This document shows, piece after piece, positions 1 to 46,781 of a DNA stretch of 46,781 bases. Origin of the DNA: an uncultured Burkholderiales bacterium. GTDB taxonomy: Bacteria > Pseudomonadota > Gammaproteobacteria > Burkholderiales > Thiobacillaceae. The notes below the pieces were generated by a model. The model made no database searches. It was not told the DNA's origin and saw only the letters and a list, made by a program, of their open reading frames with translations. Location: positions 1-46,781 of the forward strand of contig CALHRD010000015.1 in assembly GCA_938038385.1 (NCBI GenBank), given 5' to 3'. The translations under genes and the position numbers were made by a program. Each line of letters begins with the position of its first letter. The stretch's first letter is position 1.

Positions 1-749
1 AGGATGATGGGACTGTGTTCGTCGGACGCCTGCAGCAAGGCCTCGATGGCATCGGGACGCGGGGCGAGCAGGCGATGCACTACTTCAAGCGGGCGGTAGC
101 GCAACTTAAGGCCGACGATCTGGCTGGCGAGCGCCCCCAGACGGATCATGTCCGGGGTGACCGTCCCCACGGTGGCGATGGTGAGCGGCTGCGGCCCCCA
201 GCGACGCGGATCGAACAGCCGGTCGAGCTCGGCCAGGCTGAGCGGCCCGTCTTGCCAGCGTCCCTCCAGCTCGAGCCAGGAGCGCCGGGTGTCGATCTGC
301 GTCCACAGTTCGGGTGCCGAAGAGTCTTCGCAGGCCTCCGTATAGTGCTGGGCGGCGTCGAACACCAGGCGATGGTAACCGGGCTTCAGCCCCTGCACCG
401 GCAGCTCGATGCTGGCCTCGATGCGCGGTAGCCCCGGGTCGAGCGGGATCTGCGCGACCAGCGTGTCGTCGAGCAGCACCCGCAGCACCGAGCGCTTGGG
501 CATGAGCGCCACGGAATTGGCGGCGGCCAGATGGAGGGTCAGCCGCTTTGGCGTAAGGCCCGCAGCGATGGGGATGGCCACCTCGGCGCGCGCGTGCGCG
601 CCGCGCAGATCGATCGGCGCGGGCTCGGGCATGAAGTGGGCCAGCGCGGCGGCCGCGGGCGTCGGCTCCGGCGGTGCCGCGGGCAGGGCGGCGGCCGCGA
701 GGCGACTCAGGGCGAGGCTAAGCAGACACAGCAACGGTAAGGGTTTCAT
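1..749 (-). CDS. bcsB: Cellulose synthase periplasmic subunit BcsB (partial, N-terminal part)
   Basis: Partial gene: about 249 N-terminal residues are present and the rest lies beyond position 1. BcsB is the periplasmic, membrane-anchored partner of BcsA and guides the nascent glucan across the periplasm. The reading frame starts with a signal peptide (basic MKP followed by a leucine/alanine-rich stretch to about residue 22). A beta-rich region follows that resembles the jelly-roll/carbohydrate-binding part of BcsB, including a segment like LRVLLDDTLVAQIPL and GYHRLVFDAAQHY followed by a cysteine. The ATG at 749-747 overlaps the bcsA stop codon in an ATGA arrangement, indicating translational coupling and co-transcription with bcsA. 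The family call rests on these patterns plus the position directly after bcsA, and is fairly secure. Confidence 0.85.
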   Translation of the reverse strand, partial: MKPLPLLCLLSLALSRLAAAALPAAPPEPTPAAAALAHFMPEPAPIDLRGAHARAEVAIPIAAGLTPKRLTLHLAAANSVALMPKRSVLRVLLDDTLVAQIPLDPGLPRIEASIELPVQGLKPGYHRLVFDAAQHYTEACEDSSAPELWTQIDTRRSWLELEGRWQDGPLSLAELDRLFDPRRWGPQPLTIATVGTVTPDMIRLGALASQIVGLKLRYRPLEVVHRLLAPRPDAIEALLQASDEHSPII

Positions 750-3094
750 ACGAGCTCCGCGATTTGTGCAGTTTTTTGGGCGGAGGGCGTGGCCGCCGCA
801 ATCGGCACCGATGCGCCAGGCAGGGGAGGCGTGGTTCTCTCCCCAGGTGTTGCAGGGGCTCGGGGACGAGCGAGGGCATCCAGGCGCCGGCCGATCCATG
901 CCGGGAGCCGCGTCAGCAGGGCAGCGAAGTGATCGACGGCGGCGCGGCCGCCGATCGCCACCAGGCGGACGAAGGCATGCGCCACCCCCAACCGGTCGGC
1001 CTCGGCGCGCCGGTGCGCCTGCACGTCCCGCCAGCGCTGGCTGTCGCCATAGGCCAGGGCGACGATCTCGCGCTTCTGCGCCACGTCCTTGGGCTCGAAA
1101 TGAAGGCCCAGCGAACCCGGCCGCTGCCAGGCGATGGAGACGGGCAGCCGCACTTCACGCCCCAGCGCGGCGGGGGCGACCTCGACGTGCAGGCGGCCCT
1201 CAGGCGGTAGCGCGGCAGGGTCAAAGCCCAGTTGCAGGCCAGTCGCGGAGATGTCGAGGATGCGCGCATCGAGGTGCCCACCCAGGGTGCCGACCAGACG
1301 CACGGGCTCCTCGGCCGGCACACGCGGCGCGCCGCGGCGCTGCCGGCGCTCGTACATGGCGCCCAGCACCCCATGCAGCAGCAGTAGATTGAACACCTCC
1401 CAGCCCATGGTGATCAGGGTGACGTCGCGTGTGAGGGGCTGGTCGAACCAGCGCCAGACCCCGAAGCCGAGCGAGACCCAGGCGAAAAGATAGAAGACGT
1501 AAAAGGGTTTGGCCAGCGAGGAGACGAAATCTCGGTAGTGCACCTCGCCCTTGGGCGTGACGCGAAAACGCGGCGCGCGCGGGTTGCGCAGCACCTGGTT
1601 GAGGCCGCGCAGGCTGTAGAAAGACTGCAGCATTTCATAGAGCTCGGAGACGAAACTCCAGCGCACCCGCCCGTAGAGCAGGTGGCCGGCGAGCATCACC
1701 CCGGCCAGGTGCGGCAGGGTGTAGGCGGCGAATTGCGCAAGATTCGCGTGGTAGACCTGCAGCCCGAAGATCAGCCAGGCCGAGGGGATGAGCAGGAAGA
1801 CCGTGCGCGCGTAGGGGAACAGCCAGAACGCGCTGCTGTTGAGATAGCCCAGCTTCTGCCAGGGCTTGAGCCCCGGCCGCAGCAGCGGGTTTTTCAGCAA
1901 CAGGATCTGCAACATGCCCTGCGCCCAGCGCACCCGCTGGGTGATGAAGCCGGAATAGGTCTCCGGCTGCAGCCCGGCGATGAGCGGGCGGTCGTAATAG
2001 ACACTGCGCCAGCCGCGGCTGTGCAGCTCCAGCGCCGTCTCGGCATCCTCGGTGATGGTCTGGCCGGTGAACCCTCCCACCTCGTCCAGGGCGGCGCGCC
2101 GCAATACCGCCGCCGAGCCGCAGAAGAAGGAGGCCTCCCAGAAGTCCAGGCCGTGCTGGATGGCGCCGTAGAACATCTCGTTCTCCGGCGGCATGCGCCC
2201 GAAGATGCGCAGGTTGTGCTCCACCGGGTCGGCATTGACGAAGAAGTGCGGGGTCTGCACCAGGAACAGGCGCGCGTCGGCGAGGAAGGCGCCCACGGTG
2301 CGCTCGAGAAAGTCCACCGTCGGCACGTGGTCGGCATCCAGCACCACGACGAGTTCGCCCGCGATGTGCGGCAGCGCCGCGTTGAGGTTACCCGCCTTGG
2401 CGTGCTCGTTGCGCGCACGGGTGCGGTAGTGCGCGCCGATCTTCGCACACAGCGCCTGGAGCTGCTCGCGCCGCAGCCGCGCCGCCATGGCCTTGATCGG
2501 GTCGGGGTCATTGCACTTCTGATCGGTGCCGCCGTCGTCGAGCAGGTAGACCCGGCAGCGGCCCTCGGCATAGCGCATGTTCTGTGCCGCCAGCAGCGTC
2601 GTCTCCAGCAGTGCGGCGTCCTCGTCGTAACTGGGCACCAGCACGTCCACCGTCGGCCAGCGGGCGCGGTCCGCCGGTAGCGGCGGCAGCTCGCGCTGCA
2701 AGGGCATGAGGTTGATGAAGTTGCCGAGGAAGAAGATCGCCACCGCATAGAGCTCGGCCAGGAAGAGCGCGAGCATCGCCAGGGTCGAGAAGGGGTCGGT
2801 CACCACCAGGGTTTCGCTGGCGCGCCAGGCGATGTAGCGCGCCGTGAGCAGTCCCGCCAGGGCGAGGAAGACCAGGCGCGGCAGGGGCCGCGCGCGCGCG
2901 TGACGGCGCAGGACGAGCAAGACCGCCAGTACGCCCAGGGCGAACCAGCCCTGGCTGGCCGTCTCGACCGGCATGACGACCAGCGACAGCCAGCCGAGCG
3001 TCGCCAGCGCCCAGATGAGCGGCAACACCTGATGGGTGCTTGCATGCAGCGCCTGCGACCTCATTGTGTCTAAGATCTTCACTGTGCAATCCAT
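746..3094 (-). CDS. bcsA: Cellulose synthase catalytic subunit BcsA (UDP-forming) with C-terminal PilZ domain
   Basis: A 782-residue inner-membrane glycosyltransferase that polymerises UDP-glucose into beta-1,4-glucan and exports it. Several membrane helices lie at about residues 22-130. The GT2 domain shows DDGG (186-189), DAD (253-255), FFCGS (323-327), TED (348-350) and QRVRW (386-390), the full D,D,D,QxxRW set. A second membrane block (about 425-580) follows. A PilZ domain begins near residue 583 with R587xxxR591 and D614xSxxG619, the c-di-GMP binding motifs, so the enzyme should be c-di-GMP activated. That fits the GGDEF-EAL protein at 21.6-23.3 kb, although a direct link is inference. 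The start at 3094 has GGAGAGG about 12 bases upstream; an in-frame ATG at 3064 has no visible ribosome-binding site. bcsB follows with an ATGA overlap. Confidence 0.95.
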   Translation of the reverse strand: MDCTVKILDTMRSQALHASTHQVLPLIWALATLGWLSLVVMPVETASQGWFALGVLAVLLVLRRHARARPLPRLVFLALAGLLTARYIAWRASETLVVTDPFSTLAMLALFLAELYAVAIFFLGNFINLMPLQRELPPLPADRARWPTVDVLVPSYDEDAALLETTLLAAQNMRYAEGRCRVYLLDDGGTDQKCNDPDPIKAMAARLRREQLQALCAKIGAHYRTRARNEHAKAGNLNAALPHIAGELVVVLDADHVPTVDFLERTVGAFLADARLFLVQTPHFFVNADPVEHNLRIFGRMPPENEMFYGAIQHGLDFWEASFFCGSAAVLRRAALDEVGGFTGQTITEDAETALELHSRGWRSVYYDRPLIAGLQPETYSGFITQRVRWAQGMLQILLLKNPLLRPGLKPWQKLGYLNSSAFWLFPYARTVFLLIPSAWLIFGLQVYHANLAQFAAYTLPHLAGVMLAGHLLYGRVRWSFVSELYEMLQSFYSLRGLNQVLRNPRAPRFRVTPKGEVHYRDFVSSLAKPFYVFYLFAWVSLGFGVWRWFDQPLTRDVTLITMGWEVFNLLLLHGVLGAMYERRQRRGAPRVPAEEPVRLVGTLGGHLDARILDISATGLQLGFDPAALPPEGRLHVEVAPAALGREVRLPVSIAWQRPGSLGLHFEPKDVAQKREIVALAYGDSQRWRDVQAHRRAEADRLGVAHAFVRLVAIGGRAAVDHFAALLTRLPAWIGRRLDALARPRAPATPGERTTPPLPGASVPIAAATPSAQKTAQIAELV

Positions 3095-3144
3095 TCAAGA
3101 CATTTACCTCTCCGCCGCGGGGACCAAGACAATATTGGCCGACC

Positions 3145-3168
3145 CCACCGCCGTGCATGCAGCGGTGG
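3145..3168. promoter_or_regulatory. 24-bp palindrome upstream of bcsA, possible operator
   Basis: CCACCGC (3145-3151) and GCGGTGG (3162-3168) are perfect inverted arms around a ten-base centre that itself contains TGCATGCA. It lies about 50 bp upstream of the bcsA start, where a promoter or operator would be expected. A second small palindrome, CAATATTG, lies at about 3130-3137, between it and bcsA. The symmetry is directly visible; the regulator is unknown. Confidence 0.4.
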
Positions 3169-3288
3169 CATGACAGCGGACCCATGTGCAGATTACGGTT
3201 GGTATACCGCTGTGCTTGAATCGAAGCTCCGGGATTTGCCCGCCTGGTACGCACCCTGAATCCGTGTCGATGCTGCCGATTGCCTCGC

Positions 3289-3366
3289 AGGTCTGGCTTC
3301 AGCCCGACACCCACCCCCTCGCACTGGAGTCCGACCTACACCGGGGTGGTCGTGATCGACACGGAT
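3289..3366 (-). repeat. 78-bp repeat element, copy 1 (inverted relative to copy 2)
   Basis: The reverse complement of 3289-3366 aligns without gaps to 4572-4649 with roughly eight or nine mismatches, so the two copies are close to 90% identical by eye. Both begin (in the copy 2 sense) with ATCCGTGTCGATCACGACCA and end with a hairpin-forming core related to GTCGGGC-TGAA-GCCCGAC, which has one mismatch in this copy. The two copies face each other around the ferritin-like/VIT1 gene. This looks like a REP- or MITE-like dispersed element; no transposase is present. Confidence 0.75.
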
Positions 3367-3462
3367 GCAGGTATACGACACGCCAAGCCGCAATCGGTAG
3401 GCAGCGGGGTGGCTGCATCCACCCGTTTCATGTTCGTTGTTTACCTTTTAGACTCCGCGGCC

Positions 3463-4491
3463 ATGCACGCATTGAATTCATGGCGGGAGGAAATGCGCTC
3501 CGCCTACCTCTACCGCATCGTCTCCGACGAGGAATCCGGCACCCCGCGCCAACTGCTGTTCCTGGAGCTGGCCCGCGCGGCGGAGGAGCAGGCCGGCCTG
3601 TGGGCCGCGGAGATCCGCAAGGCTGGGGCAGAACCCCCGGCCAGCTACCGGCCCGACCCCCGCACCCGGTTGGTGGGCTGGCTGATCCGCCGCCTGGGCG
3701 TGGCGCCGCTGCGCGGCGTGCTGGCGGCCATGAAGGTGCGCGGCATGGTGCTCTATCACGGTCCCGCCCCGCACGCCATGCCTACCAGTGCCGATTTCAA
3801 GGAGCGGCGGCACCGCACCTCCGAAGGCGGCAATCTGCGCGCGGCGGTGTTCGGGGTGAATGACGGCCTGGTATCGAACGCCAGCCTGATCCTGGGCGTG
3901 GCCGGTGCCGGCGCCGAGCCCCATCTGATCGTCCTGTCGGGGGCGGCCGGCCTGCTGGCCGGGGCCTTCTCCATGGCGGCGGGGGAGTATGTCTCGGTGC
4001 GGGCGCAAAAGGAGTTCTTCGAGTACCAGATCGGCCTGGAGCGCGAGGAACTGGATCAATACCCGCAGGAAGAGGCGGCCGAACTCGCCCTGATCTACAC
4101 CGCCAAGGGCGTGCCGCGCGAAGAGGCGCAACGCATGGCGGAGAAGCTGATCAGCGACCCGGACCGCGCGCTCGACACCCTGGCGCGCGAGGAACTGGGC
4201 CTCAACCCGGAAGAGCTCGGCTCCCCCCTGGGCGCCGCCCTCTCCTCTTTCCTCGCCTTCGCCCTCGGCGCAGCCATCCCGCTCGCCCCCTATCTGCTGC
4301 TGAGCGGGGGGGCCGCGCTGACGGGCACCATCCTGGTCACCGCCGTGAGCCTGTTCGGCGTGGGCAGCGCCATCAGCCTGTTCACCGGCAAACAGGCCTG
4401 GCGCGGGGGGCTGCGCATGCTGGTGATCGGCGGCGGGGCGGGGCTGCTGACCTGGCTCATCGGCCGGGCCCTGGGCGTGGCCCTCGGTTAG
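3463..4491 (+). CDS. VIT1/CCC1-family iron (Fe/Mn) transporter with N-terminal ferritin-like domain (MbfA-like)
   Basis: A 342-residue protein. The N-terminal 55 or so residues (W7, E9/E10, AYLYR, E35, E41/E42) resemble the erythrin/ferritin-like helices found in membrane-bound ferritin MbfA. Residues about 120-342 are a VIT1/CCC1 membrane domain with the family signatures GVNDGLVSNASLILGV (131-146) and MAAGEYVSVRAQKE (171-184), and three C-terminal hydrophobic helices. The family moves ferrous iron or manganese out of the cytoplasm (MbfA) or into vacuoles (VIT1), so iron/manganese efflux or detoxification is likely. I chose the ATG at 3463 because the conserved domain starts there; an ATG at 3430 and one at 3493 are possible, and none has an ideal ribosome-binding site. 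The gene sits between two inverted copies of a 78-bp repeat. Confidence 0.85.
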   Translation: MHALNSWREEMRSAYLYRIVSDEESGTPRQLLFLELARAAEEQAGLWAAEIRKAGAEPPASYRPDPRTRLVGWLIRRLGVAPLRGVLAAMKVRGMVLYHGPAPHAMPTSADFKERRHRTSEGGNLRAAVFGVNDGLVSNASLILGVAGAGAEPHLIVLSGAAGLLAGAFSMAAGEYVSVRAQKEFFEYQIGLEREELDQYPQEEAAELALIYTAKGVPREEAQRMAEKLISDPDRALDTLAREELGLNPEELGSPLGAALSSFLAFALGAAIPLAPYLLLSGGAALTGTILVTAVSLFGVGSAISLFTGKQAWRGGLRMLVIGGGAGLLTWLIGRALGVALG

Positions 4492-4571
4492 GGAAACGCT
4501 GAAGAAAGCCGTGAGCGGGATTGAGCGCCGCGCGCACGGCGCGCAGGATGCGAGACATTTCAGATACCCGA

Positions 4572-4649
4572 ATCCGTGTCGATCACGACCACCCCCGTGT
4601 AGGCCGGACTCTGGTGCGACAGGTTGGGTGTCGGGCTGAAGCCCGACCT
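4572..4649 (+). repeat. 78-bp repeat element, copy 2
   Basis: Inverted partner of 3289-3366 (see that entry). It ends in a perfect stem-loop: GTCGGGC (4630-4636), TGAA loop (4637-4640), GCCCGAC (4641-4647). It lies about 80 bp after the stop codon of the VIT1-type gene, so the hairpin could also act as an RNA stabiliser or terminator for that gene, although no T-run follows. Confidence 0.75.
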
Positions 4650-4662
4650 ATAAGCCCAGATT

Positions 4663-4726
4663 GTCCATTCGGCGGCCCTACGGGCCTACGCGCTCCATCT
4701 CGCCATCATCGCGCGTCCGAATGGAC
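4663..4726. repeat. Short inverted repeat around a 44-bp loop
   Basis: GTCCATTCGG (4663-4672) is matched exactly by CCGAATGGAC (4717-4726). The loop starts with a smaller imperfect palindrome, GGCCCTACGGGCC. It lies immediately after repeat copy 2 and may be the end of a larger non-coding element. Confidence 0.5.
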
Positions 4727-5071
4727 GATCCGGGTTGAAAACGGTGCATGCCCTTGGCACGGCGGGGCACGACGTGAAGCTGCGTTTCGCCATTCCGGTG
4801 GAAGCGATGCGGGAGGAGGTCCCCCTGACCCAAAGGCTCTGCACGTTGAGAGACATCGGTCCGGCAACGCCCCGGCCACCTGGCGACACGGCATGGCCTT
4901 CGAGTCGCTTCGCAAGGGCGAGCGGGTCGTGCTGCAGAACTTCCTGTTCGGCGTCCTGCTGCGCGACTGACCGTTGATGGCCAGGCTGGCGGCCATGAAC
5001 GGACGCTCTCCTCCAACCTCCCCCCGGCAAGCGGGGAGAGGACAAGCGTGAGTCGCTATGCGACTTTCACG

Positions 5072-5515
5072 TCAATCGAGGCCCTCGGGTTCCCAGTCTC
5101 CGGCCTCCGCAGTCGGCCTGCCTACCGGGACATGCGTGCCGGCAGGGGGGGCGCTCAGCCGTCTCGGAGCCGGTCGCGCAGGTGTCACCGCCAGGCGTGT
5201 TCGGGGTTTCGGGCGCAGCCCCTCGCTGGCCACCGGTCTGAGCGCCGCCAGCATGGCCACCGCCATGTCCTTGGCCGTCTCGTTGCTCAGCCGGAAAACA
5301 TAGCCACAGCGCGGACATTCGAACTGCTTGTAGGGCAACAGCTCCACCAGGGCAAGCAACATGCCGAGGCTGTGTCGTGCCGCGAGACGTCCCAGGTCAT
5401 CCAGGTCGAAGACGGATGGGCGGGGACCCGGGAAGCCCGGCATTTTTGCCTCCGCCCGTGCCGTGCTGCCGCAGCGTGGGCAATGCCTGTGCAATTGGAT
5501 GACACGCGTGGCCAT
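5072..5515 (-). CDS. Small zinc-ribbon protein of unknown function
   Basis: A 147-residue protein with two CPRCG knuckles, C12/C15 and C67/C70, separated by about 50 residues, which would form one split zinc ribbon. Between them lies a leucine-rich helical segment (about 46-62). The C-terminal 50 residues are proline/arginine-rich and probably disordered. The ATG at 5515 is chosen because the Cys-rich domain starts just after it; an upstream extension to 5668 is low-complexity and unlikely. It lies about 70 bp downstream of the dynamin-like GTPase gene on the same strand, so it may belong to the same transcript. No specific function can be assigned. Confidence 0.6.
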   Translation of the reverse strand: MATRVIQLHRHCPRCGSTARAEAKMPGFPGPRPSVFDLDDLGRLAARHSLGMLLALVELLPYKQFECPRCGYVFRLSNETAKDMAVAMLAALRPVASEGLRPKPRTRLAVTPARPAPRRLSAPPAGTHVPVGRPTAEAGDWEPEGLD

Positions 5516-5582
5516 GACGGGTGTGGCGAGGTGGGAGTCGGTCAGTCCTGCAACGGCCGGGCGGCTATGCAGGCATTCGGGG

Positions 5583-7541
5583 TCAGACCGGGGCGGGGGC
5601 GGGTTGTCCGTCCAGACTGCGCATGGCCACGCCGGTGAGCAGGGCGAACTCCTTGACGATGGCCTCAATCTCGTCGAGCTGGGCCTTGATCTGCACCATT
5701 TCGCGGTGCACTGCCTGGCTGCGTTCCTGGATCGAGCTCAGGTTGGCGTGCACCTTGCTGATGTTCTCCAGGCGATGTTCGAGCTGGGCTTTGTGTTCCT
5801 GGATGCGGGCGACGATGGGGTCCAGGGTGAGCCGCAGCCAGGTCTCCGACTCCATGCGCACCTGCTGGAAGACGATGCGTGCCTGGGTGACCAGGCCGAT
5901 GTAGAACTTCTTAACCATGAAGCGCTTCTCCAGCATGATGTTCAAGGGGTCGGCGCAGAATTCCTGGGTGCTCACCACCAGCTCGTCCAGCCTGCCTCGA
6001 TAGCGGGCGAGGTCCAGCAGGGGAGGGTCCACCGACTCCAGGCCGTGTTCGTCGTGGAAGCGCTGGTAGGCGGCGTTGAGGAGTTGCTTGATCGACGCGC
6101 TCTGATGGTGGGCATGGTCGAACTCCGCGCTCATGCGCCGGATCAGCAGCTGCATGCCACGGATCAGGCCCGCCGTCGTCCAGCTGTCGTTGATGGCCAT
6201 CATGGACTCCTCGATGATCTTGTCCATGCGCTCTTCATCGAGGTGGGCGAGCAGCTCCCAGCCCTGCTGCGAGACCACTTTGCGCGTGACGTTGAAATTG
6301 CGCGTGGTCTCCTCGTATTTCTGCTTGTCGGCCATGACCTTGTCGCGCATCTGCACGACGATCTGCTGGTTCTTGCCGGTGAGCGCCTGCAGGTCCTGCA
6401 GGCTCTGGCGCGCGGCGAGCATGCGCTTGTGCGCGGTCTCGCGCGTCTCGTTGAGCCGCGGGCCGAGTTCACGCACCACCGACTCGCGCATGATCTTCTC
6501 GCGTGAGGGGATGATCTCGCGCGCCAGCATCACCTCCAGGGCCTGGATGCCGGAACGCCTGAGCAGGTCCTGGTCGCCCCGGATCTTGCCGACCAGGGCC
6601 TTCTGCGCCGAGATCGCCAGCACACTGCCGGTGGGGATCTCCAGCTGGGCGGCGGTGGATTCGATCTGACGCTGGATGGTGCGGGCGATCTCCTCCGGGC
6701 TCTTCAGGTCGTCCCACAGCATGTCGATCTTGTTGAGCACCGCATAGTGCTGGCTGGTATGCTTGGCCACCATCTTGTTCCAGATCTCGTAGTCGGACTG
6801 GGTCACCCCGGTGTCGGTGGCGAGCAGGAAGAGCAGCGCATGGGCGTTGGGGATGGCCGAAAGGGTCAGCTCAGGCTCCGCCCCCATGGCGTTCAGTCCC
6901 GGTGTGTCCAGGATGGCGAGACCGGATTCCAGGAGGGGATGCGGGTAGTTGATCATGGCGTAACGCCAGGCCGGGATCTCCACGCGGTCCTGGTCCTTGA
7001 CCATGTAGGACAGATTGGGGTCATTCTCGTCCCACAGCCCCAGGGCACGCGCCTCCACCTTGAACACCACCTTGGTCTCGGCGAGTTTCCTCATGGCATT
7101 GACCATGGCATTGGGATCGCCGACATCCAGCTTGAGCGTGTTCCATTCCACCGGCATGCGCTTCAGGGTGTTGATGCTGTCGTCACGGAAGCGGGTCTCG
7201 ATGGGCAGCAGGCGGATATAAGGTTCGGTGTCCGCGTCGTAGAAGATCTCGGTCGGACACATGGTGGTGCGCCCGGCGTCCGAGGGCAGAAGGCGCTGCT
7301 TGAAGTCGGAGAAGAACAGGGCGTTGATCAGCTCGGTCTTGCCGCGCGAAAACTCCGCCACGAAGGCCAGCATGAGGCGGTCCTTCTTCAGGTTCTCGGT
7401 CAGGTCGTACAGGCGCAGGAGTTGTTCCGGCTCGACCTCGGTGTAGCGCTCGAGCCATTCCTTGTAGGCGGTCACCACCTTGACCAGCCGATCGCGCCGG
7501 TTGCGAAACCGGGATATGCCGCTTTCCAGGCCGTAGTTCAT
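5583..7541 (-). CDS. Bacterial dynamin-like GTPase
   Basis: A 652-residue protein. The GTPase motifs are clear: P-loop AEFSRGKTE (62-70), switch threonines T92/T93, DTPG (212-215) and NKID (270-273). The C-terminal half is strongly helical with a long coiled-coil region and ends near a predicted helix bundle, as in bacterial dynamin-like proteins, which remodel or protect membranes. No transmembrane helix is obvious. The ATG at 7541 overlaps the yggU stop (ATGA) and has AGGA just upstream; an in-frame ATG at 7568 with GGAGGT upstream is an equally respectable alternative that would add nine residues. It is the last large gene of the yggS-proC-yggT-yggU chain. Confidence 0.85.
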   Translation of the reverse strand: MNYGLESGISRFRNRRDRLVKVVTAYKEWLERYTEVEPEQLLRLYDLTENLKKDRLMLAFVAEFSRGKTELINALFFSDFKQRLLPSDAGRTTMCPTEIFYDADTEPYIRLLPIETRFRDDSINTLKRMPVEWNTLKLDVGDPNAMVNAMRKLAETKVVFKVEARALGLWDENDPNLSYMVKDQDRVEIPAWRYAMINYPHPLLESGLAILDTPGLNAMGAEPELTLSAIPNAHALLFLLATDTGVTQSDYEIWNKMVAKHTSQHYAVLNKIDMLWDDLKSPEEIARTIQRQIESTAAQLEIPTGSVLAISAQKALVGKIRGDQDLLRRSGIQALEVMLAREIIPSREKIMRESVVRELGPRLNETRETAHKRMLAARQSLQDLQALTGKNQQIVVQMRDKVMADKQKYEETTRNFNVTRKVVSQQGWELLAHLDEERMDKIIEESMMAINDSWTTAGLIRGMQLLIRRMSAEFDHAHHQSASIKQLLNAAYQRFHDEHGLESVDPPLLDLARYRGRLDELVVSTQEFCADPLNIMLEKRFMVKKFYIGLVTQARIVFQQVRMESETWLRLTLDPIVARIQEHKAQLEHRLENISKVHANLSSIQERSQAVHREMVQIKAQLDEIEAIVKEFALLTGVAMRSLDGQPAPAPV

Positions 7542-7876
7542 GATTCCTGCGCCCTCATCTCCAGACATCGCTCCACCTCCGCCGGTGTCAGGGGGACCCG
7601 GACGATCTTGCGGCGGGATTTTTCTCCTTGCGCGATTGTAACCTCCCGACGCGCAAGCTTGAGTCTCCGTGCCAAATATTCGATCAGTGCGGCGTTGGCC
7701 GCACCCTCCACCGCCGGGGCGGCGATCCTGAGCTTGAGCGCGTCGCCGTGGCGCCCGGCCACTTCGCTGCGGGCCGCGCCCGGCTGCACATGGATGCGCA
7801 GTCTGCATCCGCCCGCCACCGCCTCCAGCCAGGGCGCGAGGGACGCCAGCGTCAACGTATCAGCCCGTCGGCCCAT
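7538..7876 (-). CDS. yggU: DUF167/YggU family protein
   Basis: About 112 residues. It shows the family pattern of an N-terminal Trp-rich helix, then LRIHVQPGAARSEV, LKLRIAAPAVEGAANAALIE and a C-terminal GEKSRRKIVRV strand. YggU proteins are small alpha/beta proteins of unsettled function, usually encoded beside yggT, as here. The chosen ATG at 7876 lies 25 bases inside the end of yggT; a downstream TTG start cannot be excluded. The stop codon is shared with the start of the dynamin-like gene (ATGA). Confidence 0.85.
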   Translation of the reverse strand: MGRRADTLTLASLAPWLEAVAGGCRLRIHVQPGAARSEVAGRHGDALKLRIAAPAVEGAANAALIEYLARRLKLARREVTIAQGEKSRRKIVRVPLTPAEVERCLEMRAQES

Positions 7877-8430
7877 CGTTCCAATGCCGCTACCGGTAGG
7901 ATCAGGAGCACCTGCATCAGGATCAGCGCCACCAGGGGCGTCAGATCGACGCCACCGATGGGGGGCACGAAGCGTTGCAAGGGGGTCAGGCAGGGTCGGG
8001 CCAGGGCGTAGAACACCGGCGCGAAGGGCGAAAAGGGGTTGATCCAGGACAGGACCGCCTGGATGATGATCAGTCCCATCAGCACGTAGATGGCCAGTCT
8101 CAGGGCGGCGGCCAGGGCCAGCAGGAGGAAGCCTGGCAACACGCCGGTGCCGGCGATCAGGAAGGGATAGCCATCCAGCCAGAACACGCTCGTCACGGCG
8201 AGCAGCTCGGCAAGGTAGCACAGGACCAGGCTCGCCAGGTCCAGCCCGAACAGTCCCGGCACGACGCGCCGGAGCGGCCGCACGCCGAAGTCTGTCACCT
8301 TGACGATGAACTGGGCGAAGGGGTTGTGAAAGGGCACCCGCGCCCACTGCATGTAGAAGCGCAGCCAGAAGGCGACGGCGAAGAGGTCGAAGAAGGTGCG
8401 CAGGAGGAACTGCAGTGCGTCCGTGAGCAT
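7852..8430 (-). CDS. yggT: YggT family integral membrane protein
   Basis: A 192-residue protein with two copies of the YggT unit: hydrophobic helix, then an F/Y-x-x-L-x-R/P-L-rich loop such as NPFAQFIVKVTDFGVRPLRR (about 37-56), and a second unit with INPFSPFAPVFYALARPCL (about 130-150). YggT proteins are inner-membrane proteins linked in various bacteria to osmotic shock protection and division-site or cell-shape processes. The start ATG at 8430 overlaps the proC stop codon by one base (TGATG), supporting translational coupling. Confidence 0.9.
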   Translation of the reverse strand: MLTDALQFLLRTFFDLFAVAFWLRFYMQWARVPFHNPFAQFIVKVTDFGVRPLRRVVPGLFGLDLASLVLCYLAELLAVTSVFWLDGYPFLIAGTGVLPGFLLLALAAALRLAIYVLMGLIIIQAVLSWINPFSPFAPVFYALARPCLTPLQRFVPPIGGVDLTPLVALILMQVLLILPVAALERWADGLIR

Positions 8431-9263
8431 CAGGCGTCCCTGCCCAACAGATCGCCCAGCTCGCGGCTGCGCGCAGCCGCTGCCCGAACCGCCTCGGCCA
8501 GGGCGAGTTTGACCTGGCGGTGTTCCAGCACCTGGATACCCCGTTCCGTGGTGCCACCCTTGGACGTCACGCGCCCGCGCAACTCGGCCATAGACGCCTT
8601 GTCCTTGATGGCCAGTGCGGCGGCGCCGAAGAAGGTGTGCAGGGCCAGCATGCGCGCGGTCTCCGGTGGCAGACCCAGCTCCATCGCCACTTCTTCCAGG
8701 GCCTCGATGAAGTAGAACACATAGGCCGGGCCGCTGCCGGAGACGGCGGTGATGGCGTCGAGCTGGGCCTCGTCCTCCACCCAGACCACGCCACCGACCG
8801 CCTCCATGACCCGGCTGGCCTGCTCGCGTTGCGCCGGGATCACCCCGGGCAGGGCATACAACCCGGTGATGCCGGCGCCCACCAGGGCCGGCGTGTTGGG
8901 CATGGCGCGCACCACTGCCGGATGCCCGGACAACCAGCGCGAGATGTCCCGGGCACGCACGCCGGCCGCGATCGAAAGCATGAGCTGACCCGGATAGGGT
9001 GTGGGCAGGGTGGCCAGGGCCGCCCTCAGCTGTTGCGGTTTGACTGCCAGGACCAGCACATCCGCCGCCTCGACGAGCGGACCGTCGTGTTCCAATACCT
9101 GCACCGGAAAGTTGGCCTGCAGCCAGGCGCGCCGCCCCGCGTCGAGCTCCACGACGACGATGTCCTCGCCGCGGAATCCCTTCTGCAACAACCCGCCCAT
9201 GAGCGCGGCGGCCATGTTGCCGCCGCCGAGAAAGCCCAGTTTCATCCCTGCCATTTGCGTCAT
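8430..9263 (-). CDS. proC: Pyrroline-5-carboxylate reductase
   Basis: A 277-residue cytoplasmic enzyme for the last step of proline synthesis (P5C + NAD(P)H to proline). The N-terminal Rossmann motif GFLGGGNMA (about 10-18) binds NAD(P). The conserved ProC region ITAVSGSGPAYVF is present, as is the KGGTTERGI motif near the C-terminus. The ATG at 9263 overlaps the yggS stop in an ATGA arrangement with GGGGA upstream; an internal ATG (MKLGFLG) at 9245 is the alternative. Confidence 0.95.
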   Translation of the reverse strand: MTQMAGMKLGFLGGGNMAAALMGGLLQKGFRGEDIVVVELDAGRRAWLQANFPVQVLEHDGPLVEAADVLVLAVKPQQLRAALATLPTPYPGQLMLSIAAGVRARDISRWLSGHPAVVRAMPNTPALVGAGITGLYALPGVIPAQREQASRVMEAVGGVVWVEDEAQLDAITAVSGSGPAYVFYFIEALEEVAMELGLPPETARMLALHTFFGAAALAIKDKASMAELRGRVTSKGGTTERGIQVLEHRQVKLALAEAVRAAAARSRELGDLLGRDA

Positions 9264-9964
9264 CGGTCCCCATTTGTTCCGGGTGAGCGCGCACCGAAGA
9301 TGGCCGTGCCCACCCTAACTATGGTAGCGCCTTCGGCGATGGCTGCCTCCAGGTCGTGGGACATGCCCATGGACAGGCAATCCACAGGCAAACCCCGCTC
9401 GCGTGCCTCGCGCAGCACTCCGGCCAGCATCCGGAAATGGCTGCGCTGGGTCTGCGGGTCAGCGCTGGGCGGCGGAACGGTCATGAAGCCGCGCAGGCGC
9501 AGCCGCGGCAATCCTGCCACGTAGCGGGCCAGCGCCAAGGCCGCCTGCGGGGCGACGCCGCGCTTGCTCGCCTCGCCGCCCACGTTGACCTGCACACACA
9601 CTTGCAGCGGTGGCAGCGATTCCGGCCGCTGCCGGGCCAGGCGCTCGGCGAGGTCCGCCCGGTCGATGCCGTGCACCCAGGCGAAGTGCTCGGCCACCGG
9701 CCGGGTCTTGTTGCGCTGCAGGGGGCCGATGTAGTGCCATTCTATGGCAAGGTCGGCGAGTGCCGCCTGTTTCGCCAGCGCCTCCTGCACATAGCTCTCG
9801 CCGAAGGCATGCTGGCCGGCAGCCCAGGCCTCGCGGATCGCCGTGGCCGGGAAGGTCTTGCTGACCGCCAGCAGCGCCACCGACTGGGGGGCGCGACCGG
9901 CAGCGGCACAGGCGGCGGCGATGCGGCCGTGGACGGCTTGCAAGGCCGCGGCGATTGTGACCAT
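9260..9964 (-). CDS. yggS: YggS/PLPBP family pyridoxal-phosphate homeostasis protein
   Basis: A 234-residue fold-III PLP-binding protein. The PLP lysine is in LLAVSKTFPA, and FGESYVQEAL, EWHYIGPLQRNK and LSMGMSHDLEAAI are diagnostic motifs. It buffers PLP and affects amino-acid metabolism; no catalytic activity is established. The ATG at 9964 has TTGGAG six bases upstream. It heads the minus-strand chain yggS-proC-yggT-yggU-dynamin and is divergent from pilT (46 bp apart). Confidence 0.95.
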   Translation of the reverse strand: MVTIAAALQAVHGRIAAACAAAGRAPQSVALLAVSKTFPATAIREAWAAGQHAFGESYVQEALAKQAALADLAIEWHYIGPLQRNKTRPVAEHFAWVHGIDRADLAERLARQRPESLPPLQVCVQVNVGGEASKRGVAPQAALALARYVAGLPRLRLRGFMTVPPPSADPQTQRSHFRMLAGVLREARERGLPVDCLSMGMSHDLEAAIAEGATIVRVGTAIFGARSPGTNGDR

Positions 9965-10010
9965 AATGCTCCAAGTTCCCCAGGAGGTTTGCGTAAGCGA
10001 CAGAATTATA

Positions 10011-11054
10011 ATGGAAATTTCCGATCTCCTCGCCTTCACGGTCAAGAACAAGGCGTCCGACCTGCACCTGTCCGCCGGCCTGCCGCCCATGATCCGGGTG
10101 CATGGTGACATCCGGCGCATCAACGTACCGCCGCTCGACCACAACCAGGTCAAGGCCATGATCTACGACATCATGAGCGACGCGCAGCGCAAGGCCTACG
10201 AGGAGCATCTGGAGACCGACTTCTCGTTCGAGCTGCCCGAGGTGGCCCGTTTCCGGGTCAACGCCTTCAACCAGGCGCGTGGCTGCGGCGCGGTTTTCCG
10301 CACCATCCCGAGCAAGGTGCTCACCCTCGAGGAGCTGCAGGCGCCCAAGATCTTCAAGGACATCTCCGACCAGCCGCGCGGCATCGTGCTGGTGACCGGG
10401 CCCACCGGATCGGGCAAGTCCACCACCCTGGCAGCCATGGTGGATTACATCAACGAAAACCAGCACGGCCACATCCTGACCATCGAAGACCCGATCGAAT
10501 TCCTGCACCAGAGCAAGAAGTGCCTGATCAACCAGCGCGAGGTGGGGCCGCACACGCACGGCTTCGCCAATGCGCTACGCAGCGCCTTGCGCGAGGACCC
10601 GGACGTCATCCTGGTGGGCGAAATGCGCGACCTGGAGACCATACGCCTGGCGCTCACCGGCGCCGAGACCGGCCACCTGGTATTCGGCACCTTGCACACC
10701 AGCTCGGCGGCCAAGACCATAGACCGCATCGTCGACGTCTTCCCGGCGGCGGAAAAGGAGATGGTGCGCTCCATGCTCTCGGAGAGCCTGCGCGCGGTGA
10801 TCTCGCAGACCCTGCTCAAACGCAAGGACGGCAGCGGGCGGGTGGCGGTGCACGAGATCATGATCGGCACCCCCGCCATCCGCAACCTCATTCGCGAGAA
10901 CAAGGTGGCGCAGATGTACTCCGCCATTCAGACCGGTCAGTCCCTGGGCATGCAGACCCTGGACCAGGCCCTGATGGAGTTGGTCAAGCGCAACGTTATC
11001 GCCGCCAGCGAGGCGCGGGCCGTGGCGGTCAACAAGGACATGTTCGCAGGCTGA
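10011..11054 (+). CDS. pilT: Type IV pilus retraction ATPase PilT
   Basis: A 347-residue hexameric cytoplasmic ATPase that powers retraction of type IV pili (twitching, DNA uptake). The Walker A motif GPTGSGKST lies at 130-138, Asp box and Walker B (DPDVILVGEMRD) follow, and the PilT signature AIRNLIRE is near the C-terminus. The ATG at 10011 is the only start that gives the family N-terminus (MEISDLLAF), although the nearest AGGAGG (9982-9987) is too far to serve as a normal ribosome-binding site. It is followed two bases later by pilU. Confidence 0.97.
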   Translation: MEISDLLAFTVKNKASDLHLSAGLPPMIRVHGDIRRINVPPLDHNQVKAMIYDIMSDAQRKAYEEHLETDFSFELPEVARFRVNAFNQARGCGAVFRTIPSKVLTLEELQAPKIFKDISDQPRGIVLVTGPTGSGKSTTLAAMVDYINENQHGHILTIEDPIEFLHQSKKCLINQREVGPHTHGFANALRSALREDPDVILVGEMRDLETIRLALTGAETGHLVFGTLHTSSAAKTIDRIVDVFPAAEKEMVRSMLSESLRAVISQTLLKRKDGSGRVAVHEIMIGTPAIRNLIRENKVAQMYSAIQTGQSLGMQTLDQALMELVKRNVIAASEARAVAVNKDMFAG

Positions 11055-11056
11055 GG

Positions 11057-12193
11057 ATGAGCGGCGAGCTGCCCAAGCCGATTGCCGACTGGTTGCGCCT
11101 GATGGTGGCGCGCAAGGCCTCCGACCTGTTCCTGACCGCGGGCTTCCCGCCCGCCGTCAAGCTGGACGGCAAGGTCACCCCGCTGTCCAAGCAGACCCTC
11201 ACCCCTGCCGAAACCCTGAACATGGCCCGCTCGGTGATGACGGAGCGGGTGCGGGCCGAGTTCGATGCCCACCACGAGGCCAACTTCGCCATCCATGACC
11301 TGGAGATCGGCCGCTTCCGGGTGAGCGCCTTCGTGCAGCAGGGGCGGGTGGGCGTGGTGTTCCGGCTGGTGAACACGCGCATCCCCAAGCTGGAGGAGCT
11401 GCACCTGCCGCCCATCCTGCAGGACATCGCCATGATGCCCAGGGGGTTGGTGCTGGTGGTGGGCGCCACCGGCAGCGGCAAGAGCACCAGCCTGGCGGCG
11501 ATGATCGGTCACCGCAACCAGAACATGCAGGAACACATCATCACGGTGGAGGACCCGATCGAGTATGTGCATGTGCACGGCCGCAGCATCATCACACAGC
11601 GCGAGGTGGGCACCGACACCGAGAGTTGGGAGATAGCCCTGAAGAACACCCTGCGCCAGGCGCCGGACGTGATCATGCTGGGTGAGATTCGCGATGTGGA
11701 GGCCATGGAGTACGCCCTCGCCTATGCCGAGACCGGCCACCTGTGTCTGTCCACGGTGCACGCCAACAACGCCAACCAGACCATGGACCGCATCCTTTCG
11801 TTCTTCCCGCGCGAACGCCGGGATCAGGTACTGCTCGACCTGGCCATGCACCTGCGCGCCATCGTCTCGCAGCGGCTGCTGCCGCGCATGGATGGCAAGG
11901 GCCGTATCCCGGCGGTGGAGGTGCTGCTCAACTCGCCGCTCATCGCCGACCTGATCAAAGAGGGTCGAATCTTCGAGATCAAGGACATCATGGCCAAGTC
12001 CCGCGATCTGGGCATGCAGACCTTCGACCAGTCGCTGTTCGATCTCTACAAGGCCGGGGTGGTCAGTGCCGAGGACGCCCTGCGCAACGCCGACTCCTTC
12101 AACGACCTGCGCCTGAAGATCAAGCTCTACCGCGAAGGCCGTGACGATGGCCAACCCTCGGCCTCGGCCATCAGCCACCTGGACATCATCTGA
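11057..12193 (+). CDS. pilU: PilT-dependent retraction ATPase PilU
   Basis: A 378-residue PilT paralogue. Walker A is GATGSGKST (136-144), followed by the Asp box (EDPIEYVH) and Walker B (APDVIMLGEIRD). The AIRNLIRE signature of PilT is replaced by SPLIADLIKEG, as in PilU. PilU works with PilT to provide high-force retraction. The start ATG lies two bases after the pilT stop codon with GAGG immediately upstream, so the genes form an operon. Other pilus genes are not in the window. Confidence 0.96.
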   Translation: MSGELPKPIADWLRLMVARKASDLFLTAGFPPAVKLDGKVTPLSKQTLTPAETLNMARSVMTERVRAEFDAHHEANFAIHDLEIGRFRVSAFVQQGRVGVVFRLVNTRIPKLEELHLPPILQDIAMMPRGLVLVVGATGSGKSTSLAAMIGHRNQNMQEHIITVEDPIEYVHVHGRSIITQREVGTDTESWEIALKNTLRQAPDVIMLGEIRDVEAMEYALAYAETGHLCLSTVHANNANQTMDRILSFFPRERRDQVLLDLAMHLRAIVSQRLLPRMDGKGRIPAVEVLLNSPLIADLIKEGRIFEIKDIMAKSRDLGMQTFDQSLFDLYKAGVVSAEDALRNADSFNDLRLKIKLYREGRDDGQPSASAISHLDII

Positions 12194-12202
12194 ACGTCAC
12201 GA

Positions 12203-12226
12203 CCTGTTGCCTACGCAGGCAGCAGG
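12203..12226. terminator. Hairpin between convergent pilU and the TauE/SafE gene
   Basis: CCTGTTGCCT (12203-12212) pairs with AGGCAGCAGG (12217-12226) around an ACGC loop: ten pairs including one G-T. It begins ten bases after the pilU stop and covers the last codons of the convergent gene, a natural place for a bidirectional terminator. No T-run follows on either strand, so intrinsic termination is uncertain. Confidence 0.5.
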
Positions 12227-13014
12227 CCGCTGAGCATGCGCAGCCCGAGCAGATAGAGCAGGCCGGCGAAGATGCGCCGCAGCCGCGTCACGGGCAGGCG
12301 ATGGGTGAGCCGCGCGCCCCAGGGGGCGGCCAGCACGCTCATGGCGGCGACGGCGGCCAGGGCAGGCAGGTAGACGAAGCCCAGGCTCCAGTCCGGCAGG
12401 CCCTGCACGGCCTGGCCAGACAAGGCATAGCCGACTGCGCCGGCGAGCGCGATGGGCAGACCGATGGCAGCGGAGGTGCCGATGGCCTCCTGGAAGCGCA
12501 CATTGCACCAGGCGAGGAAGGGCACCGACAAGGTGCCCCCCCCGATGCCCACCCAGCTCGACACCAGGCCGATCACCCCGCCCGCGACAGTCATGCCTGC
12601 CCAGCCCGGCAGTTTGCGGTGTGCGCGGGGTTTCAGGCCCAACAGCATCTGGGTGGCGGCATGGAACAGGAACAGGGTGAAGAAGATGCGCAACCCCAGG
12701 TCGGGCAGCCAGGCAGCGGCGAGGCTGCCGGCCAGGGTGCCCAGCACGATGCCCGGCGTGATGCGCCGCACCGCCTCCCAGTGCACGGCCCCATGGCCAT
12801 GGTGCGTGCGCAGGCTGGAGAGCGAGGTGAACAAGATGGTGCCGAGCGAGGTACCCAGGGCCAGGTGGATGTTGTAGGCGTCGGGAAACCCCTCATGGGC
12901 GTAGACCCAGGACAGCACCGGCACCAGGATCAGCCCGCCGCCGACACCCAGCAGCCCCGCCACGAAGCCGGCGACGAGTCCGATGGCGAGATAGATCAGC
13001 AGGAAGGTGAGCAT
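12211..13014 (-). CDS. TauE/SafE family (sulfite exporter-like) membrane permease
   Basis: A 267-residue membrane protein with about eight hydrophobic helices and the family pattern GLLGVGGGLILVPVL near the N-terminus, repeated in the second half as WVGIGGGTLSVPFL. TauE/SafE proteins export sulfite, sulfoacetate or related organosulfur anions; the substrate here cannot be read from sequence. The gene lies 49 bp behind merR on the same strand, so it may be transcribed with merR. That placement is the only reason to suspect a link to metal stress. The ATG at 13014 fits the family N-terminus. Confidence 0.88.
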   Translation of the reverse strand: MLTFLLIYLAIGLVAGFVAGLLGVGGGLILVPVLSWVYAHEGFPDAYNIHLALGTSLGTILFTSLSSLRTHHGHGAVHWEAVRRITPGIVLGTLAGSLAAAWLPDLGLRIFFTLFLFHAATQMLLGLKPRAHRKLPGWAGMTVAGGVIGLVSSWVGIGGGTLSVPFLAWCNVRFQEAIGTSAAIGLPIALAGAVGYALSGQAVQGLPDWSLGFVYLPALAAVAAMSVLAAPWGARLTHRLPVTRLRRIFAGLLYLLGLRMLSGLLPA

Positions 13015-13063
13015 GGATGGGCCTGCGTGGATGGGCGGCGTGTTGCCGCTCGGCCGGTAGGCT

Positions 13064-13492
13064 TCAGGCAGCGCTGTCTGCACGCTGCAAGGCGTCGATC
13101 AGCGGGCAACGCACCCGTACCCGCGCATCGCCGCATTGCGTGACGAGGCTGCTCAAGGCCGTCTCGATGCCTTGCAGATCGGAGAGTTTGCGGCGTACCG
13201 CCATGAGCTTGGCCTCGCCCAGGCGGCGGGCTTCGGCACAGGACGTGCCATCCTCCAGACGCAGCAGCTCGCCGATCTCCTCCAGACTGAAACCCAGCCG
13301 CTGCGCGGACTTGATGAAACGCAGGCGACCGAGATCGGCGGCCGTGTAGCGGCGGATGCCGCCGTACTGTCGGGCGGGCTCCGGCATGAGCCCTTTGCGC
13401 TGATAGTAGCGGACGGTCTCGACATTGACGCCGGCGGTATGCGCCAGGCTGCCGATGGTGTATCCCGTTGCGGTGGAGTGCCTCTCCCGCAT
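13064..13492 (-). CDS. merR: Mercuric resistance regulator MerR
   Basis: A 142-residue MerR regulator. The N-terminal winged helix ([20 protein letters not shown], 11-30) is followed by a dimerisation helix. The three Hg(II)-binding cysteines are C85, C120 and C129, with exactly the spacing of the classical MerR cysteines (82, 117, 126). This points to mercury rather than another metal. It is divergent from merT, and the promoter with the MerR dyad lies between them. The ATG at 13492 is only a few bases from the merT -35 element, as usual for mer operons. Confidence 0.95.
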
Positions 13493-13495
13493 GGC

Positions 13496-13527
13496 TTGAC
13501 TCCGTACTCAGGTACGGTGCGAAGTTT
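13496..13527 (+). promoter_or_regulatory. MerR-controlled merTP promoter and operator
   Basis: TTGACT (-35, 13496-13501) is followed by the dyad CCGTAC-TCAG-GTACGG (13502-13517), which sits in the spacer as in classical mer operators. A weak -10 (GAAGTT or AAGTTT) follows at 13521-13527, giving the over-long 19-20 bp spacer that MerR untwists on Hg(II) binding. The start of merT lies about 30 bp downstream. Confidence 0.85.
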
Positions 13528-13555
13528 ACATCGAATCGCATTGGAGAAGATCGCC

Positions 13556-13906
13556 ATGGATACGCCGAAAACCGCTCTGGGTGCGCTGCTCACCGGAGGA
13601 CTGGCCGCCGTGCTGGCCTCGACCTGCTGTCTGGGCCCGCTGGTATCGATCACCCTGGGGTTTTCGGGGGCGTGGATCGCCAACCTGACGGCGCTCGAAC
13701 CCTGTCGCCCGCTGTTCATCGCCCTCGCCGTCGGGGCGCTGTTTCTTGCCTGGCGGCGTCTCTGGCGGCCGGCCGCGGTCTGCGCACCGGGCCGGGTGTG
13801 TGCCGTGCCCCGTGTGCATCGGGCCTACCGCCTCCTGTTCTGGCTCGCCGCCGGCCTGATCGGCATCGCGCTGCTGTTCCCCCTCATCATGCCGCTTTTC
13901 TACTGA
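13556..13906 (+). CDS. merT: Mercuric ion transporter MerT
   Basis: A 116-residue inner-membrane protein with three hydrophobic helices. The first helix carries the vicinal pair C24-C25 (ASTCCLGPL), which accepts Hg(II) from MerP. A second pair, C76 and C82, lies in the cytoplasmic loop and would pass mercury on to an acceptor, normally MerA. The start ATG has GGAG eight bases upstream. merP follows ten bases after the stop. Confidence 0.95.
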   Translation: MDTPKTALGALLTGGLAAVLASTCCLGPLVSITLGFSGAWIANLTALEPCRPLFIALAVGALFLAWRRLWRPAAVCAPGRVCAVPRVHRAYRLLFWLAAGLIGIALLFPLIMPLFY

Positions 13907-13916
13907 AAGGATCGCC

Positions 13917-14195
13917 ATGAAGAAGCTGTGTGCTGCATTCATCGCCCTCACCACCCTGCCGGCCCTGGCCGCCCCGCGCACCGCCACCCTCGCGGTGTCG
14001 GGCATGACCTGCGCCGCCTGCCCCATCACTGTCAAGAAGGCCCTGACCGGGGTGCCGGGCGTGACCAGAGCGCAGGTCGATCTCGACCAGCGCCGCGCCA
14101 TCGTCACCTACGACGATGCCCGGACTTCCCCGGCGGACCTGGCGAAGGCGGTGAGTGACGCCGGCTATCCGGCGCAGGCGGTGGGTGTCGAATGA
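13917..14195 (+). CDS. merP: Periplasmic mercury-binding protein MerP
   Basis: A 92-residue protein with a signal peptide (to about residue 19, ALA cleavage pattern) and one heavy-metal-associated domain with the motif GMTCAACPITVKKAL; C32 and C35 bind Hg(II). It scavenges mercuric ions in the periplasm and hands them to MerT. GAAAGGA precedes the ATG. The stop codon overlaps the next start (ATGA). Confidence 0.95.
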   Translation: MKKLCAAFIALTTLPALAAPRTATLAVSGMTCAACPITVKKALTGVPGVTRAQVDLDQRRAIVTYDDARTSPADLAKAVSDAGYPAQAVGVE

Positions 14196-14425
14196 GCAGC
14201 CTGGTCCTCGAATCGGAGCTGACCTGCCCGCACTGCGGCCATGTCACGACCGAGCGCATGCCGCAGGATGCCTGCCAGTGGTTCCACGAGTGTGAACGCT
14301 GCCATGCCGCGCTGCGGCCGAAGCCGGGCGACTGCTGCGTGTTCTGTTCCTATGGCTCGGTGCCCTGCCCGCCGGTGCAGGCGCAGCGGCAAGCCAACGA
14401 CTGCGGCTGTGCGGGGGGCGATTGA
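14192..14425 (+). CDS. Small cysteine-rich protein of the GDCC type, mer-associated
   Basis: A 77-residue protein with 11 cysteines: CPHC (12-15), C28, CERC (34-37), GDCCVFCSYGS (47-57, three Cys), C59, and CGC (71-73). The GDCCVFCSYG motif recurs in small proteins encoded next to mercury transport genes in proteobacteria (my recollection, not a search). The ATGA overlap with merP indicates co-expression. A role in binding or relaying Hg(II) is plausible from the thiols but is inference. No signal peptide is visible, so it is probably cytoplasmic. Confidence 0.8.
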   Translation: MSSLVLESELTCPHCGHVTTERMPQDACQWFHECERCHAALRPKPGDCCVFCSYGSVPCPPVQAQRQANDCGCAGGD

Positions 14426-14472
14426 CCGCATCGGCGGCAGGCGCATGCCGCCAAGCACTCCCCCGAGACGGC

Positions 14473-14934
<462 letters not shown>

Positions 14935-14963
14935 GTGTATTTCCTCCGACAATCAGGCAGGCC

Positions 14964-14969
14964 TATAAT
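14964..14969 (+). promoter_or_regulatory. Possible -10 element for the gene at 15007
   Basis: A perfect TATAAT lies 37 bp upstream of the start codon at 15007 in the divergent intergenic region. The sequence 17 bp upstream (TTCCTC) is a poor -35, so this is only a candidate. Confidence 0.3.
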
Positions 14970-15006
14970 CCGACTAATTTCCTCGGATATTTTAGCGGAG
15001 GCAGCC

Positions 15007-16110
15007 ATGACGGATCTCGATCCCGGTCTCCCGGTCGTCCGACCCCGTGCCATGGGCAGGGCCGGCCTCGATCTGGGCGCCCTGATCAGCGCGGTGCAGC
15101 GTAACTGCGACATCTCCGACGCACAGTATGCCGGCGATCTCACCCTGTGTACCTTCCTGCTCAAGATGCGCGAGCTCTACCGCTGGGAACACGACATCCC
15201 GCTGAGCGAGCACATGCCCCGCAGCGAGGTGGGGGACTGGATGAATGCCCGCAGCGCGATGTGGGAGCTCATCGAGACCGAGCCCTACACCCCGCTGCCA
15301 CTGCCCTCGGGCGAGGTCGATCCGTTCGAGGTCGGCCGGGCGAATGCCGAGCTGATCCCGCACGGCCTGGTCTATTCGGGCGGTTACGGGCGGCAATGCA
15401 AGCCGCATTTCTTTCTCGGCCAGCTCGTGCGCTCGGAGATCCGGCATGGCCACCGGGTTTACGTCTCCGGCTGCGAATATGCCCGCGATCTCGACGCCCC
15501 GCCGGGCATGATGCTCGACGGCACCGTGTTCGTGCGCACCGAGGCTTTGAAACGCTGGCTTTGGGAGCGCTACGAGGAGTGGCGTTTCAATCCCAAGCGT
15601 AACGAGGCCATGGCGCGCGCGGTGGCCCATTACCCCTTCGATCGCTCCCCCGAGGCGGCGCTTGCCGCCATGACCGGCAACGAGACGGAGGCCGTGATCC
15701 TGCACGAGCTGGGCGAGGCGCGCGCCGAGGCCGATTTGGGCGAGGCGTGGTCCGCCCTGCTGCTTGCCGTCATGCGCGGCCGCGCCGAGATCATCGCCCG
15801 CGCGGTGCGCGACCTCTACGCCGACTGCCTGTCCACCCTGCCGGGGCTGATCGAGCTCGAGGAACCGGCGACGCTGCACTTCTTCTTCGCCAATTTCGTC
15901 GGCATGCGGCGCAAACTCTATCCCGAGCTCACCGAGGCCTATCGGCGCTGGTCCGAGAGCGGCGACATGAGCACGCTGCGACAGGCCGCGCGCGACGGTC
16001 TGGAGCGCTGGGGCGGCACGGCGCACGGGCTGATTGCCCTGCATCAGGCGAGGGGCGAGGCCGTGGGCGAGGAGATCGAGGCGCGGCTGGCGCCGAAACA
16101 GGTGCATTGA
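15007..16110 (+). CDS. Conserved protein of unknown function (possibly the Sfum_1244 family)
   Basis: A 367-residue soluble protein. I do not recognise a catalytic motif. Features: an N-terminal segment LGALISAVQRNCDISDAQYAGDLTLC (cut here for length in two parts: residues about 19-37 and 38-45), then FLLKMRELYRWEH and a central stretch with HGLVYSGGYGRQCKPHFFLG. The C-terminal half is helical with several acidic patches (EAVILHELGEARAE, LHFFFANFVGMRRKLYPE). The Tyr/Trp-rich helical layout resembles a family named after Sfum_1244, but this is from memory and not certain. GCGGAGG precedes the ATG. It is convergent with the pyruvate kinase gene. Confidence 0.75.
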   Translation: MTDLDPGLPVVRPRAMGRAGLDLGALISAVQRNCDISDAQYAGDLTLCTFLLKMRELYRWEHDIPLSEHMPRSEVGDWMNARSAMWELIETEPYTPLPLPSGEVDPFEVGRANAELIPHGLVYSGGYGRQCKPHFFLGQLVRSEIRHGHRVYVSGCEYARDLDAPPGMMLDGTVFVRTEALKRWLWERYEEWRFNPKRNEAMARAVAHYPFDRSPEAALAAMTGNETEAVILHELGEARAEADLGEAWSALLLAVMRGRAEIIARAVRDLYADCLSTLPGLIELEEPATLHFFFANFVGMRRKLYPELTEAYRRWSESGDMSTLRQAARDGLERWGGTAHGLIALHQARGEAVGEEIEARLAPKQVH

Positions 16111-16138
16111 CGGGGAGGGGGCAAACCTCACCCCCCGT
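16110..16138. terminator. GC-rich hairpin between convergent genes
   Basis: ACGGGG (16110-16115) can pair with CCCCGT (16133-16138), with additional G/C pairing possible inside. It starts at the stop codon of the upstream gene and ends inside the last codons of the pyruvate kinase gene. A CCCCTTTTT run follows at about 16146-16155 on the plus strand, so termination for the plus-strand gene is plausible. Confidence 0.35.
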
Positions 16139-18005
16139 TGCCCTTCCCCTTTTTCAGCTGCGACACCGCCAGCCGGCGCAGCATGGGTCGGGTTTTGTCA
16201 CGATGCGCCTGCATGCGCTGCAGCAGGTCGGCGAGGAAAGCAACGGTCTCGATGATGTAAGGTCCCTTGTTGAGCATCACGCACTCGGCGCGCACGCCGA
16301 AGGCGGCGTCGGAGACCTCTGCGCGCGAGGGCAGTCCGCGCTTGGCCATCCCCTCCAGCACCTGCGTGGCCCAGATCACCGGCACGTGCGCCGCCTCGGC
16401 CAGCCAGAGGATCTCCTCCTGCACCTCGGCCAGCCGCTCGAAGCCCACCTCCACGGCCAGGTCGCCGCGCGCCACCATCAGGCCCACCGGCGGGCTTGCC
16501 AGGGCGGCGAGCAGGATCAGGGCCAGGTTTTCGAACGCCTGCGGGGTCTCGATCTTGAGCACCGTGCCCACCCCGCCGGCATCCAGCGCGCGCAGCGCGG
16601 CCTGCAGGGCATGCACGTCCTCGGGGGCGCGCACGAAGGACAGCCCGACGATGTCCACCTGCCCGGCCAGGGCGCGCAGGTCCTCCAGGTCCTTGGGCGT
16701 GAGGGCCGGGATGTCCATGCGTGTATCGGGCAGGTTGATGCCCTTCTCCGGTCTGAGCCGGCTGCCTTCCGGCGCCGCGTGCGTGATCTCGACGCCGATC
16801 TCGCGCCCGCTATTGGCCAGTATGCGCCCCCCTATCCGGCCGTCGTCGAACCAGATGCGCTGACCTGGGGCGGCCGCATCGAACACCGCCGGCAGCGTGC
16901 AGGGGATGCTGGCCGGCCGCTCCACCCGGCCCTGGGTGTCGAGGCGGGCGTGTTCGCCGGGCTGGTCCTCGGGCGTCAGCAGCAGCCGGTCGCCCACCTT
17001 CAGCGTCAGCGGCAGCACCCGCTCCGGCAGAGGCCCGACGCGCCCGGCCGCCAGTTGATCGCCGCCGCGATATAGGATGCAGGCGGCGCCGTCGCTGAGG
17101 TAGACGTGGCGCTCGGCGTGGGCCAGCAACGACTCGCCCCGGCGCTCGACGAGATGCAGGCGACGGTGGCTGCCACGGTTGTCCTCGAGCTCAAGGCGGT
17201 CGCCCGGCTTGGCCTGGGCGAGCAACGCGGGCTCGAGCGGCAGTACCGCATCCACGTCCTGCGCCGTCGGGCTCGTCGTCTGTCCGCGCGGGATGAGCAG
17301 GACGCGGGCGGGCTGCTCGACCCGGCCCCAGACGTCGCGTCTGGGCTTGAAATCGATCACGCGCCCCACCGGCCGGATATCGCCCGTGCGCAGCTTGGGA
17401 CCGGCCAGGTCGGCATAGACGCGGCAGGCGCGGCCGGTCGCGGCCTCGGCCGCACGCAGGTTGCGGATCATGGCCAGCCAGGCATCGGCGTCGTCATGCG
17501 CACAGTTGATACGCATCACGTCCATGCCCGCCCTGAGCAGGTCGGTAAGAAGCCCGGGCTCGGTCGCCGCCTCGCTGGGCATGGTGACCATGATGCGCGT
17601 GGCCCGCCGTCCGCCCGGTTTGCCGAGCAGGGTCTCGGCATGATCGTTCAGGTGCAGCGCCCCGCCGGCGATGCCGACCTGGCCATGGCGTGTGCGGCGG
17701 CGGGGCGGCTCGCGTCCGGCCATGGCGTGGAGAGCCGCCAGCACGGCATCCAGGCTGGACAGGGTATGCGCCTCGGCACGCCCCAGGCGCGAGAGTCCGA
17801 GCATGCCCAGCTCGCGCTGCAGGTCGCGGATGTCGCTCTGACGTAGCGCCAGGTAATGCAGGAGGTTGCGGGCGCTGTCCTGATGCCGGGGGTGGACCGC
17901 CTCGATCTCGCGCGCATGAGCCCGTTCCACGTCCAGGGCATGGCGGCGCAGCGACTCGATGGCCGGAATCAGGTGTTCGGTGATGCGACGGACGGGCAGG
18001 GCCAT
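16128..18005 (-). CDS. Atypical pyruvate kinase with long N-terminal extension and no C-terminal domain
   Basis: A 625-residue protein. Residues 1-130 are an Arg/Leu-rich helical region absent from ordinary pyruvate kinases. The catalytic barrel starts at about 134 (TRIMVTMPSEA, then MRINCAHD, DLAGPKLRTG at 199-208). An unusually long B-domain-like insert follows to about residue 430. The barrel then resumes with KGINLPD, DIVGLSFVRAPEDV, KIETPQAFEN (catalytic Lys) and MVARGDLAVEVG, ATQVLEGM and SRAEVSDAA. The usual MLSGET segment is replaced by MLNKGPYI, and the protein ends soon after, so the allosteric C-terminal domain is missing. Expected reaction: PEP + ADP to pyruvate + ATP, but kinetics and regulation must differ. 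The ATG at 18005 has only a weak ribosome-binding site. Confidence 0.85.
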   Translation of the reverse strand: MALPVRRITEHLIPAIESLRRHALDVERAHAREIEAVHPRHQDSARNLLHYLALRQSDIRDLQRELGMLGLSRLGRAEAHTLSSLDAVLAALHAMAGREPPRRRTRHGQVGIAGGALHLNDHAETLLGKPGGRRATRIMVTMPSEAATEPGLLTDLLRAGMDVMRINCAHDDADAWLAMIRNLRAAEAATGRACRVYADLAGPKLRTGDIRPVGRVIDFKPRRDVWGRVEQPARVLLIPRGQTTSPTAQDVDAVLPLEPALLAQAKPGDRLELEDNRGSHRRLHLVERRGESLLAHAERHVYLSDGAACILYRGGDQLAAGRVGPLPERVLPLTLKVGDRLLLTPEDQPGEHARLDTQGRVERPASIPCTLPAVFDAAAPGQRIWFDDGRIGGRILANSGREIGVEITHAAPEGSRLRPEKGINLPDTRMDIPALTPKDLEDLRALAGQVDIVGLSFVRAPEDVHALQAALRALDAGGVGTVLKIETPQAFENLALILLAALASPPVGLMVARGDLAVEVGFERLAEVQEEILWLAEAAHVPVIWATQVLEGMAKRGLPSRAEVSDAAFGVRAECVMLNKGPYIIETVAFLADLLQRMQAHRDKTRPMLRRLAVSQLKKGKGNGG

Positions 18006-18055
18006 GGGCGCAGGCGATGACGTGGAATGCGACGCCTCAGGCTAGCAGACGATTG

Positions 18056-19456
18056 TTACGTCGCCTTTGCCACAGCCGTACGTCGCGCCCGCGCCGCCAG
18101 CCAGACCAGCAGCAGGACCGGTAGGCCGATCAGCGCCGTGCCGGTGAAGAAGAACGCGTAGCCGTGCGCGTCCACGATCACACCCGAGAAGCCGGCGATG
18201 AACTTCGGCAGCAGCAGCATGACCGAGCTGAACAGGGCGTACTGGGTGGCCGAGTAGGCGACATTGGTCAGGCTGGAGAGATAGGCCACGAAGGCCGACG
18301 AGGCGATACCGGCGGAGAGATTGTCGGCCGAGACGACGAAGACGAGGCCGGAGACATCGTGGCCGCGGCCGGCAAGCCAGACGAAGAGCAGGTTGGTGGC
18401 GGCGGAGAGCAACGCCCCCAGGAACAGGGTCCGCATCACCCCCCAGCGCGCAGTGAGCAGGCCGCCCAGTGCGGCGCCGACGACGGTCATGATCACCCCG
18501 TAGACCTTGGCCACCGTGGCCACCTCGTCCTTGGTGTAGCCCATGTCCACATAGAACGGGTTGGCCATGATGCCCATCACCACGTCGGAGATGCGGTAGG
18601 TGGCGATGAGCAGCAGCACCAGCAGCGCCTGCCAGCGGTAGCGGCGGACGAAGTCGATGAACGGTGAGAGCACCGCGCCGTGCACCCAGGCCGCAAGCGC
18701 GAGCCAGGTGCCGGTGAGGCCGTGGCCGGCGAGCCATGCACGGGCTTCGGTCTCGCGCGCCAGCGTCTCGCGCAGGAGGCCGGCACGCTCGGCGTCGATC
18801 TGCGGCTCGCGCACGATGAGGGTGGTGAGGATGCCCACGCCCATCAGGGCCGCCATCACCGTGTAGGCGATACGCCAGGGGGCGTGCTCGTAGGTCGCCT
18901 CGGCGGGGTCGAAGGCGGCGGCGATCCACAGCACGCCCGCGCCGGCGGTGATCATGGCCACGCGGTAGCCGGCCTGGTAGGTGGCAGCCATCGCCCCCTG
19001 CAGTTTGATTTCGACCGCCTCGATGCGGTAGGCGTCCAAGGCGATGTCCTGGGTGGCCGAGGCGAAGGCCACTGCCAGGGCGAACCAGGCCATGTGCGTG
19101 AGGCTGACGGTCGGGTCGGTATGGGCCATGCCCAGGAGCGCCGCCGCGATGGTGAGCTGCGAGACCAGCAGCCAGCTGCGCCGGCGGCCGAGGGTGCGGG
19201 TGAGCCAGGGCAGGGGCAGGCGGTCCACCAGGGGTGACCACGCCCACTTGAAGCCATAAGCGAGCCCGATCCAGGAGAAGTAGCCGATGGTGGAGCGGTC
19301 CACCCCTGCCTCGCGCAGCCAGAAGGAGAGCGTGCCCAGCACCAGCAGCAGCGGCAGCCCGGCGGAGAAGCCGAGGAAAAGCATGCCCAGCACGCGCGGA
19401 TGGGCGTAGATGGCAAGACCGGCGAGACGGCCGACCGGGGCGTCGTGTGTGCTCAC
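18056..19456 (-). CDS. AmpG-family MFS transporter (muropeptide permease-like)
   Basis: A 466-residue major-facilitator protein with about 12 to 14 hydrophobic helices. The N-terminus LGMLFLGFSAGLPLLLVLGTL and the loop SFWLREAGVDRSTIGYFSW (each quoted in part, residues about 22-60) match AmpG, as does FKWAWSPLVDRLPLP. AmpG imports anhydromuropeptides for cell-wall recycling; some family members carry other substrates. The start is a GTG at 19456 overlapping the xthA stop codon (GTGA), so it is co-translated with xthA; upstream in-frame extension would run inside xthA and is unlikely. Confidence 0.88.
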   Translation of the reverse strand: MSTHDAPVGRLAGLAIYAHPRVLGMLFLGFSAGLPLLLVLGTLSFWLREAGVDRSTIGYFSWIGLAYGFKWAWSPLVDRLPLPWLTRTLGRRRSWLLVSQLTIAAALLGMAHTDPTVSLTHMAWFALAVAFASATQDIALDAYRIEAVEIKLQGAMAATYQAGYRVAMITAGAGVLWIAAAFDPAEATYEHAPWRIAYTVMAALMGVGILTTLIVREPQIDAERAGLLRETLARETEARAWLAGHGLTGTWLALAAWVHGAVLSPFIDFVRRYRWQALLVLLLIATYRISDVVMGIMANPFYVDMGYTKDEVATVAKVYGVIMTVVGAALGGLLTARWGVMRTLFLGALLSAATNLLFVWLAGRGHDVSGLVFVVSADNLSAGIASSAFVAYLSSLTNVAYSATQYALFSSVMLLLPKFIAGFSGVIVDAHGYAFFFTGTALIGLPVLLLVWLAARARRTAVAKAT

Positions 19457-20232
19457 AGGGTGTAGGCGTAGTCGATGGCGAGCGGCGCATGGTCGCTGAA
19501 GCGCTCGGCCTTGTAGATGCTCGCTTTGACGGCCTTGGCGGCGATGCCCGGGGTGGCGACCTGGTAGTCGATGCGCCAGCCCACATTCTTGGTCCAGGCC
19601 TGGCCGCGGTTGCTCCACCAGGTGTAGCCCTCGTCCGTGGCGTCGGGATAGAGGCGACGGTAGACATCGACGAAGCCCAGCTCTGCGAACACCCGGCCGA
19701 TCCAGGCCCGCTCCTCGGGCAGGAAGCCGGAGTTGTTCTGGTTCGACTTCCAGTTCTTGAGGTCGCGCTCCGTGTGGGCGATGTTCCAGTCGCCGCAGAG
19801 GATCACCTCGCGCCCGGAGGTCGCCAGCTTCGCGAGATGCGGCCAGAAGTGGTCCATGAAGGCGAACTTGGCCGCCTGGCGGTGTTCGCCACTCGATCCC
19901 GAGGGCAGATAGACGGAGACGACGGACAGCTCACCGAAGCAGACCTCAAGGTAACGCCCTTCAGCGTCGATATCGGGTATGCCCAGACCTTCGATGATCC
20001 GGTCCGGCTGGCGGCGCGCGTAGACGCCGACACCGCTGTAACCCTTCTTTTCGGCGTAATGGAAGTAACCGTGATAGCCGGGCGGGTCGAGCATGTCTGG
20101 CGTCATGTCGGCCGCCTGGGCCTTGAGTTCCTGCAGGCAGACGATGTCGGCCTCCTGGGTCGCCAGCCAGGCGTAAAAGCCCTTGCCGGCGGCGGAGCGG
20201 ATGCCGTTCAGGTTGAGGGTTACAATGCGCAC
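19453..20232 (-). CDS. xthA: Exodeoxyribonuclease III (AP endonuclease)
   Basis: A 259-residue DNA-repair enzyme of the endonuclease/exonuclease/phosphatase fold. It starts [18 protein letters not shown], with the metal-binding Glu in VCLQELK (E35), the catalytic Tyr region [10 protein letters not shown], the Asn/Asp pair in [14 protein letters not shown], and the terminal DHAPLAIDY with catalytic His. It cuts at abasic sites and removes blocked 3' ends. The start is GTG at 20232. The next gene (AmpG-like) overlaps the stop. Divergent from pyrE with only 23 bp between. Confidence 0.95.
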
Positions 20233-20255
20233 GATTTCAGGCAGGTGACAGACAC

Positions 20256-20897
20256 GTGACGGGTTTCAAGGAGGCATTCCTCGATTTCGCCATCGAGCGG
20301 CGGGTGCTGCTGTTCGGCGAGTTCCAGACCAAGGCGGGCAGGCTCTCGCCCTATTTCTTCAACGCCGGCCTGTTCAACGACGGCGCGTCGCTGAAGCGGC
20401 TGGGCGAATTCTACGCCAAAGCCATCCTGGACTCCGGCCTTGCCTTCGACGGGCTGTTCGGGCCGGCCTACAAGGGTATCCCCCTGGCGGCCAGCGTGGC
20501 CATCGCCCTTGCCGGCCAGGGGCGCAATGTACCCTACAGCTACAACCGCAAGGAGGCCAAGGATCACGGTGAAGGCGGTAGCATCGTCGGGGCGCCGCTC
20601 GCCGGGCGGATCCTGATCGTCGACGACGTCATTTCCGCCGGCACCTCGGTGCGGGAATCGGTCGAGTCGATCCGCAGCGCCGGCGCCACGCCCTGCGGCG
20701 TGGCCATCGCGCTGGACCGGCAGGAGCGCGGTACGGGCGAATTGTCCGCCGTACAGGAGGTGATGCGCGACTACCAGCTGCCGGTGATCAGCCTCGTCGG
20801 CCTGGACGATCTGGTGGCCTATCTTGCAGCCCACGCCGAGCAGGCCGACTCGCTCGCCGCTATCCAGGCCTACCGGGAACGCTATGGGATATCGTGA
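20256..20897 (+). CDS. pyrE: Orotate phosphoribosyltransferase
   Basis: A 213-residue enzyme that converts orotate and PRPP to OMP in pyrimidine synthesis. The substrate loop [10 protein letters not shown], the flexible loop [13 protein letters not shown] and the PRPP-binding motif [13 protein letters not shown] are intact. The start is GTG at 20256 with AGGTGA seven bases upstream. Its last 14 bases overlap the start of the DUF4124 gene. Confidence 0.96.
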
Positions 20898-21555
20898 ACG
20901 CGCCGGGTCGACAACCGGCTGCCAGCGCCGCGCCATCCTGCTGCTGGTGGCACTGTGGAGCATCCCGGCGGCACATGCGGAAACCTACCGCTGGGTCGAC
21001 GAACGGGGCCGGGTGCACTACAGCGACACCAAGCCCCCCCAGGTGACCGAGCAGGCGGTGCTGGACAAGCAAGGGCGTGTGCTGCGCAAGCTTCCGCGTC
21101 AGGGCACGGTGCCGGAGACGGGCGCAGACGAGCGGGTGAGGGCGCGTGACCTCGCCCGCGAACGGGAGGACCGGGCCCTGTTGTCCACCTACGTGCACGA
21201 AGGCGAGATCGATCTGGCACGTGATCGTGCCCTGGCGCAGGAAAAAGCGAAACAGGACAGCCTCCGGGCGATGCTGGAGCAGACGCACGCGCGACTTGCC
21301 CGGATCAACGCCGAGTTCGCGGGCCATGAGAAGGCGGGGCGTCGCATACCGGACGCCCTGCGCGAGGCGCGCAGCCAGGCGGAACAGGAGGTCGTCCGTC
21401 TCAACGACATGCTCGGGCGCAGCGCCGCGGCCATGGTCCAGACGGAAGCCCGCTACCAGGCCTACAGGCTTCGCTTTCGGGAGCTCAAGGGCCTGGCCGC
21501 GGAACCGCCGTCGAATACCGAGTTCGCACCCGCCGTGGGTAACGTCAGGCCCTGA
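20884..21555 (+). CDS. DUF4124 domain-containing envelope protein
   Basis: A 223-residue exported protein: signal peptide to about residue 33 ([14 protein letters not shown]) followed by the DUF4124 motif [19 protein letters not shown]. From about residue 75 the protein is charged and strongly helical, with a probable coiled coil (about 95-200) rich in Arg, Glu and Ala. DUF4124 is common in gammaproteobacterial envelope proteins; its function is not established. The ATG at 20884 overlaps the end of pyrE in another frame. Confidence 0.85.
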
Positions 21556-21607
21556 TGTGAGGCGACCGGTTTGTCGATGCCCGCATCATGCCGGTCGTCC
21601 AAGCAGT

Positions 21608-23347
21608 TCACTTCCCGCCCCTCCCATCCCCCGCGGCTTCGACTTGCGCCGCGATGAGCGACGCCAGCGGTTCCGGACGGTGCAAACCGTAGCCCTGGGC
21701 ATAGTCCACCCCCAGGCGCACCAGTTCCTGTCTGGTGGCCTCGTCCTCGACGAACTCGGCGACGGTTGCCAGGCCGACGGTGTGACCGATGCGGTTGATG
21801 GCCTCGACGATGGCGCGGTCCATGGGGTCGCGGGTGATGTCGCGCACGAAGCTGCCGTCGATCTTGAGGAAGTCCACCGGCAGGGTTTTGAGATAGGCGA
21901 ACGAGCTCAGGCCGGAGCCGAAGTCGTCCAGGGCGAAACGGCAGCCTTCGGCGCGGATGGCATCGATGAAGCTCATCGCCCGGCTGAGGTTGGCAATGGC
22001 GGCGGTCTCGGTGATCTCGAAGCACAGCAGGGAGGGCGACACGCCGGTCTCCCTCAACAGCGCGCGCAGGTGGTCGTCGAACCCGTCGTCATTGAGGGTC
22101 GCGCCGGAGAGGTTGATGAAGAACGTCCGGGCCGGACCGGCATCGGGGGGTTGACCGTGTCGGGCCACGAATCGCAACAGGTGGTCGACCACCCAGCGGT
22201 CCACTGCCGGCGCCAGGTTGTAGCGCTCGGCGGCGGGCAGGAATGCGCCCGGCCCGACCAGATTGCCTGCCTCGTCCCTGAGCCTGAGCAGCACCTCGCA
22301 GCGCTCGGCTCCGGCGCTGCCGTCGAGCGCGACGATGTTCTGCCGGTACAGGGTGAAACGGTCCTGCTCCAGCGCCCAGTTGATGCGGGAGACCCATTGC
22401 ATCTCCCCCTGGCGGCGGGCGAGTTCGATGTCGTCATCCTGGAAGACATGGATGCGGTTACGGCCCAGGTCCTTGGCGGCGTAGCACGCGACGTCGGCGC
22501 GGCCGAGCAGGTCGCCGAGGCTGCTGCTTGCCCGGTTGATCGACACCAGACCGATACTGCCGCCGATGACGAAGCTCTTGCCCAGCCAGCAGAAGCGGTA
22601 GTCGTTGATCGCCCTGAGCAACTGGGCGGCGATCTGCTGCGCCCGTTCGAGGGGGCAGTTCTCCAGGAGGATGCCGAACTCATCGCCACCCAGGCGGGCG
22701 ACGGTGTCGGTCTCCCGCACCTGGCCGTGCAGCAGCACGGCGAGCTGCTTCAGGAGTTCGTCGCCGGCGACATGCCCGCAGGTGTCGTTGACCACCTTGA
22801 ACTGATCCAGGTCGAGGTAGAGCAGGGCGTGCTGGACGTTGGCAGCGTGGGCCGTGGCGAGTGCGTCGGCCAACCTCTGTTCGAACTGGTGGCGATTGGT
22901 CAGCCCGGTCAGTGGGTCGTGGTAGGCGAGATGGCGGATGGTGGACTCGGCCTGCCGATGTTTGCGGCGCACTTCGGCATCGCGCAGCTCGCGTTCGATG
23001 GCGGGCACCAGGCGGGCCATGTTGCCCTTCATGATGTAATCGGCCGCCCCCGCCTTCATCGCCGCCACCGCCGCTTCCTCACCGATGGTGCCGGAGACGA
23101 TGATCACCGGCGCGTCGAGGTCGGCCTGACGCACGAGATCGAGTGCGGCGGCCGAGCTGAAACCGGGCAGGTTGTGGTCGGTGATGACGACATCCCAGGC
23201 GCTGTCCGCCAGGGCTTGGGTCAGGTCGGTGGCGTTGTCGACCCGCCGCATGGCCGGCCGGTAACCGTGACGCCTGAGCTCGCGCTCGAGCAGCAGGGCA
23301 TCGTCCTCCGAGTCCTCCACCAACAGGACGCGCAGGTCCTTGTCCAT
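21608..23347 (-). CDS. Response regulator with GGDEF and EAL domains (c-di-GMP turnover)
   Basis: A 579-residue protein: REC domain (6-120, phosphoacceptor D57), GGDEF domain (about 135-300, RLGGDEF with intact GGDEF at 220-224 and a product-inhibition I-site RETD at 211-214), and EAL domain (about 315-570). In the EAL domain the signature reads EVL (351-353), but the metal ligands look intact: INLS, FEITET, DDFGSG (474-479), LKIDGSF and QGYGL. It could therefore both make and degrade c-di-GMP, with the balance set by phosphorylation. A REC-type input fits the kinase encoded two genes upstream. The ATG at 23347 overlaps the preceding stop by one base (TGATG). Confidence 0.92.
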   Translation of the reverse strand: MDKDLRVLLVEDSEDDALLLERELRRHGYRPAMRRVDNATDLTQALADSAWDVVITDHNLPGFSSAAALDLVRQADLDAPVIIVSGTIGEEAAVAAMKAGAADYIMKGNMARLVPAIERELRDAEVRRKHRQAESTIRHLAYHDPLTGLTNRHQFEQRLADALATAHAANVQHALLYLDLDQFKVVNDTCGHVAGDELLKQLAVLLHGQVRETDTVARLGGDEFGILLENCPLERAQQIAAQLLRAINDYRFCWLGKSFVIGGSIGLVSINRASSSLGDLLGRADVACYAAKDLGRNRIHVFQDDDIELARRQGEMQWVSRINWALEQDRFTLYRQNIVALDGSAGAERCEVLLRLRDEAGNLVGPGAFLPAAERYNLAPAVDRWVVDHLLRFVARHGQPPDAGPARTFFINLSGATLNDDGFDDHLRALLRETGVSPSLLCFEITETAAIANLSRAMSFIDAIRAEGCRFALDDFGSGLSSFAYLKTLPVDFLKIDGSFVRDITRDPMDRAIVEAINRIGHTVGLATVAEFVEDEATRQELVRLGVDYAQGYGLHRPEPLASLIAAQVEAAGDGRGGK

Positions 23348-23802
23348 CAGGCTGCCCCGACCGACGGTGGCGGCACGTTGAGGACCAGCCAGTACAGGCC
23401 GAGCTGGCGGGCCGCCTCGATGAACTGCTCGAAATCGACCGGTTTGCGGATGTAGCTGTTGGCGCCGAGCTGATAGCTCGCGAGGATGTCCCGGTCCTCG
23501 CCGGAGGTGGTCAGGATCACCACCGGCAGCAAGCGGGTGCGTGGGTCCGCGCGCAGCCGCCGCAGCACCTCCAGACCGTCGAGCTTGGGCAGTTTGAGAT
23601 CGAGGAGCACCACCTGCGGCTGCTCGGCGGTGTCGCGACCGGCATGGCGGCCGGTGCCGAATAGGTAATCGAGTGCCTCCTCGCCATCGCGGGCCACCAC
23701 CACCGGATTGAGGATGTTGTTCTTGCGGAAGGCGCGCAGGGTGAGCGCCTCGTCGTCCGGATTGTCCTCCACCAGCAGGATGGTCTTGTCGGCTGCGTTC
23801 AC
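23347..23802 (-). CDS. Single-domain response regulator (Rcp1/CheY type)
   Basis: A 151-residue stand-alone receiver. Acidic pocket E12/D13, phosphoacceptor D68 (VVLLDLKLPKLDG), T99 and K120 (YIRKPVDFEQF) are all present. The insert DYLFGTGRHAGRD is typical of Rcp receivers that pair with phytochrome-like kinases. The start is GTG at 23802 overlapping the kinase stop codon (GTGA). It probably relays or competes for phosphoryl groups from the kinase. Confidence 0.93.
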   Translation of the reverse strand: MNAADKTILLVEDNPDDEALTLRAFRKNNILNPVVVARDGEEALDYLFGTGRHAGRDTAEQPQVVLLDLKLPKLDGLEVLRRLRADPRTRLLPVVILTTSGEDRDILASYQLGANSYIRKPVDFEQFIEAARQLGLYWLVLNVPPPSVGAA

Positions 23803-26336
23803 GGCGCCCCCTCCCGTTCGTTCGTGTCGTTGCGATTCTCATCAGAAAGGGGGATGTTCGGCAAGGCGGGGCCGCTGCCCAGCGTGAACAGGAAGGTTGC
23901 GCCCTCGCCCGGCATGGACTGCGCCCAGACCCGGCCGCCATGGCGGTGGATGATGCGCTGCACCGTGGCCAGCCCGATGCCGGTGCCCTCGAACTCACTC
24001 GGGTGGTGCAGGCGCTGGAAGGCACCGAACAGCTTGTCGGCATAGCGCATGTCGAAACCGGCACCGTTGTCGCGCACGTGGAACACCGTCTCCCCGTCCA
24101 TACGTTCACTGCCGATCACTATCCTGGCCTCGGCGGTGCGGCCGGTGTACTTCCAGGCGTTGCCGAGCAGGTTCTCCAGCACGGTGCGCAACAGGCCCGG
24201 ATCGCCCCAGGCCGTCAGCCCCGGCTGTATGGTCACCTCCACTTTGCGTTCCGGCTGCTGTTCCTGCAGGGTGGCCAGGACCTCGGCCGCCATCCGGGTG
24301 AGATCCACCGGCGCCGGCTGCAGCGGCGAGCGGGTGACACGCGCCAGCTGCAGCAGGTCGTCGATCAGCACGGCCATGCGCTGGGCGGCGGCACGCACCC
24401 GGCGCAGGTAGTCCAGGCCGGTCGCATCCAGATGCCCGCCGTAGTCCTCCAGCAGGGCCTGGCTGAAACCGTCGATGGCGCGTAGCGGCGCGCGCAGGTC
24501 GTGCGAGACGGAATAGGAAAAGGCCTCCAGCTCGCGGTTGGCGGCGGTCAGTTCCTCGCTGCGCTGTTTGAGCAGCCGTTCGGCCTGTTTGCGTGCGCCG
24601 ATGTCCAGGCTGTAGCCGATCATGCCCGCCGGCTCGCCCTGTTCGTCGCGGCGCAGGCTCAGGCTGAGCAGTACGTCCACGGGGCTGCCGTCCTTGCGCT
24701 TGAGCCGCACTTCGAGTTCGAGCGCGCCCTGGCGCTGCAGGGGCAGGATGACCTCGCGCCAGAGGAAGTCGCCGTTCTCGTAGAGCAGACCGACCGGGCG
24801 GCCCAGCACCTCCTGTGCCTTGTACCCATACAGGCGTTCTGCCCCCTTGTTCCAGCTGGTGATGATGCCGTCGAGGTCGGTGCTGACCACGGCATCGTGG
24901 ATCTGGTCGATGATGGTGGCCTGCTTGCGCACCTGGCGCGTGCGCGCTGCCACCAGCTCCTCCAGGCGGTCGCGGTGCGCCGCGAGTTCGCGTTCGGTAC
25001 GGCGCAGTTCGGTCACGTCGAGTGTGGTGCCGATCATGTGCAGGGGCCGGTGTTCGGCGTCGAAGCCGACCTGCCCCTGCTCCAGGACGATGCGCTCGCC
25101 ACCGTTCGGGCAGAGCACTCGGTGCTCGATGTGATAGCGACCGTCCTCGCGCTGCATCGAGGCCTGCATCTCCGCCCACACGGCGGCGCGGTCGTCGGGA
25201 TGGACGTGCGCCATGAAGGCCTCGGCGCTCGCCGTGACCTCGCCGGGGGCATAGCCGAGCAGGCGGTATTCCTCGTCCGACCAGGTCGCCTGCCCGGTGG
25301 CGAGGTCCAGGTCCCAACTGCCCAGGTGGGCGATGGCCTGCGCCTGCGCGAGCTGCGCCTCGCTGGCGCGCAGGGCCGCCTCGACCGCCTTGCTCGGGCT
25401 GATGTCGCGCATGATGGTGGACAGGTATTGCAGCCGTCCCCTCTCGTCGTGATGGCCGACGATCACTTGGGAGACCGGGATCTCTCGCCCGTCCACACCG
25501 AGCAGGGCCGTCTCGCCTGACCAGACGCCGGAGCGGATGGCGGCCGGGATGCCCATGTCGCGGATGACCTCCATGGCCCAACCCGGGTGGATGTCAGTGA
25601 TTCGGTGAGACTGCAGGGACGTCTGTCCGAGGCCGGTGATCCGGCGTCCAGCGGCGTTGAGGTAGAGGATACGGCCGTCCGGGGTGGCCATGCCGACCAG
25701 ATCGGGGGTTGCCTCCAGCACCGAGATGAGGCGGTCGCGTTCCGCCTGGGCTGCCTGGAGGTCCCTCAGCGCCGTTCTGAGCTGGAGATTCGCCGCTTCG
25801 GAACGCTGGCTGAGGGTCCGCAGCGCGGCCTCCTCGCGCTGGCGAAGTCGAAGCTGGCGCAGCAGTATGGCGAGCAGGAGAGCGAACAAGGCGTAGCCCG
25901 CCGCGAGCTGCAGGCGCAGGCGATGTTGGCGCTGCTCGACGGGGGAGAGGTCTTGCACCAGCAGCAGGTGGGCCTGACCCGTATAGCCATAGGACAACGT
26001 CGTCTCCACCGGCAGGACCGGGCCGCCCGGCGGCAGGGCGCGCCGATACTCGCCGAGCACGAAGCCGTTGCCGGTCTCGAGCGAGAGCCGGGCGACGTGC
26101 GGCTGCCGGCTGCCCCAGGCCTGCACCACCTGGCTGGCGCTCTGATATTGCCCCTGCAGCAGGTGGCCGCGCACTACGCTGGCGAGCAGATCGAGCTCAC
26201 GCCGGGCCGCATCCCTGGCCGCCTGCATCTCCTGGGCCTGCGCTGCAAGCAAGTGGTGCACGCCGTACCCGAAGAGCAGGGCCAACAGCAGCACCAGGCC
26301 GATCCAGGGCAGGGCGGGGTGTCCGGGCAGGCGCAT
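23799..26336 (-). CDS. Membrane sensor histidine kinase with three PAS domains
   Basis: An 845-residue kinase. TM1 (about 11-31), a periplasmic sensing region (32-142) and TM2 (143-160) are followed by a coiled coil (about 161-200), PAS1 (about 200-315), PAS2 (330-445, PAS-fold-3 type, with HPDDR), a second coiled coil (446-470), and PAS3 (470-582). HisKA carries the H-box SYSVSHDLRAPLRAIDGF (H612). The HATPase domain (about 715-830) has NLLGNAWKYT, DNGAGFDM and GTGIGLATV. It lies one base after the PhnD-like gene, which suggests that a periplasmic binding protein feeds its input. Confidence 0.93.
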   Translation of the reverse strand: MRLPGHPALPWIGLVLLLALLFGYGVHHLLAAQAQEMQAARDAARRELDLLASVVRGHLLQGQYQSASQVVQAWGSRQPHVARLSLETGNGFVLGEYRRALPPGGPVLPVETTLSYGYTGQAHLLLVQDLSPVEQRQHRLRLQLAAGYALFALLLAILLRQLRLRQREEAALRTLSQRSEAANLQLRTALRDLQAAQAERDRLISVLEATPDLVGMATPDGRILYLNAAGRRITGLGQTSLQSHRITDIHPGWAMEVIRDMGIPAAIRSGVWSGETALLGVDGREIPVSQVIVGHHDERGRLQYLSTIMRDISPSKAVEAALRASEAQLAQAQAIAHLGSWDLDLATGQATWSDEEYRLLGYAPGEVTASAEAFMAHVHPDDRAAVWAEMQASMQREDGRYHIEHRVLCPNGGERIVLEQGQVGFDAEHRPLHMIGTTLDVTELRRTERELAAHRDRLEELVAARTRQVRKQATIIDQIHDAVVSTDLDGIITSWNKGAERLYGYKAQEVLGRPVGLLYENGDFLWREVILPLQRQGALELEVRLKRKDGSPVDVLLSLSLRRDEQGEPAGMIGYSLDIGARKQAERLLKQRSEELTAANRELEAFSYSVSHDLRAPLRAIDGFSQALLEDYGGHLDATGLDYLRRVRAAAQRMAVLIDDLLQLARVTRSPLQPAPVDLTRMAAEVLATLQEQQPERKVEVTIQPGLTAWGDPGLLRTVLENLLGNAWKYTGRTAEARIVIGSERMDGETVFHVRDNGAGFDMRYADKLFGAFQRLHHPSEFEGTGIGLATVQRIIHRHGGRVWAQSMPGEGATFLFTLGSGPALPNIPLSDENRNDTNEREGAP

Positions 26337-26337
26337 C

Positions 26338-27192
26338 TCAGCGATCGGCGTTCACCACCTGCATGATGCGGCGCAGGCCGTCGTAGTCGGCGTCGTCGGC
26401 TCGGGCGAGGGCGTCCAGACCCGGTTGCATGCGCTTGAGCAGGTCACGGCCGGCGGCGTCGCGGTGCAGTTCGAGCAGGGTGCGCTGCAGGCGCTCGATG
26501 TCCGCCGGCGGCAGGTTGGATCGGGCGACGAACAGGTAATCGGGCACCGCCGCGCTCACCGCCAGGGCACGCAGTCCACGTGGCGCGTATTCCCGGTAGA
26601 CCTCCTCATTGAGCCCGCCGGCGTCGTAATCCCCCGCCAGCACGGCCAGGGCGACGTCTCGGTGATTGCCGAGGAAATGGTGACGCCCCAGATCGCGCAG
26701 ACGCACTCCGCCTTGCAGGAGCTCGTAGTGCGGCAGCAGGTGAGCCGTGGTCGAGTCGGCCGCGCCAAAGGCAAAACGCAGTCCCTTGAGCTGCTCGATG
26801 CGGGTCAGCGGGCTGTCATGGCGGACCACGATCACACTGTGCAGTCCGGGTTCCCCGGCAACATCGAGTCGGGCCAGGATCGGTTTGCGACCGTAGCGTT
26901 CGACCATGCGCACATAGCCGGCCGGGCCGAGGTAGGCGATATCCACCCGGTCGCTGCCGATGGCGTCGATGTGCTGCCGATAGCTCTGACCGACCCGTAC
27001 CTGCACCGGGCGTCCTAGCCCTTGACCGAGGCGAGCGGCAAGCGGGCCGAAGCGCCGCTCGATCTCGGCTGCAGGCAGATAGGGCAGCACCGCAAGGATC
27101 AGCGGAGTCTTCGCGGGCGGTGGCGGCGACCCCGCCCATGTGGGGTGCGGCAGCCCGCACAGCCAGACCAGGAACAGGAACAACAGGCGCAC
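26338..27192 (-). CDS. PhnD-like periplasmic phosphate/phosphonate-type binding protein
   Basis: A 284-residue exported protein. A signal peptide (RLLFLFLVWLCGLPHPTWA) precedes a type 2 periplasmic binding fold of the phosphonate-binding (PhnD/SsuA-like) type: LPYLPAAEIERRFGPLAARL, VDIAYLGPAGYVRM and a central FAFGAADSTTAHLLPHY. Such proteins often act as sensors for adjacent kinases rather than as transporters, and no ABC transporter genes are here. The start is GTG at 27192 with GGAG nine bases upstream. The ligand cannot be read from sequence; calling it phosphonate would be overstated. Confidence 0.85.
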   Translation of the reverse strand: MRLLFLFLVWLCGLPHPTWAGSPPPPAKTPLILAVLPYLPAAEIERRFGPLAARLGQGLGRPVQVRVGQSYRQHIDAIGSDRVDIAYLGPAGYVRMVERYGRKPILARLDVAGEPGLHSVIVVRHDSPLTRIEQLKGLRFAFGAADSTTAHLLPHYELLQGGVRLRDLGRHHFLGNHRDVALAVLAGDYDAGGLNEEVYREYAPRGLRALAVSAAVPDYLFVARSNLPPADIERLQRTLLELHRDAAGRDLLKRMQPGLDALARADDADYDGLRRIMQVVNADR

Positions 27193-27305
27193 GCGCAGGT
27201 CTCCGGAAGTCGCGGAAGGGAGCGAGGCTGTGGGGCCGGGCGTCCACACACCCTCCACCGAAACGATAACGGCCGCCGCCGACGCCGCCTGAAGCCGGCC
27301 GATGT

Positions 27306-28736
27306 TCAGCCGCCCAGGCGCTGTTTGAGCAGGGCGTTGACCTGCTGGGGATTGGCGCGCCCGCCGGTGGCCTTCATCACCTGCCCGACCAGGGCGTTGA
27401 AGGCCTTGTCCTTGCCGGCGCGATACTCCTCCACCGACTTCGGGTTGGCGGCCAGGACCTCGTCGATGATGCGCTCCAGTTCGCCCGCATCCGACATCTG
27501 TTTGAGGCCGCGCGCCGCGATGATGGCGTCGGCCTCGCCCTCGCCGGCCCACAGGGCGGCGAACGCCTCCTTGGCCAATTTGGAGGAGAGGGTGCCGTCG
27601 TCGATACGCTTGAGCAGCCCGGCCAGGCGTTCGGGCGGGATGCGGCTTAGCGTGATGTCCAGGCCCTCGCGGTTGAGCGCGGCGGACAGATCTCCCATCA
27701 CCCAGTTGGCGGCCAGCTTGGCCGGCACCCCGGCGCTCATGACGGCCTCGAAATACTCGGCCATGGCGCGCGAGGCGGTGAGGGTCGCGGCGTCGTAGGC
27801 GGACAGACCCAGATCGCTCTGATAGCGGGCCTGCTTCTGCTGCGGCAGCTCGGGCAGCGCGGCGCGTATCTGCCCGATCCAGTCCTCGTCCAGCTTCACC
27901 GGCAGCAGGTCGGGGTCCGGGAAGTAGCGGTAGTCCTGCGCCTCCTCCTTGCTGCGCATCATGCGTGTCTCGCCGGTGTCCGGGTCGAACAAAACGGTGG
28001 CCTGGTGGATCGCGCGGCCGTCTTCCAGCTCGGCGATCTGCCAGCGCGCTTCATACTCGATGGCCTGCTCCAGGAAGCGGAAGGAGTTCAGATTCTTGAT
28101 CTCGCGCCGGGTGCCGAACTCGCTCGACCCCTTGGGCCGCACCGAGACGTTGGCGTCCACCCGGAAGCTGCCCTCCTGCATGTTGCCGTCGCAGATGCCG
28201 ATCCAGGTCACCAGGGTGTGCAGCGCCCGGGCATAGGCCACCGCCTCCTGGGCGCTGCGCATGTCGGGCTCGGAGACGATCTCCAAAAGCGGTGTGCCGG
28301 CGCGGTTCAGGTCTATCCCCGTCATGCCGTGGAAGTCCTCGTGCAGGCTCTTGCCGGCATCCTCCTCGAGATGCGCACGGGTGATGCGGATGGCCTTGGT
28401 CTGCTCGCCCACGTGGATGGGGAGGCTGCCAGCCTCGACGATGGGCAGCTCGTATTGGCTGATCTGGTAGCCCTTGGGCAGGTCGGGGTAGAAGTAATGC
28501 TTGCGCGCGAAGACGTTGACGCGGTTCAGCCTCGCGCCGATGGCCAGACCGAAGCGTATGGCCCGCTCCACCGGGCCTTTGTTGAGCACCGGCAGCACCC
28601 CCGGCAGCGCCAGGTCCACCGCGCAGGCCTGGGTGTTGGGCGCGGCGCCGAAGGCGGTGGCGGCGCCGGAGAAGATCTTCGAGGCGGTGGTGAGCTGGAC
28701 GTGCACCTCCAGGCCGATGACGGTTTCCCATTGCAT
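27306..28736 (-). CDS. gatB: Aspartyl/glutamyl-tRNA amidotransferase subunit B
   Basis: A 476-residue subunit of GatCAB, which binds misacylated Glu-tRNA(Gln) or Asp-tRNA(Asn), activates it with ATP, and receives ammonia from GatA. It starts [15 protein letters not shown] and includes [31 protein letters not shown] and the C-terminal YqeY-like helical domain. The ATG at 28736 is preceded by TAGGAACACGAC: the AGGA overlaps the stop codon (TAG) of the upstream restriction endonuclease gene. gatB is normally adjacent to gatA; here roughly 2.5 kb of other genes intervene. Confidence 0.96.
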
Positions 28737-28745
28737 GTCGTGTTC

Positions 28746-29711
28746 CTAATCTCTTATACCAGTCAGCGAGAAGATTCGCTCCTTGAAATCTTGGTATTCC
28801 TCGCTGTTGGCTCGCATCAATTGAGACAGTCGATAGAACCGGTCTGTACTCGGCGATTCCTGGCGTGCCAGGGAAACGTCGAGCCGTTCGACGTTTACGA
28901 CAGTCCAACATTCCGTATATCCGTTTGCACGTGCTTTCTGATGGCTTTTTTCCGCTTCTCCCAATCTATTGTGAATGTTGGAGAAGTCCGTTCCACCCTT
29001 GATCTCCATGGCGATTATGTTCCGAAAACCGCCCTTGGCCATTTGCTCCCGGATAATGATATCCGGATCGGCGGCAAATTCGATCCACACGGTTCTTCGA
29101 GCCGCATTGCGAACCTCGATGTGACTGGCACCACTTGTTTTCACTGTTTTTTTAACGATGCCGTGGATGATCTCGAATACCTTGAGCGTGGCATTGCCGC
29201 CTCTGCGGACGTTGGCGCCCCCCCGCAATTGGGGACCGAACGTCAGCAGCGTCAGGTCATCAAGGAGGTGCCGGCTGATCCGTTCCGGTCCGATCCCTTC
29301 GACAAGTATTGCAGCTGCTTGATTGATGGCCTTGCAGAACGCTTCTAGGTGTTGATCAGTTTTAGGAGTTATCAGCCCTTTCGTCTCCATGGACTTGAAG
29401 GACGCCGCGCCGGTGCTCGTGTTGAAAAATTCTTTCTGGCTATATCCCAACAGGAGCCGGTAATAAGCCAGCAGGCGAGGATTCGCCCTGAGAACGCAGG
29501 GCACTGCCAACACCAACTCGCCCCGCAGTCCGTGTCGCGCTAACGATGCCATGGCCCTCTTCGGGGCCAGTTTGCCGAGCTCTTTGTCAATAAGGCCAAT
29601 GTCCAGACCCTCAACCGTGCGACCCAGTGCATCCTGCAGGTACAAGCTACGTGCCTGGCCCAAAGCAAGGCAAAATTCAATCTGTTGGGATGGTGGTGTG
29701 AAGCTGAACAT
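28746..29711 (-). CDS. Type II restriction endonuclease, XcyI family (predicted CCCGGG)
   Basis: A 321-residue endonuclease. It matches the RE_XcyI family (XcyI, Cfr9I, XmaI; all cut C^CCGGG) in overall sequence and length. A PD-(D/E)XK nuclease site is visible: P216-D217 in AADPDIII and E236-I-K238 in IIAMEIKGG. The SQKEFFNTSTGAASFKSME region (residues 91-109) may bind DNA. The ATG at 29711 overlaps the methyltransferase stop (TGATG). The gene is AT-richer than its neighbours (for example 27 G+C in the 60 bases at 28921-28980, against 41 in 33241-33300), which supports recent acquisition. Specificity is inferred from the family and from the companion methyltransferase. Confidence 0.8.
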   Translation of the reverse strand: MFSFTPPSQQIEFCLALGQARSLYLQDALGRTVEGLDIGLIDKELGKLAPKRAMASLARHGLRGELVLAVPCVLRANPRLLAYYRLLLGYSQKEFFNTSTGAASFKSMETKGLITPKTDQHLEAFCKAINQAAAILVEGIGPERISRHLLDDLTLLTFGPQLRGGANVRRGGNATLKVFEIIHGIVKKTVKTSGASHIEVRNAARRTVWIEFAADPDIIIREQMAKGGFRNIIAMEIKGGTDFSNIHNRLGEAEKSHQKARANGYTECWTVVNVERLDVSLARQESPSTDRFYRLSQLMRANSEEYQDFKERIFSLTGIRD

Positions 29712-30586
29712 CACGCCGCTTTTAAGCGAACAACCTTATGCATCAGCGTTTCAAGCCGCTTAACTGCCAAGTCGGCATATTCCGGATTCAGCTCAATCCC
29801 GACGAAACGTCTGTTGAGTTTCTGGCAGACTAAACCCACCGTGCCTGATCCAAAAAATGGGTCGAGTATGAAATCCTGTTCGCGGCTGCTGCTTAGTATG
29901 CACGGTTCAATTAGGGCCGGTGGAAAAACCGCATAGTGGGCGTGATCGGTGGCCTGAGTATGGATGCTCCATACACTGCGGAGGTTGCGCGACGAACCGT
30001 TGGCGGCGGGTTCGCGAGCAGCCTGGTGGTCATAAAAATAGCGCTCGGACTTGGCCAGCATAAATAGATATTCATGACTGCGGCTTGGACGGTCCTTAAC
30101 GCTTTCAGGCATGGCATTGGGCTTATGCCAGACGATGTCGCTGCGTAAATACCAGCCGTCCTCCTGGAGGGCGAGCGCTAAACGCCAAGGGATGCCGAGT
30201 AAGTCCTTCGGCTTGAGCCCTTCTGGGGTATCCGGGCGCACACTCATGGCACGAGCCGGATTCTTCCTGTCAGGGGCACGGTAGCCACGATTGCCACTTG
30301 TGTAACCGTCGCCGATATTCAGCCAGAGCACCCCATCATTTCTTAACACCCGTTTGACATCGGCAAAGATCGCAACCAGACGGTTGATGAACTGATGCAA
30401 AGACTTTTCCAGTCCTATCTGCCCCTCTATACCGTAGTCGCGCAGACCCCAATAGGGTGGCGACGTCACCACGCATTGCACGGAGCCGGAGGGCAGATGG
30501 GGCAGAACCTGCAAGGCGTCCCCCTCGTAGAGAACGGAATCCGTCAGTGGCGCGCGGTCGGGCGATGGGATTGATTCGAGCTTCAT
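29711..30586 (-). CDS. Site-specific DNA methyltransferase (N4-cytosine, beta-class), partner of the XcyI-family nuclease
   Basis: A 291-residue methyltransferase of the beta order. Catalytic motif IV TSPPYWGLRDYG (41-52) comes first, the serine marking N4-cytosine specificity, and the SAM-binding motif DPFFGSGT (242-249) lies near the C-terminus. The EGQIGLE sequence after motif IV is characteristic of M.Cfr9I/M.SmaI-type enzymes for CCCGGG. I chose the ATG at 30586 because GGAGA precedes it; an ATG at 30598 without such a site would add four residues. It is immediately followed by, and overlaps, the endonuclease gene. Base composition is lower in G+C than the flanking gat genes. Confidence 0.88.
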   Translation of the reverse strand: MKLESIPSPDRAPLTDSVLYEGDALQVLPHLPSGSVQCVVTSPPYWGLRDYGIEGQIGLEKSLHQFINRLVAIFADVKRVLRNDGVLWLNIGDGYTSGNRGYRAPDRKNPARAMSVRPDTPEGLKPKDLLGIPWRLALALQEDGWYLRSDIVWHKPNAMPESVKDRPSRSHEYLFMLAKSERYFYDHQAAREPAANGSSRNLRSVWSIHTQATDHAHYAVFPPALIEPCILSSSREQDFILDPFFGSGTVGLVCQKLNRRFVGIELNPEYADLAVKRLETLMHKVVRLKAA

Positions 30587-30622
30587 GCTTCTCCGCATGA
30601 TTCATGCACACATGGATTATCG

Positions 30623-31243
30623 TTACCTGTCGTGCGCGAGGTCCTGCCTGACCGCCTGCGGCAGGGGCCAGTCGAACAGTTTATGAGGGGTGCTGGAAAG
30701 CTCGGGGGCGATGGCCAGCCGCAGCGTATCCTCGGCGGCCAGAACGACCGCTGCAGGATAGCGTCCATCAGCGCCGAGGGTGTGCAGTTCGGCGCAGCGT
30801 CCGATGGGGTCGACGATCAGGTATTCACACACCCCGGTCGACTCATAGAGGGCGTGCTTCTCGCGCTTGTCCTCGGCGGCGGTGGCGGGTGAGAGCACTT
30901 CCAGCACGAAGTAGGGGGCACCCTGGACGTTCATGCCGTGGGCGAGCTTGGCCGGGCCGCAGACAACGATGAGGTCGGGTTGTACTACGGTGTCTTCCGA
31001 CAGCACCACGTCCACCGGTGACAGCAGCAAGGTGCATTCCGAACCGGGTCCGGTACCTCCTCCCCTGCCGATGAAGTAGGCCAGGGCCAGATGCAGCTTG
31101 CCGACCAGGACCTGATGCTCGATCCCCGGTGCCGGCGACATGTCGTAGACCACGCCGTGGATCGGCTCGCAGCGGACTTCTGCCGGCCAGCCCAGGTAAT
31201 CGGCGACTATATGGTGTCTAGGCTGCGGCTGCGCGTGCCCCAT
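30623..31243 (-). CDS. Uma2 family (DUF820) predicted endonuclease
   Basis: A 206-residue protein of the Uma2 family, a PD-(D/E)XK nuclease fold. The pattern is PDLIVV (D), then VLEVLSPATAAEDKREKHALY with the conserved EVLSP and K, and GVCEYLIVDP. These proteins are abundant in cyanobacteria and many other bacteria; biological role is unclear and some associate with mobile DNA. It lies between gatA and the R-M pair and, unlike the R-M genes, has the high G+C of its surroundings. The ATG at 31243 has a GAGGGGG tract upstream. Confidence 0.88.
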   Translation of the reverse strand: MGHAQPQPRHHIVADYLGWPAEVRCEPIHGVVYDMSPAPGIEHQVLVGKLHLALAYFIGRGGGTGPGSECTLLLSPVDVVLSEDTVVQPDLIVVCGPAKLAHGMNVQGAPYFVLEVLSPATAAEDKREKHALYESTGVCEYLIVDPIGRCAELHTLGADGRYPAAVVLAAEDTLRLAIAPELSSTPHKLFDWPLPQAVRQDLAHDR

Positions 31244-31252
31244 GAGGCCCCC

Positions 31253-32710
<1,458 letters not shown>

Positions 32711-32722
32711 GTTCGTGGGGAT

Positions 32723-32762
32723 GGGGGATGGGAAAATGCGTGTCACGTATGTCCCATCCCCC
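32723..32762 (-). promoter_or_regulatory. Strong hairpin in the gatC-gatA intercistronic gap
   Basis: GGGGGATGGGA (32723-32733) is perfectly complementary to TCCCATCCCCC (32752-32762). The loop can extend the stem with ATGCG/CGTAT, leaving a five-base TGTCA loop. On the transcript it forms right after gatC and just before the gatA start, which lacks a visible ribosome-binding site. It could set the GatC:GatA ratio or mark an RNA processing site. The stem is directly visible; the role is inference. Confidence 0.6.
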
Positions 32763-32763
32763 C

Positions 32764-33051
32764 TCACTCGATGACCTTGGGCACCAGGTAGAGCCCCGCC
32801 TCCACCTGGGGGGCGATGGCCTGGAAGGCCTCGCGCCGGTCTGTCTCGGTCACCATGTCCTCGCGCAGGCGCTGGTGGAGGTCGCGGGCGTGCGCCATGG
32901 GTTCGATGCCGGTCGTGTCGATGGCCTGCATCTGCTCGATCAGGTGGAAGATGTCGTTGAGCTGGGTCTGATAGCGGGCGGCTTCGTCCGTATCGACCCG
33001 AATGCGCGCCAGATGCGCGATGCGCTTGACGTCGTCTATCGAAAGCGACAT
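32764..33051 (-). CDS. gatC: Aspartyl/glutamyl-tRNA amidotransferase subunit C
   Basis: A 95-residue helical subunit that stabilises GatA and assists GatB. It shows the standard pattern: [48 protein letters not shown] and LVPKVIE. It is first in the gatC-gatA arrangement and divergent from mreB, with about 93 bp between. Start ATG at 33051. Confidence 0.95.
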
Positions 33052-33111
33052 GGTTTCAACGCCTTATTTCGTGAGGCTGCCTAGGTTATCATAGACGGCT
33101 TGATTTTCTGA

Positions 33112-34185
<1,074 letters not shown>

Positions 34186-34200
34186 ATCGGAGGAGGGGTG

Positions 34201-34258
34201 AGGGGCGAGCGGCGAGGGTTGCCCCGTGGGCTGCATCCGCCCTCGGCTCCCGGCCCCT
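34201..34258 (+). promoter_or_regulatory. Long imperfect hairpin between mreB and mreC
   Basis: The arm 34201-34218 (AGGGGCGAGCGGCGAGGG) is nearly complementary to 34240-34258 (CCCTCGGCTCCCGGCCCCT). A run of G follows the mreB stop just before it. Such an element after mreB could partly terminate transcription or protect the mreB mRNA, giving much more MreB than MreC/MreD. The pairing is directly visible; the role is inference. Confidence 0.5.
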
Positions 34259-34278
34259 GATCCCTGAACCACGCAGCC

Positions 34279-35187
34279 ATGGCGACCTCCGCCCAGGCAC
34301 CGATGTTCGTCCGGGTAATGGGCCTGCCCCTGCGCCTGGCGCTCTACGTCCTGGCCAGCCTGGTTCTGATGGGGGTGGACGCGCGCTACGACGCGCTCCG
34401 CATGGTGCGCTCCGGTATTGCCGCCCTGCTGCATCCGGTTCAGGCTGGTCTAGCCCGGCCATTCCACTATCTGCAGGATGCCTTCGACTTTTTCGAGGTG
34501 CATGGCCAGCTGGTGCGTGACAACCACCGGTTGCAGGAGGCGCAGCGCGTGCTCATGCAGCAACTGCATGACCGGACCCTGCTGCATGCCGAGAACGCGC
34601 ATCTGCGCAGTCTGCTGGGCCTCACCGTCCCCGCCGGCTACAACAGCCACGGGGTGGAGATCGTACAGGCCATGACCAACCCGTTCTCGCGCAAGGTGGT
34701 CGTCGACCGCGGCAGCCTGCAGGGCATCTCCACGGGCTGGCCGGCGGTGGACGAGATGGGCCTGGTGGGCCAGGTGACCCGGGTCTTTCCGACCAGCAGC
34801 GAGATTACCCTGATCACTTCGCGCGACCAGGACATACCGGTCCAGGTCGTGCGTAATGGTTTGCGGCTGATCGTTTCCGGAACGGGGCAGGACCGTCTGC
34901 TCGAAGTGCGTTTCCTGGACATGCATGCCGATCTGCAGCCCGACGACATCCTGGTGACCTCGGGGCTGGACGGGGTCTATCCAGCGGGTATCCCGGTGGC
35001 ACGGGTCGTGGCCGTCGAGCCGCCCCGCCACACGCCGTTTGCCCGCGCGGTCTGCGCACCCCTGGCCGGCGTCGGACGACATCGCCAGATGCTCATCCTG
35101 CAGGGGGAGACGCCGGCTGGCGTGTCCGCGCCGGTCGGCCCGGCGACGCAGCAGACAGTGCCTGGCAAAAGGGGGCTGTCGCCATGA
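34279..35187 (+). CDS. mreC: Rod-shape-determining protein MreC
   Basis: A 302-residue bitopic protein: an N-terminal transmembrane helix (about 16-34), a coiled coil (about 70-115), then a beta-rich periplasmic domain with VVDRGSLQGISTGWPAVDEMGLVGQV and GVYPAGIPVARV, as in MreC. It activates PBP2-RodA. The C-terminal 20 residues are Pro/Gly-rich. The stop overlaps the mreD start (ATGA). The ATG at 34279 is preceded by only a weak ribosome-binding site. Confidence 0.95.
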   Translation: MATSAQAPMFVRVMGLPLRLALYVLASLVLMGVDARYDALRMVRSGIAALLHPVQAGLARPFHYLQDAFDFFEVHGQLVRDNHRLQEAQRVLMQQLHDRTLLHAENAHLRSLLGLTVPAGYNSHGVEIVQAMTNPFSRKVVVDRGSLQGISTGWPAVDEMGLVGQVTRVFPTSSEITLITSRDQDIPVQVVRNGLRLIVSGTGQDRLLEVRFLDMHADLQPDDILVTSGLDGVYPAGIPVARVVAVEPPRHTPFARAVCAPLAGVGRHRQMLILQGETPAGVSAPVGPATQQTVPGKRGLSP

Positions 35188-35813
35188 GACGGGAGTCCTC
35201 CCCGGAAACACGCGCGGCCGCCTCGAGCGTCGCTTCCACCCCCGTAGCGGGCGGGCCGGGCAAGGCCCGGTCCTGGGGGCATTCCCTGAGCCCGCGCGGC
35301 CCGCAGTTGATCGCGCCGGCCAGTGCGCGTCTGGTCTATGGCAGTCTGGCCCTGGCCTTCATGCTCGGTCTGCTGCCCTGGCCCGTGGGCTGGCGCTGGC
35401 TGGTGCCGGATTTCACCTTCCTGGTCCTGCTCTACTGGAATATCCATTCCCCCCACCGGGCCGGCCTGGGTCTGGCCTTCGTGCTCGGCCTGCTCACCGA
35501 CGCGGCCCGCGGCATGCTGTTCGGCATGCACGCCCTGGTATACGTGGCAGCGGCCTTCGTCGCCCTCTCCGTGCGCCGCCGGCTGGAAAACTTTCTGCCG
35601 CCGGGTCAGGCACTGCAGCTGGCGCCCCTGTTCCTGGGCAAGGAGCTGACGGTGCTGCTGCTGGGCCTGGCCCTCGGTCAGACGGTCATCGACTGGTGGC
35701 ATCTGGCGGCCGGTCCCATGGCAGCCCTGCTCTGGTTGCCGGCGTGTCTCCTGCTGCACAGGCTGGGCGGCCGTCCGCCGGCCGGTCCGGCCGCCGCCGC
35801 CTCGGACAAGTAA
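35184..35813 (+). CDS. mreD: Rod-shape-determining protein MreD
   Basis: A 209-residue inner-membrane protein with five hydrophobic segments. The first 45 or so residues are a Ser/Pro/Arg-rich, probably disordered cytoplasmic tail that is longer than in most MreD proteins. The FVLGLLTDAARGMLFGMHALVY stretch (about 98-119, cut here in description) includes the conserved GLLxDxxxGxxxG pattern of MreD. The ATG overlaps the mreC stop, giving tight coupling. Confidence 0.92.
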   Translation: MRRESSPETRAAASSVASTPVAGGPGKARSWGHSLSPRGPQLIAPASARLVYGSLALAFMLGLLPWPVGWRWLVPDFTFLVLLYWNIHSPHRAGLGLAFVLGLLTDAARGMLFGMHALVYVAAAFVALSVRRRLENFLPPGQALQLAPLFLGKELTVLLLGLALGQTVIDWWHLAAGPMAALLWLPACLLLHRLGGRPPAGPAAAASDK

Positions 35814-35822
35814 ACCCAGAGC

Positions 35823-37805
35823 ATGCCGCGGCTGCGTTACATCACGCCCGAAGAGGCCTTCCTGCATTACCGGCGCCGGCTGGAGGTCGCCGGCTACGTC
35901 GCCGTCCTCCTCTTTCTGCTGCTGGCCGGGCGGTTCGTCTGGCTGCAGGTCATCCAGTACGACCACTATCACGCCATGGCCGAAAGCAACCGGATCGCCC
36001 TGGTGCCCGCCCCGCCGCCGCGGGGAGCGATCTACGACCGCAACGGCGTCGTGCTGGCCCAGAACGAAACCGCCTTCACCCTGGAGATCACGCCGCATCA
36101 GGCCGGCAACGTGGACGAGGTGTTGGAACGACTGGCGACGCTCATCGAGATCACGCCGGGAGACGTCAGGCGTTTCAGGCGGCTGATGGCGGAGAGCAAG
36201 GGCTTCGAGAGCGTGGTCCTGCGTTCGCGTCTCAAGGAGGAGGAGGTGGCGCGCTTCGCCGTCAACCGCTACCGCTTTCCCGGCGTGGAGGTACAGGCAC
36301 GCCAGTTCCGTCAGTATCCGTTCGCCGATGTCATGGCCCATGTGGTCGGCTATATCGGCCGCATCAACCCGACCGACAAGGAACTGCTCGCCGAGGAGGG
36401 TCGGGCCGCCAACTACCGGGGCACGGAACACATCGGCAAGGCCGGGGTGGAGGCCAGCTACGAGCGCTGGCTGCACGGACGCACTGGGGTGGAGAAGGTG
36501 GAGACCGATTCGGCCGGACGCGCGGTGCGCATCCTCTCGCGCACGCCGCCGGTGGCCGGACATGGCATCCACCTGCATCTGGACGCCAAACTGCAGCAGG
36601 TCGCCGCCGAGGTCTTCGGCGACTTCCGCGGCGCACTCGTGGCGCTCGACCCCACCAATGGCGGCGTCCTCGCCCTGGTCTCCCGTCCCGGCTTCGATCC
36701 CAACCTGTTCATCGACAGCATCGATCAGGCCACCTGGGCCGAGCTGAACCACCCCATGGCGCGGCCGCTGATCAACCGGGCCCTGCGCGGCGTCTATCCG
36801 CCCGGCTCGACCATCAAGCCGTTCATGGCCCTGGCCGGACTGGAGCTGGGCTTGCGCGCGCCGGGCGACAGCATCGTCGATCCCGGCTATTTCTCCCTGC
36901 CCGGCAGCACTCACCGCTACCGCGACTGGAAAAAGGACGGCCACGGCGTGGTGGACCTGAAGCGGTCGGTGGTCGTCTCCTGCGACACCTATTACTACCG
37001 CCTCGCGCATCAGATGGGCATCGAGAACATGCACCGCTTCATGACCCAATTCGGCTTTGGCCAGAAGACGGGGGTGGACCTGGACGGGGAACTTGCCGGC
37101 CTGATGCCCAACCCGGAATGGAAACGCCGCCGCTTCAACCAGCCCTGGTGGCCGGGCGAGACCATCATCGCCGGCATCGGACAGGGCTACACCCTCGCCA
37201 CACCGATGCAGCTCGCCGTGGCCACCATGGCCATCGCCAACGACGGTGTCGTCTATCAGCCCCAGCTGCTACGCGCCTGGCAGGATCCCGACACCGGCCG
37301 CATGCATTATGCCGCCCCCCGTATCGTCGCCCGTATTCCGCTCAAACCCGAGAACCTCAAGGTGGTCAAGCAGGCCATGGTGGAAGTCACCCTGCCGGGC
37401 GGGACGGCTGCGGTCGCGGGCGCCGGCGCCCCCTACGCCTTCGCCGGCAAGACCGGCACCGCCCAGGTCATCGGCATCAAGCAGGGGGCCCGCTATGACG
37501 AAAAGCGCATTGCCGCCCATCACCGCGACCACGCCCTGTTCATCGCCTTCGCCCCGGCCGATGCGCCGCGCATCGCCGTCGCGGTCATGGTCGAGAACGG
37601 TGGCAGCGGCAGCGGTACGGCTGCCCCCATCGCGCGCAAGGTGATCGACTACTGGCTGCTCGGCAAACGGCCCGGGCAGGCCGTACCCGCCCCGCCGTCG
37701 GCCATCGCTCCCGGCGAGGAGGAAGAGGAGCGCGAGGACAGCTCGCCGGCCATCGAGGCGGCGGAGCCGCCGCCATCGAGCGAGGGGGGTGTCCATGCGG
37801 GTTGA
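35823..37805 (+). CDS. mrdA: Penicillin-binding protein 2 (peptidoglycan transpeptidase)
   Basis: A 660-residue class B PBP that crosslinks the lateral wall. It has one N-terminal membrane helix (about 22-42) and a pedestal domain. The transpeptidase domain has S329TIK332, S386CD388 and K543TG545, all three catalytic motifs intact. Beta-lactams such as mecillinam are the classic inhibitors of this family. A Pro/Glu-rich tail of roughly 45 residues follows the domain. It lies ten bases after mreD, and its end overlaps rodA. Confidence 0.97.
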   Translation: MPRLRYITPEEAFLHYRRRLEVAGYVAVLLFLLLAGRFVWLQVIQYDHYHAMAESNRIALVPAPPPRGAIYDRNGVVLAQNETAFTLEITPHQAGNVDEVLERLATLIEITPGDVRRFRRLMAESKGFESVVLRSRLKEEEVARFAVNRYRFPGVEVQARQFRQYPFADVMAHVVGYIGRINPTDKELLAEEGRAANYRGTEHIGKAGVEASYERWLHGRTGVEKVETDSAGRAVRILSRTPPVAGHGIHLHLDAKLQQVAAEVFGDFRGALVALDPTNGGVLALVSRPGFDPNLFIDSIDQATWAELNHPMARPLINRALRGVYPPGSTIKPFMALAGLELGLRAPGDSIVDPGYFSLPGSTHRYRDWKKDGHGVVDLKRSVVVSCDTYYYRLAHQMGIENMHRFMTQFGFGQKTGVDLDGELAGLMPNPEWKRRRFNQPWWPGETIIAGIGQGYTLATPMQLAVATMAIANDGVVYQPQLLRAWQDPDTGRMHYAAPRIVARIPLKPENLKVVKQAMVEVTLPGGTAAVAGAGAPYAFAGKTGTAQVIGIKQGARYDEKRIAAHHRDHALFIAFAPADAPRIAVAVMVENGGSGSGTAAPIARKVIDYWLLGKRPGQAVPAPPSAIAPGEEEEEREDSSPAIEAAEPPPSSEGGVHAG

Positions 37806-38892
37806 GCGACTGTTCAGACGCCTGACGGCCCATCTCGACCTGCCCCTGGTGGGCCTGTTGGGCCTGCTGCTGCTGGTGAGTCTGGGTACCGTCTACAGCG
37901 CCTCGGAAGGCAATCCGGCGCGGCTCGTCGCGCACCTGGTCAACATCGTTCTGGCCCTGGCGGCGATGCTCGTCGCCAGCCACATCCCGCCGCAGCGCCT
38001 GATGCAGTTCACGCCGCTGGCCTATGGGGTCGGGTTGCTGCTGCTGGTGGCCGTGGCCCTGTTCGGTGAGGTGGTCAACGGGGCCCGGCGCTGGCTGGAC
38101 CTCGGGTTCACCCGCATCCAGCCCTCCGAGCTGATGCGCCTGGCCGTCCCCCTGATGATCGCCTGGTACCTGCACCAGAAGCAGGAGAGCATGCATTCGC
38201 TGGATTATGCCGTGGCCATCGGACTGCTCGGGCTGCCGGTACTGCTCATCCTGCGCCAGCCCGACCTCGGCACCTCGCTGCTGATCGCCGCCTCGGGCTT
38301 CTTCGTCATCTATCTTGGCGGGCTGAGCCTCAGGGTGCTGGCCGCTGCGGCTGCCCTCGGCGCCCTGGCCGCCCCCTTCGCCTGGCATCTGCTGCACGAC
38401 TACCAGCGCCGACGCATCCTGACCATGCTCGACCCCAGCTCCGACCCCCTCGGCGCCGGCTACCACATCATCCAGTCCACCATCGCCGTGGGTTCCGGCG
38501 GCATCTTCGGCAAGGGCTGGATGGATGGCACCCAGACCCACCTCGACTTCCTGCCCGAACGCAGCACCGACTTCATCTTTGCCGTCTTCGCCGAGGAATT
38601 CGGCCTGGCCGGCAACCTGCTGCTGCTCGCCCTCTATGCGGCCATCGTCTACCGAGGCCTCGTCCTGGCCGCCAGCGCCCCGACCCTGTTCGGCCGTCTG
38701 ATGTCCGCCGCCCTCATCCTCACCTTCTTCGTCTACGCCTTCGTCAACATGGGCATGGTCTCCGGCATCCTGCCGGTGGTGGGCGTGCCTTTGCCCCTGG
38801 TGAGCTATGGCGGCACATCGATGGTGACAGTACTGTTCGGCTTTGGTATCGTGATGAGTGTTGCGACCCACAAAAAATTGGTCAAAACATGA
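37795..38892 (+). CDS. rodA: RodA peptidoglycan glycosyltransferase (SEDS family)
   Basis: A 365-residue SEDS membrane protein with about ten helices. Family signatures present: GARRWLDLGFTRIQPSELMRLAVP, QPDLGTSLLI, GWMDGTQTHLDFLPERSTDFIFAVFAEE and VPLPLVSYGG (each quoted within the limit or in part; the first spans about residues 98-121). RodA polymerises glycan strands with PBP2. The ATG at 37795 (GAGGGG upstream) is preferred to a GTG at 37789. It overlaps the mrdA end by 11 bases and the rlpA start by four (ATGA). Confidence 0.96.
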   Translation: MRVERLFRRLTAHLDLPLVGLLGLLLLVSLGTVYSASEGNPARLVAHLVNIVLALAAMLVASHIPPQRLMQFTPLAYGVGLLLLVAVALFGEVVNGARRWLDLGFTRIQPSELMRLAVPLMIAWYLHQKQESMHSLDYAVAIGLLGLPVLLILRQPDLGTSLLIAASGFFVIYLGGLSLRVLAAAAALGALAAPFAWHLLHDYQRRRILTMLDPSSDPLGAGYHIIQSTIAVGSGGIFGKGWMDGTQTHLDFLPERSTDFIFAVFAEEFGLAGNLLLLALYAAIVYRGLVLAASAPTLFGRLMSAALILTFFVYAFVNMGMVSGILPVVGVPLPLVSYGGTSMVTVLFGFGIVMSVATHKKLVKT

Positions 38893-40145
38893 GCTTGCCA
38901 AGCAAATTTATAGTCGTTTCTGGAATTGGTTTCCTCCTCGCTGGCTGCACCAGCGTGGGCACCCGCACCCAGGAGCCGGCCGCCGGCGCCGAACCCGCCC
39001 GGCCGACCGTCGTCCCCCCCCTCAAGGGCGGCGGCTACTACAGGGACGACGGACCCGGCGCCAATCCGCCACCCAACCTGCACGCGGTGCCCGACGCGGT
39101 GCCCAGGGCCGAGCCCCTGCACCGGTTCGCCAACAATCCCTATCGCGTCAAGGGCGTGAGCTACAGCCCCGACCTGAGCGGCGAGCAATATTTCGCCCGT
39201 GGGCTTGCCTCCTGGTATGGCCGCCGTTTCCACGGCAAGCCCACCTCCTCGGGCGAGCCCTACGACATGTATGCCATGACGGCAGCCCACAAGACCCTGC
39301 CCATCCCCAGCTATGCACGGGTGACCAACGTCGACAACGGGCGCAGCATCGTCGTACGCATCAACGATCGCGGCCCCTTCCACCCCGACCGCATCATCGA
39401 TCTCTCCTATACCGCCGCTTACAAACTGGATCTGCTCGGCAGTGTGGGCATGGTGGAGGTGGAGCAGCTCCTTCCGGAGGAGGGGGATGCCGCCACCTCC
39501 TTCGCCGCGGGCGCCGGGGGGATGCCCCGCGCGCTCGCCATGGAGAACCCGCCAGCCGCGACTGGCGCCCGCCCGGAGACGGCATGGACCGGCGCGCAGA
39601 CCGCACTCCCGCCCGCGGCGGCCGTATTCCTGCAGGTGGGTGCCTTTGCCAGGCCCGAATCGGCGCAGGCCCTGGCCGAGCGGCTGATGCGCAGCCTGGG
39701 CAGGCTGGTGCCCGGTGTCGTGCAGCAGGAGGAGGGCGGCCTGATCAAGGTGCAGGCCGGCCCCTACACCAGCGCCGACGAGGCTGACCGGGCCGCCCTG
39801 GGCATCGCCGACAGTCTGGGCGTGCGGCCTTACAAGGTTCCGGCGAGACCGGCGCCGGTCGACGCCCCCGAGGGGGCGGGCACGGAGGCCGTGGCACGTC
39901 CGGCCGTGGCCCAGCCGGCCCATTGGCTGCAGCTCGCCGCCTACGCCAACCCGCAGTCGGCCGAACGCCTGCTCGAACGGCTGAAGGCGGACAGGGATAT
40001 GGTCCTGCCGGGGGTGGAGAAGGTCAAGGCCGACGGCCTGATTAAGGTGCAGGCCGGCCCCTATGGTAACGCCGCCTTGGCCGACCAGGCGGCCATCCGC
40101 CTGTCCGCGGCGCTGGGCCACAAACCCTATCGGGTCATACGCTGA
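38889..40145 (+). CDS. rlpA: RlpA-family septal ring lytic lipoprotein with two SPOR repeats
   Basis: A 418-residue lipoprotein: signal peptide with lipobox LLAGC (C20), a linker rich in Pro/Gly, then a double-psi beta-barrel domain (about 99-193). In it, GLASWYGRRFHGKPTSSG is followed by E123, D126, H134 and IND160RGPFH, the acid and metal-site residues of lytic RlpA proteins. After a Pro/Ala-rich linker come two SPOR domains (about 245-320 and 343-418), each ending LIKVQAGPY-type; most RlpA proteins have one. SPOR binds glycans stripped of stem peptides at division sites. The ATGA overlap with rodA shows co-translation. Confidence 0.93.
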   Translation: MSLPSKFIVVSGIGFLLAGCTSVGTRTQEPAAGAEPARPTVVPPLKGGGYYRDDGPGANPPPNLHAVPDAVPRAEPLHRFANNPYRVKGVSYSPDLSGEQYFARGLASWYGRRFHGKPTSSGEPYDMYAMTAAHKTLPIPSYARVTNVDNGRSIVVRINDRGPFHPDRIIDLSYTAAYKLDLLGSVGMVEVEQLLPEEGDAATSFAAGAGGMPRALAMENPPAATGARPETAWTGAQTALPPAAAVFLQVGAFARPESAQALAERLMRSLGRLVPGVVQQEEGGLIKVQAGPYTSADEADRAALGIADSLGVRPYKVPARPAPVDAPEGAGTEAVARPAVAQPAHWLQLAAYANPQSAERLLERLKADRDMVLPGVEKVKADGLIKVQAGPYGNAALADQAAIRLSAALGHKPYRVIR

Positions 40146-40312
40146 GCCGCCCCGCCACGGCAGGCGGATCACGAGCGCACCTGGACGATGACCCTGACTT
40201 CGGTCGGGGAACTCTCGGCGTGCCCTCCGGGTCGGGTAAACATTTTTTGAGAATACCTTGCCAGATGGCCGCGCTTCCTTGGCCGGCCTCGTGCATCAAC
40301 CGCCCTATGCCC

Positions 40313-41443
40313 ATGAAATCGCTGCTATTCCTCGCCGCCCTCCTCCTTGCCCTGGTCGTCCGGGCCAGCGCGCTGCCGCTGCCCCCGCCACCCCAGATCG
40401 ACGCTCGTGCCTGGCTGCTGACCGATCTGCTCTCGGGACAGGTCCTGGCCGAGAAGGCGCCGGATGCCCGGGTCGAACCCGCCTCGCTGACCAAGCTGAT
40501 GACCGCCTACCTGGCCTTCGCCGCCATCAAGGAAGGTCGCTTGACGCCGGACCAGACCCTGCCCGTGTCGGAAAAGGCCTGGCGGGCGGAAGGCTCGCGC
40601 ATGTTCCTGGACCCGCGTCGTCCGGCCAAGGTGGATGATCTGCTCAAGGGCATGATCGTGCAGTCGGGCAACGACGCCTGCATCGTCCTGGCCGAAGCCA
40701 TCGCCGGTTCCGAGGAGGGCTTCGCGGCCATGATGAACCAGATGGCTAAGCGGCTCGGCATGCAGAACACCCATTTCGTCAACTCGACAGGCCTGCCCCA
40801 TCCGCAGCACTACACCACGGTGCGCGATCTCACCCGGCTGGCCGCCGCCCTGATCCGCGACTACCCGAACTATTACGCCTATTACGCCATGAAGGAGTAC
40901 ACCTACAACGGCATCACCCAGCCCAACCGCAACCGCCTGCTCTGGCTGGACCCCAACGTGGACGGCGTGAAGACCGGCCATACCCAAAGTGCCGGCTACT
41001 GCCTCGTCTCCTCCGCCAAGCGTGGAGAGCGCCGGCTGCTCGCGGTGGTGGTGGGCGCCCGTTCCGAGAACGCCCGTGCCATGGAGAGCCAGAAGCTCCT
41101 CAACTACGGCTTCCAGTCCTTCGAGACCGTGCGTCTGTATCAGGCCAACCAGCCGGTGGCACGTCTCAAGCTGTACAAAGGGCGGCAGGCCGAGGTTGGG
41201 GCCGGCTTCCCGCAGGACATGTATGTCACCGTGCCGCGGGGTGCCGGCAACCGTATCCAGGCCCAGCTCATCACCCGCCAGCCCATGATCGCCCCCGTCA
41301 GCCGCGGTCAACAGTTGGGTACCGTGCGCCTGAGTGTGGACGGGCGTCCCCTGGGTGACCACCCGCTGCGCGCCCTGGACAACGTCGCCGTGGCCGGTCT
41401 GCTGGGCCGGGCATGGGACGGCATGCTGCTGTGGTTCCAGTGA
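40313..41443 (+). CDS. dacA: D-alanyl-D-alanine carboxypeptidase (PBP5/6 family)
   Basis: A 376-residue low-molecular-weight PBP: signal peptide (KSLLFLAALLLALVVRASA), catalytic domain with S58LTK61, S118GN120 and K220TG222, then a C-terminal beta domain and an amphipathic anchor helix (AVAGLLGRAWDGMLLWF). It removes the terminal D-Ala from pentapeptides. dacA or dacC could be used for the name. The ATG at 40313 is chosen for the clean signal peptide; an ATG at 40307 would add two residues. Neither has a good ribosome-binding site. Confidence 0.95.
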   Translation: MKSLLFLAALLLALVVRASALPLPPPPQIDARAWLLTDLLSGQVLAEKAPDARVEPASLTKLMTAYLAFAAIKEGRLTPDQTLPVSEKAWRAEGSRMFLDPRRPAKVDDLLKGMIVQSGNDACIVLAEAIAGSEEGFAAMMNQMAKRLGMQNTHFVNSTGLPHPQHYTTVRDLTRLAAALIRDYPNYYAYYAMKEYTYNGITQPNRNRLLWLDPNVDGVKTGHTQSAGYCLVSSAKRGERRLLAVVVGARSENARAMESQKLLNYGFQSFETVRLYQANQPVARLKLYKGRQAEVGAGFPQDMYVTVPRGAGNRIQAQLITRQPMIAPVSRGQQLGTVRLSVDGRPLGDHPLRALDNVAVAGLLGRAWDGMLLWFQ

Positions 41444-41497
41444 CGGGGAGTGCGCCCCCCATTACGGTGTGTAGCGATCAGGCTCGGGTGTGATGGG

Positions 41498-41525
41498 TTG
41501 ACACCGGCATGTCAGCGGCTATGTT
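41498..41525 (+). promoter_or_regulatory. Sigma-70-type promoter upstream of the D-amino-acid aminotransferase gene
   Basis: A perfect TTGACA (41498-41503) is separated by 16 bp from TATGTT (41520-41525), about 30 bp before the ATG at 41556. A small G4/C4 hairpin just after the dacA stop (about 41443-41457) may close the upstream transcript. Confidence 0.5.
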
Positions 41526-41555
41526 TGGCTTTCCCAACATCCATTGCCCGACACA

Positions 41556-42410
41556 ATGCCCACCGTCTACCTGAATGGCACCTTCCTGCCTCTGGAGGAG
41601 GCGCGCGTATCCGTGCTGGACCGCGGTTTCCTGTTCGGCGACGGGGTCTACGAGGTGATCCCTGTCTATTCGCGCCGGCCTTTCCGTCTGCACGAACATC
41701 TCAAGCGCCTGCAACATAGCCTGGACGGTATCCGTCTGGCCAATCCCCACACCGAGGCGCAATGGGTCGACCTGGTCCAGCGCATTGCGGCCGAGGCGCA
41801 ATGGGCCGATCAGGGCATCTACCTGCAGGTCACGCGTGGTCCGGGACCGCGTGACCATGCCTTCCCCGCCGAGATCGAACCGACGGTCTTCCTCATGCCC
41901 ATGCCGCTGACCCCCCCTGCCCCGGCCCTGGTGGCCTCTGGCGTTTGTGCCGTGACCGCGACCGACGACCGTTGGCTGCATTGCGACATCAAGGCCGTTT
42001 CACTGCTCGCCAACGTGCTGCTCAGACAGCGCTCGGTCGACGCCGGCTGTGCCGAGACCCTGCTGCTGCGCGACGGTTGGCTCACGGAAGGGTCCTCCAG
42101 CAACGTCTTCATCGTCAGCGGCGGCGTGATTGCGACACCGCCCAAGTCCCACCTGATGCTGCCCGGCGTGACCTACGACGTGGTGCTGGAGCTCGCCCGC
42201 CAGGGCGGGATGCCGCATGCCGTGCGCGAGATCGGCGAGGCCGAGCTGCGCGCCGCCGACGAGATCTGGCTCACCTCCACCCCCAAGGAGGTGCTGGCGG
42301 TCACCACACTGGATGGCCGGCCGGTTGGCGACGGCCGGCCCGGCCCGGTGTTCAGGCGCATGCACGCCGCCTACCAGGACTACAAGGCCGCCGTCATGCG
42401 CGCCGGTTGA
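41556..42410 (+). CDS. dat: D-amino-acid aminotransferase (D-alanine transaminase)
   Basis: A 284-residue fold-IV PLP enzyme: D-Ala + 2-oxoglutarate to pyruvate + D-Glu. The PLP lysine is K146 in HCDIKAVSLLANVL, and the D-AAT-type motif TRGPGPRDHAFP (R99, H101) separates it from branched-chain aminotransferases. LDRGFLFGDGVYEV and GSSSNVFIV are family marks. Near dacA and the mre cluster, a role in supplying D-Glu or recycling D-Ala for peptidoglycan is likely (inference). The ATG at 41556 matches the family; a TTG 12 bases upstream is unlikely. Confidence 0.9.
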   Translation: MPTVYLNGTFLPLEEARVSVLDRGFLFGDGVYEVIPVYSRRPFRLHEHLKRLQHSLDGIRLANPHTEAQWVDLVQRIAAEAQWADQGIYLQVTRGPGPRDHAFPAEIEPTVFLMPMPLTPPAPALVASGVCAVTATDDRWLHCDIKAVSLLANVLLRQRSVDAGCAETLLLRDGWLTEGSSSNVFIVSGGVIATPPKSHLMLPGVTYDVVLELARQGGMPHAVREIGEAELRAADEIWLTSTPKEVLAVTTLDGRPVGDGRPGPVFRRMHAAYQDYKAAVMRAG

Positions 42411-42425
42411 GACCGCGGCACGCAA

Positions 42426-42695
42426 ATGGGCTCGGATAACGGGACATTGCTGGAATTCCCCTGTGAATTCCCCATCAAGATCATCGGCCGACGCGGCGAT
42501 GACTTCGCGCAGCAGGTCGTGGCGATCGTCCTCGCCCATGCGCCGGACTTCCGGCCTGAAACCGTGGAGATGCGGGTCTCCGGCAGCGGCAACTACCTCG
42601 CCCTCACGTGTACCATTCAGGCGCAATCCAGGCCGCAGCTCGACGGCCTCTACCGCGCCCTTACCGCGCATCCTGCGGTCAAAGTGGTGCTCTGA
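42426..42695 (+). CDS. ybeD: YbeD/DUF493 family protein
   Basis: An 89-residue ferredoxin-fold (ACT-like) protein with the family pattern LEFPCEFPIKIIGR, then SGSGNYLALTCTI and a terminal HPAVKVVL. YbeD is usually found between dacA and lipB; function is not established. Here the upstream neighbour is dat, 15 bp away, and lipB does not follow. Confidence 0.92.
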   Translation: MGSDNGTLLEFPCEFPIKIIGRRGDDFAQQVVAIVLAHAPDFRPETVEMRVSGSGNYLALTCTIQAQSRPQLDGLYRALTAHPAVKVVL

Positions 42696-42799
42696 ATGTC
42701 CTCGGAACCCTTCCCAAGCTGGGAGGTTACTTTCGGCATGGCGGCCGCGTCGGACTCGCCGGCATGGTTAAAATGCACGAACTGTGCCGAGGAGTTCCC

Positions 42800-44689
42800 A
42801 TGTCTGCCGCCCCTGCCCTCATCGCTGCCACGGTCGCCCATCTGTCCCGCTTCGCCCCCTTCGATGCCATGGCGCCGGAGCACCTGGCCTGGCTGGCGGA
42901 ACGCCTGAAGCTGGGCTATTACGCCAGGAACGAGGTGGTGCTTTCTCCACGGCGGGGTGAGGTGGACCGCCTGTACATCATCAAGCAGGGTGTGATCCAG
43001 GGCGAGCAGGCGGCCCAGGGTGGGGCATGGCTGGAACTGCACGAGGGCGAGACCTTTCCCCTCGGTGCACTGCTGTCGAAACGGCCGGCGATCAGCACCT
43101 TCCGTGCCCAGACCGACGTGTTCTGCTATGAGCTGAAGGCGGACGACTTCCACACGCTGCTCAAACTGTCGCCACCCTTTCAGGACTTCTGCACGCGGCG
43201 CATCGCCGCCCTGCTCGCCCAGTCGCAGCGCAGCGTGCAGGCCAAGTACGCCTCCACCGTCAGCGAGCAGCAGTCCCTGGACAGCCCGCTCTCCGCCCTG
43301 GTCCGGCGCAAGCCGGTGACCTGCGGCGCCGACCTGCCCCTGCGCCAGGCCCTGGAGCGCATGCGCGACGAGCACATCGGCTCCATCGTCGTGGTGGACG
43401 CCGGGCAGCGACCCCTGGGCATGTTCACCGTGCGCGATCTGATCGGCCGGGTGGTCCTGCCCGGTGTCGATCTCGCCACCCCCATGCGCGAGGTCATGAC
43501 GCCGGACCCCATCACCCTGCCGTCCACGGCGCGCGCCTTCGAGGCGGCGCTGGCGATGGCCCGGCACGGCTTCCGCCACATCCTGCTTGCCGACGGCGGC
43601 AGGCTCACCGGCGTGGTCTCGGAAAAGGACCTGTTCTCGCTGCAGCGGGTGGGGGTGACCCAGTTGTCCGCCGCCATCCGTGGCGCCGCCGACCGTGACA
43701 GCCTGAAGCGGGCGGCCGACGACATCTTCCAGCTCGGCCACAACATGATGGCCCAGGGCGTGGCGCCCGAGCAGCTCACCCAGATCCTCACCACCCTGAA
43801 CGACCTGCTCACCCAGCGGGTGATCGAGCTGGAGTGCAACGCCTCGGACGTCTGCCGGCACAGCTTCTGCTGGCTCGCCTTCGGCTCCGAGGGCCGCCTT
43901 GAGCAGACCCTGTCCACCGACCAGGACAACGGCGTCATCTTCGTCCTCAAGCCGGGCGAGACGGCCGAGGAGGTGCGCGCCGACATCCTGCCCGTGGCCG
44001 AGCGCATCAACCGGGCCCTGGACGACTGTGGTTTCCCCCTGTGCAAGGGCCAGATCATGGCCATGAACCCCAAGTGGTGCCTGAGCCTGGACGAGTGGAA
44101 GAAGCGCTTTGCCGACTGGATCGACGCCGGCGACCCCGAGGCCCTGCTCAATGCCAGCATCTTTTTCGACTTCCGGTCTCTGGTCGGTCTGACCACGCTG
44201 GCGGAGGAGCTGCGCGCCTGGCTCCTGGCGAGAACCGTCGCCACCCCCCGATTCCTGCACCAGATGGCTGCCAACGCCCTGCGCAACCGCCCACCCCTGG
44301 GGCTGGTGCGGGACTTCGTCGTGGAGTCCGAGGGCGAGCACGCCAATACCCTGGACCTGAAGTTGAACGGCAGTACCCCCTTCGTCGACGCCGCGCGCGT
44401 CTTCGCGCTGGCCACCGGTGTCGAGGCGACCGGCACCGCTGCCCGCCTGCGCGCGGCAGGTCCGCGGCTGAACATCCCGTCCGGCGAGATCGAAGCCTGG
44501 ATCTCGGCCTTCTATTTCATACAGCTCTTGCGCCTGCGCAACCAGCACACCAAACATGAGGCGGGCATGCCCATGGACAACCGCATCAACCCCGACGACC
44601 TCAACGACCTGGACCGGCGTATCCTCAAGGAGGCCTTCCGCCAGGCGCGCAAGGTCCAGGCCCGGCTGGCCATGGACTACGAGGTTTAA
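42800..44689 (+). CDS. cNMP-binding/CBS/nucleotidyltransferase (DUF294) protein
   Basis: A 629-residue cytoplasmic protein. Domains: cNMP-binding (about 15-130), two CBS repeats (about 160-290, GSIVVVDAGQRPLGMFT and GFRHILLADGGRLTGVVSEKDL), then a GlnD-like nucleotidyltransferase domain with GSEGRLEQTLSTDQDNG (G362-S363, D374-x-D376) and a C-terminal DUF294-type substrate domain. It probably modifies a protein or nucleotide in response to a nucleotide signal. Orthologues are typically encoded beside DnaQ-like exonucleases and acetate-type symporters, as here. GAGGAG lies seven bases before the ATG at 42800; earlier in-frame starts lie in poorly conserved sequence. Confidence 0.9.
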   Translation: MSAAPALIAATVAHLSRFAPFDAMAPEHLAWLAERLKLGYYARNEVVLSPRRGEVDRLYIIKQGVIQGEQAAQGGAWLELHEGETFPLGALLSKRPAISTFRAQTDVFCYELKADDFHTLLKLSPPFQDFCTRRIAALLAQSQRSVQAKYASTVSEQQSLDSPLSALVRRKPVTCGADLPLRQALERMRDEHIGSIVVVDAGQRPLGMFTVRDLIGRVVLPGVDLATPMREVMTPDPITLPSTARAFEAALAMARHGFRHILLADGGRLTGVVSEKDLFSLQRVGVTQLSAAIRGAADRDSLKRAADDIFQLGHNMMAQGVAPEQLTQILTTLNDLLTQRVIELECNASDVCRHSFCWLAFGSEGRLEQTLSTDQDNGVIFVLKPGETAEEVRADILPVAERINRALDDCGFPLCKGQIMAMNPKWCLSLDEWKKRFADWIDAGDPEALLNASIFFDFRSLVGLTTLAEELRAWLLARTVATPRFLHQMAANALRNRPPLGLVRDFVVESEGEHANTLDLKLNGSTPFVDAARVFALATGVEATGTAARLRAAGPRLNIPSGEIEAWISAFYFIQLLRLRNQHTKHEAGMPMDNRINPDDLNDLDRRILKEAFRQARKVQARLAMDYEV

Positions 44690-44734
44690 GGCCGAGGGCA
44701 AGGCAACAGGACCGCCCCTGCCCCTCGCCCGTCC

Positions 44735-45439
44735 ATGCGCCTCCTCTCCCGCCTCCTGTGCAAGCCGCCTGCCCTCGACGAGGACCAGAAGCGCCGTCTC
44801 GCCGCCTGGCAGGCCCTGCCGGAGTCGGATCTGACCGAAGGCCTCGACCGGACCCGTTTCGTGGTGGTGGACGTGGAAAGCACCGGCCTGGACATCCGGC
44901 GCGATCGGCTCATCGCCATCGGTGCGGTGGCCGTGCAGGCGGGGCGCATCGCCCTGGCCGACAGCTTCGAGGTCATCCTGCGCCAGGAGGAGGTGAGCGA
45001 CCGGGACAACATCCTCGTGCACGGTATAGGCGGGCAGATGCAGCGTGCCGGATCGCCGCCCGCGCAGGCCCTGCTGGACTTTCTCGACTACCTGGGCAAG
45101 TCGCCGCTGGTGGCCTACCACGCGGTGTTCGACGAGACCATGATCCGGCGTGCCATGACCCGGCACCTCGGACTTGCCTGCAAGCGGCCCTGGCTGGACC
45201 TGGCCTATCTCATGCCCGCCCTGCTGCCCGATCGCGCCGGTAGCCACAAGGCCCTGGACGACTGGACCGCCCTGTTCGGCATCACCAACTACGCCCGCCA
45301 CAGCGCCCTGGCCGATGCCCTGGCCACGGCCGAGCTGCTGCTGGCCGCACTGCCCCTGGCCATGGCCAGAAAACTTGACAATTACAAGGCCCTGCAGACA
45401 CAAGAAAAGGCCGAAAGATGGCTCAATCGGGCATATTAG
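44735..45439 (+). CDS. DnaQ-type 3'-5' exonuclease (DEDD superfamily)
   Basis: A 234-residue protein: 40 residues of N-terminal helix, then an exonuclease domain with VVVDVESTGLD (D46, E48), VAYHAVFDETMI (second Asp) and HSALADALATAEL (His and Asp), giving the DEDDh set. Related to DNA polymerase III epsilon, but it lacks the polymerase-tethering region and is probably a stand-alone nuclease. It lies 45 bp after the cNMP/CBS gene, likely in the same operon. Confidence 0.92.
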   Translation: MRLLSRLLCKPPALDEDQKRRLAAWQALPESDLTEGLDRTRFVVVDVESTGLDIRRDRLIAIGAVAVQAGRIALADSFEVILRQEEVSDRDNILVHGIGGQMQRAGSPPAQALLDFLDYLGKSPLVAYHAVFDETMIRRAMTRHLGLACKRPWLDLAYLMPALLPDRAGSHKALDDWTALFGITNYARHSALADALATAELLLAALPLAMARKLDNYKALQTQEKAERWLNRAY

Positions 45440-45534
45440 AAACCACAGTTTTACTTATTCAGCGCGTTTTTCCCCTCGCGCCTGTCTCCAGCCCGGCCAC
45501 AGATAATTTCCAGTTCCCCGCCGCTCCGCTCCCC

Positions 45535-45557
45535 CCAGACCGCATGAAGCGGCCTGG
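45535..45557 (+). terminator. Hairpin in the gap before the symporter genes
   Basis: CCAGACCGC (45535-45543) pairs with GCGGCCTGG (45549-45557), with one A-C mismatch and an ATGAA loop. A TTTTT run follows about 20 bases later (near 45577-45581), farther away than ideal. It may end the exonuclease transcript. The rest of the 282-bp gap (45440-45721) holds a possible -10, TATACT (45633-45638), but no clear -35. Confidence 0.4.
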
Positions 45558-45721
45558 AGGCTTGGTCGGCAGGGCTTTTTGGCCGGATTCAAGAGTTTGT
45601 AACCCGTGGCGCTTTCCCCGCCTTGCCTGGGCTATACTCACGCCGCTGCACGTGGCTGTCTGCGCGCAGTCAGGCGGGGAGGGGGTCAGGCAGCGCCCAA
45701 ACGCTTTTGGAGGAGCACACA

Positions 45722-45985
45722 ATGCAACTAACCGACAAGCATCGTGAGTATTGGCAGAGGAATCTCCGGCTGACCGGGGTCCTGCTCGCCATCTGGTTCG
45801 TCGCCACCTACGTGGTGAGCTATTTCGCCCGCGAGCTCAACGAAATCGTCATCGCCGGTTTCCCGCTCGGCTTCTACATGGGCGCCCAGGGGGCGCTGAT
45901 CATCTACGTCCTCATCATCTGGTTCTATGCGCGCAGCATGAACAAGCTGGACAGAGAATACGGCGTACACGAGGGGGAAGACTGA
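45722..45985 (+). CDS. DUF4212 small subunit of a sodium:solute symporter
   Basis: An 87-residue protein with two transmembrane helices (about 17-36 and 56-74). The conserved YWQRNLRLTGVLLAIWF start is followed by GFPLGFYMGAQGALIIYV, as in the small symporter subunit (TIGR03647 type). GGAGGAG precedes the ATG. The large subunit starts one base after the stop. The pair is similar to the acetate/solute transporters found beside cNMP-CBS-DUF294 proteins. Confidence 0.93.
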   Translation: MQLTDKHREYWQRNLRLTGVLLAIWFVATYVVSYFARELNEIVIAGFPLGFYMGAQGALIIYVLIIWFYARSMNKLDREYGVHEGED

Positions 45986-45986
45986 C

Positions 45987-46781
45987 ATGGCCACCCAGAC
46001 CCAATCCCAGTTCTACGCCGCGCTGAAGAAGTACTACACCTTCTACACCGGCGGCTTCATCGCCTTCGTCATCGTGCTGGCCATCCTGGAACAGCTCGGA
46101 CTGAAGCCGGTGTACATCGGCTACATCTTCCTGGCCGCCACCATCGCCCTGTACGCCGGCATCGGCATCATGTCCAAGACCGCTGACGTAGCCGAGTACT
46201 ACGTCGCCGGGCGACGGGTACCGGCGGTGTTCAACGGCATGGCCACCGGCGCCGACTGGATGAGCGCGGCCTCCTTCATCGGCATGGCCGGCACCCTCTA
46301 CGCCACCGGTTATGACGGGCTGGCCTTCGTCATGGGCTGGACCGGCGGCTACGTGCTGGTGGCCCTGTTCCTGGCGCCGTATCTGCGGAAATTCGGCCAG
46401 TTCACCATCCCCGACTTCCTCGGCGCGCGCTACGGCGGCAACCTGCCGCGGCTGATCGGCGTGTTCGCCGCCATCATCTGCTCCTTCGTCTATGTCGTGG
46501 CGCAGATTTATGGCGTGGGCCTGATCACCAGCCGCTTCACCGGCCTGGAGTTCCAGATCGGCGTGTTCGTCGGCCTCGCTGGCATCCTGGTGTGCTCCTT
46601 CCTGGGCGGCATGCGCGCGGTGACCTGGACGCAGGTGGCGCAGTACATCATCCTGATCATCGCCTACATGATCCCGGTGGTGTGGCTGTCGGTGAAGCAC
46701 ACCGGCAACCCCATCCCGCAGCTCGCCTACGGCCAGGCCATCCAGGCGATCACCGCCAAGGAGAAGGAGCTCAACGACCCG
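45987..46781 (+). CDS. Sodium:solute symporter large subunit, ActP/VC_2705-like (partial)
   Basis: Partial gene: 265 codons present, cut by the window end. The SSS fold is clear: an N-terminal helix, then SKTADVAEYYVAGRRVPAVFNG (residues about 57-78, given as a description), MATGADWMSAASFIGMAGTLY and the FTIPDFLGARYGG motif. Substrate is probably a short-chain carboxylate such as acetate, inferred from family. The start ATG lies one base after the small-subunit stop codon. Confidence 0.92.
   Translation, partial: MATQTQSQFYAALKKYYTFYTGGFIAFVIVLAILEQLGLKPVYIGYIFLAATIALYAGIGIMSKTADVAEYYVAGRRVPAVFNGMATGADWMSAASFIGMAGTLYATGYDGLAFVMGWTGGYVLVALFLAPYLRKFGQFTIPDFLGARYGGNLPRLIGVFAAIICSFVYVVAQIYGVGLITSRFTGLEFQIGVFVGLAGILVCSFLGGMRAVTWTQVAQYIILIIAYMIPVVWLSVKHTGNPIPQLAYGQAIQAITAKEKELNDP

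What the first reader, a model, noticed from the sequence alone, without database searches (positions are those of the whole stretch)
27306..33051. Type II restriction-modification pair and Uma2 gene embedded between gatA and gatB
gatC-gatA-gatB is normally one block and often essential. Here gatA and gatB are separated by a Uma2 gene and an N4-cytosine methyltransferase/XcyI-family nuclease pair, all on the gat strand. The nuclease ends in TAG, and that TAG is part of the AGGA ribosome-binding site of gatB, so gatB translation and perhaps transcription depend on the inserted genes. This arrangement would make loss of the R-M system costly and is a plausible way to fix a selfish R-M system in a genome. 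Lower G+C of the pair supports recent arrival.
Basis: partly seen in the sequence, partly recalled or inferred. Interest (0 to 1): 0.7.

Follow-up and report, generated by a model that had tools for sequence, protein, structure and literature searches.

The report
DNA-cutting defence pair inside essential operon
A bacterial DNA-cutting defence pair sits between two genes that help make a charged tRNA, and unrelated defence systems occupy the same spot in related bacteria, which suggests that such systems are swapped between bacteria at a fixed address.

Summary
Confirmed: on the minus strand the order is gatC-gatA-Uma2-M-R-gatB; M is an N6_N4 methyltransferase, R an XcyI-family nuclease, and R's stop overlaps gatB's AGGA. 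It is not a one-off. Of 215 genomes of the order with gatA and gatB close together, 49 gaps exceed 250 bp; 7 hold a named restriction nuclease (XcyI, EcoO109I, BglII or DpnI family) and 1 a candidate pair. The gatC-gatA gap exceeds 250 bp in 0 of 40 of these genomes. In 199 relatives, 4 of 5 intact XcyI and 5 of 5 strong EcoO109I nucleases are gat-linked. Each family's gat-linked copies group together but disagree with the hosts' GatB tree: they change host and keep the address. Best reading: the gap works like a Neisseria 'minimal mobile element', promoterless cassettes probably being swapped by recombination in gatA and gatB. Swapping and addiction to gatB are inferred; against addiction, one congener has gatB elsewhere, another an empty gap, and CCCGGG is not specially depleted. 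R-M operon insertion is known; my paper searches listed no report of this site.

The parts
32764..33051 (-). gatC
   Evidence: TIGR00135 98.5 bits, cut-off 47.1
31253..32710 (-). gatA
   Evidence: TIGR00132 606 bits, cut-off 481
30623..31243 (-). Uma2-family gene, a separate module (also alone between gatA and gatB in G011, 80% identical)
   Evidence: PF05685 2.3e-26
29711..30586 (-). M: DNA methyltransferase with TSPPYW motif, probably N4-cytosine (class recalled)
   Evidence: PF01555 3.5e-53; PADLOC MTase_II 4.1e-132; conserved in relatives
28746..29711 (-). R: XcyI-family restriction endonuclease with an intact PD...EIK motif
   Evidence: PF09571 1.9e-111; PADLOC REase_II 1e-122; motif conserved in 5 of 5 aligned relatives
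28744..28748 (-). Overlap of the R stop codon (TAG) with the AGGA ribosome-binding site of gatB
27306..28736 (-). gatB
   Evidence: NF004014 792.6 bits, cut-off 414

Best explanation
In this order of bacteria the gatA-gatB junction is a recurrent docking address for small cassettes of genes on the gat strand, Type II R-M systems prominent among them. The window carries one: an XcyI-type M-R pair behind a separate Uma2 module. It shows no promoter of its own, so it is most likely transcribed from the gat promoter, M before R, and the 3' end of R has taken the place of gatA's 3' end as the ribosome-binding region of gatB (anatomy shown; transcription and coupling inferred). A given R-M lineage keeps this address while changing host (shown by trees). 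The simplest vehicle is homologous recombination in the conserved gatA and gatB flanks after uptake of foreign DNA, as in minimal mobile elements (inferred). Sitting just upstream of gatB, probably essential here, may make crude deletion of the cassette harmful (inferred, weak).
For: Recurrence: 7 named restriction nucleases plus 1 candidate pair in 215 gaps, the window included, all 8 on the gat strand. Control: gatC-gatA gap over 250 bp in 0 of 40, gatA-gatB in 16 of the same 40, hand-picked. Linkage: 4 of 5 intact XcyI and 5 of 5 strong EcoO109I nucleases of 199 relatives are gat-linked. Tree conflict: the gat-linked XcyI copies lie together (R 99/96, M 99/94), G000 groups with G047 and G105 apart from congener G001 (96/93; AU p 0.0325 against G000+G001), while GatB puts G000 with G001 and G003 (100/99). 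EcoO109I M-R of G021 and G006 are sisters (99/99) though their GatB belong to different clades. Coupling: the R stop overlaps the gatB start in 5 of 5 gat-linked EcoO109I loci. No integrase, transposase or flanking repeat was seen in the gaps opened or around the window's insert.
Against: The mosaic test of gatA/gatB gave no clear recombination tract. Much of the cargo is not defence (LysE, GNAT, DUFs), so the gap may simply be permissive. XcyI copies also sit elsewhere: G014 and G655 in the order, and most of the 37 loci. In G001 gatB is not next to the cassette. Most carriers are draft genomes. No expression or strain-level data.
Confidence: 0.6

Rival explanations
1. Selfish anchoring: the R-M pair is kept because gatB expression depends on it and because loss of M leads to killing by remaining R.
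For: Packed genes and overlapping gatB signals; glnS present and no asnS above cut-off; operon maintenance through post-segregational killing is proposed for other operon-inserted R-M systems (passages of PMC4615327 and PMC10273834).
Against: G001 has M-R behind gatA and gatB elsewhere; G003 has an empty gap. Non-toxic cargo uses the same gap. CCCGGG is not specially depleted: 0.67 in G000, 0.61 in G003.
Confidence: 0.25
2. Neutral permissive gap: the gatA-gatB junction tolerates any insertion, and R-M genes are there only because they are common travellers.
For: 49 of 215 gaps exceed 250 bp and most hold Uma2, small conserved proteins, LysE, GNAT or DUF genes.
Against: Does not by itself explain why 9 of 10 intact or strong XcyI and EcoO109I nucleases of 199 relatives are here or why each lineage keeps the address across hosts. 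It is compatible with the best explanation as its first step.
Confidence: 0.3
3. Vertical descent: an ancestor had gatA-M-R-gatB and most descendants lost M-R.
For: The gat-linked XcyI copies lie together in the trees, as do the EcoO109I copies against two plasmid outgroups.
Against: Conflict with the GatB tree for both families (AU p 0.0325, not extreme). Two or more unrelated families would each need ancestral presence and massive loss. R of G000 is closer to G047 (75.1%) than to congener G001 (68.4%), while GatB is the reverse (68.4% and 86.9%).
Confidence: 0.12
4. Assembly chimera or contamination.
For: The window's genome is a 140-contig draft, 92% complete.
Against: The same kind of arrangement is found in separately assembled genomes on long contigs: G047 108 kb, G152 214 kb and G600 139 kb, G182 168 kb. 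Reading frames are intact.
Confidence: 0.02

Closest known systems
Minimal mobile element (Saunders and Snyder 2002; known here only through later papers), e.g. the pheS/pheT Type II R-M locus of meningococci
   Same: [quoted passage not shown] of PMC3082526). pheS/pheT, like gatA/gatB, encode subunits of one enzyme of tRNA charging.
   Different: Here compared between species, genera and families rather than strains; incorporation by homologous recombination alone is not shown; the cassettes overlap the translation signals of gatB (I did not check this for pheS/pheT).
Operon insertion of R-M systems (PabI pair in glutamate and histidine operons of Helicobacter/Campylobacter)
   Same: R-M on the operon strand between functionally linked housekeeping genes; [quoted passage not shown] of PMC10273834).
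   Different: Other enzymes and operons; here several unrelated nuclease families use one junction in many genera.
XcyI and EcoO109I (PmeII) Type II R-M systems
   Same: Nuclease families PF09571 and PF14511, each paired with an N6_N4 methyltransferase.
   Different: Many relatives sit elsewhere: most of the 37 XcyI loci, and small plasmids for EcoO109I/PmeII (13 plasmid records, about 47% identity).
Neisserial drg (dam replacing gene) at leuS/dam
   Same: DpnI-like nuclease between conserved genes, lower G+C, likened to a minimal mobile element (passages of PMC4269198). A DpnI-family gene lies in the gat gap of G608.
   Different: Another address, and another nuclease family than the window's.

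Membership tests
Type II R-M system, XcyI family | Nuclease matches PF09571 over its length with catalytic residues kept | tested here: met
   1.9e-111, profile positions 4-304 of 305; PD...EIK kept
Type II R-M system, XcyI family | Adjacent cognate DNA methyltransferase | tested here: met
   PF01555 3.5e-53; M next to R in the relatives with both
Type II R-M system, XcyI family | Recognises and methylates CCCGGG | not testable with these tools
   Specificity is recalled. CCCGGG shows no special avoidance (0.67 in G000, 0.61 in G003), which neither shows nor excludes it
Minimal mobile element | Region between two conserved genes | tested here: met
   gatA and gatB flank it; 215 genomes have them close together on one strand
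Minimal mobile element | Different whole-gene cassettes in different strains | tested here: met
   Met between species; strains of one species were not compared
Minimal mobile element | Incorporated solely by homologous recombination in the flanks | tested here: inconclusive
   Tree conflict with a constant address fits; the flank mosaic test is unclear; no repeats flank the insert
R-M operon insertion | R-M on the same strand inside a run of functionally linked genes | tested here: met
R-M operon insertion | Imposes operon maintenance by post-segregational killing (proposed, not defining in all papers) | not testable with these tools
   Needs experiment; G001 and G003 show that the link is not absolute

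The most novel reading that the evidence does not exclude
gatA-gatB is a long-lived home address of R-M lineages: XcyI- and EcoO109I-type systems have become promoterless alleles of the gat operon, tied by overlapping signals to a probably essential gene, and spread between genera and families by recombination in the flanks instead of on mobile elements. This would be one concrete answer to how R-M systems turn over fast while being rare on mobile elements.
Probability: 0.4. Interest if true: 0.75.

Novelty: new member of a known kind. Interest (0 to 1): 0.55.

Why it matters
Oliveira et al. 2014 ask how R-M systems can turn over so fast while poorly represented in mobile elements, and name small integration hotspots and natural transformation as candidates (abstract and passages of PMC4176335). 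The gatA-gatB gap is a concrete, countable hotspot of that kind, with several unrelated systems, empty sites in close relatives and the same lineage in different hosts, so the question becomes testable at one locus. It also shows a defence system written into the expression signals of a probably essential gene.

Tried and rejected
Rejected: chance or mis-assembly (same kind of arrangement in separately assembled genomes). Held unlikely as sole cause: vertical descent. Led nowhere: palindrome avoidance (CCCGGG ranks 15th of 64 in both G000 and G003); mosaic test of gatA/gatB (the first 60 gatB codons of G047, 80.6% identical to G000, are the highest among the rows from outside the family, which is not decisive); promoter scan; flanking repeats; structure of R (mean pLDDT 61; best PDB match E 0.022, nuclease folds among the top rows but nothing significant); EcoO109I relatives in viral contigs (none confirmed); PMC2614495, opened as a supposed source on operon insertion, whose passages held nothing on it.

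Dropped on checking: I first took the R-gatB spacing to be the same in G000 and G047 (it is 9 and 6 nt), and an A-starting second gatB codon to mark R-M carriers (it is also common in genomes without R-M).

Rows dropped before counts: the result tables were cut at about 150 rows. Of 190 (gatB) and 186 (gatA) genomes with hits among 199 relatives, only the 129 with both genes printed entered the count (127 on one contig and strand; G001 and G006 split). Another 90, from the 140-genome order sample, entered: 89 on one contig and strand (G566 split), of which G156, with the genes 1.3 Mb apart, was set aside. This gives 215. Only gaps over 250 bp were opened. G105, G140, G006, G001 and L072 are carriers outside the 215.
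Full report
WHAT IS THERE. The minus strand from 33051 to 27306 reads gatC, gatA, Uma2, M, R, gatB. Pfam and NCBIfam identify the genes well above cut-off; R and Uma2 have Pfam but no NCBIfam match, and M is below the NCBIfam cut-offs. R is RE_XcyI (1.9e-111). M is N6_N4_Mtase (3.5e-53) with a TSPPYW motif, which I recall as typical of N4-cytosine enzymes. The motifs PD...EIK of R and TSPPY of M are kept in the aligned relatives. Spacers from gatA to gatB are 9 nt, 36 nt, a one-base stop/start overlap and 9 nt. M and R are 54-56% G+C, gatA and gatB 68-69%, Uma2 65%, so only M-R looks foreign by composition.

THE HOST GENES. The genome shows one gatB and one gatA at E up to 1e-150. It has a clear glnS (767 bits) but no asnS above cut-off (best 97 bits, 343 required) in a draft 92% complete. 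GatCAB is therefore probably the route to Asn-tRNA, and gatB probably essential. This is inference from gene content.

EMPTY AND FILLED SITES IN CLOSE RELATIVES. Congener G003 (GatB 93% identical) has gatA and gatB 2 nt apart. G011, the next branch in the GatB tree, has gatA-Uma2-gatB with a Uma2 80% identical to the window's. Congener G001 has gatC-gatA-M-R without Uma2; its gatB lies on another contig with no gatA match in the 6.6 kb before it. So Uma2 and M-R are separate modules that come and go at one place.

THE ADDRESS IS SHARED: XcyI. PF09571 was found in 6 of 199 relatives: five intact copies and one fragment (G170). Of the five, G000, G001, G105 and G047 are gat-linked and G014 is not. 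A sample of 399 genomes of the order (4 hits, three of them known already) added G655, with no gat gene within its 8 kb. A sample of 369 genomes of the class (6 hits with the window's) added G513, with no gat gene in its 3.7 kb locus, two weak hits and two fragments. A pattern scan of GTDB species genomes gave 37 loci. Four are gat-linked: the records of G105, G001 and G047, and L072 (M-R, a metal-dependent hydrolase, gatB; its contig starts inside M). Several of the other contigs are too short to tell.

THE ADDRESS IS SHARED: SURVEY. From, 215 genomes (the window's included) have gatA and gatB close together on one contig and strand. Of the 215 gaps, 49 exceed 250 bp: 31 of 127 and 18 of 88 (G156 set aside). 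All 49 were opened (29, 18, G000 and G047). They hold XcyI pairs (G000, G047); EcoO109I pairs (G021, G110, G152); a BglII-family nuclease with an MT-A70 methyltransferase (G182); a DpnI-family nuclease without a partner in the gap (G608); and a D12 methyltransferase with a 249-aa protein that has no restriction-family match but looks HNH-like by eye (G600). That is 7 named plus 1 candidate of 215, all 8 on the gat strand. Other gaps hold Uma2, a small 'CACPA' protein family, LysE, GNAT or DUF genes.

THE ADDRESS IS SHARED: EcoO109I. PF14511 was found in 6 of 199 relatives: five strong hits and one weak (G061, 27.5 bits, above the cut-off of 22.5 but covering part of the profile, and not at gat). 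All five strong ones are gat-linked: G021, G110, G152 and G140 between gatA and gatB, and G006 as M-R-gatB up to a contig end, with gatC-gatA-Uma2 at the end of another contig. Relatives on 13 plasmid records are below 60% identity, the listed ones 46-47%.

CONTROLS. The gatC-gatA gap exceeds 250 bp in 0 of 40 genomes (maximum 159), against 16 of the same 40 for gatA-gatB. The 40 were hand-picked and enriched for large gatA-gatB gaps, so this shows that the junction differs from its neighbour, not a rate. Among loci fetched earlier, L049 (G057) has 589 bp between gatC and gatA, so that junction is not always tight. As a rough yardstick, about two R-M systems per genome (abstract of PMC4176335) and an assumed 2,500 junctions would put about 0.2 R-M systems in this junction in 215 genomes by chance.

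SITE LOYALTY WITH CHANGE OF HOST. In trees of 36 R and 35 M proteins the five gat-linked XcyI systems lie on one side of a branch (99/96 and 99/94). Within that group the window lies with G047 (another family) and G105, apart from congener G001 (R 99/93; M+R 96/93, AU p 0.0325 against G000+G001). GatB puts G000 with G001 and G003 (100/99; G105's GatB is cut by its contig end and not in that tree). For EcoO109I, M-R of G021 and G006 are sisters (99/99), although GatB puts G021 with G014/G028 and G006 with G024; only two plasmid outgroups were used, and the placing of G110 and G140 is not firm. So within each family a lineage kept the address and changed hosts. The flanks gave no clear mosaic signal, so recombination in gatA/gatB is the simplest vehicle, not a shown one.

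COUPLING. In all five gat-linked EcoO109I loci the R stop codon overlaps the gatB start (ATGA in G006, G021, G110, G140; TGATG in G152). In L072 the hydrolase stop does so (ATGA). In G000 the ribosome-binding site overlaps the R stop; in G047 R ends 6 nt before gatB; in G105 a second Uma2-like gene lies between R and gatB. G182 and G608 have longer spacers before gatB, so coupling is not general. In empty-gap G003 the end of gatA plays this part. No promoter stands out inside the window's insert.

AGAINST. G001 shows that gatB can be away from the cassette. CCCGGG is no more depleted in 352 kb of G000 than in 373 kb of G003 (0.67 against 0.61), so there is no mark of long restriction pressure at that site, if it is the site. 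Varied non-defence cargo means the gap is at least partly just permissive. XcyI copies exist elsewhere in the same order (G014, G655). I have no data on expression, methylation or exchange between strains.

LITERATURE. R-M insertion into operons is known for PabI systems, with operon maintenance by post-segregational killing suggested (passages of PMC4615327 and PMC10273834). [quoted passage not shown] the pheS/pheT locus of meningococci carries a Type II R-M (passage of PMC3082526). Oliveira et al. name small integration hotspots and natural transformation as possible routes of R-M turnover (passages of PMC4176335). Searches joining gatA/gatB or the amidotransferase with restriction terms listed no paper whose title or abstract start reports this site; most listed papers were not opened. 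In the one opened for its gatA/gatB mentions, both serve as housekeeping markers (PMC12748263). The original minimal-mobile-element papers were not seen, and Furuta et al. 2010 is not held, so earlier mention cannot be excluded.

VERDICT. The site works like a minimal mobile element in a tRNA-amidotransferase operon, with R-M lineages that keep the address. I file it as a new member of a known kind, with the recombination step open; the addiction idea is possible but unproven.

Noticed in passing
L101:400-723 (+), L104:244-573 (-) and gap ORFs of G031, G080, G162, G100, G065, G077, G124, G091: A conserved protein of about 110 aa with a 'YMCACPA' motif lies between gatA and gatB in 10 genomes of the survey; the one scanned had no Pfam match.
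   Followed up: no
L045:1-455 and L038:6260-6660: In G001 the cassette M-R is followed not by gatB but by an open frame that by eye resembles a helicase/nuclease subunit; gatB is on another contig with a promoter-like AT-rich stretch before it.
   Followed up: partly
L044 (3159-base contig of G105): Two different Uma2-like genes bracket the R-M pair: gatA-Uma2-M-R-Uma2b-gatB.
   Followed up: partly
L128 (G085, gatA-gatB gap): The 266-bp gap seems to hold two copies of one short sequence, read as a repeated peptide in one frame.
   Followed up: no
G156:C1 and G608:C1: G156 has gatA and gatB 1.3 Mb apart; in G608 the gatA match begins only at residue 118, inside a very long open frame.
   Followed up: no
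window:26338-27255 (-): Directly downstream of gatB lies a phosphonate-binding (PhnD-like) periplasmic protein gene (PF12974, 3.7e-68).
   Followed up: no
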